Source: Acidobacteriota bacterium (GTDB lineage: Bacteria; Acidobacteriota; UBA6911). Taken from it: a DNA stretch of 51,382 nucleotides. Location of the stretch: positions 1 through 51,382 of the forward strand of contig JAISUT010000029.1 in NCBI GenBank assembly GCA_031271905.1. The letters run 5' to 3'. Position 1 is the first letter of the stretch. The number at the start of each line of letters is the position of its first letter. Under the pieces are notes generated by a model that saw only the letters and a program-made list of their open reading frames with translations, was not told the DNA's origin and did not search any database. Positions 1 through 51,382 of this stretch are shown here, in pieces. A program made the translations under genes and the position numbers.

Positions 1-120
1 GAGAAGGGCAAACTTGAAGATGCCCGTGCGATGTTCCTCGAAGGCATCGGCATGGACATGATCGAGCGCGTGACGAAGATTCCGATGGAGCGGCTGAAGA
101 AGGAGCTGCTGGCGCAGTAA
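1..120 (+). CDS. C-terminal end of an Rpn-family (PD-(D/E)XK) nuclease, 5' end outside window
   Basis: The frame is open from base 1 to a TAA at 118-120 and encodes 39 residues ending MERLKKELLAQ. The pattern 'EDARAMFLEGIGMDMIERVTKIP' split over helix-turn-helix-like residues is the usual tail of Rpn/PDDEXK_2 (transposase_31-like) proteins: a charged coiled segment followed by a short domain of the type 'G(L/M)xxxxIxxxTxIxxExIxxL'. The catalytic nuclease core lies upstream of the window, so activity cannot be judged. A second, frameshifted Rpn-family gene lies at 2922-3771. The family assignment rests only on the tail. Confidence 0.6.
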   Translation, partial: EKGKLEDARAMFLEGIGMDMIERVTKIPMERLKKELLAQ

Positions 121-232
121 CCTGGCGCGTCGGCGGCGGGCGGCGCGGGTGCGGAGCAAACCATCCCTCGCATGCGGACGTGCGCGCCATCGGCCTGCGC
201 CAAGTGAAAACCGGCGGTTTGTCGCACGGCAG

Positions 233-253
233 GGCGGTTTCTCCGAAACCGCC
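233..253. terminator. Hairpin in the gap between the Rpn gene and the convergent PKD gene
   Basis: GGCGGTTT-CTCCG-AAACCGCC forms a perfect 8-bp stem with a 5-nt loop. It sits in the 200-bp gap between two convergent genes (plus-strand end at 120, minus-strand end at 321). No long T-run follows on either strand, so a bidirectional terminator is likely but not certain. I see nothing else in 121-320. Confidence 0.45.
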
Positions 254-315
254 GCCATTGCCATGCGGACTGATCGGAGAGCCGTCCCTGCCGTACTCTC
301 ATTGCACGGAGTTTT

Positions 316-378
316 TCATTTCACGAAGCCGTGGTAGTTGCCGTCGGCGTCCACGAAGTATCCCACGACCCGGCCAGC
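316..378 (-). pseudogene. Terminal fragment of a HAF-repeat gene, overlapping the PKD gene end in another frame
   Basis: In the frame offset from the PKD gene, the minus strand reads A-G-R-V-V-G-Y-F-V-D-A-D-G-N-Y-H-G-F-V-K-stop (TGA at 318-316). This is the signature unit of the HAF extracellular repeat. It matches units such as NDAGQVVGYYMDASGRYHGF in the intact HAF lipoprotein at 48640-49704. Only the last ~20 codons survive, so a deletion or illegitimate recombination joined a PKD gene to the end of a HAF gene in the wrong frame, around the bases GCTGGCCGG. Confidence 0.7.
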
Positions 379-1943
379 ACGCTCCAAAGGTAGGTCAGGG
401 GGTAGCCTTGCGGGTCGCTTGACGCGCCGCCGTCGAGCTGCGCCGCCACGCCCGCCTCCACCTCCTGGTCCTCGCCGGCGTCCGCCACCGGCGGCAGGTC
501 ATTCGTCGAGACCAGCACCGTCGCGGGGGCGCTGGCCGCCGGCGAAGCGTCGCTCACCGTGAGCTGCGCCACATAGTCGCCGGGGACGTCCGCGACGAAC
601 CACGGGCGCGCCGTGTCCGCGTCATGCAGCTCCGCCGCGCTCCCGGCGGGCTTGGACGCGAGCGCCCAGGCGTAGTCAAGCGGCAGCCCGTTCAACCCCC
701 TGGAGCCGCCGCCGTCCAGATGCACCGTCTCGCCGACCGCCACGCGCTGCGCCCGCCCCGCGTCCGCCATAGGCGCCAGGGTCATCGTAGACACCTCCAC
801 CAAGTCGGGGTCGCCGGCCATGAACCGGTCTGACGCCACCAAGCGGAATTTATAGCTGCCGGGCAGGTCGACCACGAACGTCGGCGTCACCGCCGCCGGG
901 TCGGACAGCTCCGCCGCGCTTCCCGCAGGCTTTTCCACGAGCTCCCAGGCGTACGTCAACGGCACGCCGTTCAGGGTGGTCGAGCCGCTGCCGTCGAGCG
1001 CCACCGTGGCACCGACCGCCGCCGCCTGGTCCTCGCCCGCGCGGGTCGTGGGCTTCACCGCGCCGATGGTCACCTCCACCGACGACGGCGCGCTGTCGCC
1101 CGTGCCGTCGCTGCAGACCAGCTCGACGACATACCTGCCGGGGACGTCCGCCCGGAATTCGGGGCGCACCGCCGTCGGGTCGCTCAGCGTGGCGTGGCTC
1201 CCCTCGGGCTTTTCCACGATGGTCCACCGATAGGTGACGGGCCCGCCGCCCGCGCCGCCGACCGACTTGCTCCCGTCCAAGACCACCGTCGCGCCCGCCT
1301 CCACCACTTGGTCGCTGCCGGCGTCGGCTGTCGGAGTGGCGGGCGGGGCGGTGTCGTAGGCGATCTCCCAGAACAGGTCGTCGGGGTCGAGGGGTTCCAG
1401 CGCACTGCGGCGGATGGTGAACGTGTCTCCGTCGCTCACCTTCGCGCTCATCGCGCCCACGTTGCCGAAGCGCAGGACGCCCTCCACCACCTCGACGCGG
1501 GGGTTGACGCTCGTCAGCGTCGCCGTCACGTTCGACACCGCGCCGCCGATGTTGGTCACCACCGCCGTGTAGTCGTAGTCGTAGACGCCGTCAACGACGA
1601 CAGCCTGCCGCCGCCTCCCATTCGAACTGGGCACCGGCTGGCTGCCGACGACCCGTCGCCGCCTCAAAGCCGAGCCCACCGCCGCCTGGTTGTCGATGTC
1701 GTAGTCGTAGAGACCGGTATAGACCGGCCGCTGTTCCACCTGCACGTAGTGGCCGATGCGCAACTGCTCGCCCTGCGGCGCCGCGGCGGCGCCACCGTCG
1801 CCGGAGGCGTCTTGCACCGGTATTTGCATATATTGGGGGAGCACCAGGGGTGCCAGCCGGGGCGTCCAGACGTTCGCATATTGGGCGTAGGGTTGGAAAA
1901 AGACGATGGCGGCCAACAGGATGGTTGCGATCGGTTTTCTCAT
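321..1943 (-). CDS. Secreted PKD-repeat surface protein, 3'-truncated and fused out of frame to a HAF-gene remnant
   Basis: 540 residues. The first ~20 (MRKPIATILLAAIVFFQ) look like a signal peptide. Residues ~60-190 form an N-terminal domain also found in the CotH protein at 43917-47864 (shared features: YVQV near the start, 'VxATLTSxxP', 'VRFGNV', 'DTFTI', 'PFDPxxLxWEIA'). Compared with that paralog it carries an Arg-rich insertion flanked by two YDYD motifs. Then follow three full PKD domains (each with ADAG.DQ, 'LDGxxS', 'YxWxLxxKPxGS') and the start of a fourth. The fourth breaks after YLWSVLAG. The remaining 15 residues (S, then WDTSWTPTATTTAS) are a frameshifted reading of another gene's end (see 316-378). 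PKD domains mediate surface adhesion or protein interaction. Anchoring is unknown, and the protein may be non-functional or simply truncated. Confidence 0.8.
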   Translation of the reverse strand: MRKPIATILLAAIVFFQPYAQYANVWTPRLAPLVLPQYMQIPVQDASGDGGAAAAPQGEQLRIGHYVQVEQRPVYTGLYDYDIDNQAAVGSALRRRRVVGSQPVPSSNGRRRQAVVVDGVYDYDYTAVVTNIGGAVSNVTATLTSVNPRVEVVEGVLRFGNVGAMSAKVSDGDTFTIRRSALEPLDPDDLFWEIAYDTAPPATPTADAGSDQVVEAGATVVLDGSKSVGGAGGGPVTYRWTIVEKPEGSHATLSDPTAVRPEFRADVPGRYVVELVCSDGTGDSAPSSVEVTIGAVKPTTRAGEDQAAAVGATVALDGSGSTTLNGVPLTYAWELVEKPAGSAAELSDPAAVTPTFVVDLPGSYKFRLVASDRFMAGDPDLVEVSTMTLAPMADAGRAQRVAVGETVHLDGGGSRGLNGLPLDYAWALASKPAGSAAELHDADTARPWFVADVPGDYVAQLTVSDASPAASAPATVLVSTNDLPPVADAGEDQEVEAGVAAQLDGGASSDPQGYPLTYLWSVLAGSWDTSWTPTATTTAS

Positions 1944-2247
1944 AAGTGCGTGTTCCTTCTCGTGTTCGTGCCTCGTGCCGGTTGTATGAATTCTCGCCGC
2001 CTACCTTTTTGCTCCCTGACGCGCTCGTCGCCGCAATTTCTTTTATCGAAGGGGGACGGCAAACCCCTGCCGCCCGTGCCCCCCCCCCGTAGCGGGAACA
2101 GACCTCCGCGCACACAAGCAAGCTGATTAATTCCAATGTTTTACAATTATTGCAAGCCATTGGCGGAAACCACTTGTCATGCTGGAAATCCAATTTTTTG
2201 ATGCAATTCACATGCCACAGGGGAAAAACGCGGCACCGTATTTTTTG

Positions 2248-2274
2248 CTTGACTTTTGCAAATTATTTATTTTC
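2248..2274. promoter_or_regulatory. 27-bp AT-rich box, locus 1 copy
   Basis: This stretch (CTTGAC...CAAATTA.TTATTTTC) matches 49842-49868 at 23 of 27 positions. In both places it is followed rightwards by a pentanucleotide tract and then by a TGTAAAG palindrome. In both places a secreted-protein gene lies to the left on the minus strand. It is about 305 bp upstream of the PKD gene start. It may hold promoter elements, but no strong -35/-10 pair can be fixed on either strand. Confidence 0.5.
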
Positions 2275-2282
2275 AGCAAAAT

Positions 2283-2363
2283 GTTTTGTTTTGTTTTGTT
2301 TTGTTTTGTTTTGTTTTGTTTTGTTTTGTTTTGTTTTGTTTTGTTTTGTGCGGTGCGGTGCGG
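2283..2363. repeat. Pentanucleotide microsatellite (gtttt)13 followed by (tgcgg)3
   Basis: Bases 2283-2349 are 13.4 perfect copies of a 5-mer (gtttt). A second 5-mer array, about three copies of tgcgg, follows at once. The surroundings are non-coding. An open frame runs through the tract and translates as repeated CFVLF, but it has no ribosome-binding site or family resemblance. Perfect tracts of this length are prone to slipped-strand length change. The tract lies ~340 bp upstream of the PKD surface-protein start, between a conserved box and a palindrome. Confidence 0.9.
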
Positions 2364-2375
2364 TGCCACCCTTTT

Positions 2376-2395
2376 GTGTAAAGATTTCCTTACAC
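2376..2395. promoter_or_regulatory. Palindrome GTGTAA-N8-TTACAC, possible operator
   Basis: A perfect 6+6 inverted repeat (20 bp in total) of the type TGTAAAG...CTTACA sits just right of the pentanucleotide tract. Related palindromes occur at 49941-49968 and 50043-50070 in the corresponding position of the second locus. The arrangement fits a dimeric regulator, but none is identified. Confidence 0.5.
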
Positions 2396-2514
2396 TTTTA
2401 GTAGCATTGGCGATCCATGCGATTGTCTGTCGGGGACGGCGGCATCCGTTTTTTGCCCCGGGTGGGGTGCGCCCTGCGCCGAACGGTCGTCCTTTGCGCA
2501 ACCCTTACAGGGTT

Positions 2515-2606
2515 GGATTATTTCCCATCCCCCGTCCCCAGGGTAGGCACCGCTTCGCGTCCGCCAACCCTGGGCTTTGTGACGAAGCCCCTATGATTGG
2601 GGCTGG
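2515..2606. repeat. REP-like double-hairpin element, copy 1
   Basis: The core begins CCCCAGGGTAGGC at 2536, pairs with GCCAACCCTGGG at ~2563-2574, and is followed by a second small stem, AAGCCCC/GGGGCT. Copies 2 (3971-4063) and 3 (13301-13370) share the core, including the CGCTTCGCGTCCGCC loop. Copies 1 and 2 also share ~20 bp to the left (ATTtCCCATCCCCC-like). No gene ends beside this copy, unlike the other two. Confidence 0.75.
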
Positions 2607-2623
2607 GAGTTTTTCCCTGCCAT

Positions 2624-2672
2624 GTCCGCCGGTTCCGTTCGCGCTCCGCCGACGGTTACTCAAATCATGCCC
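2624..2672. repeat. Short dispersed repeat, copy 1
   Basis: About 49 bp beginning GTCCGCCGGTTCCG and ending CTCAAATCATGCCC recur at 30862-30910 with roughly six mismatches. Both copies are non-coding, and inside each is a weak inverted repeat of CCGCCGG with CCGRCGG. Function is unknown. I see no gene in the remainder of 1944-2921. Confidence 0.55.
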
Positions 2673-2921
2673 TTCCAGGGCATTCGCCCCCTCTATGGCC
2701 AACTAGCATACGTGTCGATCACGCTGTTTTTCCCGACTATCCGCTCGGCCGGCGCACACCTGCGACGACGGTATTCAGATCGTGATCCGGCGCGTCGCGG
2801 CTTGCCGGACAAAAGTTCCAGTTGCTGTAAAACTGATGAATGCCCCGTCTTTACGACAGTCGCGGATCCGGCGCCGCGCGTGGTATGATTGCCATGTCGC
2901 GCGCAGGGAGGTGGGCAGACG

Positions 2922-3771
2922 GTGAAGCTGGAGTACACGTTCACATACGACACGCTGTTCAAGATGTTGTTCGTCCGATAACCCGGACCTGCTCAAACGG
3001 CTCGTCGCGGCGATGCTCGGCATCGCGGCAGACAGCATGTCGGAGTTCAGGATCACGAACCCCGAGATGCCGCCGGAGGCCGTCGGCGACAAGTTCTGCC
3101 GCCTGGACGTCAACATGGCGGTGGACGGCGCGAGGGTCAACCTAGAGGTGCAGGTCGCGGACGAGGGGGACTACCCCGAGCGCTCCCTGTTCAACTGGGC
3201 GAGGGTGTACTCCTCCGCGCTCCAAGCGGGCGGTTCGTACGCCTCGCTCCCCCGCGTGGTCGTCATCAGCATCGTGGATTTCAGGCTGTTCGGCTGCGCG
3301 GGGTACCGCTCGGAGTTCCGCCCGCTCGAAGTGACGCGCCGCGAGCCGCTGTCGGACAGGATGGAGCTGCTTTTTTTCGAGGTGGGGAAGCTGCCGCCGG
3401 ACATCGACGCGGCAAACGAGCTGGAGCTGTTGCTCTCGCTGTTCCGCGCGAAGACGGAGGAAGACTTGAAGCGGCTCGAAGCATTGGAGGTGCCCATCGT
3501 GACACAGGCAATCGGAGCGTATCGCAAGGTGACGGTGTCGGACGAGTTCAAGGAGCTGGAGCGTCTAAGGGAGCTCGCCCGCCACAACGAGGCGTCGGCG
3601 CTGGCTCGCGTCCGCCGCGAAACCGAACAGGCGGTTACCGCCAAAGTTACCGCAAAATGGCAAGGCGTGGTTGCCGACAAGGACGCGGCGCTTGCGCACA
3701 AAGACGCGGCGCTTGCACATAAGGACGTGGAAATCGCCCGCTTGCGCGCCCAGCTCGAAAAAGGCAAGTGA
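2922..3771 (+). pseudogene. Frameshifted Rpn-family (PD-(D/E)XK) nuclease gene
   Basis: The start at GTG 2922 reads VKLEYTFTYDTLFKMLFVR and then hits TAA at 2979-2981. One base later the reading resumes in the next frame as NPDLLKRLVAAMLGI and runs to 3771. This joins the expected family N-terminus (TYDxxFKxLF...xPDLLxxLL) across a single extra base near 2979. The body keeps the nuclease-type strand 'LDVNMAVDGARVNLEVQVA' (E and Q of the E-x-Q motif) and ends with a coiled coil made of KDAALAH repeats. Without the frameshift the product would be ~282 residues. Rpn proteins are recombination-promoting nucleases often found in multiple decaying copies. Translation of the 3' part from ATG 3013 would lack the N-terminal nuclease segment. 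Confidence 0.75.
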
Positions 3772-3788
3772 AAGCCGTCTTGAATATC

Positions 3789-3971
3789 TTATGACCGCAT
3801 ACAGGCGAGGACGGCGCGCTTGGCTAGCGTCTGCTTGCCTGTTTCGACGCAGGCGGGGAAGCCCTGGGAGAGGTTCGCCCTCAAGGAGAGTTCGAGTTGC
3901 GACATCGACTTGCCGACCCTGATGGCGCGAATCCGCTCGACCACGCCAAGGGGTATGACGCCGGGTATTTG
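3789..3971 (-). pseudogene. Remnant of an XRE-family HTH regulator
   Basis: The minus strand reads VVERIRAIRVGKSMSQLELS, then LRANLSQGF.ACVETGKQ, ending at TAA 3791-3789. This is the Cro/CI-type helix-turn-helix core (R-I-R-xx-R-xxx-x-MSQ-xxLSxxA-xLSxxFxxxxETGK). The usual continuation after ETGK (a PS.xTxxRIAxAL-like helix) is replaced by an unrelated short tail. The upstream side runs straight into REP-like copy 2, so no convincing start remains. The evidence supports a fragment rather than a working regulator. Confidence 0.45.
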
Positions 3972-4063
3972 GATTCTTTTCCATCCCCCACCCCATCCCC
4001 AGGGTAGGCACCGCTTCGCGTCCGCCAACCCTGGGCTTTGTTACGAAGCCCCGTCGGGGCTTT
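3971..4063. repeat. REP-like double-hairpin element, copy 2 (supplies the stop codon of the MoaD-like gene)
   Basis: The core is 3997-4062: CCCCAGGGTAGGC...GCCAACCCTGGG, then AAGCCCC-GTC-GGGGCTT as a perfect 7-bp stem. Read on the minus strand it follows a gene end, as copy 3 does. The minus-strand gene at 4041-4331 reads into the second hairpin and takes its TAA (4043-4041) from the element. Confidence 0.8.
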
Positions 4064-4331
4064 TGCAGCCGCCGGCGATGGCGAAGACCACCGTCAACTC
4101 GTCCCCATCCTTCACAGGCGTCTCCATGCCCGCAAGCTGCCGGACATCTTGCTCGTTGAGGTACAGGTTCAGATAGCGCAAAGTCTTGAGAGTGAAAAAA
4201 CGCGCGGCGGCTTCGGGGAAGCGCGCCTTGAAATTCTCCAGAACCTCGCCGACGGTGCCCCCCCCCAGCGGCGTCGCGGCCTGCTGGTCGGTGAAGGGGC
4301 GGAGGGGCGAGGGGATGTAAACGGTGACCAT
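4041..4331 (-). CDS. MoaD/ThiS-family ubiquitin-like sulfur-carrier protein with a C-terminal extension
   Basis: 96 residues, taking the ATG at 4331 (MVTVYIPSPLRPFT), preceded by GGGG 7 nt upstream. A start at 4337 is possible. The beta-grasp pattern is clear: TVYIPSPLR, then 'GGTVGEVLENFKARFP', 'LNLYLNEQDVRQLAGMETPVKDGDELTVVFAIAGG' in segments. Sulfur carriers must end in Gly-Gly, whose carboxylate is adenylated and thiocarboxylated. Here GG is followed by eight more residues (CKSPDGAS) encoded by the adjacent REP-like hairpin. So either the extension is removed by a protease, as reported for some sulfur carriers, or the protein is inactive. No MoeB/ThiF partner is visible nearby. Confidence 0.75.
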   Translation of the reverse strand: MVTVYIPSPLRPFTDQQAATPLGGGTVGEVLENFKARFPEAAARFFTLKTLRYLNLYLNEQDVRQLAGMETPVKDGDELTVVFAIAGGCKSPDGAS

Positions 4332-4349
4332 GCCCATTCCCCGCGAAAT

Positions 4350-4970
4350 TCAATCGACGCCGAAATCCAGGCCTTCCGCAGTGGTGCCGACCACGAGGAG
4401 GTATTCCCCCTTTTTGAGCCGGCGTTCCGGCCGCACCTGGATGGAACCGTCGGGGTTGGGAAGTACGGTTATGCGGACAATGTCCGCTTTGCGGAAACCG
4501 TACCTGTTGCCCACCTCGACCAAGGAGAGTTTCGCCCGACAGACGCGACGCCCCCCCTCTTTTTTCAGGCGCACCAGCATCGGCTCGGGCACGCCCCCGC
4601 CTTGCGGACGGATCAGGAAGACGGGCTGCCCCGGGGAGCCGCTCGAAAAACGCAGTGCGGCCGCGGCTCCGGCGAACGCCACATCCATGCCGAGGTCGGT
4701 GTAGCCGTAGGTCTGGACGTAGGTGCCGTACCCCCGGGCGCGCGCATCGACGGCAGGGGCGGGCTCCATGCGCGTCCATCCGTCGCCGTCCTTGAAATAA
4801 CAGGCGGGGGGCGCGACGGCATCGCCCTTGCCGCCCGCATCGGCGGCGCTGGCGGGCACCGCCGTATCAACCTGCGCAGCCTCGTCCGATGACATGGGCG
4901 GCTCCCCGCCCGGCGCCAAGGTCGGCACCGCCTGCAAAAGGAGCATCATGCCAAGAATCGCACCAACCAT
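4350..4970 (-). CDS. Exported protein of unknown function
   Basis: 206 residues. It starts MVGAILGMMLLLQAVPTLAPG, a short signal-peptide or anchor-like segment, followed by a Pro/Ala-rich linker to ~residue 55. The remainder is a soluble domain with a conserved-looking 'YxxYVQTYGYTDLGMDVAF' stretch and a basic 'LRPERRLKKGEYLLVVG' end, the latter suggesting a beta-sandwich strand pattern. I do not recognise the family. It lies 47 bp downstream of gspB on the same strand, so it may be co-transcribed with the gspA-gspB pair. AGGG precedes the start. Confidence 0.65.
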   Translation of the reverse strand: MVGAILGMMLLLQAVPTLAPGGEPPMSSDEAAQVDTAVPASAADAGGKGDAVAPPACYFKDGDGWTRMEPAPAVDARARGYGTYVQTYGYTDLGMDVAFAGAAAALRFSSGSPGQPVFLIRPQGGGVPEPMLVRLKKEGGRRVCRAKLSLVEVGNRYGFRKADIVRITVLPNPDGSIQVRPERRLKKGEYLLVVGTTAEGLDFGVD

Positions 4971-5017
4971 GGCACCCTCCCCGCGAACAACGGCCTATGA
5001 GTCAATGAACCGGCGAA

Positions 5018-5785
5018 TCAATGGGAGACCGGCGCCGCGCCGGGGCGCAAGGTCACCCGTTCCTCGCCCCGCCGCAGGATCACGCCGTCCGGGGTGATGC
5101 TCTCGACGACGCAATCCGCCGTCACGTCGTCACCCTCCAGATACCGCCGCCCGTCGAGGAAAACCATGCGCTCGTCTTTGTCGTCGCTGTAGAGATGGAC
5201 GCTCATGGTCATCGCCGCCGCGACATCCCGGAGGGATGTCGCACCCCCCCCTCCCGCAGGCCGCGCTTGCGCAGGTTGCGCCTGCGCAGGCGGCGCGACC
5301 GCTGATCGCGCAGACGGCTCGGGCGCGACGCTCGCAGGCGCGCCAGTCGAAGGCGCGGTCGGCGCAGACGCGGCAACCGAAGGAGCGGACGGCGCGGACG
5401 CCACACCCGCAGGCACGGACGGCGCGGGCGCGGCGGGCGAAGGCGCGGTCGGCGCGGACGCCACACCCGCAGGCACGGACGGCGCGGACGCGGCAACCGA
5501 AGGCGCGGTCGGCGCGTCCACCGCCGCCTGCGACGGCGGCGCGGGCGCAGGGCTCGCCAAAGCCACGGCGGAAGCGGCGTCCGGCACCGGAGCCTGCGCC
5601 CCGCGGCGTTGGAACAAAAACACCGCCACGACCAGGCAGAGTGTCGCGGCCACCGCCACGGCGACGCCGAGGCGGACGCCCGCCCTTTTCTTTTCTGGAA
5701 GCTCGTGGACGGTTTCGAGCGTCGGGACTTTAGCCAGCTCCCGCTCGCGATCCGCCTTCCTCAGCGCATCCAATATGTACGACAT
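5018..5785 (-). CDS. gspB: GspB-like type II secretion assembly protein
   Basis: 255 residues. The N-terminus MSYILDALRKADRERELAKVP is the hallmark of the GspB/ExeB family. One membrane helix follows at ~38-58 (GVAVAVAATLCLVVAVFLF). The middle (~65-170) is a Pro/Ala/Ser-rich periplasmic linker encoded by a 60-bp tandem repeat. The C-terminal T2SSB domain (SVHLYSDDKDERMVFLDGRR...GVILRRGEERVTLRPG) closes the protein. GspB works with the ATPase GspA to place the secretin in the peptidoglycan layer, and here the GspA-type gene lies directly upstream (12-bp gap). No other type II secretion genes are in the window. Confidence 0.85.
   Translation of the reverse strand: MSYILDALRKADRERELAKVPTLETVHELPEKKRAGVRLGVAVAVAATLCLVVAVFLFQRRGAQAPVPDAASAVALASPAPAPPSQAAVDAPTAPSVAASAPSVPAGVASAPTAPSPAAPAPSVPAGVASAPSAPSVAASAPTAPSTGAPASVAPEPSARSAVAPPAQAQPAQARPAGGGGATSLRDVAAAMTMSVHLYSDDKDERMVFLDGRRYLEGDDVTADCVVESITPDGVILRRGEERVTLRPGAAPVSH
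5341..5520. repeat. 60-bp tandem repeat inside gspB
   Basis: Bases 5341-5400, 5401-5460 and 5461-5520 are three consecutive 60-bp units of near-identical sequence (for example CCACACCCGCAGGCACGGAC begins both the second and third). They encode ~20-residue Pro/Ala/Ser/Val units of the periplasmic linker (APSVPAGVASAPTAPS-like). The in-frame period means copy-number changes alter linker length without breaking the gene. Confidence 0.8.
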
Positions 5786-5797
5786 CTTCCCGTTTCC

Positions 5798-7495
5798 CTA
5801 TCGCCCGCGCGGCGCCTGCGCACGCACGCCGCGAGACAACGACGGAGCGTCGGCGTCATCCAACGCGGTCGCCATCTTGATCAAGGTCTCCCTGCCCACC
5901 ACGCCGTCGGGCACCAGCGCGACCCGGCGCTGGAACTCCATGACGCGCCGCTGCAGATCCCCGTCGAATTTATCGGAGTATTTCCCGAAAGCGTTCGTAT
6001 TTTCCGCCCCCCCTTCCAGCTTGTCCAAGGCGCGGCGCACCCAGAGCACCGCCGTGCCGGAGGAGCCCAGGGCGACGACCCCCGCCCCGACGGGCGGTTT
6101 CCACGGCAGGACGAAGACGCCTTCCCACACCTGATCGACCTCCGTGATCGGGAACTCCCGGGCTTCGCCCCGGACGACCAGCCGGACGGCGTCCCCATCG
6201 AGCCGCGTAGCCGCCACCTGCCGGCGCGAGCCGTCCCCGAGCGGGAACTCCAACACGGCGGGCAGGTCGTAGCGCCGCAGGCGCGGCCAGCCGCCGGAGA
6301 AGGACAGGCACTCGAACCCCTGAAGCCTGCCCAAGTCGCATCCCGCGCCGGACGAGTCGGCGGGGATGTCGAAACCCCATAGGGAGTAGACGGCGGCGAA
6401 GGCGGGGACATCCCCCGCCGGGATGTCGGACAGCGACTCCATCAGGGAAGCCCCCCCGCCCCGCCCGCCCGCGCCATCGGCATCATCCCGGGCGGCGGCG
6501 GGAACGGCGCCTTGCGCCCCCCGCCCGCCTTGGACGGCGGCAGGCGCGCCGCCCGACACAACCGACGAAAGCGTCGCCCGCACCCGGGGGTTCAGCAAGC
6601 CGACGGCGACCAGGGCGGCGACCAGCACGACCGCCGCGCCGATGATCCAGTGTTTGCGCCGTCCTTCGGAGGGGAGGTCGTCGCCGCACGTCTCCCGCCC
6701 CGCCTTGCGGACGGTCGCGGCGTCGATCACCTGCCGCCCCCCGGCGTAAGCGCCGAGCAACGCCCGGTCGCAGATGACGTTGACCAGGCGCGGCACACCG
6801 CCCGAGAGGCGGTAGACGCAGTGCAGGGCGCTGTCCGTGAAAAGCGGCTCCTTCCGACCCGCCACCTCCAGCCGGTGCCGGACGTAGGCGTGGGTCTCGT
6901 AACGCGACAGCGGCTCCAGGTGGTAGCGGGCGGTGATGCGTTGCGACAACTGCCGGAGGCGCTCGCTCCGCAGCAAGGCGAGCAGTTCCGGCTGGCCGAG
7001 CAGGATGATCTGCAACAGCTTCTCCTGCTCGGTCTCGAGGTTGGTCAGGAGGCGCACCTGCTCCAGCACGTCGATGTCGAGGTTCTGCGCCTCGTCGATG
7101 ATGAGTATCGTCCGCCGCCCGCGCGCGTGCGCGTCCAGCAGGTAGGCGTTGAGCGCGTCGATGCGGACTTTGATGCTCTGCGCCGCCTCGGAGCCGGGCG
7201 GGCGGGGGATTTTCAGCTCGTCGCAGATCTCATCCAACAGCTCGACCGCATCGAGCCGGGGGTTCAAGATCAGCGCGACGTCGGCGTCGTCGGGGAGCTG
7301 GTTGATCAGGCAGCGGGACAGCGTGGTCTTGCCGGAGCCGACCTCGCCCGTGAGCTGGACGAACCCGCCCGCCTGCTTCACGCCGTACAGCAGGTGCGCC
7401 AAGCCTTCGCGGTGCCGCGCGCTCATGAACAGGTAGCGCGGGTCCGGCGTCAGCGAAAACGGCGCCTCGTTCAGTTTGAAATACTCAAGGTACAT
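5798..7495 (-). CDS. gspA: ExeA/GspA-type secretion ATPase with a peptidoglycan-binding domain
   Basis: 565 residues, starting MYLEYFKLNEAPFSLTPDPR, the standard start of the ExeA/GspA and PEP-CTERM-locus ATPase family. The AAA+ domain has Walker A GEVGSGKTT (~residues 47-55) and Walker B ILIIDEAQN (~126-134). A single membrane helix (WIIGAAVVLVAALVAVGLL) lies at ~290-310. The periplasmic part ends in a PG_binding_1-like domain (DLQRRVMEFQRRVALVPDG, then VVGRETL). GspA couples ATP hydrolysis to secretin insertion with GspB. Related ATPases also occur in exosortase/EPS loci, and a PEP-CTERM protein is encoded at 47955-48566, so either role is possible. I prefer GspA because gspB is adjacent. 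Confidence 0.85.
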   Translation of the reverse strand: MYLEYFKLNEAPFSLTPDPRYLFMSARHREGLAHLLYGVKQAGGFVQLTGEVGSGKTTLSRCLINQLPDDADVALILNPRLDAVELLDEICDELKIPRPPGSEAAQSIKVRIDALNAYLLDAHARGRRTILIIDEAQNLDIDVLEQVRLLTNLETEQEKLLQIILLGQPELLALLRSERLRQLSQRITARYHLEPLSRYETHAYVRHRLEVAGRKEPLFTDSALHCVYRLSGGVPRLVNVICDRALLGAYAGGRQVIDAATVRKAGRETCGDDLPSEGRRKHWIIGAAVVLVAALVAVGLLNPRVRATLSSVVSGGAPAAVQGGRGAQGAVPAAARDDADGAGGRGGGASLMESLSDIPAGDVPAFAAVYSLWGFDIPADSSGAGCDLGRLQGFECLSFSGGWPRLRRYDLPAVLEFPLGDGSRRQVAATRLDGDAVRLVVRGEAREFPITEVDQVWEGVFVLPWKPPVGAGVVALGSSGTAVLWVRRALDKLEGGAENTNAFGKYSDKFDGDLQRRVMEFQRRVALVPDGVVGRETLIKMATALDDADAPSLSRGVRAQAPRGR

Positions 7496-7657
7496 GTCCG
7501 CACATCCGCAAGGGGGCGCACGCCGCACCCCGAACCAAACGCCTCGGCCTTCAGCCAACGGCTAAGTATGCCTGATGCGGACGGCGGAGCAAATGGAAAT
7601 ACCTCTCCTCCCGGGCGGCGTCCGGCCTGCGGCGCGACGCGCCCCGTCGCGTGGCGG

Positions 7658-8749
7658 CTAGTCCCCGAAAGAGGTGCCGATGTTGCGGGCCGCCATGATC
7701 AGCGGATGCTCCACCGGGACGAGCCGCTGCTTGCCGTCCGCCTCCTCCAGCGGGATGTGGGTCACCGTGCGCCCCTTCATCACCACGAGGCGCGAGCGCT
7801 CTCCCGCCGTCAGCAGCTCCAGCGCCTTGTAGCCGAACTCGGTCGCCAGCACCCGGTCCGCCGCGACGGGCGTGCCGCCGCGCTGCACATGCCCGAGCTT
7901 GATGTCGCGCGTCTCGATGCCCGTGCGCGACTCGATCTCCCCGGCGATGAACTGCCCGATGCCGCCGAGGCGCACCGGGTCGGGGCTGGTCGGGTCCACC
8001 CGGTTCACGACCTGCTTGCCGTCCTTGAGCCGCGCCCCCTCGGAGACGCAGATGATGCTGAAGCGCTTGCCGTGCCGCGAGCGGTTCGCCACATACTCGC
8101 AGACGACATCCAGGTCGACGGGGATCTCCGGCAGCAGGATGACGTCCGAGCCGCTGGCGATGCCCGCGTGCAGGGCTATCCAGCCCGCGTTGCGACCCAT
8201 GACCTCCACCACCATCGCCCGGTGGTGGCTCGCCGCCGTCGTGTGCACGCGGTCGAGCGCCTCGGTGGCGATCGCCGCGGCGGTGGCGAAGCCGAACGTG
8301 ACGTCGGTGCCGTAAAGGTCGTTGTCGATGGTCTTGGGGACGCCGATGCAGTTCACCCCCAGGCGCACGAAGTCGGCGGCGCAAGCCATCGAGCCGTCGC
8401 CGCCGATGACCACCAGCGCGTCGATCTGGTTGTGCGCGATATGTTCGAGACAGCGGTCGGTGACGTCGCGTATCTCGACCGCGCCATCGACCTTCACCGG
8501 GTATTGGCGCGGCGAAGTCCGGTTGTTGGTCCCCAATATGGTGCCGCCGAGCGTCAGGATGTTGCTGACCGCCTCGTTGTTGAGCAACCGCATCCGGTTC
8601 TGGATGAGCCCGAGGAAGCCGTCCTCGATGCCCATCACATCCAGATGGTGCTTCCCCATGGCCGCCTTGGCGACCGCCCGGATGACGGCGTTCAAGCCCG
8701 GGCAGTCGCCGCCCGCCGTCATGATGCCGATGCGCTGAATCTTAGCCAT
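7658..8749 (-). CDS. pfkA: 6-phosphofructokinase
   Basis: 363 residues, starting MAKIQRIGIMTAGGDCPGLN with GGGGAG just upstream. It phosphorylates fructose 6-phosphate to the 1,6-bisphosphate (glycolysis, cytoplasm). Visible motifs: TAGGDCPGLNA, GGDGSMACA (nucleotide-binding loop), PKTIDND (catalytic Asp; Lys in place of the Gly seen in E. coli PfkA), GRNAGWIAL and GHVQRGGTP. Gly in the GGDG loop usually means ATP as donor and Asp there means pyrophosphate. The G...K combination is seen in ATP-using enzymes of the clade related to PPi-PFKs. Monocistronic by spacing. Confidence 0.93.
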   Translation of the reverse strand: MAKIQRIGIMTAGGDCPGLNAVIRAVAKAAMGKHHLDVMGIEDGFLGLIQNRMRLLNNEAVSNILTLGGTILGTNNRTSPRQYPVKVDGAVEIRDVTDRCLEHIAHNQIDALVVIGGDGSMACAADFVRLGVNCIGVPKTIDNDLYGTDVTFGFATAAAIATEALDRVHTTAASHHRAMVVEVMGRNAGWIALHAGIASGSDVILLPEIPVDLDVVCEYVANRSRHGKRFSIICVSEGARLKDGKQVVNRVDPTSPDPVRLGGIGQFIAGEIESRTGIETRDIKLGHVQRGGTPVAADRVLATEFGYKALELLTAGERSRLVVMKGRTVTHIPLEEADGKQRLVPVEHPLIMAARNIGTSFGD

Positions 8750-8876
8750 GCTTCTTCTCCCCTGTTTCGGACATGTCTGTGGCCGTGTCCGGCGGCCGGC
8801 GTCCAAAGTCCGGCGGCCGGTTGACAAGCAATCTGGAATATTATCGGCACGCCGGGGGAAGAAACAGATGATTTTT

Positions 8877-8969
8877 TGCCCGGGCGCGTCGTTTTCGCGC
8901 GGGCCCGGGCGGGCGGGCGCTTCAAACGCCCCACACGTCGAGCGCGAGGAACGAGGCGGACAGGGCGAG
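8877..8969. repeat. 93-bp perfect direct repeat, copy A (duplicate of the cobS 3' end)
   Basis: Identical to 9869-9961 over 93 bp. It contains the last ~16 codons and stop of cobS plus 45 bp downstream, including the hairpin GCCCGGG...CCCGGGC. This copy is detached from cobS and lies 84 bp beyond the end of the PIN toxin module. The remainder of 8750-9052 (pfkA upstream region) contains no gene that I can support. Confidence 0.95.
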
Positions 8970-9052
8970 TGGAACTATCGCATCTCACAAAACTAAACAG
9001 TTGAGTTTTTAACCGTAGGGGCACGGTGCACCCGCCGCCCACCCGCCCGACG

Positions 9053-9277
9053 TCAGGGACGCGCTTCTCCATCTGCCGCGATCCGTTTCGCATGTTGACG
9101 TTGCGAAGCCATTCTGCTGACTTCCTGCGCCGACATGCCAGGGTACAGATTCTGCTGCCAACTGGTGTAGTCGAACTGCTCCTGATTCACCAGGAAGACG
9201 AATCTCTCCGCTTGCGCCAGTCCGAGATTTTTGATGAGCAAATCCATGCCTGCATTCAACAGCAACGTGTCAGTCAT
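9053..9277 (-). CDS. Small partner protein of the PIN toxin (putative antitoxin)
   Basis: 74 residues, starting MTDTLLLNAGMDLLIKNLGL. The start codon overlaps the end of the toxin gene by 8 bp, indicating translational coupling. The pattern 'AGMDLLIKxLGLxxAERFVFLVxxxxFDYTxWxxxL', followed by '(S/T)xxEVSRxA', resembles short proteins that accompany PIN proteins of the LYLDNCCFNRP type in many genomes. No DNA-binding motif is obvious. Calling it an antitoxin is inference from the pairing. The gene order is toxin first, the reverse of most type II systems. Confidence 0.65.
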   Translation of the reverse strand: MTDTLLLNAGMDLLIKNLGLAQAERFVFLVNQEQFDYTSWQQNLYPGMSAQEVSRMASQRQHAKRIAADGEARP

Positions 9278-9725
9278 CGCCGCCACCTTTCTCCAATATG
9301 CGAACCAGTTCAATCGGACTGATGATTTGTATTTCCTTTACGTTTCTACGGAGCAGCTTCCGGTCGGTCGTGATGAAATAATTTGCCTGCGCCGCCAAGG
9401 CGCACGCGATGTGCACTGCGTCTTTCGGCTTCACTCCGTTTGATTCGAACTTGGCGAGCGCGTTGGCGATTCCTTCTGTTTCACCATCGACATGGACTTT
9501 TGCGAAAGTCCGCCATTTCCCAATCGCCTCCCTTCGTTGTATGAAGGGATTGTCGTCGTTTTCAGTTTCGAGCATATACGACCAGACGATGTCGGCCGCG
9601 CCCCTCTGAACCGCATCTCGAATCGCCAGCACCGCCTCAGTCTCAAGCCGCACAGACAATTGCCCCTGATCGTCGTAGGGGCGATTGAAACAGCAGTTGT
9701 CGAGATAAAGCAACAAAGGTTTCAT
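9270..9725 (-). CDS. PIN-domain ribonuclease toxin
   Basis: 151 residues, with start MKPLLLYLDNCCFNRPYDDQ chosen because the PIN fold begins there (a longer frame exists to 9779). PIN acids are visible: D in LYLDNCC, E in ETEAVLAIR, D in KPKDAVHIACA, and D in FITTDRKLLRR. PIN toxins (VapC-like) cleave RNA with Mg2+ held by these residues. The gene overlaps its small partner and forms a two-gene module. The whole module sits between the two copies of a 93-bp direct repeat and has lower GC than the cob genes beside it, both signs of acquisition. Confidence 0.8.
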   Translation of the reverse strand: MKPLLLYLDNCCFNRPYDDQGQLSVRLETEAVLAIRDAVQRGAADIVWSYMLETENDDNPFIQRREAIGKWRTFAKVHVDGETEGIANALAKFESNGVKPKDAVHIACALAAQANYFITTDRKLLRRNVKEIQIISPIELVRILEKGGGDD

Positions 9726-9868
9726 GCGAGTCAACATAACCAAAGGCAGTGGGATTTTCAAGCAATCGCAGTATAGCACCCCGGGATAGCACCCCGGTAT
9801 CGGCTACACACGGCCGCCCGGAAATCAGCGCAGCGTCGCATCCCCCTCACGCAACTTCAGGCACATGG

Positions 9869-9961
9869 TGCCCGGGCGCGTCGTTTTCGCGCGGGCCCGG
9901 GCGGGCGGGCGCTTCAAACGCCCCACACGTCGAGCGCGAGGAACGAGGCGGACAGGGCGAG
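9869..9961. repeat. 93-bp perfect direct repeat, copy B (cobS 3' end)
   Basis: The second copy of 8877-8969. It spans the end of cobS (stop at 9916-9914) and the GC-rich hairpin beyond it (GCCCGGGCGCG...CGCGGGCCCGGGC), probably the operon terminator. Next to it, at about 9774-9800, is a 13-bp tandem duplication (ATAGCACCCCGGG). Confidence 0.95.
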
Positions 9962-10798
9962 GAGCTCCCCGGTCTCCACCGCCGCGCCCAAGGCGTCCCC
10001 GGTGTAGCCGCCGACGCCGCGCCGGAACAGCCGGGCGTAGAAAAGCGCGGTCAGCGGCGCGAGCACGGCAAGCGACGCCAAGGGCGCGCCCCAGGCGGCC
10101 AGTCCGCCCAGCCATTCGGAGAGCTCTGCGGCGAACCATGCGCCCGCCTCCGCCCACGACGGCGAAGCGGCGTCCGACGCGAATCCCGTCGCACAGTAGG
10201 CGCCGAACACAAACAGCATCCACAGGGCGAAGGCGAGGACGCCCCCGCCGATGCAGCGCCACCAGCGGGCGCCCTCCATCAAACGCCCCATGCCGGAGCC
10301 GGGCGCGGGCGGGGAGAGGCACGGCACCAACGCCGCCGCGAACCTGCCGACGATGGGGAAGGCGCATGCCACGGCGAGCCCGGAGAAATCGTACCAGCCG
10401 GAGAGAAGCGCTTCGAGGAGCGCCAGCTTCAACGCCAGCGACGCGAACCCCGCGAAAAAGCCGTAGACGCCGACGCGGGAGTCCTTCATTATCGCCAGGC
10501 GCCTCTCCCCGGTGCAAGTCCCGAGGAAGGCGTCGGCGGTGTCCATCAGCCCGTCCAGGTGGAACAGGTTGAAACAGAGGTATTGCACGGCGAGCGACAC
10601 TGCGGCTGCCAGGAACGGATGGCGTCCGGGGATGTCGCCCGCCAGCGCGAGCGCGACCAGCGCCAGCGCTACCAGCAGCGCCGGGACGACGCCGACCACG
10701 GGCAGCCAGAAGTCGATGCGCGACGGGTCGAAGGCGAACCTCCTCCCGGGCGGGATGCGCGAAACGAGGCTGAAGGTCGAAAACAGTCGGTCGAACAC
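9914..10798 (-). CDS. cobS: Adenosylcobinamide-GDP ribazoletransferase (cobalamin synthase)
   Basis: 294 residues, starting at GTG 10798 (VFDRLFSTFSLVSRIPPG), preceded by GAGGAG at a 5-6 nt spacing. This membrane enzyme joins AdoCbi-GDP to alpha-ribazole(-phosphate) in the last step of nucleotide-loop assembly. The family core is visible (LFHLDGLMDTADAFLG, then RLAIMKDSRVGVYG), along with several hydrophobic helices. It is the last gene of the btuB-cobU-cbiR-cobT-cobS run, 34 bp after cobT. Its 3' end is duplicated at 8877-8969. Confidence 0.92.
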   Translation of the reverse strand: MFDRLFSTFSLVSRIPPGRRFAFDPSRIDFWLPVVGVVPALLVALALVALALAGDIPGRHPFLAAAVSLAVQYLCFNLFHLDGLMDTADAFLGTCTGERRLAIMKDSRVGVYGFFAGFASLALKLALLEALLSGWYDFSGLAVACAFPIVGRFAAALVPCLSPPAPGSGMGRLMEGARWWRCIGGGVLAFALWMLFVFGAYCATGFASDAASPSWAEAGAWFAAELSEWLGGLAAWGAPLASLAVLAPLTALFYARLFRRGVGGYTGDALGAAVETGELLALSASFLALDVWGV

Positions 10799-10832
10799 GG
10801 TCGCTCCTCGGTCGTCGGGCGCGGGTTGCGCG

Positions 10833-11879
10833 TCAAAAACGCTCCTCCCTCGCACCGCTGTCGGTGACGTGGGCGTCTGCAAAGGACGCCATCTCGCCGG
10901 CGGCGCGCACCCCCAGCTCGATGACGTGCCCGCCGATGACCGCGCCAGTCCCCTCGCCGAGGCGCATGTCCAGGCTCACGACCGGCGAGAGCCCCATCTT
11001 CTCCAGCACGGGGCGGTGCCCCGACACCTTGGAGAGGTGCCCGGCGAACAGCCACCCCGTCGCGGCGGGGTTCATCATCCACGCCATGTAGGCGGCGGCG
11101 GTCACGGGGAAGCCGTCCAGGACGCAACCGATCCCCCGGTTTTCCAGCCCGAGGACGAACCCCGCCATCATCGCCAGGTCGAAGCCCCCCACCTGCTCCA
11201 GGATGGCCTCGCCCGTCCGGGCGGGGGCGCGGCGCGCCACGGCCACTTTGACGACATCCTTCTTATGCTCCAGCATGGGCGCGTCGATGCCCGTCCCCCT
11301 GTCCACCATCTCCTCGGCGTCGAAGCCGGCGGCGACCAGCATGGCGGCGGCGGCGCTGGTGTTGGCGATGCCCAGGTCGCCGACGGCGACAAGGCCGTAG
11401 CCCCGCCGTCCGGCGTCCTCCGCCAACGCGCGCCCCGCCTCCAGCGCCGCCCCGACCTCCTCGCGCGTCATCGCCGGGCCGTGGAGGAAGTTGCGGCTCC
11501 CCTCGCCCATCCGCGCGCGGACGAAGCGGCAGACGGGGCGCAGCTCCCCGTCCGGCGGGAACGAGCCCCCCACGCATCCCGCGTCCACCAGATGGACGTC
11601 CCAGCCGCTCCCGCCCGCCAAAGCGTTGATCGCCGCGCCGCCGGAGAGGATGTTGAGCACCATCTGGCGGGTCACCTCCTGCGGGTAGAGCGAGACCCCC
11701 TCGGCGGCGACGCCGTGGTCTCCTGCAAAGACGTAGACCCCCTTCCCGGCGACCTTCGGCGGCACCCGCCCTTGGATGCGCGCCAGCTTCACGCAATACG
11801 CCTCCAGCCTCCCCAGGCTGCCGCGCGGCTTGGTGAGGTTGTCCAAGTGGCGTTGCATCCCGACTGCGGTCTCATCCAT
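10833..11879 (-). CDS. cobT: Nicotinate-nucleotide--dimethylbenzimidazole phosphoribosyltransferase
   Basis: 348 residues, starting MDETAVGMQRHLDNLTKP with GGGGAG next to it. It transfers phosphoribose from NaMN to a lower-ligand base, giving alpha-ribazole phosphate. Signature segments: TKPRGSLGRLE, FAGDHGVAAEGVS, YPQEVTRQMV, GDLGIANTSAAAA, CVLDGFPVTAAAY, and a catalytic-type Glu region near the end (RLGEGTGAV). The start overlaps the end of the cbiR-like gene by 8 bp, so the two are translationally coupled. CobT supplies the new lower ligand used after remodelling. Confidence 0.94.
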   Translation of the reverse strand: MDETAVGMQRHLDNLTKPRGSLGRLEAYCVKLARIQGRVPPKVAGKGVYVFAGDHGVAAEGVSLYPQEVTRQMVLNILSGGAAINALAGGSGWDVHLVDAGCVGGSFPPDGELRPVCRFVRARMGEGSRNFLHGPAMTREEVGAALEAGRALAEDAGRRGYGLVAVGDLGIANTSAAAAMLVAAGFDAEEMVDRGTGIDAPMLEHKKDVVKVAVARRAPARTGEAILEQVGGFDLAMMAGFVLGLENRGIGCVLDGFPVTAAAYMAWMMNPAATGWLFAGHLSKVSGHRPVLEKMGLSPVVSLDMRLGEGTGAVIGGHVIELGVRAAGEMASFADAHVTDSGAREERF

Positions 11880-12741
11880 CTCCCCGTCCCCCCATCCCTT
11901 TCCAATGAGCCTCCCGGCAGGACTGGAGCGCGCGCAGGCTCTCGGCGGCCTCATCCCAGGAGAACACCTCCAGGTTCACCACGCCGTGAAAGGCCCGCAA
12001 CGACGGCAGCAGCTCCCGCAACCACGCGTCGCCGGGGCGCACGGCGCGGTGATCCGCCAAGCGCCCGTCCACGGCGGCCCGCCCCCTGTCCATGCCGTGC
12101 AGGTGTATCTCGCGGACGCGCCCGCCGTGGCGCGCCAAAAACTCCGCCGGGCGCATCCCCCTCTCCAGCAGATGCCCCGTGTCCATGCAGACGCCGACGT
12201 TCGCGTCCAACAGGGGGAGCACCCCCTCCAGCAGCCCCGGGACGGTGTTCTCCAGCAAAAAGCGGGGGGCGTCGGCGCTTCCGTATTCACCCGCCCAAGC
12301 GTCGAGCATCCGCGCCTGAGCCCCCCACGCCTCGGGCGTCGCCGCCGGATGCACGACGAAGTGCCGTACCAGCGGCGCCAGCCGCCCCACCAGCGCCTCA
12401 TGCTCCGGGCGGAGGTCGTCCGGCAGATGGGCGGTGAAGACAAAGCGCCCACCGAACTCGCAGATGCCTTCGAACTCCGCGTCAAACAGCCGCGCGACCT
12501 CCTCGTCGTAGATGAAGAAGAGCAACTCGACCCCGGCGACCGGCTTGTCCGCGAGGAAGCGGAGGTTCTCCAAGTAGGTTCCGGGCACCACCCAAGAGGG
12601 GACGCTGAAGGACGCCTCTGAAAACCCCGGATGCGGCGGCGCGCCTCGCGCGGGAACGCCCGAGCCTCCTTTGGCGCACTCCGCGTCCCCGCCGCCTGCG
12701 GGCTCTTCGGGGGCGCGGAGGATGTCCATCCGGTCTCCCAT
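11872..12741 (-). CDS. cbiR: CbiR-like cobamide-remodelling hydrolase (TIM barrel, AP-endonuclease-2/sugar-isomerase fold)
   Basis: 289 residues. The start at 12741 lies 5 bp after cobU, and an internal ATG at 12729 is an alternative. After a ~45-residue variable N-terminus comes a xylose-isomerase-like TIM barrel: GTYLENLRFL, AGVELLFFIYDEE, FTAHLPDD, FLLENTVPG, GVCMDTGHLLERG, REIHLHGMDRG, and VNLEVFSWDEA. The His, Glu and Asp residues at the strand ends look like metal ligands. CbiR of Akkermansia cleaves the nucleotide loop of cobamides to start remodelling. Position between cobU and cobT strongly supports this role here, though general sugar-phosphate isomerases share the fold. It would let the cell convert foreign cobamides taken up by BtuB. 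Confidence 0.75.
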   Translation of the reverse strand: MGDRMDILRAPEEPAGGGDAECAKGGSGVPARGAPPHPGFSEASFSVPSWVVPGTYLENLRFLADKPVAGVELLFFIYDEEVARLFDAEFEGICEFGGRFVFTAHLPDDLRPEHEALVGRLAPLVRHFVVHPAATPEAWGAQARMLDAWAGEYGSADAPRFLLENTVPGLLEGVLPLLDANVGVCMDTGHLLERGMRPAEFLARHGGRVREIHLHGMDRGRAAVDGRLADHRAVRPGDAWLRELLPSLRAFHGVVNLEVFSWDEAAESLRALQSCREAHWKGMGGRGDG

Positions 12742-12746
12742 CGCGC

Positions 12747-13283
12747 CTACCTGACGCGGAGCGGGATGCCGGAGACCAGCAGCTCCACCCGATCCGCCAC
12801 CGCCGCGACCCTCCGGTTGGCATCCGCCAGAAGCGTGTTGTAGCGGCGCACGGTTTCATCGAACGGGATGTTGCCCATCCCGGTTTCATTGGTCACCACG
12901 ATGCAGTCCCGCGTCTTTTCCACCATGCCTTTGAGCAGGGCGTCCAGTATGCGCGCGAACTCCCCCTCCTGCCGGTGGCAGACGATGTTGTTGAGCCACA
13001 TGGGGAGGCAGTCGATCAACACGCGCTCCCCGGCCGCGCAGACGGCGCACCCCAACTCCAGCGGCTCCTCGATGGTGACGAAGGCGCCCTTGCCGGCGAA
13101 TCGCAGGCGTTCCTCCCGATGCCGGACGATGCGCGCCTTCATCTCATCGTCCAAGGCTTCGGCGGTGGCGACGAACGTCACGGGGTTGCACGGCGCGGGG
13201 CGCCACTCCTGGATGGCCAGGTCGAGGGCCCGTCGCGACTTCCCCGATTTGACGCCGCCGGTGAGCATCGTGATCATGCGCAT
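12747..13283 (-). CDS. cobU: Adenosylcobinamide kinase / adenosylcobinamide-phosphate guanylyltransferase
   Basis: 178 residues, starting MRMITMLTGGVKSGKSRRALD. It phosphorylates adenosylcobinamide and then activates it with GTP to AdoCbi-GDP, the substrate of CobS. The P-loop GGVKSGKS is at residues 9-16, the CobU-type FVATAEALDDEM region and RHREER follow, and the VLIDCLPMWLNN and VVTNETGMGNIP motifs are complete. It is the first gene after btuB, separated by REP-like copy 3, and is followed within 6 bp by cbiR. Confidence 0.94.
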   Translation of the reverse strand: MRMITMLTGGVKSGKSRRALDLAIQEWRPAPCNPVTFVATAEALDDEMKARIVRHREERLRFAGKGAFVTIEEPLELGCAVCAAGERVLIDCLPMWLNNIVCHRQEGEFARILDALLKGMVEKTRDCIVVTNETGMGNIPFDETVRRYNTLLADANRRVAAVADRVELLVSGIPLRVR

Positions 13284-13300
13284 CCTCCCATTTCGTCAAA

Positions 13301-13370
13301 CCCCAGGGCAGGCGACGCTTCGCGTCCGCCTGCCCTGGGCTTCGTCGCGAAGCCCCGCCGGGGCTTCTTT
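13301..13370. repeat. REP-like double-hairpin element, copy 3 (between btuB and cobU)
   Basis: CCCCAGGGCAGGCGACG pairs with CGCCTGCCCTGGG, and a second stem GAAGCCCCGCCGGGGCTTC lies next to the btuB stop. Read on the minus strand it begins at the btuB stop codon and ends in TTTG, so it can act as a partial terminator or a 3'-end-stabilising structure between btuB and the cob genes. The first arm pair has compensatory changes relative to copies 1 and 2, supporting a selected RNA or DNA hairpin. Confidence 0.8.
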
Positions 13371-15330
13371 AAAAGGATATCCGGACTCCGCCGTAGGCGG
13401 AGACGCCGGGCGAGCCGTAGCCGCTCACCTCCTCGTAGTCGCGGTCGAACAGGTTCTCGACGCGCCCGAACAGCTTCACCTGGCCCGACAGCTTGTACGC
13501 CCCCGCCAGGTTCACATTCACATATCCGTCCAGATCCGTGCGCGCGTAGGTGGCGTAGTCCGTGTCCGGCCGCTTGCCGTCGTAGCGCAGGTCGAGGTTG
13601 AGCTCCGCATTCTCCATGAACCCGTAATTGACGTTGACGCCGAACTTGTGACGCGCCCGGCGCAACAGGTCCAAACCGGTGTCGATGTTCTCCGCGTCGG
13701 TGTAGGTGTAGTTCGCGCGCAGGGTGACGCCGTCCGCAGGGGTGACGGTCGCGGAGGCTTCCAAGCCGCGCGACCGGGCGCGGGCGATGTTCATATACGC
13801 ATAGGTCGCGTAGTCGAAGTCGATCAGGTTGTCGAAGCTGTTGCTGAAATAGCTCGCCCCGGCGATCACCTTGCCTCGCGCGAGGACTTGCTCGAAACCG
13901 GCGTCCCAGCCCGTGCTCTTCTCCGGCTCCAGGGCCTCATAGCCGTACTCCGAATATATCTGGTAGAGCGACGGCGCCTTGAAGCCGGTGCCGAAGCTCA
14001 TCTTCAACTTCGTGCCGGTCTTGTCGATCACATACGCGGAGGCGACGTGGTAGGTCGGCTCCGTCCCGAACTTGGAGTGGTCCTCCAAACGGAAGCCGAC
14101 CGTGGTGAACCAGGCGTCCCACAGCTTGACCTGATCCTGGAGGTAATAGCCGGTCGTGCGGGTGGACTCCTCGGGGAACACCGAGTCATACGGCCCCCAG
14201 GCGCTCACCGAATGGTAGTCGGAGCTGCCGATCTCCTGCCTCGTGTCGATGCCGAAGGTCAGCGTGTTGTTCCGGTGCAGGCGGAAGTCGTTCTGCCAGT
14301 CGATCTGGTAGGTGCGTCCGGCGTAGTGGCTGAGGTCGCTGCTGGCGGGGTGCGCCTCGTCGGTGTCGTTGCGGTACATGCGCGAGGTGTCGCCCAGCGA
14401 GAAGCCCAGGCTCGCGTCCCAGAGGTTCTCCACCAGGGCGAACTTGCCCGCGACGCGGAAGAAGTGCTGCTGCGTCTTCAAGATGTTGTTGGGGTCGTCG
14501 CTGCCGCCGTCCATGTCCGCCGTGGCGTCGGTGCGCCGGAATGTCACCGCCAAGTCCGCCCGCCCGGAGGGGGTGATGCCGAGCCGCCCGGAGACCGACG
14601 TGTTGCCGAAGCCGTCCGCCTCCGTCGCGCCATACTTCTCGCTCGCCTCGGAGAAGCCGTCGGAGTCCTGCCGCGAGAAGCCGAGGGAGTAGTTGACCCA
14701 CCGGTTGCCGCCGTTCACGCCCCCCTCCTCCCGGAAGGTCTCGTAGGCGCCCCCTTCCAGCGAGAAGAACCCGTTAGGCCTTCCCTTCCCTTTCTTGGTG
14801 ATGACGTTGATGACGCCGCCGATGGCGTTCGAACCGTACAAGGTGCTCTGCGGCCCGCGCAGGATCTCGATGCGGTCGATGTTGTCGGTGCCCAGGTAGC
14901 CGAAGTCGTAGGCGCCCGCCGTGGACATCGCGTCCCCCGTGGGGATGCCGTCGATCAGGACCAGCGTGTGCTCGGGGTTGGCGCCGCGCATGAACACGGA
15001 GGTCTGCCGCCCCGGCCCGCCGCTGCGCACCACGTCCAGCGCGGGGACGGTGCGCAACAGCTCCAGCACCGACGTCTGCTGCCTCTGCTCGATCTGCTCG
15101 CGGGTGATGACGTCGACGGAGCTGGCGACCTCCCGCGCGGGCGACTCCCCCTTGGTGGCGGTCACGACCACCCTGACGTTGTAGCCGCTCAGCTCCCCGC
15201 CCGGCGCGGCGTCGCCCGACGCCTCTTGCGCCATCGGCGCGACCTGCGACGCGGCCAGCACGGCGACCGCCGAGAACAGCCTCAAGACAAACGCCCTGCC
15301 GATGGGACGCCTACGACACGTATGACACAT
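13369..15330 (-). CDS. btuB: TonB-dependent vitamin B12 (corrinoid) outer-membrane receptor
   Basis: 653 residues. The start at ATG 15330 has GGAGG 6 nt upstream. A basic start plus hydrophobic stretch (to about residue 34, APMAQ) is a signal peptide. A TonB-box-like VRVVVTATK follows. The plug domain shows SSVDVITREQIEQ, LLRTVPALDV, RGANPEHTLVLIDGIP, and DRIEILRGPQSTLYGSNAIGGVINVIT. The 22-strand barrel ends with aromatic F (VRISF). BtuB-like identity comes from the cobalamin riboswitch upstream and the cobU-cbiR-cobT-cobS genes downstream. It imports cobamides or cobinamide across the outer membrane using TonB energy. Confidence 0.92.
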   Translation of the reverse strand: MCHTCRRRPIGRAFVLRLFSAVAVLAASQVAPMAQEASGDAAPGGELSGYNVRVVVTATKGESPAREVASSVDVITREQIEQRQQTSVLELLRTVPALDVVRSGGPGRQTSVFMRGANPEHTLVLIDGIPTGDAMSTAGAYDFGYLGTDNIDRIEILRGPQSTLYGSNAIGGVINVITKKGKGRPNGFFSLEGGAYETFREEGGVNGGNRWVNYSLGFSRQDSDGFSEASEKYGATEADGFGNTSVSGRLGITPSGRADLAVTFRRTDATADMDGGSDDPNNILKTQQHFFRVAGKFALVENLWDASLGFSLGDTSRMYRNDTDEAHPASSDLSHYAGRTYQIDWQNDFRLHRNNTLTFGIDTRQEIGSSDYHSVSAWGPYDSVFPEESTRTTGYYLQDQVKLWDAWFTTVGFRLEDHSKFGTEPTYHVASAYVIDKTGTKLKMSFGTGFKAPSLYQIYSEYGYEALEPEKSTGWDAGFEQVLARGKVIAGASYFSNSFDNLIDFDYATYAYMNIARARSRGLEASATVTPADGVTLRANYTYTDAENIDTGLDLLRRARHKFGVNVNYGFMENAELNLDLRYDGKRPDTDYATYARTDLDGYVNVNLAGAYKLSGQVKLFGRVENLFDRDYEEVSGYGSPGVSAYGGVRISF

Positions 15331-15566
15331 ATGAAACCTCCGGTCTCCCGCGAAGGGGATGGCATGGCAAGACCAAAAGAAGACGCCAGACGCAGGGAAT
15401 GATGCGGCGATATGCAGGACGCTTCACTTTACGGACGCTTTGAGGACCGCGCCCGATCATGGCGAAGCCTCAACCTTGGTTTTGCGAACAAGTTTTTTCG
15501 GCCGGCGCACCGCCTCCGTCCGCAAAGCGAACCGGACGCATGGGCATCGACCGCATTGAGCGCGTC

Positions 15567-15725
15567 GCAGCAGATATCCTGACTTCGGGCTTCCGACCTA
15601 CTCCCTCGCCTTCCCCGCACCGTTAGGCGGCACCGAGTGGCCGATGAGGTTTCGTAACCCGTCACAGTGGCGCAACCGTTCCCGATTCCCACGGGATTCC
15701 CTGGTCTGCGACGCCGACCCGGATC
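15567..15725 (-). ncRNA. Cobalamin riboswitch controlling btuB and the cob genes
   Basis: On the minus strand the leader shows the expected order of elements: AGGGAATCCCGTGGGAATCG, then GCGCCACTGTGACGGG (the GCCACTG core at 15671-15665), a variable stem with a second GGCCACTCGG, then GGGGAAGGCGAGGGAG, and the B12-box-like CCGAAGTCAGGATATCTGC near 15585-15571. These match the AdoCbl/cobalamin riboswitch consensus. Ligand binding normally lowers expression. The btuB start is ~240 nt downstream, leaving room for an expression platform: a stem GCGTCCG.../CGGACG occurs at ~15515-15540. Confidence 0.93.
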
Positions 15726-15799
15726 CCACGCGGGAGCCGGGTGTGAACTACGAACTACAACTTCGGACTACAGCTTCATCGTCAAACAAACGAAAACGC

Positions 15800-15828
15800 A
15801 TTGTGCGTCCCGCGCGCCGCCCTGTCAA
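15800..15828 (-). promoter_or_regulatory. Promoter of the riboswitch-btuB transcript
   Basis: On the minus strand TTGACA (15828-15823) is followed after 17 bp by CACAAT (15805-15800). The -35 is consensus, and the -10 is weak. It lies ~75-80 bp before the riboswitch core, as expected, with a start point predicted near 15793. Confidence 0.55.
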
Positions 15829-15912
15829 TATGGAAATGGACTGGCGCCGGGACGGGTTCGGCGCCAAGTCGCCCGCGCCACCGCGCGTCACGACCCGGCG
15901 CCCGCCGCACGG

Positions 15913-16809
15913 TCATCCCCAACGGAGCTTCTCGCGCAGGATGTCGAAGAAGCGCTTGCGGAAGGGGAGCAGCAGTTTAAGCGTCGCCTCCGCGCGGCGC
16001 ACCAGGATGCGGTCGTCCGGCAGCAGGGGCATCCCCACCTGGCCGTCCACGGTCAGCATCACGTCCCGCCCCCGTTGGAGGCGCACCTGCAACTCCTGCC
16101 GGTCCGGCATCACCAGCGGTCGGTTGGTCAGGGAGTGCGGGCAGATCGAGGTCACGACGAAGGCTTCCAAGGTCGGGTACATGATCGGCCCCCCCGCCGC
16201 CAGCGAATATGCCGTCGAGCCGGTGGGGGTGGAGATGATCAGCCCGTCCGAGCGGGTGAAGAGCGGCGGCTGCTCCCCGATGCGGATCTCCAGCTCGATG
16301 ATGCGCGCCAACGCCCCCTTGTTGATCACCGCGTCGTTCAGCGCGAGGTAGCGCGCGAGGCTCGCATCCCCGCGCAACACCTCGACGGTCAGCAGCACCC
16401 TCTCCTCGATGCCGTAGCGTCCGGCGAGCAGGTTCTCCAGCGCGAGGTACAGCTCGTCGGGGCGCACCTCGGTCAGGAAGCCCAGCGAGCCCATGTTGAC
16501 GCCCACGATCGGCACGCCGCTCGAACCGACCAGCCGCGCCGCACGCAGCAGCGTGCCGTCGCCGCCGAGGACGACCACCGCATCCATCTTCCCCGCCGCC
16601 CCGCCGCCAGACGCCCCGCCCGGGTCTGCGGACACGAAATTCTCCAGCGCGGCCTCGCCCTGCGCGCCGTCCACGTCCGGTTCGACGCGCACCTGGACCC
16701 CCCGCGCGCGCAACCAGGCGACGGCTTGCCCGGTCACCTGGCGCACGCGCTCGTCCTGCTTCTTGGGGACGATGCCGACCAAGCGCATCCGCCGATCCAT
16801 GTCTTCCAT
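15913..16809 (-). CDS. nadK: NAD kinase
   Basis: 298 residues, starting MEDMDRRMRLVGIVPKK after GGGGGGAGCGT (a start at the fourth codon is possible). It makes NADP+ from NAD+ in the cytoplasm. Diagnostic motifs: VVLGGDGTLLRAAR (GGDG), VGVNMGSLGFLTEV, LNDAVINKG (the family NE/D motif), and ISTPTGSTAYSLAAGGPI. Length is normal for bacterial NadK. It is the last gene of the minus-strand run xseA-xseB-ispA-tlyA-nadK. The tlyA-nadK neighbourhood is common in bacteria. Confidence 0.95.
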   Translation of the reverse strand: MEDMDRRMRLVGIVPKKQDERVRQVTGQAVAWLRARGVQVRVEPDVDGAQGEAALENFVSADPGGASGGGAAGKMDAVVVLGGDGTLLRAARLVGSSGVPIVGVNMGSLGFLTEVRPDELYLALENLLAGRYGIEERVLLTVEVLRGDASLARYLALNDAVINKGALARIIELEIRIGEQPPLFTRSDGLIISTPTGSTAYSLAAGGPIMYPTLEAFVVTSICPHSLTNRPLVMPDRQELQVRLQRGRDVMLTVDGQVGMPLLPDDRILVRRAEATLKLLLPFRKRFFDILREKLRWG

Positions 16810-16819
16810 ACGCTCCCCC

Positions 16820-17569
16820 CTACATCCAACGCAGGTGCAGTAAAAACTCGACGTTCCCCTCCGCGCCGGGGAGCGGCGAGGGGATGCTGCCGCAGACCCG
16901 GTAGCCGCCCGCTTCGGCGAAGCCCGTCACCGCCGCGAGCGTCCGCGCCCGCACCTCCGGGTCGCGCACGACGCCGCCCTTGCCGACCTCCCCGCGCCCC
17001 GCCTCGAACTGCGGCTTGACCAGAGCGACGACATCCACGGCCGCGCCGCCCGCCCCGGCGACCGCCTTCAGCGCATCCCCGAGCGGGGCCAAGACCTTGG
17101 TCAGGGAGATGAACGACAGATCCATGCAGGCGAACGACAGCCCCGCCGGCAGGTCGCCGCCCGCGATGTTGCGCACGTTGAAGCCGTCCCGGACGACGAC
17201 GCGCGCGTCGCTCTGCAACTTCCACGCCAACTGCCCCCTGCCCACGTCGAAGGCGTGGACGCTCCGCGCCCCGCGCTGGAGCAGGCAGTCGGTGAAGCCG
17301 CCGGTGGAGGCGCCCAAGTCGGCGCAGACGCGCCCCCCGACGTCGATCTGGAAGTGGTCGAGCGCCGCCTCCAGCTTGGCGCCGGCGCGGCTGGCGAAGC
17401 GGAGCCGGCGCAACAGGCGTATCTCCGCGCCGTCATCGACCGGCTTCCCCGGCTTCTCCACCTTCTGCCCGCCGACCATGACCTGCCCCGCCAAAAGCAG
17501 CGCCTGCGCCTGATGGCGGCTCTCGGCCAGCCCCCTGTCCACCAGCAGTTGGTCTATGCGCCGCTTCAT
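16820..17569 (-). CDS. tlyA: TlyA-family rRNA methyltransferase / hemolysin-like protein
   Basis: 249 residues, starting MKRRIDQLLVDRGLAESRHQ, one base after the ispA stop. An N-terminal S4 RNA-binding domain (LAESRHQAQALLLAGQVMVGGQK) is followed by an FtsJ/RrmJ-like methyltransferase domain with the SAM motif CADLGASTGGFTDCLLQRGA and the DLSFISL strand. TlyA proteins 2'-O-methylate ribosomal RNA cytidines. Hemolysin activity reported for homologs is not predictable from sequence. Adjacent nadK and ispA suggest a housekeeping operon. Confidence 0.92.
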   Translation of the reverse strand: MKRRIDQLLVDRGLAESRHQAQALLLAGQVMVGGQKVEKPGKPVDDGAEIRLLRRLRFASRAGAKLEAALDHFQIDVGGRVCADLGASTGGFTDCLLQRGARSVHAFDVGRGQLAWKLQSDARVVVRDGFNVRNIAGGDLPAGLSFACMDLSFISLTKVLAPLGDALKAVAGAGGAAVDVVALVKPQFEAGRGEVGKGGVVRDPEVRARTLAAVTGFAEAGGYRVCGSIPSPLPGAEGNVEFLLHLRWM

Positions 17570-17570
17570 G

Positions 17571-18470
17571 TCATGTCGTGCGGCTGAGGAAGTAGCCCGC
17601 CAGCGCGCGCAAGACCTCGGCCTCCGGACCGAAGCCGGCGATGTCCGCGAGCGCGCCATCCACCAGCTCCCGCGCCTTCTGCCGCGACACGTCCAAGCCG
17701 TAGAGCGCCGGATAGGTCGCCTTCTGCGCCTTCTCGTCCTTGCCCACGGTCTTGCCCAGCTCCTCGCTGCTCGAAGTGACGTCCAGGATGTCGTCCACGA
17801 TCTGGAAGACCAGGCCCAGCTTCGCGCCGAAGCGGGACATGGCCTCGAACTTCCCGACGTCCCGCTCGGACGCGCCGGAGGCCAGCGCCCCCATGCGCAC
17901 GCAGGCGCCGAGCAGCGCGCCGGTCTTGGCGTGGTGGATGTATTCGAGCATCGCCGCGTCCACGGGCCTCCCCTCCGCTTCGAGGTCGGCCACCTGCCCC
18001 CCGATCATGCCGCGCACGGTGCCGGTGGCGTACGCGAGCTCGCGCACCAGCTCGACGCGCACCTTGTCGGACGCGCCGGGAAGCTCGGACAGCACCTGGT
18101 AGCAGCGCGTCATCAGCGCGTCGCCCGCCAGGATGGCCATCGCCTCGCCGAACACCTTGTGGCAGGTCGGCACCCCGCGGCGCAGGTCGTCGTCGTCCAA
18201 GGCGGGCAGGTCGTCGTGGATGAGCGAATAGGTGTGCATCATCTCGACGGCCGCGCCCAGGCGCAGCAGCGTTTCGCGGCCGCCGCCCAGGCATTCGCCG
18301 GAGGCGAGGACCAGGACGGGGCGCAGGCGCTTGCCTCCGGCGAAGACCGAATGGCGCATCGCCCGGTGGATCGTGGCCGGGACTTCGTCCGCGGCGGGAA
18401 GCAACGTTTCCAAGGCCGCGTCGACGAGTTCGCGCGTCCGGGCGAGATAGGTCTTTATATCCATATCCAT
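17571..18470 (-). CDS. ispA: Polyprenyl synthetase (geranyl/farnesyl diphosphate synthase type)
   Basis: 299 residues, the usual short-chain length. The first Asp-rich motif is DDLPALDDDDLRRG (~residues 86-99) and the second is VFQIVDDILDVT. AGGKRLRPVLVL and the conserved HTYSLIHDD also fit. It condenses IPP with allylic diphosphates to C15 (or C20) prenyl diphosphates used for undecaprenyl-P and quinones. Two Leu/His residues before the first DDxxD hint at a C15-type product, but chain length cannot be fixed by eye. The xseB-ispA-tlyA order is typical. Confidence 0.92.
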   Translation of the reverse strand: MDMDIKTYLARTRELVDAALETLLPAADEVPATIHRAMRHSVFAGGKRLRPVLVLASGECLGGGRETLLRLGAAVEMMHTYSLIHDDLPALDDDDLRRGVPTCHKVFGEAMAILAGDALMTRCYQVLSELPGASDKVRVELVRELAYATGTVRGMIGGQVADLEAEGRPVDAAMLEYIHHAKTGALLGACVRMGALASGASERDVGKFEAMSRFGAKLGLVFQIVDDILDVTSSSEELGKTVGKDEKAQKATYPALYGLDVSRQKARELVDGALADIAGFGPEAEVLRALAGYFLSRTT

Positions 18471-18556
18471 TTTTTCCCAATCACCTGAGCGGCGGCAAGC
18501 GAAGCGGTGGGACGCATTCGCTCCCGGCCGGGTTGAACAGCGGGCGCGGCGCGCCC

Positions 18557-18805
18557 TTACGCCTCGCCGCCGTCTTCCGCGAAGGGTTGCTCCTTGAACG
18601 TCCCCTCGGCGGTCTTGGTCAGCACCTCCACCTTGCGCTCGGCCTCATCCAGCTTCGCCCCGCAGAAACGGCTGATTTTGACGCCCTCCTCGAACAGCTC
18701 CAGCGAGCGGTCGAGCGTCAGGTCGCCGGCTTCCAGTTGCGCGACGATCGACTCCAGCGACTTGAGCGCCGACTCGAAATCCTTGACCTTCAGTTCTTCT
18801 TCCAT
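18557..18805 (-). CDS. xseB: Exodeoxyribonuclease VII small subunit
   Basis: 82 residues, typical length. DFESALKSLESIVAQLEAGD, then LTLDRSLELFEEGVKISRFC is the complete family signature. It forms the helical small subunit that binds XseA in the ExoVII complex, which degrades single-stranded DNA. It lies 57 bp after xseA and 86 bp before ispA on the same strand. Confidence 0.95.
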   Translation of the reverse strand: MEEELKVKDFESALKSLESIVAQLEAGDLTLDRSLELFEEGVKISRFCGAKLDEAERKVEVLTKTAEGTFKEQPFAEDGGEA

Positions 18806-18862
18806 GTTGTCACATCCTTGTTCGTTGCCAGACCTGCCGCGGGGGCCGACGGCCGCCGGCCA

Positions 18863-20293
18863 CTACACGGTTCTCACGACCTCGCACTCCAGTTCGCCAG
18901 CGCCGAGGCGCACCCGCACGGCGTCGCCCGCTTGCACGTCGCAAGCCCTTTTGACGATCTTCCCCTCCCCGTCGCGGCAGAGCGCGTAGCCCCGCGAGAG
19001 TATCGCCAGCGGGCTGAGGGCGTCCATCTTCCCGGCGGCGACGGCGAAGCGCGACTTGCGCGAGCCGAGGAAGTCGCGCAGGGCGGCGGACAGCTCCTGG
19101 CGCGCCCCCGCCAAGGTGTCCCGCTTGTGCGCCACGAGGCGTCCGAGGTCGGTCGCACCGAGGCGCGCCGCCACGAGGCGCTCCCGGCGACGCGCCTCCC
19201 CGGCCCGTCGCACCATCCCGTGCGCCATGCGCATCGTCACCTCGTCGAAACGCTGCTGCAAATCCCTGAGCTTGCCGGGGGCGACGGCGAACGCCCGGTT
19301 GCGCGCCAGCCGTTCGAGCGCCATGCGCCGCCAGTCGAGCTGCCGCCGCACCGCCTGCCGGAGCCGTCCCGCCAGGGAGCGCACCCGCGCCAGCAGGTCC
19401 TCGCGCACGGGGGCGACCAGCTCCGCCGCGTTCGACGGGGTGGCGGCGCGCACGTCGGCGACGAAATCGGCGATGGTGACGTCGGGCTCATGCCCGACCG
19501 CGGAGACCACCGGGTGCGCGGCGGCGGCGATGGCGCGCGCCACCACCTCCTCGTTGAACGCCCAGAGGTCTTCCATCGACCCGCCCCCGCGCCCGGCGAT
19601 GATGACGTCGATGTCCTCGCGCCGGTCGAGTTCCCGGATGCCCTCGGCGATCGCCTCGGCCGCCCCCGCCCCCTGCACCTCCACCGGGTAGAGCAGGACG
19701 TCGATCGCGGGGTTGCGCCGCCGGAGGATGCTCAGCATGTCGCGCACCACCGCGCCGGTGGGCGAGGTGACGATGCCGACCTTGCGCGGCAGCAGGGGCA
19801 GGGGCTTCTTGCGGCCTTCGTCGAACAGCCCCTCGCGCCCCAGCTTCGCCTTCAACTGCTCGAACGCCTTCTGGAGCGAGCCGAGCCCCACCGGCTCCAT
19901 GTACTCCACGATGATCTGGTAGTCCCCGCGCGGCGCGTAGACGCTGACGCGGCCGCGCGCCAAGACCTCCGTCCCGTCCTCGGGGCGGAATTTGACATAC
20001 CTGTTGTTGCCCTTGAAACAGGCCGCGGAGATCTGCGCCTCGGCGTCCTTGAGCGAGAAATACCAGTGCCCGGAGGAATGGGGTTTGAAATTGGACACCT
20101 CCCCCCGCACCCAGACGATGCCCAGCCCGTCCAGCGCGCGCTTGATCTCGGAGGTGATCTCCATGACCGAGTAAGTCTTGCGCTGGGGCGGGGCGGCGGG
20201 CGCGGGCTGGGGCGGCGCGGACCGGGGCGCCGGAAGCGCCGGCTGGGGCGCGCCCGGATCAGGCAGACCGTCAAAAAGGCTTTTTCCCCTCAT
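18863..20293 (-). CDS. xseA: Exodeoxyribonuclease VII large subunit
   Basis: 476 residues, starting MRGKSLFDGLPDPG with GGAG just upstream. The N-terminal ~45 residues are Pro-rich and low complexity. The OB-fold begins TYSVMEITSEIKRALDGLG with WVRGEVSNFKPHSSGHWYFSLKD. The catalytic region is present: VGIVTSPTGAVVRDMLSILRRRNP, then IIAGRGGGSMEDLWAFNEE and VSAVGHEPDVTIADFVADVRA. A C-terminal coiled-coil arm ends in LSRGYALCRDGEGKIV. It works with XseB. Confidence 0.95.
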   Translation of the reverse strand: MRGKSLFDGLPDPGAPQPALPAPRSAPPQPAPAAPPQRKTYSVMEITSEIKRALDGLGIVWVRGEVSNFKPHSSGHWYFSLKDAEAQISAACFKGNNRYVKFRPEDGTEVLARGRVSVYAPRGDYQIIVEYMEPVGLGSLQKAFEQLKAKLGREGLFDEGRKKPLPLLPRKVGIVTSPTGAVVRDMLSILRRRNPAIDVLLYPVEVQGAGAAEAIAEGIRELDRREDIDVIIAGRGGGSMEDLWAFNEEVVARAIAAAAHPVVSAVGHEPDVTIADFVADVRAATPSNAAELVAPVREDLLARVRSLAGRLRQAVRRQLDWRRMALERLARNRAFAVAPGKLRDLQQRFDEVTMRMAHGMVRRAGEARRRERLVAARLGATDLGRLVAHKRDTLAGARQELSAALRDFLGSRKSRFAVAAGKMDALSPLAILSRGYALCRDGEGKIVKRACDVQAGDAVRVRLGAGELECEVVRTV

Positions 20294-20439
20294 CGCTCCG
20301 ATACCGTCACTCCGAATCCACCGTCGGCGTCCGCCCCCCGTCGCCGCGCCCCGTGTCGAAAACCAGACGCAATCGTAAATCATCGTCCCGCCGTGTGCAA
20401 GCGCGGCGAGCAGCCAGGCCGCCGTTTGCGGCGCGGGGC

Positions 20440-20546
20440 CAATTACAATTGATTACAATTCAGGACAATCTGATGACAACACCCCGGGCCGATTCGACTA
20501 GACTTCCCCTTACTTTTATTTACGCGAGGAACCAAGGAGACAGAAC
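20440..20546 (+). promoter_or_regulatory. AT-rich upstream region of the glycosyltransferase gene
   Basis: A sharp AT-rich patch in otherwise GC-rich DNA contains repeated TTACAATT words (20451-20459 and again ten bases on) and a GGACAAT, then CTTTTATTTACGCG and the ribosome site AAGGAGA 11 nt before the ATG at 20547. It probably holds the promoter. No clean -35/-10 pair can be fixed. Confidence 0.4.
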
Positions 20547-22217
20547 ATGCCCTTTTTCGGACCTGAAATTTCAGATTTCGAGAAATTCACGCAGACCGGG
20601 AACATCTCATACCTGTACCAGATGGACGCCTTCGACCTGACGGTCGTCGCCATTTACTTCACCATCTTGGGCATCCTCAGTTTTTACGGCCTGCACCGTT
20701 ACCTGATGGTCTATCTGTACCGCAAACATCATAAGAAGGCGGAAGCCGCGAAAAACGCGGCGAAGCGCTTCGAGGAGTTGCCGCGCGTGACGGTGCAGCT
20801 CCCGTCCTTCAACGAGATGTACGTCATCGAGCGGGTCATCGACGCCGTGTGCGCCTTCGACTACCCGCACGACAAGCTGGACATACAGGTGCTGGACGAC
20901 TCCACCGACGAGACGCGGCGCATCGCGAGCGAGGCCGTGGAGCGCTGGCGGCGGCAGGGGCTGGACATCTGCTACATCCACCGCGACGACCGCACCGGCT
21001 TCAAGGCGGGGGCGCTGGAAAACGGCCTCAAGACCGCCAAGGGGGAGTTCGTGGCGGTGTTCGACGCCGACTTCATCCCCGCGCCCGACTTCCTGCAACG
21101 GGCCGTCCACCATTTCACCGACCCCAAGGTCGGCATGGTGCAGGGGCGCTGGGAGCATCTGAACGGCGACTACTCCTTCCTGACCCGGACGCAGTCGATC
21201 TTCCTGGACGGCCATTTCATGCTGGAGAGCTACACCCGCTTCCTGAGCGGGCGCTTCTTCAACTTCAACGGCACGGCGGGCATCCTGCGCCGCGCGGCCA
21301 TCGAGGACGCGGGCGGCTGGGAGCACGACACGCTGACCGAGGACCTCGACCTGAGCTACCGCGCCCAGATCAAGGGCTGGAAGTTCGTCTTCCTGCCCGA
21401 CCTGACCGTCCCGGCGGAGCTGCCGGTGGAGATCAACTCCTTCAAGTCGCAACAGTGCCGCTGGGCGAAGGGGGCGATGCAGGTCTGCAAGAAGACGCTC
21501 TGGAAGGTGTTGCGCGGCGACTTCGCGGCGGGGGAGAAGCTGGAGGCGTGGTACCACCTGACCGGCAACATCTCCTATCCGCTCATGATCCTGCTGTCGC
21601 TGGTGCTGTTCCCGGCACTGATCGTGCGCTACAACCAGGGGTGGTTCGAGCTGGTGCTCATCGACCTGCCGCTCTTCATCCTGTCCTTCAGCAGCGTCTC
21701 GACCTTCTACATCGTCTCGCAGAAGGTGTTGCACAAGGACTGGCTGCGGCGCGTCATGTACCTGCCGGGGCTGATGGCGGTCGGCATCGGCATGGCGATC
21801 CCCGGCGCCAAGGCGGTGCTGGAAGGCGCGCTGGGGATAAAGTCGCCCTTCGTGCGCACCCCGAAGTTCTCCGTCGGCCCGCAGGCGGCGGCGCAAGCCG
21901 GCGGGCAGGCCGGGACGCCGGGCAAGCCAGGCAACGAGTGGATGAAAAAGAAGTACCGCGGCGGCATCAGCCTGCTGACGGTTCTGGAGGTCCTTTTCGG
22001 GCTCTATTTCGCGGGGGTGGTCGCCTATGCGTGGCAGATGGAGATATACGGCGTCATCCCGTTCCTGCTGCTTTTCATGTGCGGCTACCTCTACACCGGG
22101 CTGTGGGCGCTGGCGCAGAGCCTCAAGCGCCTCTGGTCGTGGGGGGCGTGCGCGCGGCTGTTCGCGCCGTTGCGCTTCTGGCGCCAGCGCGGCCTGATCA
22201 CGTCGCTGTTCAACTAG
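20547..22217 (+). CDS. Processive family-2 glycosyltransferase (cellulose-synthase-like), membrane bound
   Basis: 556 residues. One N-terminal membrane helix (~residues 27-50) is followed by a GT2 domain with PRVTVQLPSFNE, the UDP-sugar acid DDSTDE, the DxD VFDADF, the catalytic TEDLD and the QQCRW motif of processive synthases. Four further membrane helices lie after residue ~345. Homologs of this size add hexoses to exopolysaccharide or to a lipid carrier (cellulose/mannan synthase-like). The exact sugar is unknown. There are no bcs genes nearby, and it ends at a strong terminator, so it is likely monocistronic. Confidence 0.85.
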   Translation: MPFFGPEISDFEKFTQTGNISYLYQMDAFDLTVVAIYFTILGILSFYGLHRYLMVYLYRKHHKKAEAAKNAAKRFEELPRVTVQLPSFNEMYVIERVIDAVCAFDYPHDKLDIQVLDDSTDETRRIASEAVERWRRQGLDICYIHRDDRTGFKAGALENGLKTAKGEFVAVFDADFIPAPDFLQRAVHHFTDPKVGMVQGRWEHLNGDYSFLTRTQSIFLDGHFMLESYTRFLSGRFFNFNGTAGILRRAAIEDAGGWEHDTLTEDLDLSYRAQIKGWKFVFLPDLTVPAELPVEINSFKSQQCRWAKGAMQVCKKTLWKVLRGDFAAGEKLEAWYHLTGNISYPLMILLSLVLFPALIVRYNQGWFELVLIDLPLFILSFSSVSTFYIVSQKVLHKDWLRRVMYLPGLMAVGIGMAIPGAKAVLEGALGIKSPFVRTPKFSVGPQAAAQAGGQAGTPGKPGNEWMKKKYRGGISLLTVLEVLFGLYFAGVVAYAWQMEIYGVIPFLLLFMCGYLYTGLWALAQSLKRLWSWGACARLFAPLRFWRQRGLITSLFN

Positions 22218-22271
22218 GCGGCAAGCGGCGCGGCGGACCGCCGGACGGCGGCACCGCCCGCGAAGCCCTAC

Positions 22272-22314
22272 CGGAAAAGCCCTGTGAAGCTCACGCCTTC
22301 ACAGGGCTTTTCCG
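22272..22314. terminator. Strong bidirectional terminator hairpin
   Basis: An 18-bp perfect inverted repeat (CGGAAAAGCCCTGTGAAG with CTTCACAGGGCTTTTCCG) around a 7-nt loop begins 55 bp after the glycosyltransferase stop. The T-run inside the 3' arm on both strands makes it a good intrinsic terminator. Confidence 0.85.
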
Positions 22315-22489
22315 TTGACGGACGCCGCGCGCCGGCACATCCGCTTTCTGCCGCAATAAGCGCAATAAGAAAAATTATAGAATTGTTTGGCGCGTACCGA
22401 AAAGGCATATGTGCGACGGGTTTATTCGTTGCATCGAGACTGGTTCGATTTTTTTCGATGATTTTTATTGGGACGGAAAAGGGGAAATT

Positions 22490-22888
22490 ATGGACTGGTA
22501 TCTGAAACCGTGGCGGCAGTATGGGGATTTCAGCGGCAGGGCGCAGCGCAAGGAGTACTGGATGTTTGCGTTAGGGAACATGATTGTCTATATCGCGTTA
22601 ATGTTGCTTATTTCTGTCGCCGCTGCCGGTTCCACAGACCAAAGTGGCGACATCCCTCCGCTCGCGGTACCTCCTCTAATACTGCTCGCGTTTTATGCCC
22701 TTGCTACGATCATTCCAAATTTGGCCGTGAGTGTCCGCCGTATGCACGACATCGGGAAAAGCGGCTGGTGGATATTCATATCGGTGATTCCTTTCGGCAT
22801 CGGGGCCATTTGGTTTCTGGTGCTTGCCGTGACGGACAGCCAACCGGGGTGGAACGCATGGGGTGAAAGCCCGAAACAGGCATATTAA
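22490..22888 (+). CDS. DUF805 membrane protein
   Basis: 132 residues, starting MDWYLKPWRQYGDFSGRAQR with AAGGGG upstream. The family pattern is complete: F-x-GRAxRKEYWMF at the N-terminus, RRMHDIGKSGWW before the last helix pair, and GxWNxWG.xP at the end (GWNAWGESPKQAY). It has three or four transmembrane helices. Function is unknown, and members such as YhaH are small inner-membrane proteins. The gene and its upstream 150 bp are more AT-rich than the neighbours, hinting at recent acquisition. Confidence 0.9.
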   Translation: MDWYLKPWRQYGDFSGRAQRKEYWMFALGNMIVYIALMLLISVAAAGSTDQSGDIPPLAVPPLILLAFYALATIIPNLAVSVRRMHDIGKSGWWIFISVIPFGIGAIWFLVLAVTDSQPGWNAWGESPKQAY

Positions 22889-23068
22889 ACACGAACCCTG
22901 GCAGGAAAGAAGCCGCAAAGCCGCGCCATGAGGCGTTCAGCGGGAGAAGGCCTCCCGCCGCGCCGCTGGCGATGTCGAGTCACCCGCAGGTCGTTTCTCG
23001 GCCCAGCCGAGCGGTCGGCTTCGCGGTTGTCCGGCGGCGAGCCGCCGTCTTCGTGGAACGGGGGCGGA

Positions 23069-24658
23069 TCAGCGGCGCGGCGACATCGCGCGCTTGAACA
23101 GGAACGCGCAGGGCGCGAGGACGAACAGCAGCACCGCCGTCCAGCGGAATATGTCGATGTACGCCATGACGCTCGCCTGTTGCAGGAGCGTCCCCTGCAA
23201 CATCCCCTGCGCCTGCAACGCCGCCTGCGGCGCGCCGACCAGCGGTGCCAGCCCCTGCTGCAACGCCTGGGTCTGCTGCTGGTAGGCGGGGTCGTAGATG
23301 GTCGCGTGCGGGATGAACTGCGCGTAGTGCGATTGCAGGCCGCGCAGCGCGAAAGTGTTCGTCAGGGCGATGCCGATGCTCCCGCCGAGGTTGCGCATCA
23401 GGTTGAAGATGCCGCTGGCGTTGCCGATCTGCTCGTTCGGGAGCGCCGCCACCCCGATGGTGTTCAGCGAGGTCATGATGCACGACAGGGCGACCCCCTG
23501 GAGGATGCAGGGGACGACGAAGTTGCCCGTGGACACCGTCAAGTCGATGCCGCCGAGCTGGATCGTGGAGACGCCGAACAGCGCGAGGCCGACCGCCGCC
23601 ACCCAGCGCCCGTCGATTTTCGACATCATATATCCTACCAGGGGGGCCGCCAGCGCCGAGGCGATGCCGCGCGCCGCCACCGCCTCCCCCGCCAGTTGGG
23701 CGGTGTAGCCCATGAGGGTCTGCAAGAACAGCGGGATGCCGGTGATGGAGCTGAACATCGCCACGGACATCAGCGTCATCAGGACGCTCCCCACGAGGAA
23801 GTTCCGGTTCTTGAAGACGCGCAGGTCCACGATGGGGTGCCCGGCGCGGGACTCGCGCACGAGCATCAGGACGAACGCGACGACCGAGACGAACGCGAGC
23901 CGCGTGATGTAGGCGCTGCCGAACCAGTCCTTCTTCTGCCCGTCGTCCATCAGGAACTGGAACGCCGCCAGCCATATCCCTATGAGGACGAAGCCCGACG
24001 CGTCGATGCGCCCGACCTTGGCGTTGCGCACGTAGGGCGGGTCTTCCACGAAACGCCACATCATGAACAGCGCCAGGATGCAGACGGGGATGTTGATGTA
24101 GAAGATCCAGCGCCAACTGTAGTTGTCCGTCAGCCAGCCGCCCAGCACCGGCCCGATGGCGGGCGCCAGCACCAGGCCCAGCGAATACATCGCCAGCCCC
24201 ATCCCCCGCTTCTCCGGCGGGAAGCTCTCCATCAGGATGGCCTGGCTGAGGGGGACCAGCGCCCCGCCCGCGATCCCCTGCAACGCGGAGCTGACCAGCA
24301 GGACGCCGATGGTCGGCGAGGAGCCGCACATGAAGGACGCGACCGCGAAAAGCCCCGCGCAAGACAGCATCAGGCGCTTGCGGCCGAAGCGGAGCGACAG
24401 CCAGCCGCTGGCGGGGAGGATGATGGCGTTGGCGATCAGGTAGCAGGTGATGACGCGGGTGGCCTCGTCGTTGGTCGCCGCCAGCGCCCCCGCGATGTTC
24501 GGGACGGCGACCGAGACGATGGTGGTGTCGAGCACTTCCACGAAGGTCGCCAGCATCACGGACAGGGCGACCAGCCAAGGGTTCACAGAGGGCCGCCACG
24601 CCTCCGCGGCCGACCCCCCGGCGGCGTTCGCGGCGCCTCCTGGGACGGCATGGCTCAT
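23069..24658 (-). CDS. emrB: DHA2-family drug:H+ antiporter (EmrB-like)
   Basis: 529 residues with about 14 hydrophobic helices. Motifs: LDTTIVSVAVPNIAG (helix 1, motif D1), LSLRFGRKR (motif A), LGLVLAPAIGPVLGGWLTDNYSWRW split over motif C, and WRWIFYINIP. It exports lipophilic compounds across the inner membrane, working with the adaptor and TolC-type genes upstream. The start ATG overlaps the emrA stop (ATGA). Confidence 0.92.
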   Translation of the reverse strand: MSHAVPGGAANAAGGSAAEAWRPSVNPWLVALSVMLATFVEVLDTTIVSVAVPNIAGALAATNDEATRVITCYLIANAIILPASGWLSLRFGRKRLMLSCAGLFAVASFMCGSSPTIGVLLVSSALQGIAGGALVPLSQAILMESFPPEKRGMGLAMYSLGLVLAPAIGPVLGGWLTDNYSWRWIFYINIPVCILALFMMWRFVEDPPYVRNAKVGRIDASGFVLIGIWLAAFQFLMDDGQKKDWFGSAYITRLAFVSVVAFVLMLVRESRAGHPIVDLRVFKNRNFLVGSVLMTLMSVAMFSSITGIPLFLQTLMGYTAQLAGEAVAARGIASALAAPLVGYMMSKIDGRWVAAVGLALFGVSTIQLGGIDLTVSTGNFVVPCILQGVALSCIMTSLNTIGVAALPNEQIGNASGIFNLMRNLGGSIGIALTNTFALRGLQSHYAQFIPHATIYDPAYQQQTQALQQGLAPLVGAPQAALQAQGMLQGTLLQQASVMAYIDIFRWTAVLLFVLAPCAFLFKRAMSPRR

Positions 24659-25926
24659 TTGACCTTCACCTCCGGGACGACCGACATGCCGGGGCCGATG
24701 CGGTATTGCTCCGGCGGCGGGGCGTCCAGCACGATCTTGACCGGGACGCGCTGCACGACCTTCACGTAGTTGCCGGTGGCGTTCTCAGGCGGCAGGAGGC
24801 TGAAACGCGCGCCCGAACCGCTCTGGATGCTGTCCACGCGCCCGCGCAGGTCGAGCTGCGGATAGGCGTCCACGCGGATCGCGACCGGCTGCCCCGGCCG
24901 CATGTGGCGCAATTGGGTCTCCTTGAAGTTGGCGACCACCCAGAGCCGGTCGGAGACCAGCGCCATGAGGACTTGCCCCGGCTGCACGAAGTTCCCCGGC
25001 TCCACCGACTTCTTGGTGATGTAGCCCGACTCCGGCGCGTAGATCTTCGTGTAGGAGAGGTTCAGCTCGGCGAGCTGCAAGGCGGCCGCCGTCTGCTCTT
25101 TCTGCGCGCTCGCGGAATGCAGGTCGGCCTGGCGCACCTGCACCTGCTGCGGCGCCGTCTGCGCCTCCTGGAAACGCCCTTCGGCCTGGCGCACCTGCTT
25201 TTCCGCTATGTCCAGGGCGGCGGCGCTCGCCGTGCGCCCCGCCTGCGCCTGGTCGTGTTGCGCCTGGGCGGCGGCGACCGCCTGACGCGCCGCGTCCAGG
25301 TGCGCCTTGGACGAGCGCGCGTCGGTTTCGGCGCGATCCACGGTCTGGAAGGACACCTCGTCCTTCTCGTACAGGGCGCGGTAGCGCACGGCGTCGGCTT
25401 CGGCGCGCTTGGACTCCGCCTCGGCCGCGTCCTCGCGCGCCTTGGCCTGCTGCCATCCGGCTTGCGCGGCCTGCACCGCCGCCTCGTCCTGCCGCAGACG
25501 CGCCTGGAGCACGCGCACCTGGTCGCGCGCCGCCTCCAGCCCCGCGCCAGCCTGCACGAGCACGGCCTGGGTCACGGACGAGGTGAGCCGGAGCCCGGAG
25601 TGCGCCCCCGTCTCCCGCGCGCCGGTGGCGTCCATCGCCGCCCGCGCCTGCGCCGCCGACGCCTCGAAGTCGCGCGGGTCGATCTCCGCGATCAAATCTC
25701 CTTTGTCCACGTGCTGGTTGTCCGCGACGTGGACGCGCAAGACCTGTCCGGGGATGCGGGGGCTGATCTGCACGACGCCGCCGTCGAAGAAAGCGTTGTC
25801 GGTCTCCTCGTAGGAGAGCGAGCCGATGTAATACCACAGCCCCCAGGCCAGCAGCGCGACGAGGACGACGGCGACTACCGCCTTCCTGGCCTTGCCGCTC
25901 CGGGGATTCGTCGATTCCACTTGCAT
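24655..25926 (-). CDS. emrA: HlyD/EmrA-type membrane-fusion protein
   Basis: 423 residues from MQVESTNPRSGKARKA. One N-terminal helix (AVVAVVLVALLAWGLWYYIG) is followed by a lipoyl/barrel-sandwich half (TDNAFFDGGVVQISPRIPG, QVLRVHVADNQHVDKGD), a long coiled coil (~110-270, Ala/Gln/Glu-rich heptads) and the second half-lipoyl (TKIYAPESGYI). It bridges EmrB and the outer-membrane channel in the periplasm. Confidence 0.92.
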   Translation of the reverse strand: MQVESTNPRSGKARKAVVAVVLVALLAWGLWYYIGSLSYEETDNAFFDGGVVQISPRIPGQVLRVHVADNQHVDKGDLIAEIDPRDFEASAAQARAAMDATGARETGAHSGLRLTSSVTQAVLVQAGAGLEAARDQVRVLQARLRQDEAAVQAAQAGWQQAKAREDAAEAESKRAEADAVRYRALYEKDEVSFQTVDRAETDARSSKAHLDAARQAVAAAQAQHDQAQAGRTASAAALDIAEKQVRQAEGRFQEAQTAPQQVQVRQADLHSASAQKEQTAAALQLAELNLSYTKIYAPESGYITKKSVEPGNFVQPGQVLMALVSDRLWVVANFKETQLRHMRPGQPVAIRVDAYPQLDLRGRVDSIQSGSGARFSLLPPENATGNYVKVVQRVPVKIVLDAPPPEQYRIGPGMSVVPEVKVK

Positions 25927-25950
25927 TGCCTTCAATCCTTTCGCTACAGG

Positions 25951-26064
25951 GAACCTCTAAAAAGCTCGCGGACAAGGCGTCGCCGCAGGCCGAAAAGCGG
26001 AGTTTGCCAAGGCAAGCTTTCGATCAAGGCGCCGGCGCTGTCGTCCGGGTTTTTTCGCAGGTTC
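25951..26064. repeat. MITE-like inverted-repeat element, copy 1
   Basis: ~114 bp flanked by imperfect terminal inverted repeats (GAACCTCTAAAAAG...CGGACAAGGCG against CCGGGTTTTTTCGCAGGTTC). It is about 80% identical to 38254-38367, sharing the internal run GCCGCAGG.CGAAAAGCGGAG. It fills the gap between tolC (stop at 26066) and emrA (start at 25926), so the tolC-emrA transcript would carry a long hairpin. Confidence 0.8.
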
Positions 26065-26065
26065 A

Positions 26066-27457
26066 CTAAAGGCGGAAACGCTCCGCGTGTCCCAAGGCGG
26101 CGGCCAGGTTCAACCGCGCCAGGTTGTATCCCGCCACGGCCGATACATAGACCTGCCGCGCGTTTTCCAGCGCCGCCTGCGCCGCCACCATCTCGGTGTT
26201 GTCGGCGACGCCGTTGGCGAAGCGGTCGCGCGACAATTCCAGCTCGCGCTCCGCCAAGGCGACGGCGACTTTCGCCGCCTCCGCCTGTTCCTTAAACGTG
26301 CCGACGTTCAAAAGCGCCTGACGGACGTCTTTCTCCACCTCGGCGCGCACGTCTTTGAGCCGCGCCTCCGCTTCCCGCTGACGGCTGGCGGCGCTGCGGG
26401 TCTCCGCCCGCGTGCGCCCGCCGTCGAAGACGGGCAGGTTCATCTGGACGCCGACGCTGCGCGTGGGGAGGCTGGTGTCGTTCGGCAGAAGGCCGCTGCT
26501 GCCGTAGTCGCCGAACACGCCTATGGTGGGGAGGTGCCCCGCCGACGCCGCCTTGCGGCCCAGCTCGGCGACCTTCAGCTCCCGCTCGGCGAGGGCGACT
26601 TCCGGGCGCTCCGCCAAAGCCTGCCGGACGGCCTCCGCAGCGTCGATGGCCGGTTCTTCGGCGATGCGCATCGTGTCGCCCAGTTCGGCGGCGGCAAGCG
26701 GCTCCCCGCTCGAACCGGCGACGAGGCGGAACAGGTCGAGCCGCGCGTTGTCCAAGGCGGTCTGCGCCCTGGCCAGGCCCACTTTCTGGTTCGCCAGCCG
26801 CGTCTCCGCCCGCGCCACGTCGATGCCGGCGGCCAGGCCCGCCCCCTTCTGGTGCTCCGCGAGGTCGCGCAGGGTCTCCGCGAGCCGGAGGTTCGCCTGC
26901 GCCGACTCGACGCCTTGTGCCGCCTCCAGCGCCGCGAGGTAGGCGACCGCCGTAGCCGCGGCCACCGTCTGTTCTGCCAGCCTCTCGCCCGCGCGGGCCG
27001 CCTCCACCGCCTCGCCGCTCGCCTGCCAGCGGCGGACGGCGGCGAGGTCGAACACGCTTTGCGCCAGTTGGACGCGCGCGTCGAAGCGGTTGTACGGCCC
27101 GACGAACGCCGGCATGGGCATGGCGTCCATCGGCATCCCCAGCGCCGCCAGGTTGGCGGTGAGGTTCGTCTGCGACGCGACGGCGGACAGGTGCGGCAAA
27201 AGCGCGGACAGGCTCGCGCCCTTCGCGCCCTTGGCCTGCGCCACCCCCTCGGCGGCGGCGACCGTCCGCAGGTTGTTCTCCAGCGCCAGGCGCACCGCCT
27301 CCTCAAGCCCCAGCGAACTTGCGCGAACCGGCATGTCCGCCGCGCCATCCACCGTCTGCGCCGCCGCGCCGGCGCATCCAAGCTGGATGGCGAAGGCGAC
27401 CGTCACGCACCACCGGCGCATTCCCACTCCATGATCCCGCGTGTCCATCTTCCGCAT
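26066..27457 (-). CDS. tolC: TolC-family outer-membrane efflux channel
   Basis: 463 residues if started at 27457 (GGAGG precedes). A start at 27421 gives a cleaner signal peptide (MRRWCVTVAFAIQLGCAGAAAQ minus the last residues). Two outer-membrane-efflux-protein repeats are visible, each rich in Ala-heptads: LEEAVRLALENNLRTVAA...QLAQSVFDLAAVRRW, and VRQALAERPEVALAE...MNLPVFDGGRTRAE. It forms the outer-membrane duct for EmrAB. First gene of the efflux operon, divergent from tetR. Confidence 0.9.
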   Translation of the reverse strand: MRKMDTRDHGVGMRRWCVTVAFAIQLGCAGAAAQTVDGAADMPVRASSLGLEEAVRLALENNLRTVAAAEGVAQAKGAKGASLSALLPHLSAVASQTNLTANLAALGMPMDAMPMPAFVGPYNRFDARVQLAQSVFDLAAVRRWQASGEAVEAARAGERLAEQTVAAATAVAYLAALEAAQGVESAQANLRLAETLRDLAEHQKGAGLAAGIDVARAETRLANQKVGLARAQTALDNARLDLFRLVAGSSGEPLAAAELGDTMRIAEEPAIDAAEAVRQALAERPEVALAERELKVAELGRKAASAGHLPTIGVFGDYGSSGLLPNDTSLPTRSVGVQMNLPVFDGGRTRAETRSAASRQREAEARLKDVRAEVEKDVRQALLNVGTFKEQAEAAKVAVALAERELELSRDRFANGVADNTEMVAAQAALENARQVYVSAVAGYNLARLNLAAALGHAERFRL

Positions 27458-27479
27458 CTCGCCTCCAAAATCCGCGTGA

Positions 27480-27530
27480 AATATACATACGCGCATGTAT
27501 GTTGTCAAATCGGAAAAGTTAGGCGATAAT
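27480..27530. promoter_or_regulatory. Overlapping divergent promoters with a palindromic TetR-type operator
   Basis: Minus strand (tolC): TTGACA at 27508-27503, 17-bp spacer, TATATT at 27485-27480. Plus strand (tetR): TTGTCA at 27502-27507, 17-bp spacer, GATAAT at 27525-27530. The two -35 boxes overlap. The palindrome ACATAC-GCGCAT-GTATGT (27485-27502) fills the tolC spacer and abuts both -35 boxes, so a dimeric repressor bound there would block both genes. Predicted tetR initiation falls at its ATG (27537). Confidence 0.85.
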
Positions 27531-27536
27531 GCCGCC

Positions 27537-28154
27537 ATGAAAGAGACGGTGGATGGAGTGAGGCATTCACGGCGGCAGGAGGAGAGGGTGGAGGCGACCC
27601 GCGAGAGGATACTCGTATCCGCCCGCAAGATATTCGTCCGGGACGGTTTCGACGCCGCCCGCTTGGAGGACATCGCCGCCGACGCCGGTTACACGCGGGG
27701 TGCCTTCTACGGGAAGTTCAAGGACAAGGAAGACCTGTTCGTCGCCGTCGCCGAGCAGCAGATCGCCATGCACGCCAAGATGGCGCTGGAGGCGGTGCGT
27801 TCGCGGGCGGGGCGGCAGGAGAAGGTCGAAGAGCTGATGAAGCGGATGGGCGACATGCCGGAAGCGGCGGCGTGGGCGGTTCTGCTGACGGAGTTCAGCC
27901 TTTTCGCGCTGCGGCACCCCCACCAGAAGAAAAACGTCGATTCCCTGCACCGGAACTTGACGCAGGGCATCGAGGACGTTTTCACGGAGCTTTACGGGAA
28001 GGCGAAACGCAAATCAAAAGTCCCCTTGTCGGTCTTGGGGGTGGGCTACTACTCCCTCATCCAGGGGCTGGCGCTGCATTCCCTGTTGGACTGCGACCTG
28101 ATGACGCCCGCGACCAAGGAAGAGCTGCTCAAAAACTACCTGCGCGACGTCTGA
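27537..28154 (+). CDS. TetR/AcrR-family repressor of the divergent efflux operon
   Basis: 205 residues. The HTH is TRERILVSARKIFVRDGFD and then LEDIAADAGYTRGAFYGKFKDKEDLF (residues ~19-65), the standard TetR signature. The C-terminal ligand domain (AcrR-like, EFSLFALRHP) is AcrR/TetR_C type. No Shine-Dalgarno precedes the ATG. The -10 box ends 6 bp before it, so the mRNA is probably leaderless. It is expected to repress tolC-emrA-emrB and itself until a substrate binds. Confidence 0.9.
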   Translation: MKETVDGVRHSRRQEERVEATRERILVSARKIFVRDGFDAARLEDIAADAGYTRGAFYGKFKDKEDLFVAVAEQQIAMHAKMALEAVRSRAGRQEKVEELMKRMGDMPEAAAWAVLLTEFSLFALRHPHQKKNVDSLHRNLTQGIEDVFTELYGKAKRKSKVPLSVLGVGYYSLIQGLALHSLLDCDLMTPATKEELLKNYLRDV

Positions 28155-28179
28155 CCCGCGCCGCGGCGGCTTGCGCGGG

Positions 28180-28716
28180 CTAGGGGCGCGGACGGGGTTG
28201 CGCGAGAGCATGCCTGCCGCACCGCCCCGGCTTTTTCCCAGGCTTGTAGACCGAGATGACGATGTAGAGCAGGAGGACGGACATCTGCGCCAGCCCCCAA
28301 CCGCCGGTCATCCGCGCGTCGTGGACGAACCGCGCGTCGGCGAAGGCGGCGTCGCGCAACCTGTCGGCCAGTTCGACGTTGCCGTTCAGCCACGCGCCCA
28401 GGAAGAAGGTGCCGAACAGTATCTGGAGGACGGTGAGCGCCCATTTCACCGCGAGCCAGCGGCGCTTGAAAAAACCCCAGTTCGTCCAGGCGCCGTAAAC
28501 GACGCCGGTCAGGAGGCATCCGTTCGCGCCGGGGATGATGATCCAGTCGTCGATGAGTTGCAGCATCCGCAGTTTCATGTACAGCTCGTCGCCCGTCTCA
28601 GGCGCGGCGACATGATGGCCGAGCATGAGCGCGGCGGCGCCGCAAATCCACATCGCGGCAAAGAGGAGGTGGAACGCCTTGAGCAGCTTCATCCCGCCGG
28701 GCGTCAACTTCTTCAT
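28180..28716 (-). CDS. DUF2269-like integral membrane protein
   Basis: 178 residues, four or five membrane helices. Patterns LLKAFHLLFAAMWICGAAA, LQLIDDWIIIPGANGCLLTG and RRWLAVKWALTVLQILFGTF (helices 1, 2, 3) resemble the DUF2269 predicted membrane family. Histidines near helix ends (FHLL, GHHV) could bind heme as in CopD-like proteins, but this is not established. Converges with tetR, leaving 25 bp between the stop codons. Confidence 0.65.
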   Translation of the reverse strand: MKKLTPGGMKLLKAFHLLFAAMWICGAAALMLGHHVAAPETGDELYMKLRMLQLIDDWIIIPGANGCLLTGVVYGAWTNWGFFKRRWLAVKWALTVLQILFGTFFLGAWLNGNVELADRLRDAAFADARFVHDARMTGGWGLAQMSVLLLYIVISVYKPGKKPGRCGRHALAQPRPRP

Positions 28717-29035
28717 GCGTCCGCCCCCCCTGAAAACTGTTCTGTTGCCTTGTCCTTGTTTCTTGCGCCTCCCGCCCCCAGACCGTGCGTTTTATTTTGC
28801 ACTTCGGCGAGCTTCTAGTCCTTGGACAGAACGGGGGCGGCGACGTCCACCTCCTTTTGCGTCGGGCTGCGCGTCCAACATCGCATGGCGCGCCGCGCCA
28901 GACGCCCGACCGCCCCCTCCCCTTCAGACGAACGGAGTGTATCGTAGGAAAACGGCGATTGGTGGGAAGGTAAAGGAATCTTTATCGCAAACCAGGCGCG
29001 AGCCGGAGGGGGAGGGGGAGTTCCAAGGGGGCGGA
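28717..29035. other. 319-bp intergenic region without a supported gene
   Basis: Upstream of the DUF2269-like gene and downstream of the MocA-like gene (both minus strand). It should hold the DUF2269 promoter. GGTAAAGGAATCTTTATC near 28968 is a partial inverted repeat (AAAGgaaTCTTT-like). I see no coding sequence, tRNA or clear terminator. Confidence 0.5.
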
Positions 29036-29701
29036 CTATGCCTGTCGCGATGCCATGGGGAGCGCGGCGGCGAGGCTTTGGCCGGTCAGCGCCCGGTATT
29101 CGTCCGGGGTGTCGATGTCGGTGACGCTGGCGGAATCGTCCGTCGGCAGGTAAAGCGCCTCGGACTCGTACCGGGGAATGATGCCCCGCGCCCCCTTGTC
29201 CAGCGGCGCTTCCATGAACTCGTGAAACAACGTCCGGTGGAAGATCGCCGGATGCCCGCGCCGCCCGCCGCAAAACGGCACCGCTATGCGGCAACTGCGA
29301 CAGTCGCGGGCGAGGAACTCCGCCACCAGGCGGCGCACCAGCTCGCCCGACACGGCGGGCTGATCCACCGGCCAGATCATGGCGGCGTCGCAACGCTCCT
29401 CCAAGCCGCCGAATCCGAGCTGTATCGAGGAAAGCTGCCCCCGGTCGGGGTCGGGGTTCACCAAGACCTCGACGCCGTCGAGGGCGGCGGCGCCCGTGCG
29501 CCCGCCCAACGCCTCCATGACGCGGTCGGCGGCGCGCCCGAGGACGAGGCGCGGCACCCCCATGCCGAGCTCGCGCAGGACCCGCAGGATGCGCGTCAGG
29601 AAAAGCTCGCCGCCCAGCGGCAACAGCGCCTTGGGGTACCCCATCCGGGTCGAGTCGCCCGCCGCCAAGATGACGGGGACGATGGACTGCGCCGATCTCA
29701 T
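29036..29701 (-). CDS. MobA/MocA-like nucleotidyltransferase
   Basis: 221 residues from MRSAQSIVPVILAAGDSTRM, preceded by GAGGTGAGGAG. The N-terminal LAAGDSTRMGYPKALLPL is the NTP-binding loop of the NTP_transf_3 family, followed by VNPDPDRGQLSSIQLG and MIWPVDQPAVSG (metal-binding D). The C-terminal VTDIDTPDEYRAL (DIDTPxDY motif) is typical of MocA/YgfJ enzymes, which make molybdopterin cytosine dinucleotide or activate sugars. No molybdoenzyme is beside it, so the substrate is open. Confidence 0.8.
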   Translation of the reverse strand: MRSAQSIVPVILAAGDSTRMGYPKALLPLGGELFLTRILRVLRELGMGVPRLVLGRAADRVMEALGGRTGAAALDGVEVLVNPDPDRGQLSSIQLGFGGLEERCDAAMIWPVDQPAVSGELVRRLVAEFLARDCRSCRIAVPFCGGRRGHPAIFHRTLFHEFMEAPLDKGARGIIPRYESEALYLPTDDSASVTDIDTPDEYRALTGQSLAAALPMASRQA

Positions 29702-29736
29702 CTCCTCACCTCGAACCCCCGCGTCGCACCGCCGCA

Positions 29737-30840
29737 TCATTGGTTGGACAGGTAATACAGCACGCCGACGGCGGCGAGCCCGAGGAGTATGGCCACCGCC
29801 ACCCGCAACGCGGAGATCGGCGAACGCCCGCCCACGCGCCCGGTCTGGCCGTTCACGACGAACCTGTAGGTCTTCTCCTTGTATTTGAAGGCGGACATCC
29901 AGACGGGCAGCATCAGGTACTTGTAGGTCACGTTCGCATAGCGGGTCGAGAGGGAATGCACCTCCGCCGTGCTGGCGCCATGGTCGTTGCACATCTTGGA
30001 CTCCACGTTGCGGTAGAGCCGCTGCTTGATGGCGTCCTTCGCGCGCTCCCAAGCGTCCTTGAGCCCGACCGAGTAGCGTTCGGCGACAAAACCCGCCAGG
30101 TACTCCGGCTTGTAGGCGACGTTCTCCCCGGTGTGGAACGGCTCGATCTGCGCGAGGATGCCGCCGTCGTAACGCCCAGTCCCCATCACGAGCTGGTCGT
30201 CGATGAACTCCCTGTGCGTCCCCGACGCGCTGTGCCACTCGATGTAGGTCTCCGTCTTGTTGTCCCGCGTCCGGCGCGTCCGGCGGTAGCCGTAACGCCC
30301 CGAATACTCCGAGGTCGTCTGGGCGTCGAACGTCCAATAGGGGAGGTAGACGCCTTGGAAGGCGTCGGGCTTCGCCTGACGCTTCGCCTTGCCGGGGCAG
30401 AAGAGCTTCCCGCCGATCCATTTCGTAAAGTTCCGCCCGGCGGTCTGCGCGTCGATCTTGAAAGGGCAGACCCCGCCGGGGGCGAGCGTGTCCTTCGCCC
30501 CGGCGTCCATGACCTGGTTCGAGCCGCAATAGGGGCAGGTGTTGGCGACCTGGAGCGCGTCGTAGATCGACTCCGCGCCGCAGGACTTGCAGATGACGGT
30601 CTTCTTCTGGGCGCCCCAGTCGCAGTTGCCCTTCTGCTCCGCCGAGGCGAAGTCCAACTCCGCAGCCTTTGCCGCCGCGCCCCCCGCGCGGGGCAGCTCC
30701 TGCGTATGGCCGCAGTACGGGCATTTGAGCCCCGCCGAGGCCGGGTCGAAATCCATGACGCCGCCGCATTGCGGACACTTCCGATCCGTCTCCGCCATGG
30801 TGGCGACGCGGTTGCGCGCGGCTTCGAACTCGTCTGTCAT
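29737..30840 (-). CDS. TFIIB-type zinc-ribbon membrane protein (YdjG-like)
   Basis: 367 residues. Two N-terminal zinc ribbons: CPQCGG with CPYCG (~residues 22-44), and CKSCG with CPYCG (~84-106). A large middle domain (LPYWTFDAQTTSEYSGRYGYRR and HTGENVAYKPEYLAGF) and one C-terminal helix (ALRVAVAILLGLAAVGVLYY) follow. The architecture matches YdjG of B. subtilis, which anchors an SPFH protein at the membrane. The SPFH gene upstream (30920-32269) supports that, while the YdjF (PspA-like) and YdjH partners are not in the window. Confidence 0.75.
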   Translation of the reverse strand: MTDEFEAARNRVATMAETDRKCPQCGGVMDFDPASAGLKCPYCGHTQELPRAGGAAAKAAELDFASAEQKGNCDWGAQKKTVICKSCGAESIYDALQVANTCPYCGSNQVMDAGAKDTLAPGGVCPFKIDAQTAGRNFTKWIGGKLFCPGKAKRQAKPDAFQGVYLPYWTFDAQTTSEYSGRYGYRRTRRTRDNKTETYIEWHSASGTHREFIDDQLVMGTGRYDGGILAQIEPFHTGENVAYKPEYLAGFVAERYSVGLKDAWERAKDAIKQRLYRNVESKMCNDHGASTAEVHSLSTRYANVTYKYLMLPVWMSAFKYKEKTYRFVVNGQTGRVGGRSPISALRVAVAILLGLAAVGVLYYLSNQ

Positions 30841-30861
30841 CGTGCCGTCCTTCGTCTGGCC

Positions 30862-30910
30862 GTCCGCCGGTTCCGCTCGCGCTCCACCGGCGGCGCACTC
30901 AAATCATGCC
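30862..30910. repeat. Short dispersed repeat, copy 2
   Basis: Matches 2624-2672 (GTCCGCCGGTTCCG...CTCAAATCATGCCC) with about six differences. It occupies most of the 79-bp gap between the SPFH gene and the zinc-ribbon gene, and its arms CCGCCGG/CCGGCGG can form a hairpin in the transcript. Confidence 0.55.
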
Positions 30911-30919
30911 CCTGCGGCT

Positions 30920-32269
30920 TCACTTGGCGTCGTTCTCGTCGAAGGCGTCGCCGCACTCCGGACAGAACTTCGGCGGGTTGTGCGGGTCGGGCGGCGTCCA
31001 GCCGCACTTGTCGCACTGGTAGAGCGGCGCGCCCGCCGGCTTGGGCTTGCCGCACTCGGCGCAGAACTTGCCCCGGTTCACCGCGCCGCAGGCGCACGCC
31101 CACCCCTGCTGCTCCGGCTTGGGCTTGCCGCATTCGGCGCAGAACTTGCCCGCGTTGCCCGCCGCGCCGCAGGCGCACGTCCATCCCGCCGCAGACGCGC
31201 CGCCCGCCGGTTGCGCAGGGGCGGGCGCGGCGGGTGGCGCGGCTTGCTGCGCCTGCTGCTGGCCGAGCGCGAAGAGGTTCTGCGCGTTGGCGCCCCCCGC
31301 GTTCTGCGCCATGCCCATCGCGGCAAAGCCCATGAAAGCGCCGCCCGCGCCCTGGTTTTTCGCCGCGTCCTGCATCGCCTGGGCCTGCGCCCCGGCCAGG
31401 CGCGCCGCCGCCATCGTCGGGTTGCGCAGGGTCGCGTCGCGCTGCAGCTCCTTGATCATCCGCTCGTCCTCTTCCGAGGCGTTGATGGCGTTCACGCCGA
31501 AAGAGACGATGGCCAGGCCCCTGTGCTCCGCCCACTTGGCGGACAGGACGGCGTTCATCGCGTCGGACAGCTCGGCGGTGTGCGCCGGGATGGCGCTGTA
31601 GCGGATGCCCATCTCGGAGATCTTGGCGAACGCGGGCTGCAGCGCCGTCAGCACCTCGGTCTTGAGCTGGCTGTCGATCTTGTCGCGGGTGTAGGCGGCG
31701 GTGACGTTGCCGCAGACGTTGGCGTAGAACAGCAGGGGGTTGGTGATCTTGTAGGAATACTCCCCGTGGCAGCGGACCGAGATGTCGATGTCCAAGCCGA
31801 TGTTCCGGTCTACGATGCGGAACGGCACCGGCGAGGGGGTGCCGTACTTGTTCCCCATGATCTCCTTGGTGTTGAAGTAGTAGACGCGCTGGTCCTTGCC
31901 CGGCTCGCCCCCCATCGTGACGCGGCGACCCATGCTGCGCAGCATCCCCATGATGCCTTCGCTCAGGTCGCCGTAGAAGACCGAGGACTCCGTGCCCGAG
32001 TTGTAGATGAACTCGCCCGGCTCGGCGCTGACCTCGGTCACCCGCCCCTGGTCCACGATCATCATGCACTGCCCGTCGGCGACGGCGACGATGGAGCCGT
32101 TGGTGATGATGTTGTCCGTCCCCTTTTTATTGGAGCTGCGCCCGCCGACGCGCTTCTCCCCCTTGCAGGCGAGGGTGTCCTGCTCGATGGACTCGCAATA
32201 GAAGAATTCCCGCCATGCGTCGGCGAACGCGCCGCCCACGGCATCCAAACCAGCCTTTATCAACCCCAT
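30920..32269 (-). CDS. SPFH (virion-core-like) protein with C-terminal zinc ribbons (YdjI-like)
   Basis: 449 residues from MGLIKAGLDAVGGAFADAWR. The SPFH region covers ~20-330: FFYCESIEQDTLACKG, NGSIVAVADGQCMMIVDQG, FGVNAINASEEDERMIKELQ. A Gln/Ala-rich linker is followed by three CxC-x-n-CxxC ribbons (ACGAAGNAGKFCAECG, ACGAVNRGKFCAECG, CDKCGW...CPECG). Family members form oligomeric scaffolds at the membrane. With the zinc-ribbon membrane gene downstream it parallels YdjI/YdjG in envelope-stress response. Confidence 0.8.
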   Translation of the reverse strand: MGLIKAGLDAVGGAFADAWREFFYCESIEQDTLACKGEKRVGGRSSNKKGTDNIITNGSIVAVADGQCMMIVDQGRVTEVSAEPGEFIYNSGTESSVFYGDLSEGIMGMLRSMGRRVTMGGEPGKDQRVYYFNTKEIMGNKYGTPSPVPFRIVDRNIGLDIDISVRCHGEYSYKITNPLLFYANVCGNVTAAYTRDKIDSQLKTEVLTALQPAFAKISEMGIRYSAIPAHTAELSDAMNAVLSAKWAEHRGLAIVSFGVNAINASEEDERMIKELQRDATLRNPTMAAARLAGAQAQAMQDAAKNQGAGGAFMGFAAMGMAQNAGGANAQNLFALGQQQAQQAAPPAAPAPAQPAGGASAAGWTCACGAAGNAGKFCAECGKPKPEQQGWACACGAVNRGKFCAECGKPKPAGAPLYQCDKCGWTPPDPHNPPKFCPECGDAFDENDAK

Positions 32270-32571
32270 GACATCGCCTCCCGGTGCATCCGTTTCCCCA
32301 TACAAGGCAGGGGCGTCGCATCTCCCCCCCGCCGGCAAATCCTGATCGTTAAAGCCTGATGATTGTAACGGAAGTGGCGCGCCATGTTGACAACATTTTC
32401 ACCCATTTTTCGCCCCATTTTTTGCCGCCGCGCGGCGGTCCGCAGCGCAGGCCTCCGGGCGCGGGGCGGACGGGTCGTCGCATTTGCTGCCCGCAGGCAA
32501 AATCCCGCTTGGTTTTTCAGGCCGTCGATCGTAAAGTGTATGACTTCATTTTCCGGGAAGGGGGAGGGATT
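32270..32571. other. Divergent intergenic region between the SPFH gene and purC
   Basis: It contains the perfect 13-bp palindrome ATGTTG-A-CAACAT (32385-32397), which includes TTGACA on one strand and TTGTCA on the other, so it may be part of overlapping divergent promoters. A possible minus-strand -10 is TACAAT near 32365. The rest is GC-rich with no coding signal. Confidence 0.4.
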
Positions 32572-33471
32572 ATGGCAGGCGAACCGAACTTATGCGTCCA
32601 GACCGAACTGGAGGGCTTGAAACTGCTCCGCCGGGGGAAGGTTCGCGACCTTTACGAATACGGCGACAAGCTGCTCCTGGTCGCCACCGACCGCATCTCC
32701 GCGTTCGACGTCGTGCTCCCCACGCCCATTCCGTACAAGGGGGCGGTGCTGACGCAGCTCTCGCGCTTCTGGTTCGACAAGTTCGAGGACCTCGTCCCCA
32801 ACCACCTGGTCTGCGCCGACGCCGCCGGGTTCCCGGCGGACTTGCAGCGGTTCCGCGACGTGCTCGACATGCGCAGCATGTTGGCGGTGAAGGCCGAGAT
32901 GTTCCCCGTCGAATGCGTGGCGCGCGGCTATCTGGCCGGATCGGGTTGGAAGGAGTACCAGGAGCGGGGCACCGCCTGCGGCGTCAGGCTCCCTGCGGGC
33001 CTCAAGGAGTGCGACCGGTTGCCGGAGCCGATCTTCACCCCCGCCACCAAGGCCGACGAGGGGCACGACATGAACATCTCCTTCGAGCAGGCCGCCGGCA
33101 TCGTCGGCGCGGACAGCGCCGCGAAGCTGCGGGACCTGACGCTCGGCATCTACTCCCGCGCCGCCGCCTACGCCTTGGAGCGGGGCATCATCATCGCCGA
33201 CGTGAAGTTCGAGTTCGGCGTCTACGACGGGAAAATCATCCTCTGCGACGAGGTGCTGACCCCCGACTCGTCGCGCTTCTGGCCCCTGGCGGAATACGCG
33301 CCGGGCAAGAACCCGCCGTCGTTCGACAAGCAGTACGTGCGCGACTACCTCGAGGAGATCAAGTTCGACAAGCGGCCCCCGGCGCCGGAGCTGCCTGCGG
33401 CGGTGGTCGAAGGCACGCGGGACAAGTACCTGGAAGCCTACCGGCTGCTGGCGGGAAAACCGTTGGCGTAG
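32572..33471 (+). CDS. purC: Phosphoribosylaminoimidazole-succinocarboxamide synthase
   Basis: 299 residues (the longer class of PurC), starting after GGGAGGGATT. It ligates CAIR and aspartate with ATP in de novo purine synthesis. Motifs: LLRRGKVRDLYEYGDKLLLV, ATDRISAFDVVLPTPIP (signature), VECVARGYLAGSGWKEY, FEFGVYDGKIILCDEVLTPDSSRFW in segments. The start at 32572 was chosen over upstream in-frame codons by ribosome site and homology. The next plus-strand gene begins 46 bp later. Confidence 0.95.
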   Translation: MAGEPNLCVQTELEGLKLLRRGKVRDLYEYGDKLLLVATDRISAFDVVLPTPIPYKGAVLTQLSRFWFDKFEDLVPNHLVCADAAGFPADLQRFRDVLDMRSMLAVKAEMFPVECVARGYLAGSGWKEYQERGTACGVRLPAGLKECDRLPEPIFTPATKADEGHDMNISFEQAAGIVGADSAAKLRDLTLGIYSRAAAYALERGIIIADVKFEFGVYDGKIILCDEVLTPDSSRFWPLAEYAPGKNPPSFDKQYVRDYLEEIKFDKRPPAPELPAAVVEGTRDKYLEAYRLLAGKPLA

Positions 33472-33517
33472 GGGGCGCCGCCCGCCCGGTTTCCGACATG
33501 CCATCGAATATGCCGCT

Positions 33518-34078
33518 ATGACATTAGACCAGGTCCACATCTCCTATTTCGACGTCGTGTTCGCCGTCCTCATCGGCCTTTCCACAGTCCTCGCGTTCTT
33601 CAAGGGGATGTTCAGGGAGCTCGTCAACATCGCCGTCAGCGTCTTGGGATTCGTCCTGGCGACGCTCTATTACAAGGCCCCCGCCGGTTGGATCGCGGCG
33701 CGGGGCGACATGCCGGGGGGCGTCGCCGACCTGCTGGGGTTCTTGGGGGTGTTCCTAGGCTGCATCGTCGCCGGCATCCTGGTCTCCGCCATCGCCGACC
33801 GGTTCATCAAGGCCGTCAAGCTGAAATGGGCGGATCGGCTCCTGGGGGCGGCATTCGGCTTCTTGCGCGGCTGGGCGACCTCCACGGTCTTGGTGCTCGC
33901 CCTCACGGCGTTCCCGCTGTCGCCGGCGGGCATGACGTCGCGCTCGGCGCTGGTGCCGTACCTTTTGGGAAGCGCAGGCCTCGTAGTCCATCTAGTCCCC
34001 GAGGAGTTGAAGGAGAAGTTCGACAAGCGTTGCCGGGAGATGCTGCATGACTGGAACAAAGGTGCCGCCGATGAATGA
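33518..34078 (+). CDS. cvpA: CvpA-family membrane protein
   Basis: 186 residues, four membrane helices. The family pattern ISYFDVVFAVLIGLSTVLAF and then FKGMFRELVNIAVSVLGF sits in the first third; WADRLLGAAFGFLRGW is the conserved C-terminal motif. CvpA-type proteins have been linked to envelope integrity and to colicin V production in E. coli. The gene overlaps the start of the HTH gene downstream (ATGAATGA). Confidence 0.85.
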   Translation: MTLDQVHISYFDVVFAVLIGLSTVLAFFKGMFRELVNIAVSVLGFVLATLYYKAPAGWIAARGDMPGGVADLLGFLGVFLGCIVAGILVSAIADRFIKAVKLKWADRLLGAAFGFLRGWATSTVLVLALTAFPLSPAGMTSRSALVPYLLGSAGLVVHLVPEELKEKFDKRCREMLHDWNKGAADE

Positions 34079-34289
34079 CAATGCGCTCAGCTTCAAGGAA
34101 CGGATGGATCAAGTGTGTCGGGAGCTGGTGGACGTGGGCATCCTGTTTCCGGAGGCCGTGGGGCAGTTCGAGCTTTGCTTCATCCAAGAGGTCCTGAGCC
34201 GGAACGGCGGCAACCTCGCCCGGTCGGCGGAGGTGCTGGGCATCCACCGCAACACCCTCGCCAAGAAGGTCGGGCGGCGGAAAGGGTGA
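34071..34289 (+). CDS. Small Fis-type HTH protein
   Basis: 72 residues, starting MNDNALSFKERMDQVCRELV. The C-terminal half, FIQEVLSRNGGNLARSAEVL then GIHRNTLAKKV, is the Fis/NtrC C-terminal helix-turn-helix with no receiver or AAA+ domain. It is a stand-alone DNA-binding protein that dimerises through its N-terminal helices. Overlap with cvpA indicates coupled translation. Target sites are unknown. Confidence 0.85.
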   Translation: MNDNALSFKERMDQVCRELVDVGILFPEAVGQFELCFIQEVLSRNGGNLARSAEVLGIHRNTLAKKVGRRKG

Positions 34290-34351
34290 AAAATCATGGC
34301 TTTGAAATGTATTGTCCAAAGTTTTTCAGCCGATTAGACATGTGTTGCGGA

Positions 34352-34372
34352 GGGACGGAGTTGCGCCGTCCC
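34352..34372 (+). terminator. Hairpin GGGACGG...CCGTCCC upstream of murG
   Basis: A 7-bp perfect stem with a 7-nt loop, followed by CGTTTCAAATTGCTTTT, lies between the Fis-type gene and murG. It could be a terminator or an attenuator for the cell-wall genes. Confidence 0.5.
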
Positions 34373-34404
34373 GTTTCAAATTGCTTTTAACCGTTCACCT
34401 GGAC

Positions 34405-36465
34405 ATGGGGATGGAGATAATCAGGCGCGTTCTTTTGACCGGCGGCGGCACTGCGGGGCACGTGAATCCCGCGCTTGCCATCGGCTCGGCGTTGCGGTCG
34501 GAAGACACGGAGTTCATGTACGTCGGCGTGCGGGATCGCATCGAGGAGGAGATCGTGCCCCGCGAGGGGATGCCCCTCGAGTTCGTCCGCGCCGTGCCCT
34601 ACCCGGCGGGCGGCGGCGCCAAGCTCCCCAAGTTCTTCCTCGACCTGTCCGTCGGCGTGGGCCAGGCCATGCTGCTCCTGCTGCGCTTCCGCCCGGACGT
34701 CATCGTCGGCACCGGCAGCTACGTCGCCGCGCCCGCCATCATCGCCGCCGCGCTCCTGAAGAAACTGTGGCTGCTGCGGCCGCGCATCTTCCTGCACGAG
34801 CAGAACGCCGTCCCCGGCAAGCTCAACAAGCTGATGGCGCGCTTCGCCGACAAGATCCTGGTGACCTTCCCGGAGACGCTCCACTATTTCCCGAAGAGGA
34901 AGAGCGAGCTGGTGGGCTACCCCCTGCGGCGGCGCATCGCCGCCATCCCCCGCGAGGAAGCCTTGCGCAGGCTGGACTTCAGCATCCCCGACGGGCGGCG
35001 GGTGGTCTTGGCGTTCGGCGGCTCGCAGGGGTCGCGCACCTTGAACCATGCGCTGATCGACGCCTTGGAGTACCTGATCCCCTACCGGGACCGGCTCTAC
35101 ATCATCCACGGCGTCGGCCTGTACAAGACCCCGGAGTACGACGCGGCGGCGGACACCGGCGAGCGCCTGCTGCGGCAGTACGACGCCATGCAGCTCACCT
35201 CCATCGAGAGCTTCTACACCTGGAGGCCGTACTTCCACAACATCCAGCACCTGTACTCGGTCTGCAACATGGTCATCGCCCGCGCCGGCGCCGGCAGCCT
35301 GAACGAGATCTCCGCCATCGGCCTGCCCGCCCTGATCATCCCGAAGGCGGGCTTGCCCGGCAACCACCAGGTGATGAACGCCAGGGCGATGGAGCGCGCC
35401 GGCGGCGCGGAGGTCATCTACGAGCAGACGACGCGGACCGACGGGCGCTTCTCGGAAGCCCTCGACGGGAAGGTGCTGGCCGAAAAGATCATCGCGCTGG
35501 CGTTGAACGACTCGCGCCTGCTGCAGATGCGGCTCAGGAGCCGCGCGTTCCTCAACCACGACGCGCTCCCCAAGATCGCCGCCATCATCCGGGGCGAGTC
35601 GCCGCAGGACGCCGCGCCCCTGCCGCGCTACACGCCGCCGCCCATGAACTCCACGCCGGAGGACACCTCCCTCCCCGGCAACCAGGAGCTGCTGACCCGG
35701 CTCGAGCGCGAGTACCGCAGCCAGGGGGCGCAGTACAAGCCCAAGAACGTCGTCGCGCGCGCGGAAGACCTGGAATACTTCAAAAGCCGCGCGAACACCC
35801 TGCTGGCATCCGCCTCGTGGCAGGAGCGCAACCTGGGCGTGAAGTTGCTGGGGCTGCTCAACGCGCAGGAGAAGCTCCCCACCATGCTGGCGTTGCTCGC
35901 CGAACGCAAGCGCGCGCCGTTCTTGAAGCGGCTCTTCGGCGGCGACTACAACCAGGTCGGCTTCATCCGGCGCAACATCGTGATGGCGACCATCCGCCTG
36001 AACGTGCTGACCCCCGACGTCGAGTCGGCGCTCCTGGGCGGCTTCAAAGACCCGTATTACGAAGTCCGCGAGGCGTGCGCGCTGGCGGCGTCCCACTTCA
36101 ACGACAGGATCGCCAACCCGAGGCCGTTCATCCAGGCGCTGCTGGACATCCTGGGCGACTCCAACCTGGACGTCGCCTCCGCCGCGGCGGAGGCGCTCGG
36201 CAAGCTGGGCGGGAAGCAGGACGCGCTGGCGGCGCTCCTGCACCTGTGGGATGCGAAATACTGGCGGCTGCGGGCGGCGGCGTTGCGCGGCTTGCTGCAC
36301 CTTGTGGAGCGGGGGCGCGTCACCGACTGGCGCATGTTGGAGAACCGGGTGCCCCAGTTCATCCTGACCTCGACCGACTTCAGGCCCCATTTCGAAATCA
36401 AGTCCTCTTACCAGCTCCTCATGGAGGCGATTTCCAGGAAAAAGGAGACGACTGCCCCGCAATGA
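34405..36465 (+). CDS. murG: MurG glycosyltransferase with a C-terminal HEAT-like extension
   Basis: 686 residues (start 34405; 34411 is possible), versus ~355 for ordinary MurG. MurG adds GlcNAc to lipid I at the inner face of the membrane. The family sites are present: LLTGGGTAGHVNPALAIG (G-loop), GTGSYVAAPAIIAA, HEQNAVPGKLNKLM, LAFGGSQGSRTLNHAL, and IARAGAGSLNEISAIGLPA. After ~residue 400 comes a Pro-rich linker and then ~250 residues of paired helices (LGVKLLGLLNAQEKLPTMLA; REACALAASHF; AAAEALGKLGGKQDALAALL), a HEAT/ARM-like scaffold. The ATGA overlap with mraY couples the two. The fusion is unusual and may dock other envelope enzymes. Confidence 0.88.
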   Translation: MGMEIIRRVLLTGGGTAGHVNPALAIGSALRSEDTEFMYVGVRDRIEEEIVPREGMPLEFVRAVPYPAGGGAKLPKFFLDLSVGVGQAMLLLLRFRPDVIVGTGSYVAAPAIIAAALLKKLWLLRPRIFLHEQNAVPGKLNKLMARFADKILVTFPETLHYFPKRKSELVGYPLRRRIAAIPREEALRRLDFSIPDGRRVVLAFGGSQGSRTLNHALIDALEYLIPYRDRLYIIHGVGLYKTPEYDAAADTGERLLRQYDAMQLTSIESFYTWRPYFHNIQHLYSVCNMVIARAGAGSLNEISAIGLPALIIPKAGLPGNHQVMNARAMERAGGAEVIYEQTTRTDGRFSEALDGKVLAEKIIALALNDSRLLQMRLRSRAFLNHDALPKIAAIIRGESPQDAAPLPRYTPPPMNSTPEDTSLPGNQELLTRLEREYRSQGAQYKPKNVVARAEDLEYFKSRANTLLASASWQERNLGVKLLGLLNAQEKLPTMLALLAERKRAPFLKRLFGGDYNQVGFIRRNIVMATIRLNVLTPDVESALLGGFKDPYYEVREACALAASHFNDRIANPRPFIQALLDILGDSNLDVASAAAEALGKLGGKQDALAALLHLWDAKYWRLRAAALRGLLHLVERGRVTDWRMLENRVPQFILTSTDFRPHFEIKSSYQLLMEAISRKKETTAPQ

Positions 36466-37568
36466 TCTACTTCCTTGGGAAACTCCTGCACCCGCATTTC
36501 GGCACCTTGTCCTTCCTGCGGCTGGCGGAATACATCTCGGCCAGGGCGATAGGCGCGGCGTTGACCGCCATCATCCTGACGTTGTGGCTGACGCCGATCG
36601 TCATCCGCCACCTGCACCGCAAGGGGCTGGTGGACCAATGGCGCAACACCGGCGTGGACGCCGCGTTCGACAAGGCGGGGACGCCCTCGATGGGGGGGGC
36701 GGTCGTCGTGGGGTGCGTGCTGGTGTCCTGCCTGGCCTGGTGCAACCTCTCGAACATGTTCCTCGTCGCAGTCCTCGCGGGCATGGCGTGGTTCGGCATG
36801 ATCGGCTTCCTGGACGACCGCGCCAAGGCGCGCTTCCATTCGGGCGACCTGGGGATGTCCGAGCCGAAGAAGCTCATGCTGCAGGGGTTGTTCGCCGCCG
36901 CGCTGGTGGCGCTGATGCTCGGCCCGTGGTCGCCCCTGCCCGCCGACCAGATGGGCGCGTTCTACGTCCCCTTCCTGAAATTCCCGGTGTTCCAGTCGGT
37001 ATGGGCGTACGCGCCGATCGTGTTCCTCTTCGTCATCGTGGTCGGCAACTCCGTCAACATCGCCGACGGCATGGACGGCCTGGCCATCGTCCCGTCGGTG
37101 TTCGTGCTCGGGGTGCTGGGGCTGTTCGGCTACTTCCTGGGCAACGCCATCTACGCGCGCTACCTGAACTACCCGCTCCTGGCCGGCGCGGGGGAGCTGG
37201 CGGTCTTCGCCTCGGCGTTCGCCGGGGCGGGCATCGGGTTCTTGTGGTTCAACGCCTACCCGGCGCAGATATTCCTCGGGGACACGGGCTCGATGGCGAT
37301 CGGCGGCGCGATAGCGACCGCCTGCGTCGTGTTGCAGCAGGAGGTCCTTTTCCTGATCCTCGGCGGCATGTTCCTGACCGAGGCTGTGACCTCGCAGATA
37401 CAGGACAAGATCGGCGTCCGCTGGCTCGGGCGGCGCATCTTCATGCGCGCGCCGATACACCACCAGATGCAGCACAAGGGGCTGGCGGAGACCAAGGTCG
37501 TCATCCGCCTCTGGATAGTCTCCGGCATCCTGGCGCTGGCGGCGCTCGCCACCCTCAAGCTGAGATGA
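36462..37568 (+). CDS. mraY: Phospho-N-acetylmuramoyl-pentapeptide-transferase
   Basis: 368 residues, ~10 helices. It makes lipid I from UDP-MurNAc-pentapeptide and undecaprenyl-P. Signature motifs: GTPSMGGAVVVG, FLDDRAKAR (catalytic DDxxK type), GNSVNIADGMDGLAI, FLGDTGSMAIGG, and APIHHQMQHKG. It overlaps the murG stop by 4 bp. In most genomes mraY precedes murG with murD/ftsW between; here the two are adjacent and in reverse order, and no other mur/fts genes follow. Confidence 0.95.
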   Translation: MIYFLGKLLHPHFGTLSFLRLAEYISARAIGAALTAIILTLWLTPIVIRHLHRKGLVDQWRNTGVDAAFDKAGTPSMGGAVVVGCVLVSCLAWCNLSNMFLVAVLAGMAWFGMIGFLDDRAKARFHSGDLGMSEPKKLMLQGLFAAALVALMLGPWSPLPADQMGAFYVPFLKFPVFQSVWAYAPIVFLFVIVVGNSVNIADGMDGLAIVPSVFVLGVLGLFGYFLGNAIYARYLNYPLLAGAGELAVFASAFAGAGIGFLWFNAYPAQIFLGDTGSMAIGGAIATACVVLQQEVLFLILGGMFLTEAVTSQIQDKIGVRWLGRRIFMRAPIHHQMQHKGLAETKVVIRLWIVSGILALAALATLKLR

Positions 37569-37650
37569 CCCCCTTCCCCGCGCCGCGTCCGTGAACCGGC
37601 GGGCGATTTGGTGTACACTTCTCCTTGTCCGGGAAACAGGAGGAGTGACC

Positions 37651-38184
37651 ATGAAGGCCCCGATCAAAACCATTTTCCTATTTTGCCTCTCAGCCCTCGC
37701 GCTGGCGGCGGCACCACCTGCCGCCCACGCCCAGCTACGCCTGATCAGCCCCTACCCCTACGACAGGATCAACCAGCCCGGCACCGGCTTCACGCTGCAA
37801 GAGGGGGGCGGCGCGGAGTTCGCCTGGTCTTCGGAGTGGACGCAGCTCACCGCCCAGTCCTGCATGGACGAGGTGGCGGTCTTCGTCTGGCGGTTCAAGG
37901 ACGGGACGAAGGCGTACAGCCGGGCGGGGGAGTTCATCGCCGATTTCGGCAGGAGCATGACCTACCTGCAGGAGCAGAAGGCCGCCGGACTGGAAGACGT
38001 GAACCACAAGCCGATCCAGCCGCTCACGAAGGACAACCCCCCGGTGCGCGTCGAGCTTTGGGCGGGCGACGGCGGCGTGACGGACAGGTTCGACACGCAG
38101 GGGCTCTTGGACTACGCCTGCTTCGACACGTCGGCGGGGGTGGAGGTCGGCAAGGGCTACACCGCGACGGACTGCCCGGAATGA
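37651..38184 (+). CDS. Exported protein of unknown function
   Basis: 177 residues from MKAPIKTIFLFCLSALALAA, ribosome site AGGAGGAG 5 nt upstream. A signal peptide probably cleaves after AAHA. The mature part has four Cys-containing or aromatic-rich stretches (SCMDEVAVFVWRFKDGTKAY; VELWAGDGGVTDRFDTQG; DYACFDTSAGVEVG). No family is recognised. There are no neighbours in the same operon. Confidence 0.7.
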   Translation: MKAPIKTIFLFCLSALALAAAPPAAHAQLRLISPYPYDRINQPGTGFTLQEGGGAEFAWSSEWTQLTAQSCMDEVAVFVWRFKDGTKAYSRAGEFIADFGRSMTYLQEQKAAGLEDVNHKPIQPLTKDNPPVRVELWAGDGGVTDRFDTQGLLDYACFDTSAGVEVGKGYTATDCPE

Positions 38185-38253
38185 CGCGCGCCCCTCGCGG
38201 AGGGTTTGCGCCGGACGAGAGGGGGGCGGGAAAGGGAAGACCCGGGGAAAGGG

Positions 38254-38367
38254 AGCCTCCGAAAAGCCCGTAGACAAGGCGTAGCCGCAGGTCGAAAAGC
38301 GGAGTTCGCCAAGGCAAATGGGCGTTTTCGACCAAGGCGCAACGCAGCGTCCGGGTCTTTTAGAGGC
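38254..38367. repeat. MITE-like inverted-repeat element, copy 2
   Basis: ~114 bp, imperfect terminal inverted repeats (GCCTCCGAAAAG against CTTTTAGAGGC), internal run GCCGCAGGTCGAAAAGCGGAG shared with 25951-26064. Located between the exported-protein stop and the promoter of the UGSC-like gene. No transposase is nearby. Confidence 0.8.
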
Positions 38368-38385
38368 CCCCGAAAGAAAATAAGT

Positions 38386-38416
38386 TTGGGCACGCGCCCG
38401 CCGGGATGCATATAAT
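38386..38416 (+). promoter_or_regulatory. Candidate promoter of the UGSC-like gene
   Basis: TTGGGC (38386-38391) and TATAAT (38411-38416) are separated by 19 bp. The -10 is consensus, while the -35 and spacing are weak. It lies 46 bp before the ATG at 38463. Confidence 0.45.
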
Positions 38417-38462
38417 CTCCGGTTGCACAGACGACACCCTGCAAGGAAAGGAACGCGCATCT

Positions 38463-40175
38463 ATGCCGACGAAGCTGAACCCACTGATCGACCCGCGCGG
38501 GCGGCAGGCCCGCCCGGTGATAACCTTGGCGCCCCGCGTCAGCCTGGACGACCTGAAAAACGGCAAGGTCCTCTTTTACAACAACACCAAGCTGTCCTTC
38601 TGCAACTACGGCGAGGTCTTCGTCCGCATCAAGGAGCGCTTCCGCGAGCTGGGCGTCGCCAATTTCATCGACTACCGCGAGACCGTGCGCGGCAAGGACA
38701 CGCAAAAGCTGGAAGCATACGCGGCGATGCTGGCCAAAGAGAGGCCGACGGCGGCCATCGTGGCGCTCGGCGACATGGGGACATCCCCCGCCACCTGCAT
38801 CGTCACCATCGCCTTGGAGAAGCTGGGCATCCCGAGCGTCTACGTCACGGCGCCTCCGGGAGGCGACCTGGTGGAGGGGGTCGCCGTCTACCGCGCCGGC
38901 AACCTCTGCCTCTGCAAGATCGACATCTACCAGGCCAGCACCGTCGAGGAGGTGCGCGGGGAGATCGACAAGAAGTGGGGCTTCATCATGGACTCCCTGA
39001 CCGGCACGCCGGAGAAGGTGGCGGCCGCGGCGCACATCGACTTCAAGATGGACCTGGTCCCCCCCGCCGAGGACGGCCTGCTGCCGGTCACCGGCCGGAT
39101 CGAAGTCGATGACGAGAGGCTGGCCGAGCCGGGCTGCTACATGGAAGAGGTGATGGACTACCTGAACGCCGAGCACATCGGCGACGGGCTGCCCGTCATC
39201 CCCCCCACGCCGTCGCGCCTTGAGAGGATGTACGCCTACTGCCCCTTCGCGCCCGAGGAGGTGCTCTGGCGCGAGGTCGGCCCGACGGGCAAGGACGTGA
39301 ACGTGCGCGACGTGGCGGTCGCCGCCGTCATGGCGGGATGCAAGCCGCAGGCGATGCCGGTCCTGGTCGCGGCGTTCAAGGCGCTGGCCGACCCGCGCTA
39401 CAACCTGCTCCAGTCGGTCACGACCTCGCATCCGGGCGGCAACCTGGTGCTGGTCAGCGGCCCCATCGCGCAGGAAATCGGGCTCTCGGGCAAGCAGGGG
39501 TGCATGGGCCCCGGCTATCCGGCCAACGCCACCTTGGGCCGCGCCGTCAACCTGGTCATACTGGACGTCTGCCGCTCCGTCCCCGGCGTCTGCGACCTCG
39601 ACTGCCTGGCCTCGCAAGCCGAGTTCACCTACTGCTTCGCGGAGGAGCCGTCCCTTGCGCAATGGCCGATGATCAACGAGGAGCGCTACGACGCCCAGAC
39701 CACGACGGTCTACGTGCTCAAGGCGGAGCCGCAGCACGACATCATCGACTTTCTAAGCCTGAACGGGCACGACCTGCTCGACACGCTGACCGACTGCTGC
39801 ACGACGCTGGGCACGAACAACGCCTACATCCCCGGCCCCTTGGTGCTGGCGCTCACCCCGGACCACGGCATGATGCTGAAAAACTCGGGCTACACCAAGG
39901 ACATGATCCGCGAGCACATCCACCTGCGCGCCGTGCATGACGTGCCGATGGTCAACGGGCGGGGGCTGGTGCCGGTGCGGCCGCCGGAGTTCGCGGACAA
40001 ACATCCCATGCCGGTGACCCGCTCGCCCAAGGACGTGGAGGTCGTGGTGGTCGGCGGGCGCGGCGGGCATTCCGGCGTGATCCTCCCCTGGGCGTTGCAC
40101 AGCGAGGGGATCGTCCTGCCGGTCGCGCTCCCGGACGGGACGCCCGCGCGCAGCATCGGGCAGTTCAGGCGATAG
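38463..40175 (+). CDS. Two-domain UGSC-like protein lacking the redox motif
   Basis: 570 residues. The N-terminal ~200 resemble UGSC-family (seleno)proteins: LFYNNTKLSFCNYGEVFV..., then ALGDMGTSPATCIVTIALEK at ~101-120 and LGIPSV. In the family that loop is GD(U/C)GSC; here it reads GDMGTS, so both the Sec/Cys and the following Cys are absent. The second domain (~205-570; EHIGDGLPVIPPTPSRLERM, then AGCKPQAMPVLVAAF and TSHPGGNLVLVSGP) is a conserved region often found with this family. Its function is unknown. An FAD-dependent oxidoreductase follows 130 bp downstream on the same strand, so the two probably act together. Confidence 0.7.
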   Translation: MPTKLNPLIDPRGRQARPVITLAPRVSLDDLKNGKVLFYNNTKLSFCNYGEVFVRIKERFRELGVANFIDYRETVRGKDTQKLEAYAAMLAKERPTAAIVALGDMGTSPATCIVTIALEKLGIPSVYVTAPPGGDLVEGVAVYRAGNLCLCKIDIYQASTVEEVRGEIDKKWGFIMDSLTGTPEKVAAAAHIDFKMDLVPPAEDGLLPVTGRIEVDDERLAEPGCYMEEVMDYLNAEHIGDGLPVIPPTPSRLERMYAYCPFAPEEVLWREVGPTGKDVNVRDVAVAAVMAGCKPQAMPVLVAAFKALADPRYNLLQSVTTSHPGGNLVLVSGPIAQEIGLSGKQGCMGPGYPANATLGRAVNLVILDVCRSVPGVCDLDCLASQAEFTYCFAEEPSLAQWPMINEERYDAQTTTVYVLKAEPQHDIIDFLSLNGHDLLDTLTDCCTTLGTNNAYIPGPLVLALTPDHGMMLKNSGYTKDMIREHIHLRAVHDVPMVNGRGLVPVRPPEFADKHPMPVTRSPKDVEVVVVGGRGGHSGVILPWALHSEGIVLPVALPDGTPARSIGQFRR

Positions 40176-40219
40176 CCGCAGGGGCGCCGGCGAGGCGCGG
40201 GGCGGACTCCGCCTGGGGC

Positions 40220-40262
40220 GCCATCGCCCCGCCGCCGGTCGTCGCAACGGCGGGGCGATGGC
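40220..40262 (+). terminator. Strong intercistronic hairpin between the UGSC-like and FAD oxidoreductase genes
   Basis: GCCATCGCCCCGCCG pairs perfectly with CGGCGGGGCGATGGC across a 13-nt loop. There is no T-run, so it may be a partial terminator or a stabilising element giving unequal expression of the two genes. Confidence 0.6.
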
Positions 40263-40305
40263 ATCGCAACGGCATCACATTGGAACGATTGACAGGGGAA
40301 CGATT

Positions 40306-41736
40306 ATGGAACTTTACGGGGAATACGATGTCGTGGTGGCCGGCGGCGGCACATCGGGCGTGGCGGCGGCCGTCGCCGCGGCGCGCACCGGCGCGAGCAC
40401 CATCCTAGTGGAGCGCATCGGGACGCTCGGCGGGCAGATGAACGTCTCCGGCCCTCCGGGGTTCGCCTACGCCTACATGTTCAACCCGCGCAAGGAGCAG
40501 ATCATCGCCGGCTTCATGGAGGAGACGCACGCGCGCCTGCTCAAGGCCGGCCACGCCTTGCCGCACACGCTGCCCGACTTCCGCGTCGGCTACGACTTCG
40601 CGCTGGTGGACCCCGACTACTGGGGCCTGCTGATGTTCGAGATGATGGAGGAGAACGGCGTCCACCTGCTCCTGCACTCGCCGGTCGTGGACGTCGTGAA
40701 GGAGGGGGACGCGATCAAGGGAATCGTCGTCGAAAACGTCTCCGGGCGGCAGGCGGTCCTCGGCAAGGTGGTCATCGACTGCACGGGCGAGGGGCATGTG
40801 GCGGCCAAGGCCGGCGTCCCCTGCGACCAGGCGCCGAAGGGGGATTTGGAGCCGCACACGCTCTCGTTCACCGTGGACGGGGTGGACTGGGACAAGGTGC
40901 TCGACTACGTGCGCGAGAACGCCGCCTACGAGTTCAACGCCATGACGCACCCGTACCTCGGCTGGACCGAGGAGCAGATCGTCGAACGCATCCGCCAGGT
41001 GAAGGACGTGCGCGAGATCACGAACTTCATGGGCTACTACTCCCTGCGCGACAAGGCGCTGGCGGCGGGCGAATACCACCCCTACAGCGGCGTCGGCTTC
41101 TTCATCATGCCGCGCGACGGCGGGGTGCTGCAGGCGCACTTCCAGCACTCCTCGCAGGTCGGCGACATCGATCCGACCGACGTGCGCGACCTGACCCGGT
41201 GCGAGATCGAGTGCCGCAAGCAGGTCTCGCTGGCGCTCAAGTTCATCAAGAAGTACATGCCGGGATTTGAAAACTCCTATCTCACCCGCGTCTGCTCCGA
41301 GCTGCGCATCCGGGAGAGCCGCCGCATCGTCGGCGACTACGTCCTGACCAAGCAGGACGTCGGCGAGGCGCGCAAGTTCAAGGACGTGGTTTGCAAGAGC
41401 TCCTTCTCCTCCGGCGCGAAGCACGTCGCCAAGCAGGAGACGATCACCTACGAGGGGATCGTCTACCCCAAGGACGGCGGCTCCTGCGACATCCCCTACC
41501 GCTGCCTGGTCCCCACGGTGGTGGAGCGGATGCTGGTGGCGGGCAAGGCCATCTCGACCGACCGCGACTCCTACGCGCGCTTCCTGCAGCTCACGATGGC
41601 GACCGGCCAGGCGGCGGGGGTGGCGGCGGGGGTCTGCGCCAAGCGGGGCGTCACGCCGCGCCAGCTCGAAGCGGATGTGACGGAGTTGCAGGACATCCTG
41701 CAACAGCAGGGCGCCATCCTCTACGGCACGCATTGA
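40306..41736 (+). CDS. FAD-dependent oxidoreductase (FAD_oxidored type)
   Basis: 476 residues, ribosome site AGGGG upstream of ATG 40306. Dinucleotide-binding motif DVVVAGGGTSGVAAAVAAAR at ~7-26, followed by TLGGQMNVSG. VVIDCTGEGHVAAKAG and the C-terminal VVERMLVAGKAISTDRDSYA (second FAD contact) fit the PF12831-type family of uncharacterised dehydrogenases. Substrate unknown. Likely co-functional with the UGSC-like protein upstream. Confidence 0.85.
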   Translation: MELYGEYDVVVAGGGTSGVAAAVAAARTGASTILVERIGTLGGQMNVSGPPGFAYAYMFNPRKEQIIAGFMEETHARLLKAGHALPHTLPDFRVGYDFALVDPDYWGLLMFEMMEENGVHLLLHSPVVDVVKEGDAIKGIVVENVSGRQAVLGKVVIDCTGEGHVAAKAGVPCDQAPKGDLEPHTLSFTVDGVDWDKVLDYVRENAAYEFNAMTHPYLGWTEEQIVERIRQVKDVREITNFMGYYSLRDKALAAGEYHPYSGVGFFIMPRDGGVLQAHFQHSSQVGDIDPTDVRDLTRCEIECRKQVSLALKFIKKYMPGFENSYLTRVCSELRIRESRRIVGDYVLTKQDVGEARKFKDVVCKSSFSSGAKHVAKQETITYEGIVYPKDGGSCDIPYRCLVPTVVERMLVAGKAISTDRDSYARFLQLTMATGQAAGVAAGVCAKRGVTPRQLEADVTELQDILQQQGAILYGTH

Positions 41737-41820
41737 CCGCGGCCGACCGCGTTGGCGCAACGGACATTATCGGAGGCCGGGACGGGATGGAACGCGCCGG
41801 GGAACCCGCCGGGGGATTAG

Positions 41821-42132
41821 CTTATACGTCCCATCCATGCAACATGGCACACGAACGAGCTACGTGACCTGATCGTGCGCATCGGCGGCGCCGGCGCGTA
41901 CCTCAGGCAGCTCGCCTTCCCGAAGTGCGTGTTTGTGTATTCCGTTGACAATGAGACAGAGCCCGCCACCCGACGAAAGCCGCTGACGATCACAGAGATT
42001 TACCTCGGCCATGTCACTACCGGGGATTTCCGGAAAAACGCCAGGGGCGAGTTGGGAACGCGCACGGCGACGTTACATCGGAATGAAATCGCCAAACTCA
42101 GGGAAAGCTGGGTATACCGGCTCGCAGGTTGA
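41821..42132 (+). pseudogene. Truncated ORF convergent with the DNA methyltransferase gene (possible restriction-enzyme remnant)
   Basis: Open from the TAG at 41818 to TAG/TGA at 42132, about 103 codons, with no ribosome site or ATG near the left end (only GTG 41875). Reads HATWHTNELRDLIVRIGGAG, then LTITEIYLGHVTTGDFRKN and AKLRESWVYRLAG. It looks like the C-terminal part of a longer protein cut off on the left. Its 3' 60 bp overlap the methyltransferase end. Restriction-enzyme identity is suggested only by position. Confidence 0.35.
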
Positions 42133-43320
42133 TTCGGACGGCTTGGATTTTTTCTCGGTGTCGTATTTCGCCAGCTTCGTCACGGCTTCGCAAGCTAATT
42201 TGAAATACGTCTCATCCTTTTCGACCCCTATGCTTTCATAACCCACGGCTTCGGCTGCCGCGAGGGTGGAACCGGAACCGGCGAACGTATCGACGACGAC
42301 GCCGCGTCCCAACGGCAGAACCGCCCGCACCAGTTGGCGTAGAAACGTCTGCGGCTTCAGGCTGGGGTGGGGCGCAAGCGCACGTTCAGACTTGCGTGTC
42401 GGCGCGGAAACAATCACGTCGCCGAACGGCTTGTCTTTTTCGGGCCTCCTAAACCCGCCCGTCCCCCATTTGCGCAGATTGTCCTGAACCCGCCCATCCA
42501 ACGGCTTGCGGTAGACCAGCCACGGCTCCCACATGGAGCGGGGCATGACGCTGACCTCGGAGAACTCCTCGTGCGCCGCCTTCGGCCTGTCGCCGCCCCG
42601 CATCGTCATGGTCAGGCGAATGATCTCGCCCCTGCGTTCGAGACCGGCGCCCGCCAGCGCATCCGCGACGATGTAAGACAACAGGGGATTGGACGCCACC
42701 ACCACGTTCGCGCCTGGAACCAGTTTCGGCAGGAGTGCCGCGCCCCATCGTGCAAAGAACGCTCGAAGATCTTGCAACTGTCCGGGGGAAAGCACCGTGA
42801 ATCTGGGAAGGGGAGAGCGGCGATGTCCGTCAAACGCCGGAGGAATGCGCCAGACGCCACCTTTTCCATCCCGCAATTTGGCAACCTGACCTTCCGTATA
42901 TTCGAAAAGACCGTAAGGGGGGTCGGTGACAACCGCATGGATGCTGTCCGAAGCCTGACATTTCAGCCAATCGAAGCAATCGGCTTGAAACATCGCTGAC
43001 GCCAGCCCGATTTTTCTGCACGGGAACTTTTGCGCGGACGAACCACATGCACCGTCGGATTCGAAAGGAACAGGAGGAGCGGAAGCCAAGTAGTAGTGTC
43101 CACGGGCTATCCTGACAAACAGCTCCGGCGTGTTGAGCCTGAGATACGACCGCACGGAAGATGTCGAAACATCGCCTAACCGTTGCTTGACAGCATCGGA
43201 AATTTCCGACACGGAGAGGGGGGCGTGCGCCGATTGCAATTCCTGGATGATGGCGTCGCGAACCTGCCCTGGCAGTTTCCGCTCCTTTTGGCTTTCCATC
43301 CCGTCGAATTCGTCAAACAT
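42073..43320 (-). CDS. Site-specific DNA methyltransferase (beta-class N4/N6) with an N-terminal winged-helix domain
   Basis: 415 residues. The first ~80 residues are a helical DNA-binding domain (GQVRDAIIQELQSAHAPLSV; DVSTSSVRSYLRLNTPELFV). DPPY at ~133-136 (VTDPPYGLFEYTEGQ) is the catalytic motif IV. It is followed by VDTFAGSGSTLAAAEAVGYE (motif I). Order IV-then-I defines the beta class of amino-methyltransferases. The base methylated is N4-C or N6-A, and the target sequence is unknown. It has lower GC than the core genes. It may be an orphan methylase. Confidence 0.88.
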   Translation of the reverse strand: MFDEFDGMESQKERKLPGQVRDAIIQELQSAHAPLSVSEISDAVKQRLGDVSTSSVRSYLRLNTPELFVRIARGHYYLASAPPVPFESDGACGSSAQKFPCRKIGLASAMFQADCFDWLKCQASDSIHAVVTDPPYGLFEYTEGQVAKLRDGKGGVWRIPPAFDGHRRSPLPRFTVLSPGQLQDLRAFFARWGAALLPKLVPGANVVVASNPLLSYIVADALAGAGLERRGEIIRLTMTMRGGDRPKAAHEEFSEVSVMPRSMWEPWLVYRKPLDGRVQDNLRKWGTGGFRRPEKDKPFGDVIVSAPTRKSERALAPHPSLKPQTFLRQLVRAVLPLGRGVVVDTFAGSGSTLAAAEAVGYESIGVEKDETYFKLACEAVTKLAKYDTEKKSKPSESTCEPVYPAFPEFGDFIPM

Positions 43321-43384
43321 GACTTGATGTTAGACGTCTAGACGTCTTTTGTCAAAGACAATCGCAGCATCCAGAGCGCGGCGG

Positions 43385-43905
43385 GGAGGAGACATTCACG
43401 CGGTTCTCATCTATCTTGATCGCCTCGACCAACTGGTAAACGCCCAGGTACTCGTCGTCCATATACAGGGAGACCTGTTCGGAGCGGGTGTCCAGTCCAT
43501 CCCGTCGAACATCTCCCCCATCCTGAATGCCGCCTCGGTGCGGAGCAGCGACTTGTCCAGATGGTTTGCGAGCAACACATATCGCTTGTGCGACGACATG
43601 CCCAAAAGCGACGCCTTCGTTTCGAGCTTCAACGAATACGGCTTTTTATCCAACGTCCAAGTGAAATTCCCACGCCCCTTGACCCGCCGTCTTTCCCGAG
43701 GACAAAACCTCGCCGGCGGCGTCAGACAGCGAATACTCGACAAGCTCGCTCCAATCCTCTTTGCTGGTGACGGCGCCCTTGTTGATTTTGATATCGAGCC
43801 TAGGCAATGCGACCTGCGCCGCTGCAGCCGCCGTCACCGCAGGGAACCGATATATGTGTCCAGGATATATGTGTCCAGATACTCCATGCGCTCTTGCCAC
43901 CAAAC
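43385..43905 (-). pseudogene. Decayed CotH-kinase gene with at least two frameshifts
   Basis: Three minus-strand frames give consecutive pieces of one CotH-like protein. LPRLDIKINKGAVTSKEDWS (to about 43690) parallels the start of the CotH domain in the intact gene. Then follow GRGNFTWTLDKKPYSLKLET with KRYVLLANHLDKSLLRTEAA (to about 43500), and finally EQVSLYMDDEYLGVYQLVEA with IKIDENRVNV. The rest is missing. Equivalent segments in the intact CotH gene are GRGNTTWMYPKKPYRIKF and VELFLNGDYQGSYVLTEQ. It lies directly downstream of that gene, so it is a broken tandem duplicate. Confidence 0.75.
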
Positions 43906-43985
43906 CTTCATCGCGGCTACAGGGAACCGATATATTTGTCCAGATACTTCATGCGCTCTTGCCACCAAACCTTCATCGCGGCTAC
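43845..43985. repeat. Tandem duplication of the CotH gene's 3' end
   Basis: Bases 43845-43919 and 43920-43985 are near-identical (CCATCGCG...-rich reading AAMKVWWQERM.YLD.YIGSL on the minus strand). The left copy has an extra internal duplication of GGATATATGTGTCCA that doubles the Y-I-L-D-T motif. The right copy is the actual CotH C-terminus (stop at 43919-43917). Confidence 0.8.
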
Positions 43986-46900
43986 ACTGGAGTCGTGCTC
44001 CGCATCCCCCCATTTCAGGTCCTTCCATCTCAGGGAGTTCTCCTCCGCCGACTTATGGATGGCCGCGGCGAGGCTATCGATGAAATCCGGCATTTCGCCG
44101 ACCTGTTCGCGCATCTCCACCCACCGGTCTTTATATTTGGCGACGAAAACACGATCCTCGAAGAAACGTTTGAAGAAGGGATGGACATCTTGTGGGGCGA
44201 TAGCGCTCTTATAGCTGCCAGCGGAAAAATACTCCTGATAGTACTGCCCAAAACCACAGTCGAAGTCCCACAGCGGTCCCATGCCGATCTTCCCGCCGGC
44301 GTCCTTGTACATGTAGGTGCTCCCCGGGTTGTACAATTCGCCGTTTTTGACGATTTCATTGATCAGCAGGAAATCGACGAAGGTGTCCATGTCGATGAGC
44401 TCCCGGTAGCCGCTTTCGGGAAATGACGCATCGTACATTGCGGTCTCCAAGCCGTTGACCGCGTCTTTGACGAAGTCGTAACCGGACGGGTCGGTCAAGT
44501 CTTCCGGCGACTTGATCATGACCGGCAGGTTGTATTTGTCGGATCTGAACCTGGGTTCCTCGTCATAATGGAAGTCCAGTTCGACCAAGAAACCGTCGTC
44601 CTCGTCGATATCGACCCGCCCCTTCCCCACCTGGACTTGCTCGGTCAACACATAGCTCCCCTGGTAATCCCCGTTCAGGAACAGCTCCACGTGGACATAA
44701 TGGTTGGTGAACGGCAATCCGAAGCGACGCCCCATCTCAAAAGCCACGCTATTCATCATAAACGTGGGGTCCTGGTAATTCGCCAGCAACACCCAGCTCT
44801 TCGCCTTGGTGAGCCCGAACAAGGGGGTCTTCTCGGCGAATTTTATCCGATAAGGCTTTTTGGGATACATCCAGGTGGTGTTGCCCCTGCCGCGCACCTC
44901 GTCGGCATAGGCCGTGTGGACGAGCTCATACTCCGGATGGTCGGTGTCGAAGACCGCGATGTTCGTCTTGACATACGTCTCCTTGCTGACGATGGCGGCA
45001 TTGTCCTTGGTGTCGATCTTTATGACCGGCAAGCCCGTCGTCTGCGGCGATTGGATGCGCACCGCATATGTCCTCCGGGCACCTCCCGCCGCCTCGACGA
45101 CATACGTCACGTCCTTGCGGAAGTCGTTCTTCGTCGCGCCGCTGACCTGCGCGACGCCTTCCACCGTGACGGCGCCCCCGGCGGTGAACTCCGCAGCCAG
45201 CGCGTCGATGTCCTCTATCCAATCCTGCGTGGCGAGCACGATGGTGCCCTCATCCTGGTCGATGACGCCGGAGATGCCCCCGATGCGAAAATCGACCATC
45301 TCCGCCACGCCCGCCGGAGGGGATGATTCCGTGACCACGATCCAGCCGGTGGCCGCGCGGTACTCCGCGGAGGAGCCGCCGTTTACCAAACGATCCGATA
45401 CCCGCAACTCAACCGGATACGTTCCGGCACCCAAGGATTTTACGAAATAATTCCCCATGCCGGCATAACTTCCGTCAAGCAACCACGTGAGGTTGCACCC
45501 GTCGAAAAATGACTGGCAGGACTTGGCTGTCACGTGAACAGGAACTGTTTCACCCGGCGCGACGGTCAATGACAGCGTAGAGTCGTTGGGAGCAGATTCC
45601 CGCGCACCGTCGGACATGGTGAACCCTGTCCCGGCATAATGTCCGATCCTGTTGCGGTTGCTGACCGCCGTGCCGGTCAGGCCACCGGCGTCGGTGACGA
45701 CCAGCTCGACATCGAAAGATTTGCCCACGGCCACCTGATACGGGTAAGTGACCTCGCGCCCAGTCAATGTGACAGGGGCACCGGTCGATGGCGTCACCGT
45801 CCAAGCGTATTGCAACGTGCTCACATCTTCATCTTCGCTGGACGCGGCGGACAATTCCACCGCAACCGTAGCGCCGGAGTAGCCGTCGAGGTACATGACA
45901 AAATCCCAGCCGCCGACGCCATTGGCCTTGCGTTCCGCAAGCTCGTGAACATTGGGCACCGTCATGGCGAGCTTCGCCACCGGCGGCTGGTTCCCCCCTA
46001 CAGCCGCCGTCACCGCGCCGTAGCTGATCGTGATGTACGCGGTCTGCGTCGGCGACGAGCTGTCGGTCACCGTCACCGTCGCCGTCCCCGCCGCCTGCGC
46101 CGTCGTCGGCGTCCCGGAGACCACCCCCGTCGCGCTGACCGTGATGCCCGCGGGCAGTCCGCTCGCGGCGAAGCTGTAGGGCGCCGTCCCGCCGCTCACG
46201 CCTCCCGCCACGTCCACCGGCGCGATCGGCGCGCCGACCGTGGACGCCGGGATGCTGTAATCGCCCGTGGAAGCGAGGGGGCGCGCGGACGCCTCGATCA
46301 CCACCGTGGCGGGGGCGCTCGCGTAGACGCCGTTGTTGACGACGAGTTGGAAGACGTACGTCCCGGCGACCGCCGGCGTGAACGTGGGCCGGCTGGTCGC
46401 CGCGCCGGAAAGCGTCACGGATATTCCACCCGGCGTCGTGCTCAACAACGTCCACGTGTAGGACAGGGGATAGTCCTGCGGGTCGCTTGACGCGCCACCG
46501 TCCAGGGTCACCGTCTCGCCGACGGTGGCGGTTCCGCCGACGCCCGCGTCCGCCTCCGGCTTGACCACATAGGTCGAGACCAGCACCGTGTCCGGTCCGC
46601 TCACGTCTTCCCCGTCGCTGACGACGAGCTCTATCACATAGTCGCCCATCAGGTCGGCGCGGAACCAGGGCGCGGCGGTGTCCGCCCCATGCAAGGACGC
46701 CTCGCTCCCCGCAGGCTTGGACGTCATCTCCCACCGGTAGGAGAGCGCACCTCCGCTGTAGCCGAGCGAGGCGTTGCCGTCGAGCGTCCCCGTCTCGCCG
46801 ACGGCGACGTGCCGGTCTTCGCCCGCCCGCGCCACGGGCGGGAGCGCTCCGGTGGAGACCACCACATAGGAGGGGTCGCTGTCCAGGTAGCCGTTGGACA

Positions 46901-47864
46901 CCACCAGCGCCAGCCTGTAGTCCCCCGGCTTGTCCACCGTGAAAGACGGCCTGACCGCCGACGGGGAGGAGAGCGTCGCCGCGCTCCCCTCGGGTCGCGC
47001 CACGAAGACCCAGGCGTATTCCAGCGTCAGGCCGTTCGGGTCGGTGGACGCGCCGCCGTCGAGCGTCACCGTCTCGCCGACCGTGGCGCCCCTGTCCTCG
47101 CCCGCGTCCGCCTCCGGCTTGACCACCTCCGTCGAGACGGTCACCTCGTCCGGCAGGCCCGCGCCGTAGTCGTCGGAGCAGACCAGCGTGACGACATACG
47201 CGCCCGGCTTGTCCGCCACGAAGGTCGTCAGCGCGGCGGCCGGGTCGGAAAAGGCGGCCGCGCTCCCCGCAGGCTTGGACTTCCATTCCCACAGGTAGGA
47301 GAGCGTCCCGCCGTTGTAGCCGAGCGAGGCGCTGCCGTCGAGCGTCACCGTCTCCCCCAACGTCACGCTCTGATCCGCGCCGGCCTTCGCCGTGGGCGCG
47401 GGGTGCGCCTCCGCCTCGAACGCGATCTCCCAATGCAGGCTGGCTGGGTCGAAGGGGGCGAGCCGGTCCTGGCTGATGGTGAACGTGTCGCTGCCGCTGA
47501 ATTTCGTGCCGTACGCCGCCACGTTGCCGAAACGCACCGTCCCCTCGACGACGATCGTGTTCGGGTCTGTGCTGGTCAAGGTCGCCACGACGTTGCGCAC
47601 CGCGGGGCCGCCGTTGGACGCCACCGACGTGTAGGTGTATTCATAGACGGTGCGCGTGACCTGGCGCTTGCCGACCTGCACGTACTGGCCGACGCTCAAA
47701 GGTTCCGCCGCGTCCTCGGCGGCGTCGGTCACGGCGTATCCCGGCAGATGCCCGTCGGGGCGTTCGTCCGCCGCATGCGCCTGCCGCGCGGGCGCATGGA
47801 ACCCGAAGGAAAAGGAAAACATCGCCAACAGCAGCGTCACGGCGCTTCTTCTCATGACCGGCAC
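43917..47864 (-). CDS. Large PKD-repeat/CotH-kinase surface protein
   Basis: 1315 residues. Signal peptide in the first ~25 (LLLAMFSFSFGFHAPARQAHA). N-terminal domain shared with the PKD protein at 321-1943. Then about four PKD domains (each with ADAG-D and LDGxAS), a He_PIG/cadherin-like segment (ASGLPAGITVSATGVVSGTP) with a further PKD-like module, and a C-terminal CotH domain: GRGNTTWMYPKKPYRIKFAE, DEDDGFLVELDFHYD, LIDMDTFVDFLLINEIVKNG, GPLWDFDCGFG. CotH proteins are atypical kinases; the N-E-x-x-K-N and W-D-F-D motifs are the likely catalytic and metal sites. Last gene of the HAF-PEP-CTERM-CotH run. Confidence 0.88.
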   Translation of the reverse strand: MPVMRRSAVTLLLAMFSFSFGFHAPARQAHAADERPDGHLPGYAVTDAAEDAAEPLSVGQYVQVGKRQVTRTVYEYTYTSVASNGGPAVRNVVATLTSTDPNTIVVEGTVRFGNVAAYGTKFSGSDTFTISQDRLAPFDPASLHWEIAFEAEAHPAPTAKAGADQSVTLGETVTLDGSASLGYNGGTLSYLWEWKSKPAGSAAAFSDPAAALTTFVADKPGAYVVTLVCSDDYGAGLPDEVTVSTEVVKPEADAGEDRGATVGETVTLDGGASTDPNGLTLEYAWVFVARPEGSAATLSSPSAVRPSFTVDKPGDYRLALVVSNGYLDSDPSYVVVSTGALPPVARAGEDRHVAVGETGTLDGNASLGYSGGALSYRWEMTSKPAGSEASLHGADTAAPWFRADLMGDYVIELVVSDGEDVSGPDTVLVSTYVVKPEADAGVGGTATVGETVTLDGGASSDPQDYPLSYTWTLLSTTPGGISVTLSGAATSRPTFTPAVAGTYVFQLVVNNGVYASAPATVVIEASARPLASTGDYSIPASTVGAPIAPVDVAGGVSGGTAPYSFAASGLPAGITVSATGVVSGTPTTAQAAGTATVTVTDSSSPTQTAYITISYGAVTAAVGGNQPPVAKLAMTVPNVHELAERKANGVGGWDFVMYLDGYSGATVAVELSAASSEDEDVSTLQYAWTVTPSTGAPVTLTGREVTYPYQVAVGKSFDVELVVTDAGGLTGTAVSNRNRIGHYAGTGFTMSDGARESAPNDSTLSLTVAPGETVPVHVTAKSCQSFFDGCNLTWLLDGSYAGMGNYFVKSLGAGTYPVELRVSDRLVNGGSSAEYRAATGWIVVTESSPPAGVAEMVDFRIGGISGVIDQDEGTIVLATQDWIEDIDALAAEFTAGGAVTVEGVAQVSGATKNDFRKDVTYVVEAAGGARRTYAVRIQSPQTTGLPVIKIDTKDNAAIVSKETYVKTNIAVFDTDHPEYELVHTAYADEVRGRGNTTWMYPKKPYRIKFAEKTPLFGLTKAKSWVLLANYQDPTFMMNSVAFEMGRRFGLPFTNHYVHVELFLNGDYQGSYVLTEQVQVGKGRVDIDEDDGFLVELDFHYDEEPRFRSDKYNLPVMIKSPEDLTDPSGYDFVKDAVNGLETAMYDASFPESGYRELIDMDTFVDFLLINEIVKNGELYNPGSTYMYKDAGGKIGMGPLWDFDCGFGQYYQEYFSAGSYKSAIAPQDVHPFFKRFFEDRVFVAKYKDRWVEMREQVGEMPDFIDSLAAAIHKSAEENSLRWKDLKWGDAEHDSSVAAMKVWWQERMKYLDKYIGSL

Positions 47865-47954
47865 CTCATCTCATCCGTTCTAAGACTTTGGGAAATGCGA
47901 CGCGACGACGACCGTCGTCGCGGACTGCGTCCGTCGCAACCGTCCGACGCCGCG

Positions 47955-48566
47955 CTAACGCCCGCCGCCGCACTGCGACTCCCCGCGCGGCGCGCGACCG
48001 AGCTTGCGCCGCAACGCGCAGAAGGCGGCAACCGCCCCCGTGGCGAACAACAGGCCGCTCGCGGGCTCGGGAACCGCGGCGGGCGCGCCGGCGTGCGGCG
48101 TCGTATAGCCGCCGTCCCCCCCCTCGACGCCGCCGTCGTCCGCCAGGCGGTAGAACTCGACGAGCTGCGCCCCCGGCGCGTCCTCGCCGAGCCAGGTGAA
48201 GTCCACCGCGAACGGGCCGAGGTAGTCGCCCTCCATGAACAGGGCGTCGTAATAGCCGTGGTCCGGCAAATTCGAGTCGGGTTGCAACAACAAGACGTCC
48301 CACCCGGGGGCGTCGCCGAAAAGGGAGAGCTCGGTGCATAGCTCGTAGTCGAACTCGACCTTGAACCCGGCGCCCGCATCGAAGTCGAAACCGCTCAACT
48401 GGTACTCGTAGCGCCACACGCCCGCGTCGGCATCGACGAGGGAGACATCGTAAGCGACGGTGGGGGCGGCTGCGGCGGGCGCGGTCGCAAAGCCCAGCAA
48501 CAGGCACGCGACGCAGCCGATCCCGGCGCATCTCCAAGCGATCATCTTCGGCTCACTGCGTTGCAT
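47955..48566 (-). CDS. PEP-CTERM sorting-signal protein
   Basis: 203 residues from ATG 48566 (GGAGG 6 nt upstream). An N-terminal signal peptide cleaves near APAAAA. A middle domain rich in acidic and aromatic residues (DYELCTELSLFGDAPGWDVL; GDYLGPFAVDFTWLGEDA) is followed by the C-terminal PEP-CTERM tripartite signal: VPEPASG, a hydrophobic helix LLFATGAVAAFCAL, and the basic RRKLGR. Exosortase normally recognises it; no exosortase gene is in the window. Lies between the HAF lipoprotein and CotH genes, so an operon is likely. Confidence 0.88.
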   Translation of the reverse strand: MQRSEPKMIAWRCAGIGCVACLLLGFATAPAAAAPTVAYDVSLVDADAGVWRYEYQLSGFDFDAGAGFKVEFDYELCTELSLFGDAPGWDVLLLQPDSNLPDHGYYDALFMEGDYLGPFAVDFTWLGEDAPGAQLVEFYRLADDGGVEGGDGGYTTPHAGAPAAVPEPASGLLFATGAVAAFCALRRKLGRAPRGESQCGGGR

Positions 48567-48639
48567 AAACATCCTCCACGGTTTTCCGTGATCCCATGCG
48601 CCATCGAAGGCTGACCCGGGCCGAGGGCGACCCGATGCG

Positions 48640-49704
48640 TCACCATTCGGCGACAAAGCCCAGGCGCAAGCCGTCGTTCCCCTCGAAATAGCCGACCACG
48701 GCCCCCAGGTCGTCCAGCCCGTAAATGTACGTGACCCCGTCCTCGGAATACTCGACCAACGTGTAGTCGTCCCCGTCCTTCAGGAAGCTGCGGATGTCCC
48801 CCGCCGCCGTCATGTACCACCCGACCATCTGCCCGGAGTCGTTGATCTCGAAGATGCGGGTGTTGGCGGCATCCCCGTAGTGGATGCGCGAGAACCCGGA
48901 GGCGTCCTTCACAAAGCCGTAGTACCAGTCGTCCGCGTCTTGATAATAGCCGACCAGGCGCCCCGCGTCGTCCAACCCCGTCACATAGGTGTGCTTCGCC
49001 CCGGGATATTCGACGTAGGCGTATCCGCCGTCTTTCACGAACCCCCGGTAGCGGCCGGTCGCGACATCCCAGCAATAGCCCGCGACAACCCCCGCGTCGT
49101 TGACATCGAGGGCGTAGGTCGCGTCCGAGCCGTCGCAGTCGAGCCGCGCGTAGCTCCCCCCGTCCAGCAGGAAGCCGTGGTATCTCCCCGATGCGTCCAT
49201 GTAGTAGCCGACCACCTGGCCCGCGTCGTTGATCCCCTCCGCATGGGTCGCCTTCGCCCCGGGGTACTCGATGGGGGCGTACCGCTCCCCGTCTTTCACG
49301 AACCCCCTGTTGGCGCCCGACGGATCCGTGAACGAACCGACCACCTGCCCGACATCGTTGATCCCCACCGCATATGTGTGCAACGCGCCGGGATACGCGA
49401 CGTCGATGAACGGCCCGGACAACACGGGGTCCGAGCCGGGAGCCGCACCGGAGCCGGAGTCGTCAGGGTCGGGATCGGAGTCGGAGTCAGGGTCGGAATC
49501 AGAATCGGAATCAGGGTCTGCGTCGGGGTCGGGGTCTGGGTCGGGGCCGGTGACACCCACGTCGGGGAGGAGTGGGGAATCCCCGCCGGAAGGGGATGCC
49601 GCGCCGTCATTGCCGCCGCTCTTGCCGCCTCCGCCGCCGCAGGCGGTCAGCGCAAGAAGCGACAACGCCGCGACCACCAACAACAATGCTTTCAAATATC
49701 GCAT
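48640..49704 (-). CDS. HAF-repeat lipoprotein
   Basis: 354 residues from MRYLKALLLVVAALSLLALT with lipobox LLALTAC, so it is anchored in an envelope membrane through a lipidated Cys21-region. A ~60-residue linker of DPDPDSDS repeats leads to about six 45-residue HAF repeats (pattern Y-P-G-A-x-x-T-x-x-x-G-I-N-D-A-G-Q-V-V-G), forming a beta-propeller-like surface domain. The linker is encoded by a short-period tandem repeat (49460-49555). First gene of the envelope-protein run. A HAF remnant is fused to the PKD gene at 316-378. Confidence 0.85.
   Translation of the reverse strand: MRYLKALLLVVAALSLLALTACGGGGGKSGGNDGAASPSGGDSPLLPDVGVTGPDPDPDPDADPDSDSDSDPDSDSDPDPDDSGSGAAPGSDPVLSGPFIDVAYPGALHTYAVGINDVGQVVGSFTDPSGANRGFVKDGERYAPIEYPGAKATHAEGINDAGQVVGYYMDASGRYHGFLLDGGSYARLDCDGSDATYALDVNDAGVVAGYCWDVATGRYRGFVKDGGYAYVEYPGAKHTYVTGLDDAGRLVGYYQDADDWYYGFVKDASGFSRIHYGDAANTRIFEINDSGQMVGWYMTAAGDIRSFLKDGDDYTLVEYSEDGVTYIYGLDDLGAVVGYFEGNDGLRLGFVAEW
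49460..49555. repeat. Short-period tandem repeat encoding an acidic linker
   Basis: Six-base units of the type GGGTCG/GGAGTC/GGAATC run for about 95 bp inside the HAF lipoprotein gene and encode Asp-Pro and Asp-Ser pairs. Multiples of 6 keep the frame, so length changes would only alter the stalk. Confidence 0.75.
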
Positions 49705-49841
49705 CGACGCCTCCCTGCTTTGCTTATATGTGCGAATAGCGAACACACGACATGCTACATGCTATAAAATACGAATTATCATAAGCAATTCACGTGCCAC
49801 ATACCCCAGAGCGGGCGGCAGGCAGGCGTCAGAACTTTCCC

Positions 49842-49868
49842 CTTGACATATTCAAATTACTTATTTTC
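49842..49868. promoter_or_regulatory. 27-bp AT-rich box, locus 2 copy
   Basis: CTTGACATATTCAAATTACT and the following TATTTTC match 2248-2274 at 23 of 27 positions. About 140 bp upstream of the HAF lipoprotein start. A plus-strand TTGACA with TATAAT 20 bp later also exists, so which strand it serves is unsettled. Confidence 0.5.
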
Positions 49869-49878
49869 TATAATTTGC

Positions 49879-49897
49879 AAAATAAAATAAAATAAAA
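49879..49897. repeat. Pentanucleotide tract (aaaat)3.8
   Basis: A short perfect 5-mer array in the same position, relative to the 27-bp box and the palindromes, as the (gtttt)13 tract of locus 1. The unit sequence differs (aaaat versus gtttt), but period and place are the same. Confidence 0.85.
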
Positions 49898-49940
49898 CAT
49901 CCATATCCGTATCCATAGACTCTTTGTTTTTCATGAAATT

Positions 49941-49968
49941 TTGTAAAGGAATCCGACACATTTCCTTA
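49941..49968. promoter_or_regulatory. TGTAAAG palindrome 1
   Basis: TTGTAAAGGAATCCGACACA then TTTCCTTA: the arms AAAGGAA/TTTCCTT are inverted, and AAATTT flanks on both sides. The centre ATCCGACACAT is repeated exactly in the site at 50043-50070. It looks like a dimeric regulator's operator. Confidence 0.55.
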
Positions 49969-50042
49969 GTAAATTTGATCATCGATGACAGCAAGCACAA
50001 GGGAACTGCGGTTTTACAGGCTTAACCTTGCGCAAGGGAAAA

Positions 50043-50070
50043 ATGTAAAGAAATCCGACACATCTTTACA
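50043..50070. promoter_or_regulatory. TGTAAAG palindrome 2
   Basis: TGTAAAG-N13-CTTTACA, a perfect 7+7 inverted repeat with the same centre (ATCCGACACAT) as the site 102 bp to the left. The two sites could bind the same factor and control the HAF operon (leftward) or the lipoprotein gene at 50400 (rightward). Confidence 0.6.
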
Positions 50071-50108
50071 ACTTCTTCACAGTTTACGGGAGTTCAACGG
50101 GAGTTCAA

Positions 50109-50390
50109 CCGCGAGCCGACTGTCCGAATCCCGACGTTTCCGGAAAGCAGACCGAACCCGCGCAGCCTGACAGGTCGTTTCCCCTGGTCGTTTCCCCTCC
50201 CGTTTCCCCTCCCGTTTCCCCTGCAAAAAACGTTTCCAGATCCCGGAATCTTGGGATAGAATCGAAGTTCCCGTCGGTGCGGGGGCATCCCTGCGGCGGG
50301 AAAAATTGACATAAAGGCCGTTATCGGAAACCGGAATGGGATGGATCGAACCAGAAAATGCAGCTTGTTCGCCCTATCCGTAAAACAGAG
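50109..50390. repeat. Long direct repeat, left copy, with a promoter-like segment
   Basis: Matches 51139-51380 along its length (CGCGAGCCGACTGTCCGAAT..., ending GCAGCTTGTTCGCCCTATCC), with an extra ~40 bp made of CGTTTCCCCT-type tandem units at 50177-50222. Contains a hairpin CCCGTCGGTGCGGG/CCCTGCGGCGGG and TTGACATAAAGG at ~50307, a candidate -35, but no clear -10. It lies immediately upstream of the lipoprotein gene. Confidence 0.85.
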
Positions 50391-50399
50391 GAGATTGCA

Positions 50400-50990
50400 A
50401 TGAAAAGGTTACTTATACTAATGCTGGCATTGGTGCTGGCGCTGTCACTTGTCGCCTGCGGCAGCGGCGAAACAACGACCGCGCCGACCGCAAGCAGCGA
50501 TACCGCCGAAACCTCGCAGACCACCACGGGGGCGAACAGCAGCGGCGCAGACCTCACCACAGTCGAGGGTTTTCTAACGGCATTCGGACTCACAGAAGGC
50601 GACTTAAAATGCGCAAATTACACACGCTTGGACAAAACGACATATACCATTGACGAGGGCGCGGATTACGGTAAAATCAAAGAAGTTGGCGCGTATGTTT
50701 CTAAAGCCTTGACGGACGATGAAGTTAGAGCGTGGCTTAAGCAGGTTATCAGCAAGCTTAATTCTTTGTCTGATGATGGCAAAATTGACAATGTATTTCA
50801 ACCCGGGTCTGCTTTGACGGCAGATTATATCATCGAAAAAAGTAATGGTTATCTTTATCAAGGCAGCGGTTATTACAACTATAACGGCAAAAAAGTTTCT
50901 GTCCAAATTTGTGTTTATCCGAACCAACTCGACAGCGACGACCCTAACGATGCAATGCTGGCTGGCACATTAAAGTTAGAGTGGTATTAA
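50400..50990 (+). CDS. Lipoprotein of Firmicutes-like composition
   Basis: 196 residues from MKRLLILMLALVLALSLVAC with lipobox LSLVAC and ribosome site GAGGAG. A Thr/Ser-rich linker (TTTAPTASSDTAETSQTTTG) precedes a small domain (VEGFLTAFGLTEGDLKCANY; VKQVISKLNS-like helix; NVFQPGSALTADYIIEKSNG; GSGYYNYNGKKVSVQICVYP) of no recognised family. The 3' two-thirds are markedly AT-richer than the window. Flanked by long direct repeats, so it looks like a transferred and possibly amplified cassette. A terminator follows. Confidence 0.8.
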   Translation: MKRLLILMLALVLALSLVACGSGETTTAPTASSDTAETSQTTTGANSSGADLTTVEGFLTAFGLTEGDLKCANYTRLDKTTYTIDEGADYGKIKEVGAYVSKALTDDEVRAWLKQVISKLNSLSDDGKIDNVFQPGSALTADYIIEKSNGYLYQGSGYYNYNGKKVSVQICVYPNQLDSDDPNDAMLAGTLKLEWY

Positions 50991-51049
50991 GTCAGATTTG
51001 TGCGCGGGGCGGTTTGCGCCAACCACCCGCCCGTAGAAAGAAACACGTC

Positions 51050-51079
51050 AAGCCCCTTGGCTCACAAGCTGAGGGGCTT
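51050..51079 (+). terminator. Terminator of the lipoprotein gene
   Basis: AAGCCCCTTGGCT pairs with AGCTGAGGGGCTT across the loop CACA (one G-T pair), 60 bp after the stop codon. No strong T-run follows. Confidence 0.65.
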
Positions 51080-51138
51080 ACCCTTAAGCAAAGTCCGTGC
51101 CGTTCATACGGTACAGCGGAGCCGACGGCTGACGGACG

Positions 51139-51380
51139 CCGCGAGCCGACTGTCCGAATCCCGACGTTTCCGGCAAGCAGACCGAACCCGCGCAGCTTGA
51201 CCTGCCCGCAAGGTCTTTTCCCCTGCAAGAACGCTTCCATTCTCCGGAACCTTGGAATAGAATCGGGGTTCCCGTCGGTGCGGGGGCGTCCCTGCGGCGG
51301 GAAAAATTGACATAAAGGCCGTTATCGGAAGCGGAGATGGGACGGGCCGAACCGGAAAATGCAGCTTGTTCGCCCTATCC
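51139..51380. repeat. Long direct repeat, right copy, reaching the window end
   Basis: The second copy of 50109-50390, lacking the CGTTTCCCCT array. It ends where the left copy would be followed by a ribosome site and start codon, so another paralog probably begins just beyond the window. No gene is supported in 50991-51382 itself. Confidence 0.85.
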
Positions 51381-51382
51381 AT

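Follow-up and report, generated by a model that had tools for sequence, protein, structure and literature searches.

Within the window, by which we mean the whole 51,382-nucleotide stretch of contig JAISUT010000029.1 from an Acidobacteriota bacterium, two genes for envelope proteins are accompanied by the same series of short elements: a 27-bp box, a pentanucleotide run, and palindromes of the TGTAAAG type. What does this series control, and does the repeat inside it play a part? The initial annotation described a duplicated control region in which a slippage-prone tract separates an operator from a promoter, as known from phase-variable adhesins such as Neisseria nadA. The likeness of the two boxes was confirmed (CTTGACTTTTGCAAATTATTTATTTTC vs CTTGACATATTCAAATTACTTATTTTC, alike at 23 of 27 bases), and each does have a secreted-protein gene to its left on the minus strand, namely a signal-peptide PKD protein at locus 1 and a HAF-repeat lipoprotein at locus 2. 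All four TGTAAAG copies in the window (0.98 expected) lie at these two loci, beyond the tracts, as had been described. The order of the elements is indeed kept despite the differing repeat unit, and now holds at three secreted-protein loci, the third of which (locus 3, on C58) is outside the window. The perfect 5-bp microsatellite said to follow each box is present at locus 1 (68 bp) but was overstated for locus 2 (19 bp). The features are collected in Table 1.

Table 1. Features of the loci discussed in the text; positions are those of the window unless C58 is named.
Locus	Feature	Position	Strand	Details
1	Secreted PKD-domain protein, driven gene	321..1943	-	540 aa; PF22352 6.6e-33, PF18911 5.8e-27
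1	Sigma-54 promoter	2202..2217	-	TGGCATG-TGAA-TTGCA (GG-N10-GC); exact match to TGGCAYGNNNNTTGCW
1	27-bp box	2248..2274	+	CTTGACTTTTGCAAATTATTTATTTTC; 32 bp upstream of -24 GG
1	Perfect pentanucleotide tract	2282..2349		(TGTTT)13.6, 68 bp, between box and activator site
1	G+C-rich pentanucleotide run	2352..2366		(GCACC)3 on minus strand, adjoins long tract
1	Activator site	2377..2394		TGTAAAGATTTCCTTACA, 1 mismatch from TGTAAAG-N4-CTTTACA; 169.5 bp from -24 GG
2	HAF-repeat lipoprotein (LTAC-G), driven gene	48640..49746	-	TIGR02913 1.9e-18
2	Sigma-54 promoter	49784..49799	-	TGGCACG-TGAA-TTGCT; exact match to TGGCAYGNNNNTTGCW pattern
2	27-bp box	49842..49868	+	CTTGACATATTCAAATTACTTATTTTC; 44 bp upstream of -24 GG
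2	Short pentanucleotide run	49879..49897		(AAAAT)3.8, 19 bp
2	Proximal activator site	49942..49958		TGTAAAGGAATCCGACA; 152 bp from -24 GG
2	Distal activator site	50044..50060		TGTAAAGAAATCCGACA; 254 bp from -24 GG
3	Perfect tract	C58:47811-47905		(TTTGC)19.0, 95 bp, outside window

A second element common to the two window loci lies to the left of the box, around 2203-2219 and 49785-49801, and reads GCAATTCAC(A/G)TGCCACA with 16 of 17 bases identical. On the minus strand, this element is a sigma-54 promoter (TGGCATGTGAATTGCA at 2217-2202 and TGGCACGTGAATTGCT at 49799-49784). The genome contains 15 exact -24/-12 matches, two of which are those of loci 1 and 2, and both point into the secreted-protein genes on their left, with transcription probably starting near 2191 and 49773, respectively. 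Locus 3 has a minimal GG-N10-GC promoter (TTGGATAAAAAATTGC) that lacks the CAC of the -24 element. One match to rpoN (8.5e-56) and 14 clear sigma-54 activators are encoded in the genome. Sigma-54 polymerase does not transcribe until it is contacted, via a DNA loop, by an activator that sits upstream. Because a -24/-12 promoter was found to the left of the box, facing the secreted-protein gene, the palindromes are read as upstream activator sites. The nadA-like operators of the initial annotation are thus activator (enhancer) sites of a known type and not repressor operators; the tract does separate a regulator site from a promoter, as was claimed, but the promoter is the sigma-54 element beyond the box. 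We hold this anatomy of sigma-54 promoter and activator sites with high confidence.

The protein driven at locus 1 carries an N-terminal signal peptide, as judged by inspection of the translation. Its C-terminus is SWDTSWTPTATTTAS, and an alternative frame of the same DNA (window 321-370, minus strand) reads VGYFVDADGNYHGFVK-stop, a HAF-like ending that resembles the locus 2 protein; a frameshift, natural or from assembly, is likely near the 3' end of the gene. The start codon at locus 2 is likely the ATG at 49704. No relatives of the C58 lipoprotein were found in 59 other genomes, and PEP-CTERM was found in none of the three driven proteins.

The two activator sites of locus 2 read TGTAAAGRAATCCGACA, and a further CTTTACA arm, ending at 50070, lies beside the distal site. 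Both sites match a 17-mer motif, TGTAAAGNNNTCCGACA, exactly (window 49942 and 50044). Outside the window, the genome holds only two exact matches (C55:14076 and 14175), both before one gene, and a copy with one mismatch is found at C29:93421; the C55 and C29 genes have a sigma-54 promoter and PEP-CTERM products (VPEPSSVLLLGGGLLGLG..., VPEPGTIVLLGSGLLG..., TIGR02595). At loci 1 and 3, the site is an 18-bp variant of higher symmetry, TGTAAAG-N4-CTTTACA, which might be read by another activator. In C29 and in congeners, TGTCGG-type and TGTAAA-type sites are mixed at single promoters, suggesting that one activator probably reads both. At the C29 PEP-CTERM promoter (L083, C29:88000-98911, about 5300-5600), one 17-bp and one 18-bp site lie 90.5 bp apart, and congeners likewise have pairs of activator sites at intervals of about 90-113 bp.

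Which activator reads these sites? The accessible text of Haft et al. 2006 (PMC1569441) describes an arrangement, tied to PrsK/PrsR, in which a 17-nt motif with TTTACA at its end, in some cases present more than once, precedes a -24/-12 element; a few of the motif sites stand before other genes. RpoN dependence has been shown by experiment for the PEP-CTERM gene pepA in Aquincola (PMC9850573). Common to the promoters of that text and to our loci are a TTTACA-ending 17-nt motif (exact and doubled at locus 2, variant at loci 1 and 3), a subsequent -24/-12 element (minimal at C58), and secreted-protein genes, the comparison being made with the published text description of the motif and not with its logo (PMC1569441). 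As in PEP-CTERM/PrsK-PrsR systems, RpoN, PrsK, PrsR, an exosortase, and an EpsI-like protein are all encoded. PrsR (TIGR02915) scored 590 bits against a cut-off of 502.6, the sole pass among the 12 of the 14 sigma-54 activators taken into the NCBIfam scan, and PrsK (TIGR02916) scored 337 against 300; both are encoded side by side with the exosortase (PF09721) and the EpsI-like protein (PF11984) in one cluster on C39. We consider PrsR to be the probable binder of the TGTAAAG sites. Unlike the PEP-CTERM/PrsK-PrsR promoters, those of the box loci drive proteins that lack PEP-CTERM and have a tract and a box interposed. The spacing between motif 1 and motif 2 is about 140-200 bp at the box loci, against 32-92 bp (mean 63) in the accessible published text, a range that includes the tract-free locus on C55 with about 86 bp (PMC1569441).

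Tract-free promoters allowed the contribution of the tract to this spacing to be estimated. Three congeners contain eight exact 17-mers, each with a sigma-54-like element downstream (imperfect elements at L235, L236, L239, and L240 were accepted on GG-N10-GC); at least three of the sites precede PEP-CTERM genes (L237, L238, and L241), the L240 product is HAF-repeat-like by eye, and tract and box are absent at all eight. The distance from the proximal site to the -24 GG is 97-131 bp (mean 117, SD 11) at the eight tract-free loci with a proximal site, two in this genome and six in congeners, and 169.5, 152, and 206.5 bp at box loci 1, 2, and 3, respectively. Subtraction of the tract reduces the latter values to about 101, 133, and 111 bp, so that most of the extra enhancer-promoter distance at the box loci is tract. 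The normal distances left after subtraction indicate that the tract has been added to an enhancer-promoter spacer of ordinary length. Among the tract-free loci (n=8), the proximal sites show weak helical clustering, with a Rayleigh p of 0.03-0.07 according to the pitch assumed. With the current repeat numbers, loci 1 and 2 lie near the tract-free phase; at C58, the proximal site is far off and the distal site is near. Helical phase is suggestive as a sign of function, and the present phase positions constitute a prediction rather than evidence.

At loci 1 and 3, the regulator site is separated from the promoter by a perfect short-unit tract; locus 2 has just 19 bp, a run that falls below the length reported by Tandem Repeats Finder. 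On the activator side, each long tract is accompanied by a short G+C-rich pentanucleotide run (GCACC x3 and CGCCA x4 in the gene direction). With 13.6 and 19 copies, the long tracts are the longest perfect repeats of 2-9-bp units in the 0.97 Mb sampled, which includes the loci themselves and 40 other stretches chosen by position from a genome of 66% G+C; the next longest is a 48-bp nonamer. Long YTTTG tracts occur at no other place in the genome. A search for a TTTGYTTTGYTTTG tract followed by TGTAAAG in one genome per species (about 85,000 species) gave no trio of palindrome, box, and sigma-54 promoter among the matches listed. Two long tracts among those matches (L142 and L143) do sit in open frames, and open reading frames also span the tract at loci 1 and 3, a stop-free 5-bp unit being open in all frames. 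The tract could on this basis be a translated repeat of a small Lys/Gln-rich protein, but the frames extend into the activator site, the box, and the promoter and have sequence in common only within the tract, and we regard such a protein as extremely improbable.

Other repeats and a riboswitch were also observed in the window. The sequence preceding the lipoprotein gene 50358-50990 occurs again behind it (50109-50379 vs 51139-51380; 97% identity over 63 bp and 89% over 167 bp), suggesting an array of lipoprotein genes that runs off the contig. A G+C-rich palindromic element, CCCAGGGTAGGC...GCCAACCCTGGG, occurs at 2530-2591, 3991-4052, and 13301-13356 (97% and 86% identity) and is an interspersed REP-like repeat. 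A 65-bp tandem repeat at 43864-43986 (1.9 copies, 96%) overlaps a 1315-codon open frame on the minus strand, and a cobalamin riboswitch is located at 15552-15731 on the minus strand (59.5 bits).

The box is restricted to the three tract loci. With as many as 3 mismatches allowed, it has only two matches in the window (0 expected from 100 shuffles) and only one beyond the window in the whole 3.4-Mb genome, at C58:47769, 30 bp from the -24/-12 element there; the reversed-pattern control gave 0, and the exact box core is absent from 99 relatives. The idea that box and palindromes would precede further secreted-protein genes was thus only partly upheld: the palindromes recur before two PEP-CTERM genes, but the box recurs only once. 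Its distance to the promoter is larger at locus 2 than at locus 1 (44 vs 32 bp) by about one helical turn. The box lies at roughly -55 to -95 from the presumed start, and bending proteins often act at about these positions in sigma-54 promoters. Its probable binder is a DNA-bending or co-regulatory protein. As an IHF site, it was discarded on a by-eye check, the fit to the consensus WATCAANNNNTTR being poor. TTGACA or TTGACT opens the box at all three loci, and a sigma-70 promoter (TTGAC -35) firing rightwards through the tract into the right-hand gene was therefore weighed. It was rejected, since the loci have no -10 in common at 17 bp (TTCAGC, TTCTAT, and TGCAAC). Moreover, the best-conserved part of the box, CAAATTA, would fall in the spacer, and the right-hand genes are unrelated (a PD-(D/E)XK protein, a lipoprotein, and a radical SAM protein). 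We judge this promoter improbable.

We propose that each cassette drives the secreted-protein gene to its left from a sigma-54 promoter that depends on an enhancer, with the elements ordered in the gene direction as TGTAAAG activator sites, pentanucleotide tract, box, -24/-12 promoter, and gene. An activator of the sigma-54 class, in all likelihood PrsR once PrsK has phosphorylated it, would bind the TGTAAAG sites and reach the RpoN-polymerase by looping the intervening DNA, so that the tract would sit inside the loop. Slipped-strand mispairing would alter the tract length in 5-bp steps. Each step is 5/10.5 of a turn and would shift the angle between activator and promoter by about 171 degrees, so that productive looping would be helped at one repeat number and hindered at the next. 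The outcome would be a heritable, reversible change in the expression of surface proteins. In natural Vibrio sigma-54 enhancers, loop lengths fall into groups about 11 bp apart, and a change in output is predicted for indels of 5-6 bp in sigma-54 enhancers (PMC4740811). By sequence, the promoter, activator sites, box, tract, and regulator genes are all present. Counting against a switch are the 3.8 repeat copies of locus 2 and the locus 3 promoter without CAC; in addition, looping DNA of 150-300 bp may be flexible enough that phase matters little. The whole explanation, a sigma-54/PrsR cassette with a tract-length switch, seems to us to have an even chance of being right. That the tract varies in length and thereby works as a functional switch of expression falls just short of that. 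More tentative still, though possible, is the full form of the proposal: a contingency switch in a sigma-54 enhancer in which a half-turn rotation per slippage event would toggle looping in a PrsR-type surface-protein regulon.

The sigma-54/PrsR promoter may instead be real and the tract a passive, slippage-prone A/T-rich expansion whose drift in length has no effect, the loop being long and flexible. Enhancers do tolerate changes of distance, the tract-free loci span 97-131 bp and still look intact, and the phase clustering is weak. This account has to explain, however, why both long tracts lie in spacers of one promoter class and none elsewhere in the 0.97 Mb, although both long-tract loci also have the box and may share a single origin. 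We regard passive drift as rather unlikely. Descent would also account for the common order of the elements if new genes acquired copies of one ancestral region that already held box and tract, the order then owing nothing to selection; copying of this kind would fit either functional reading of the tract. Loci 1 and 3 align over tract and box (75.6% over 123 bp), and their activator sites align as well (91.7% over 24 bp). The likeness nevertheless stops at the functional elements and tract; the loci have different leaders and genes, and their repeat units differ too (TGTTT, TTTGC, and AAAAT on the other strand). Copying of the cassette is likewise a minority expectation in our estimate.

Most known cases of phase variation by promoter repeats come from host-adapted bacteria and involve the spacing of repressors or of polymerase contacts. 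The proposed enhancer-loop switch resembles Neisseria meningitidis nadA, in which the copy number of a short-unit repeat between distal regulator sites and promoter sets the spacing and looping has been proposed, with the bending protein IHF beside the tract (PMC2791445). There, however, a TAAA tract is combined with the NadR repressor, whereas here a 5-bp unit is combined with activator sites and a sigma-54 promoter that needs an activator; repeat variation was demonstrated for nadA (PMC2791445) and is here predicted from one genome. In the T-tract rheostat of Helicobacter pylori sabA, tract length similarly shifts the axial alignment of upstream elements and core promoter, but the tract is a homopolymer beside the -35 that acts without an enhancer, on contacts of RNA polymerase with UP-like elements (PMC4081817). 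Helical register governs sigma-54 enhancer output in Vibrio qrr and synthetic NtrC enhancers as well, with loop-length changes that are evolutionary or engineered and not made by a microsatellite (PMC4740811). In the accessible parts of the open-access literature on phase variation, sigma-54, and PEP-CTERM, no paper evidently described a sigma-54 promoter separated from its enhancer by a repeat. If the proposal is true, random switching would be joined to the most tightly gated promoter class by a 5-bp unit close to half a helical turn, and natural length variants would make the importance of helical register in natural enhancers testable. The cassettes would also add lipoproteins and PKD/HAF proteins that lack a PEP-CTERM signal to the PrsR-type regulon.
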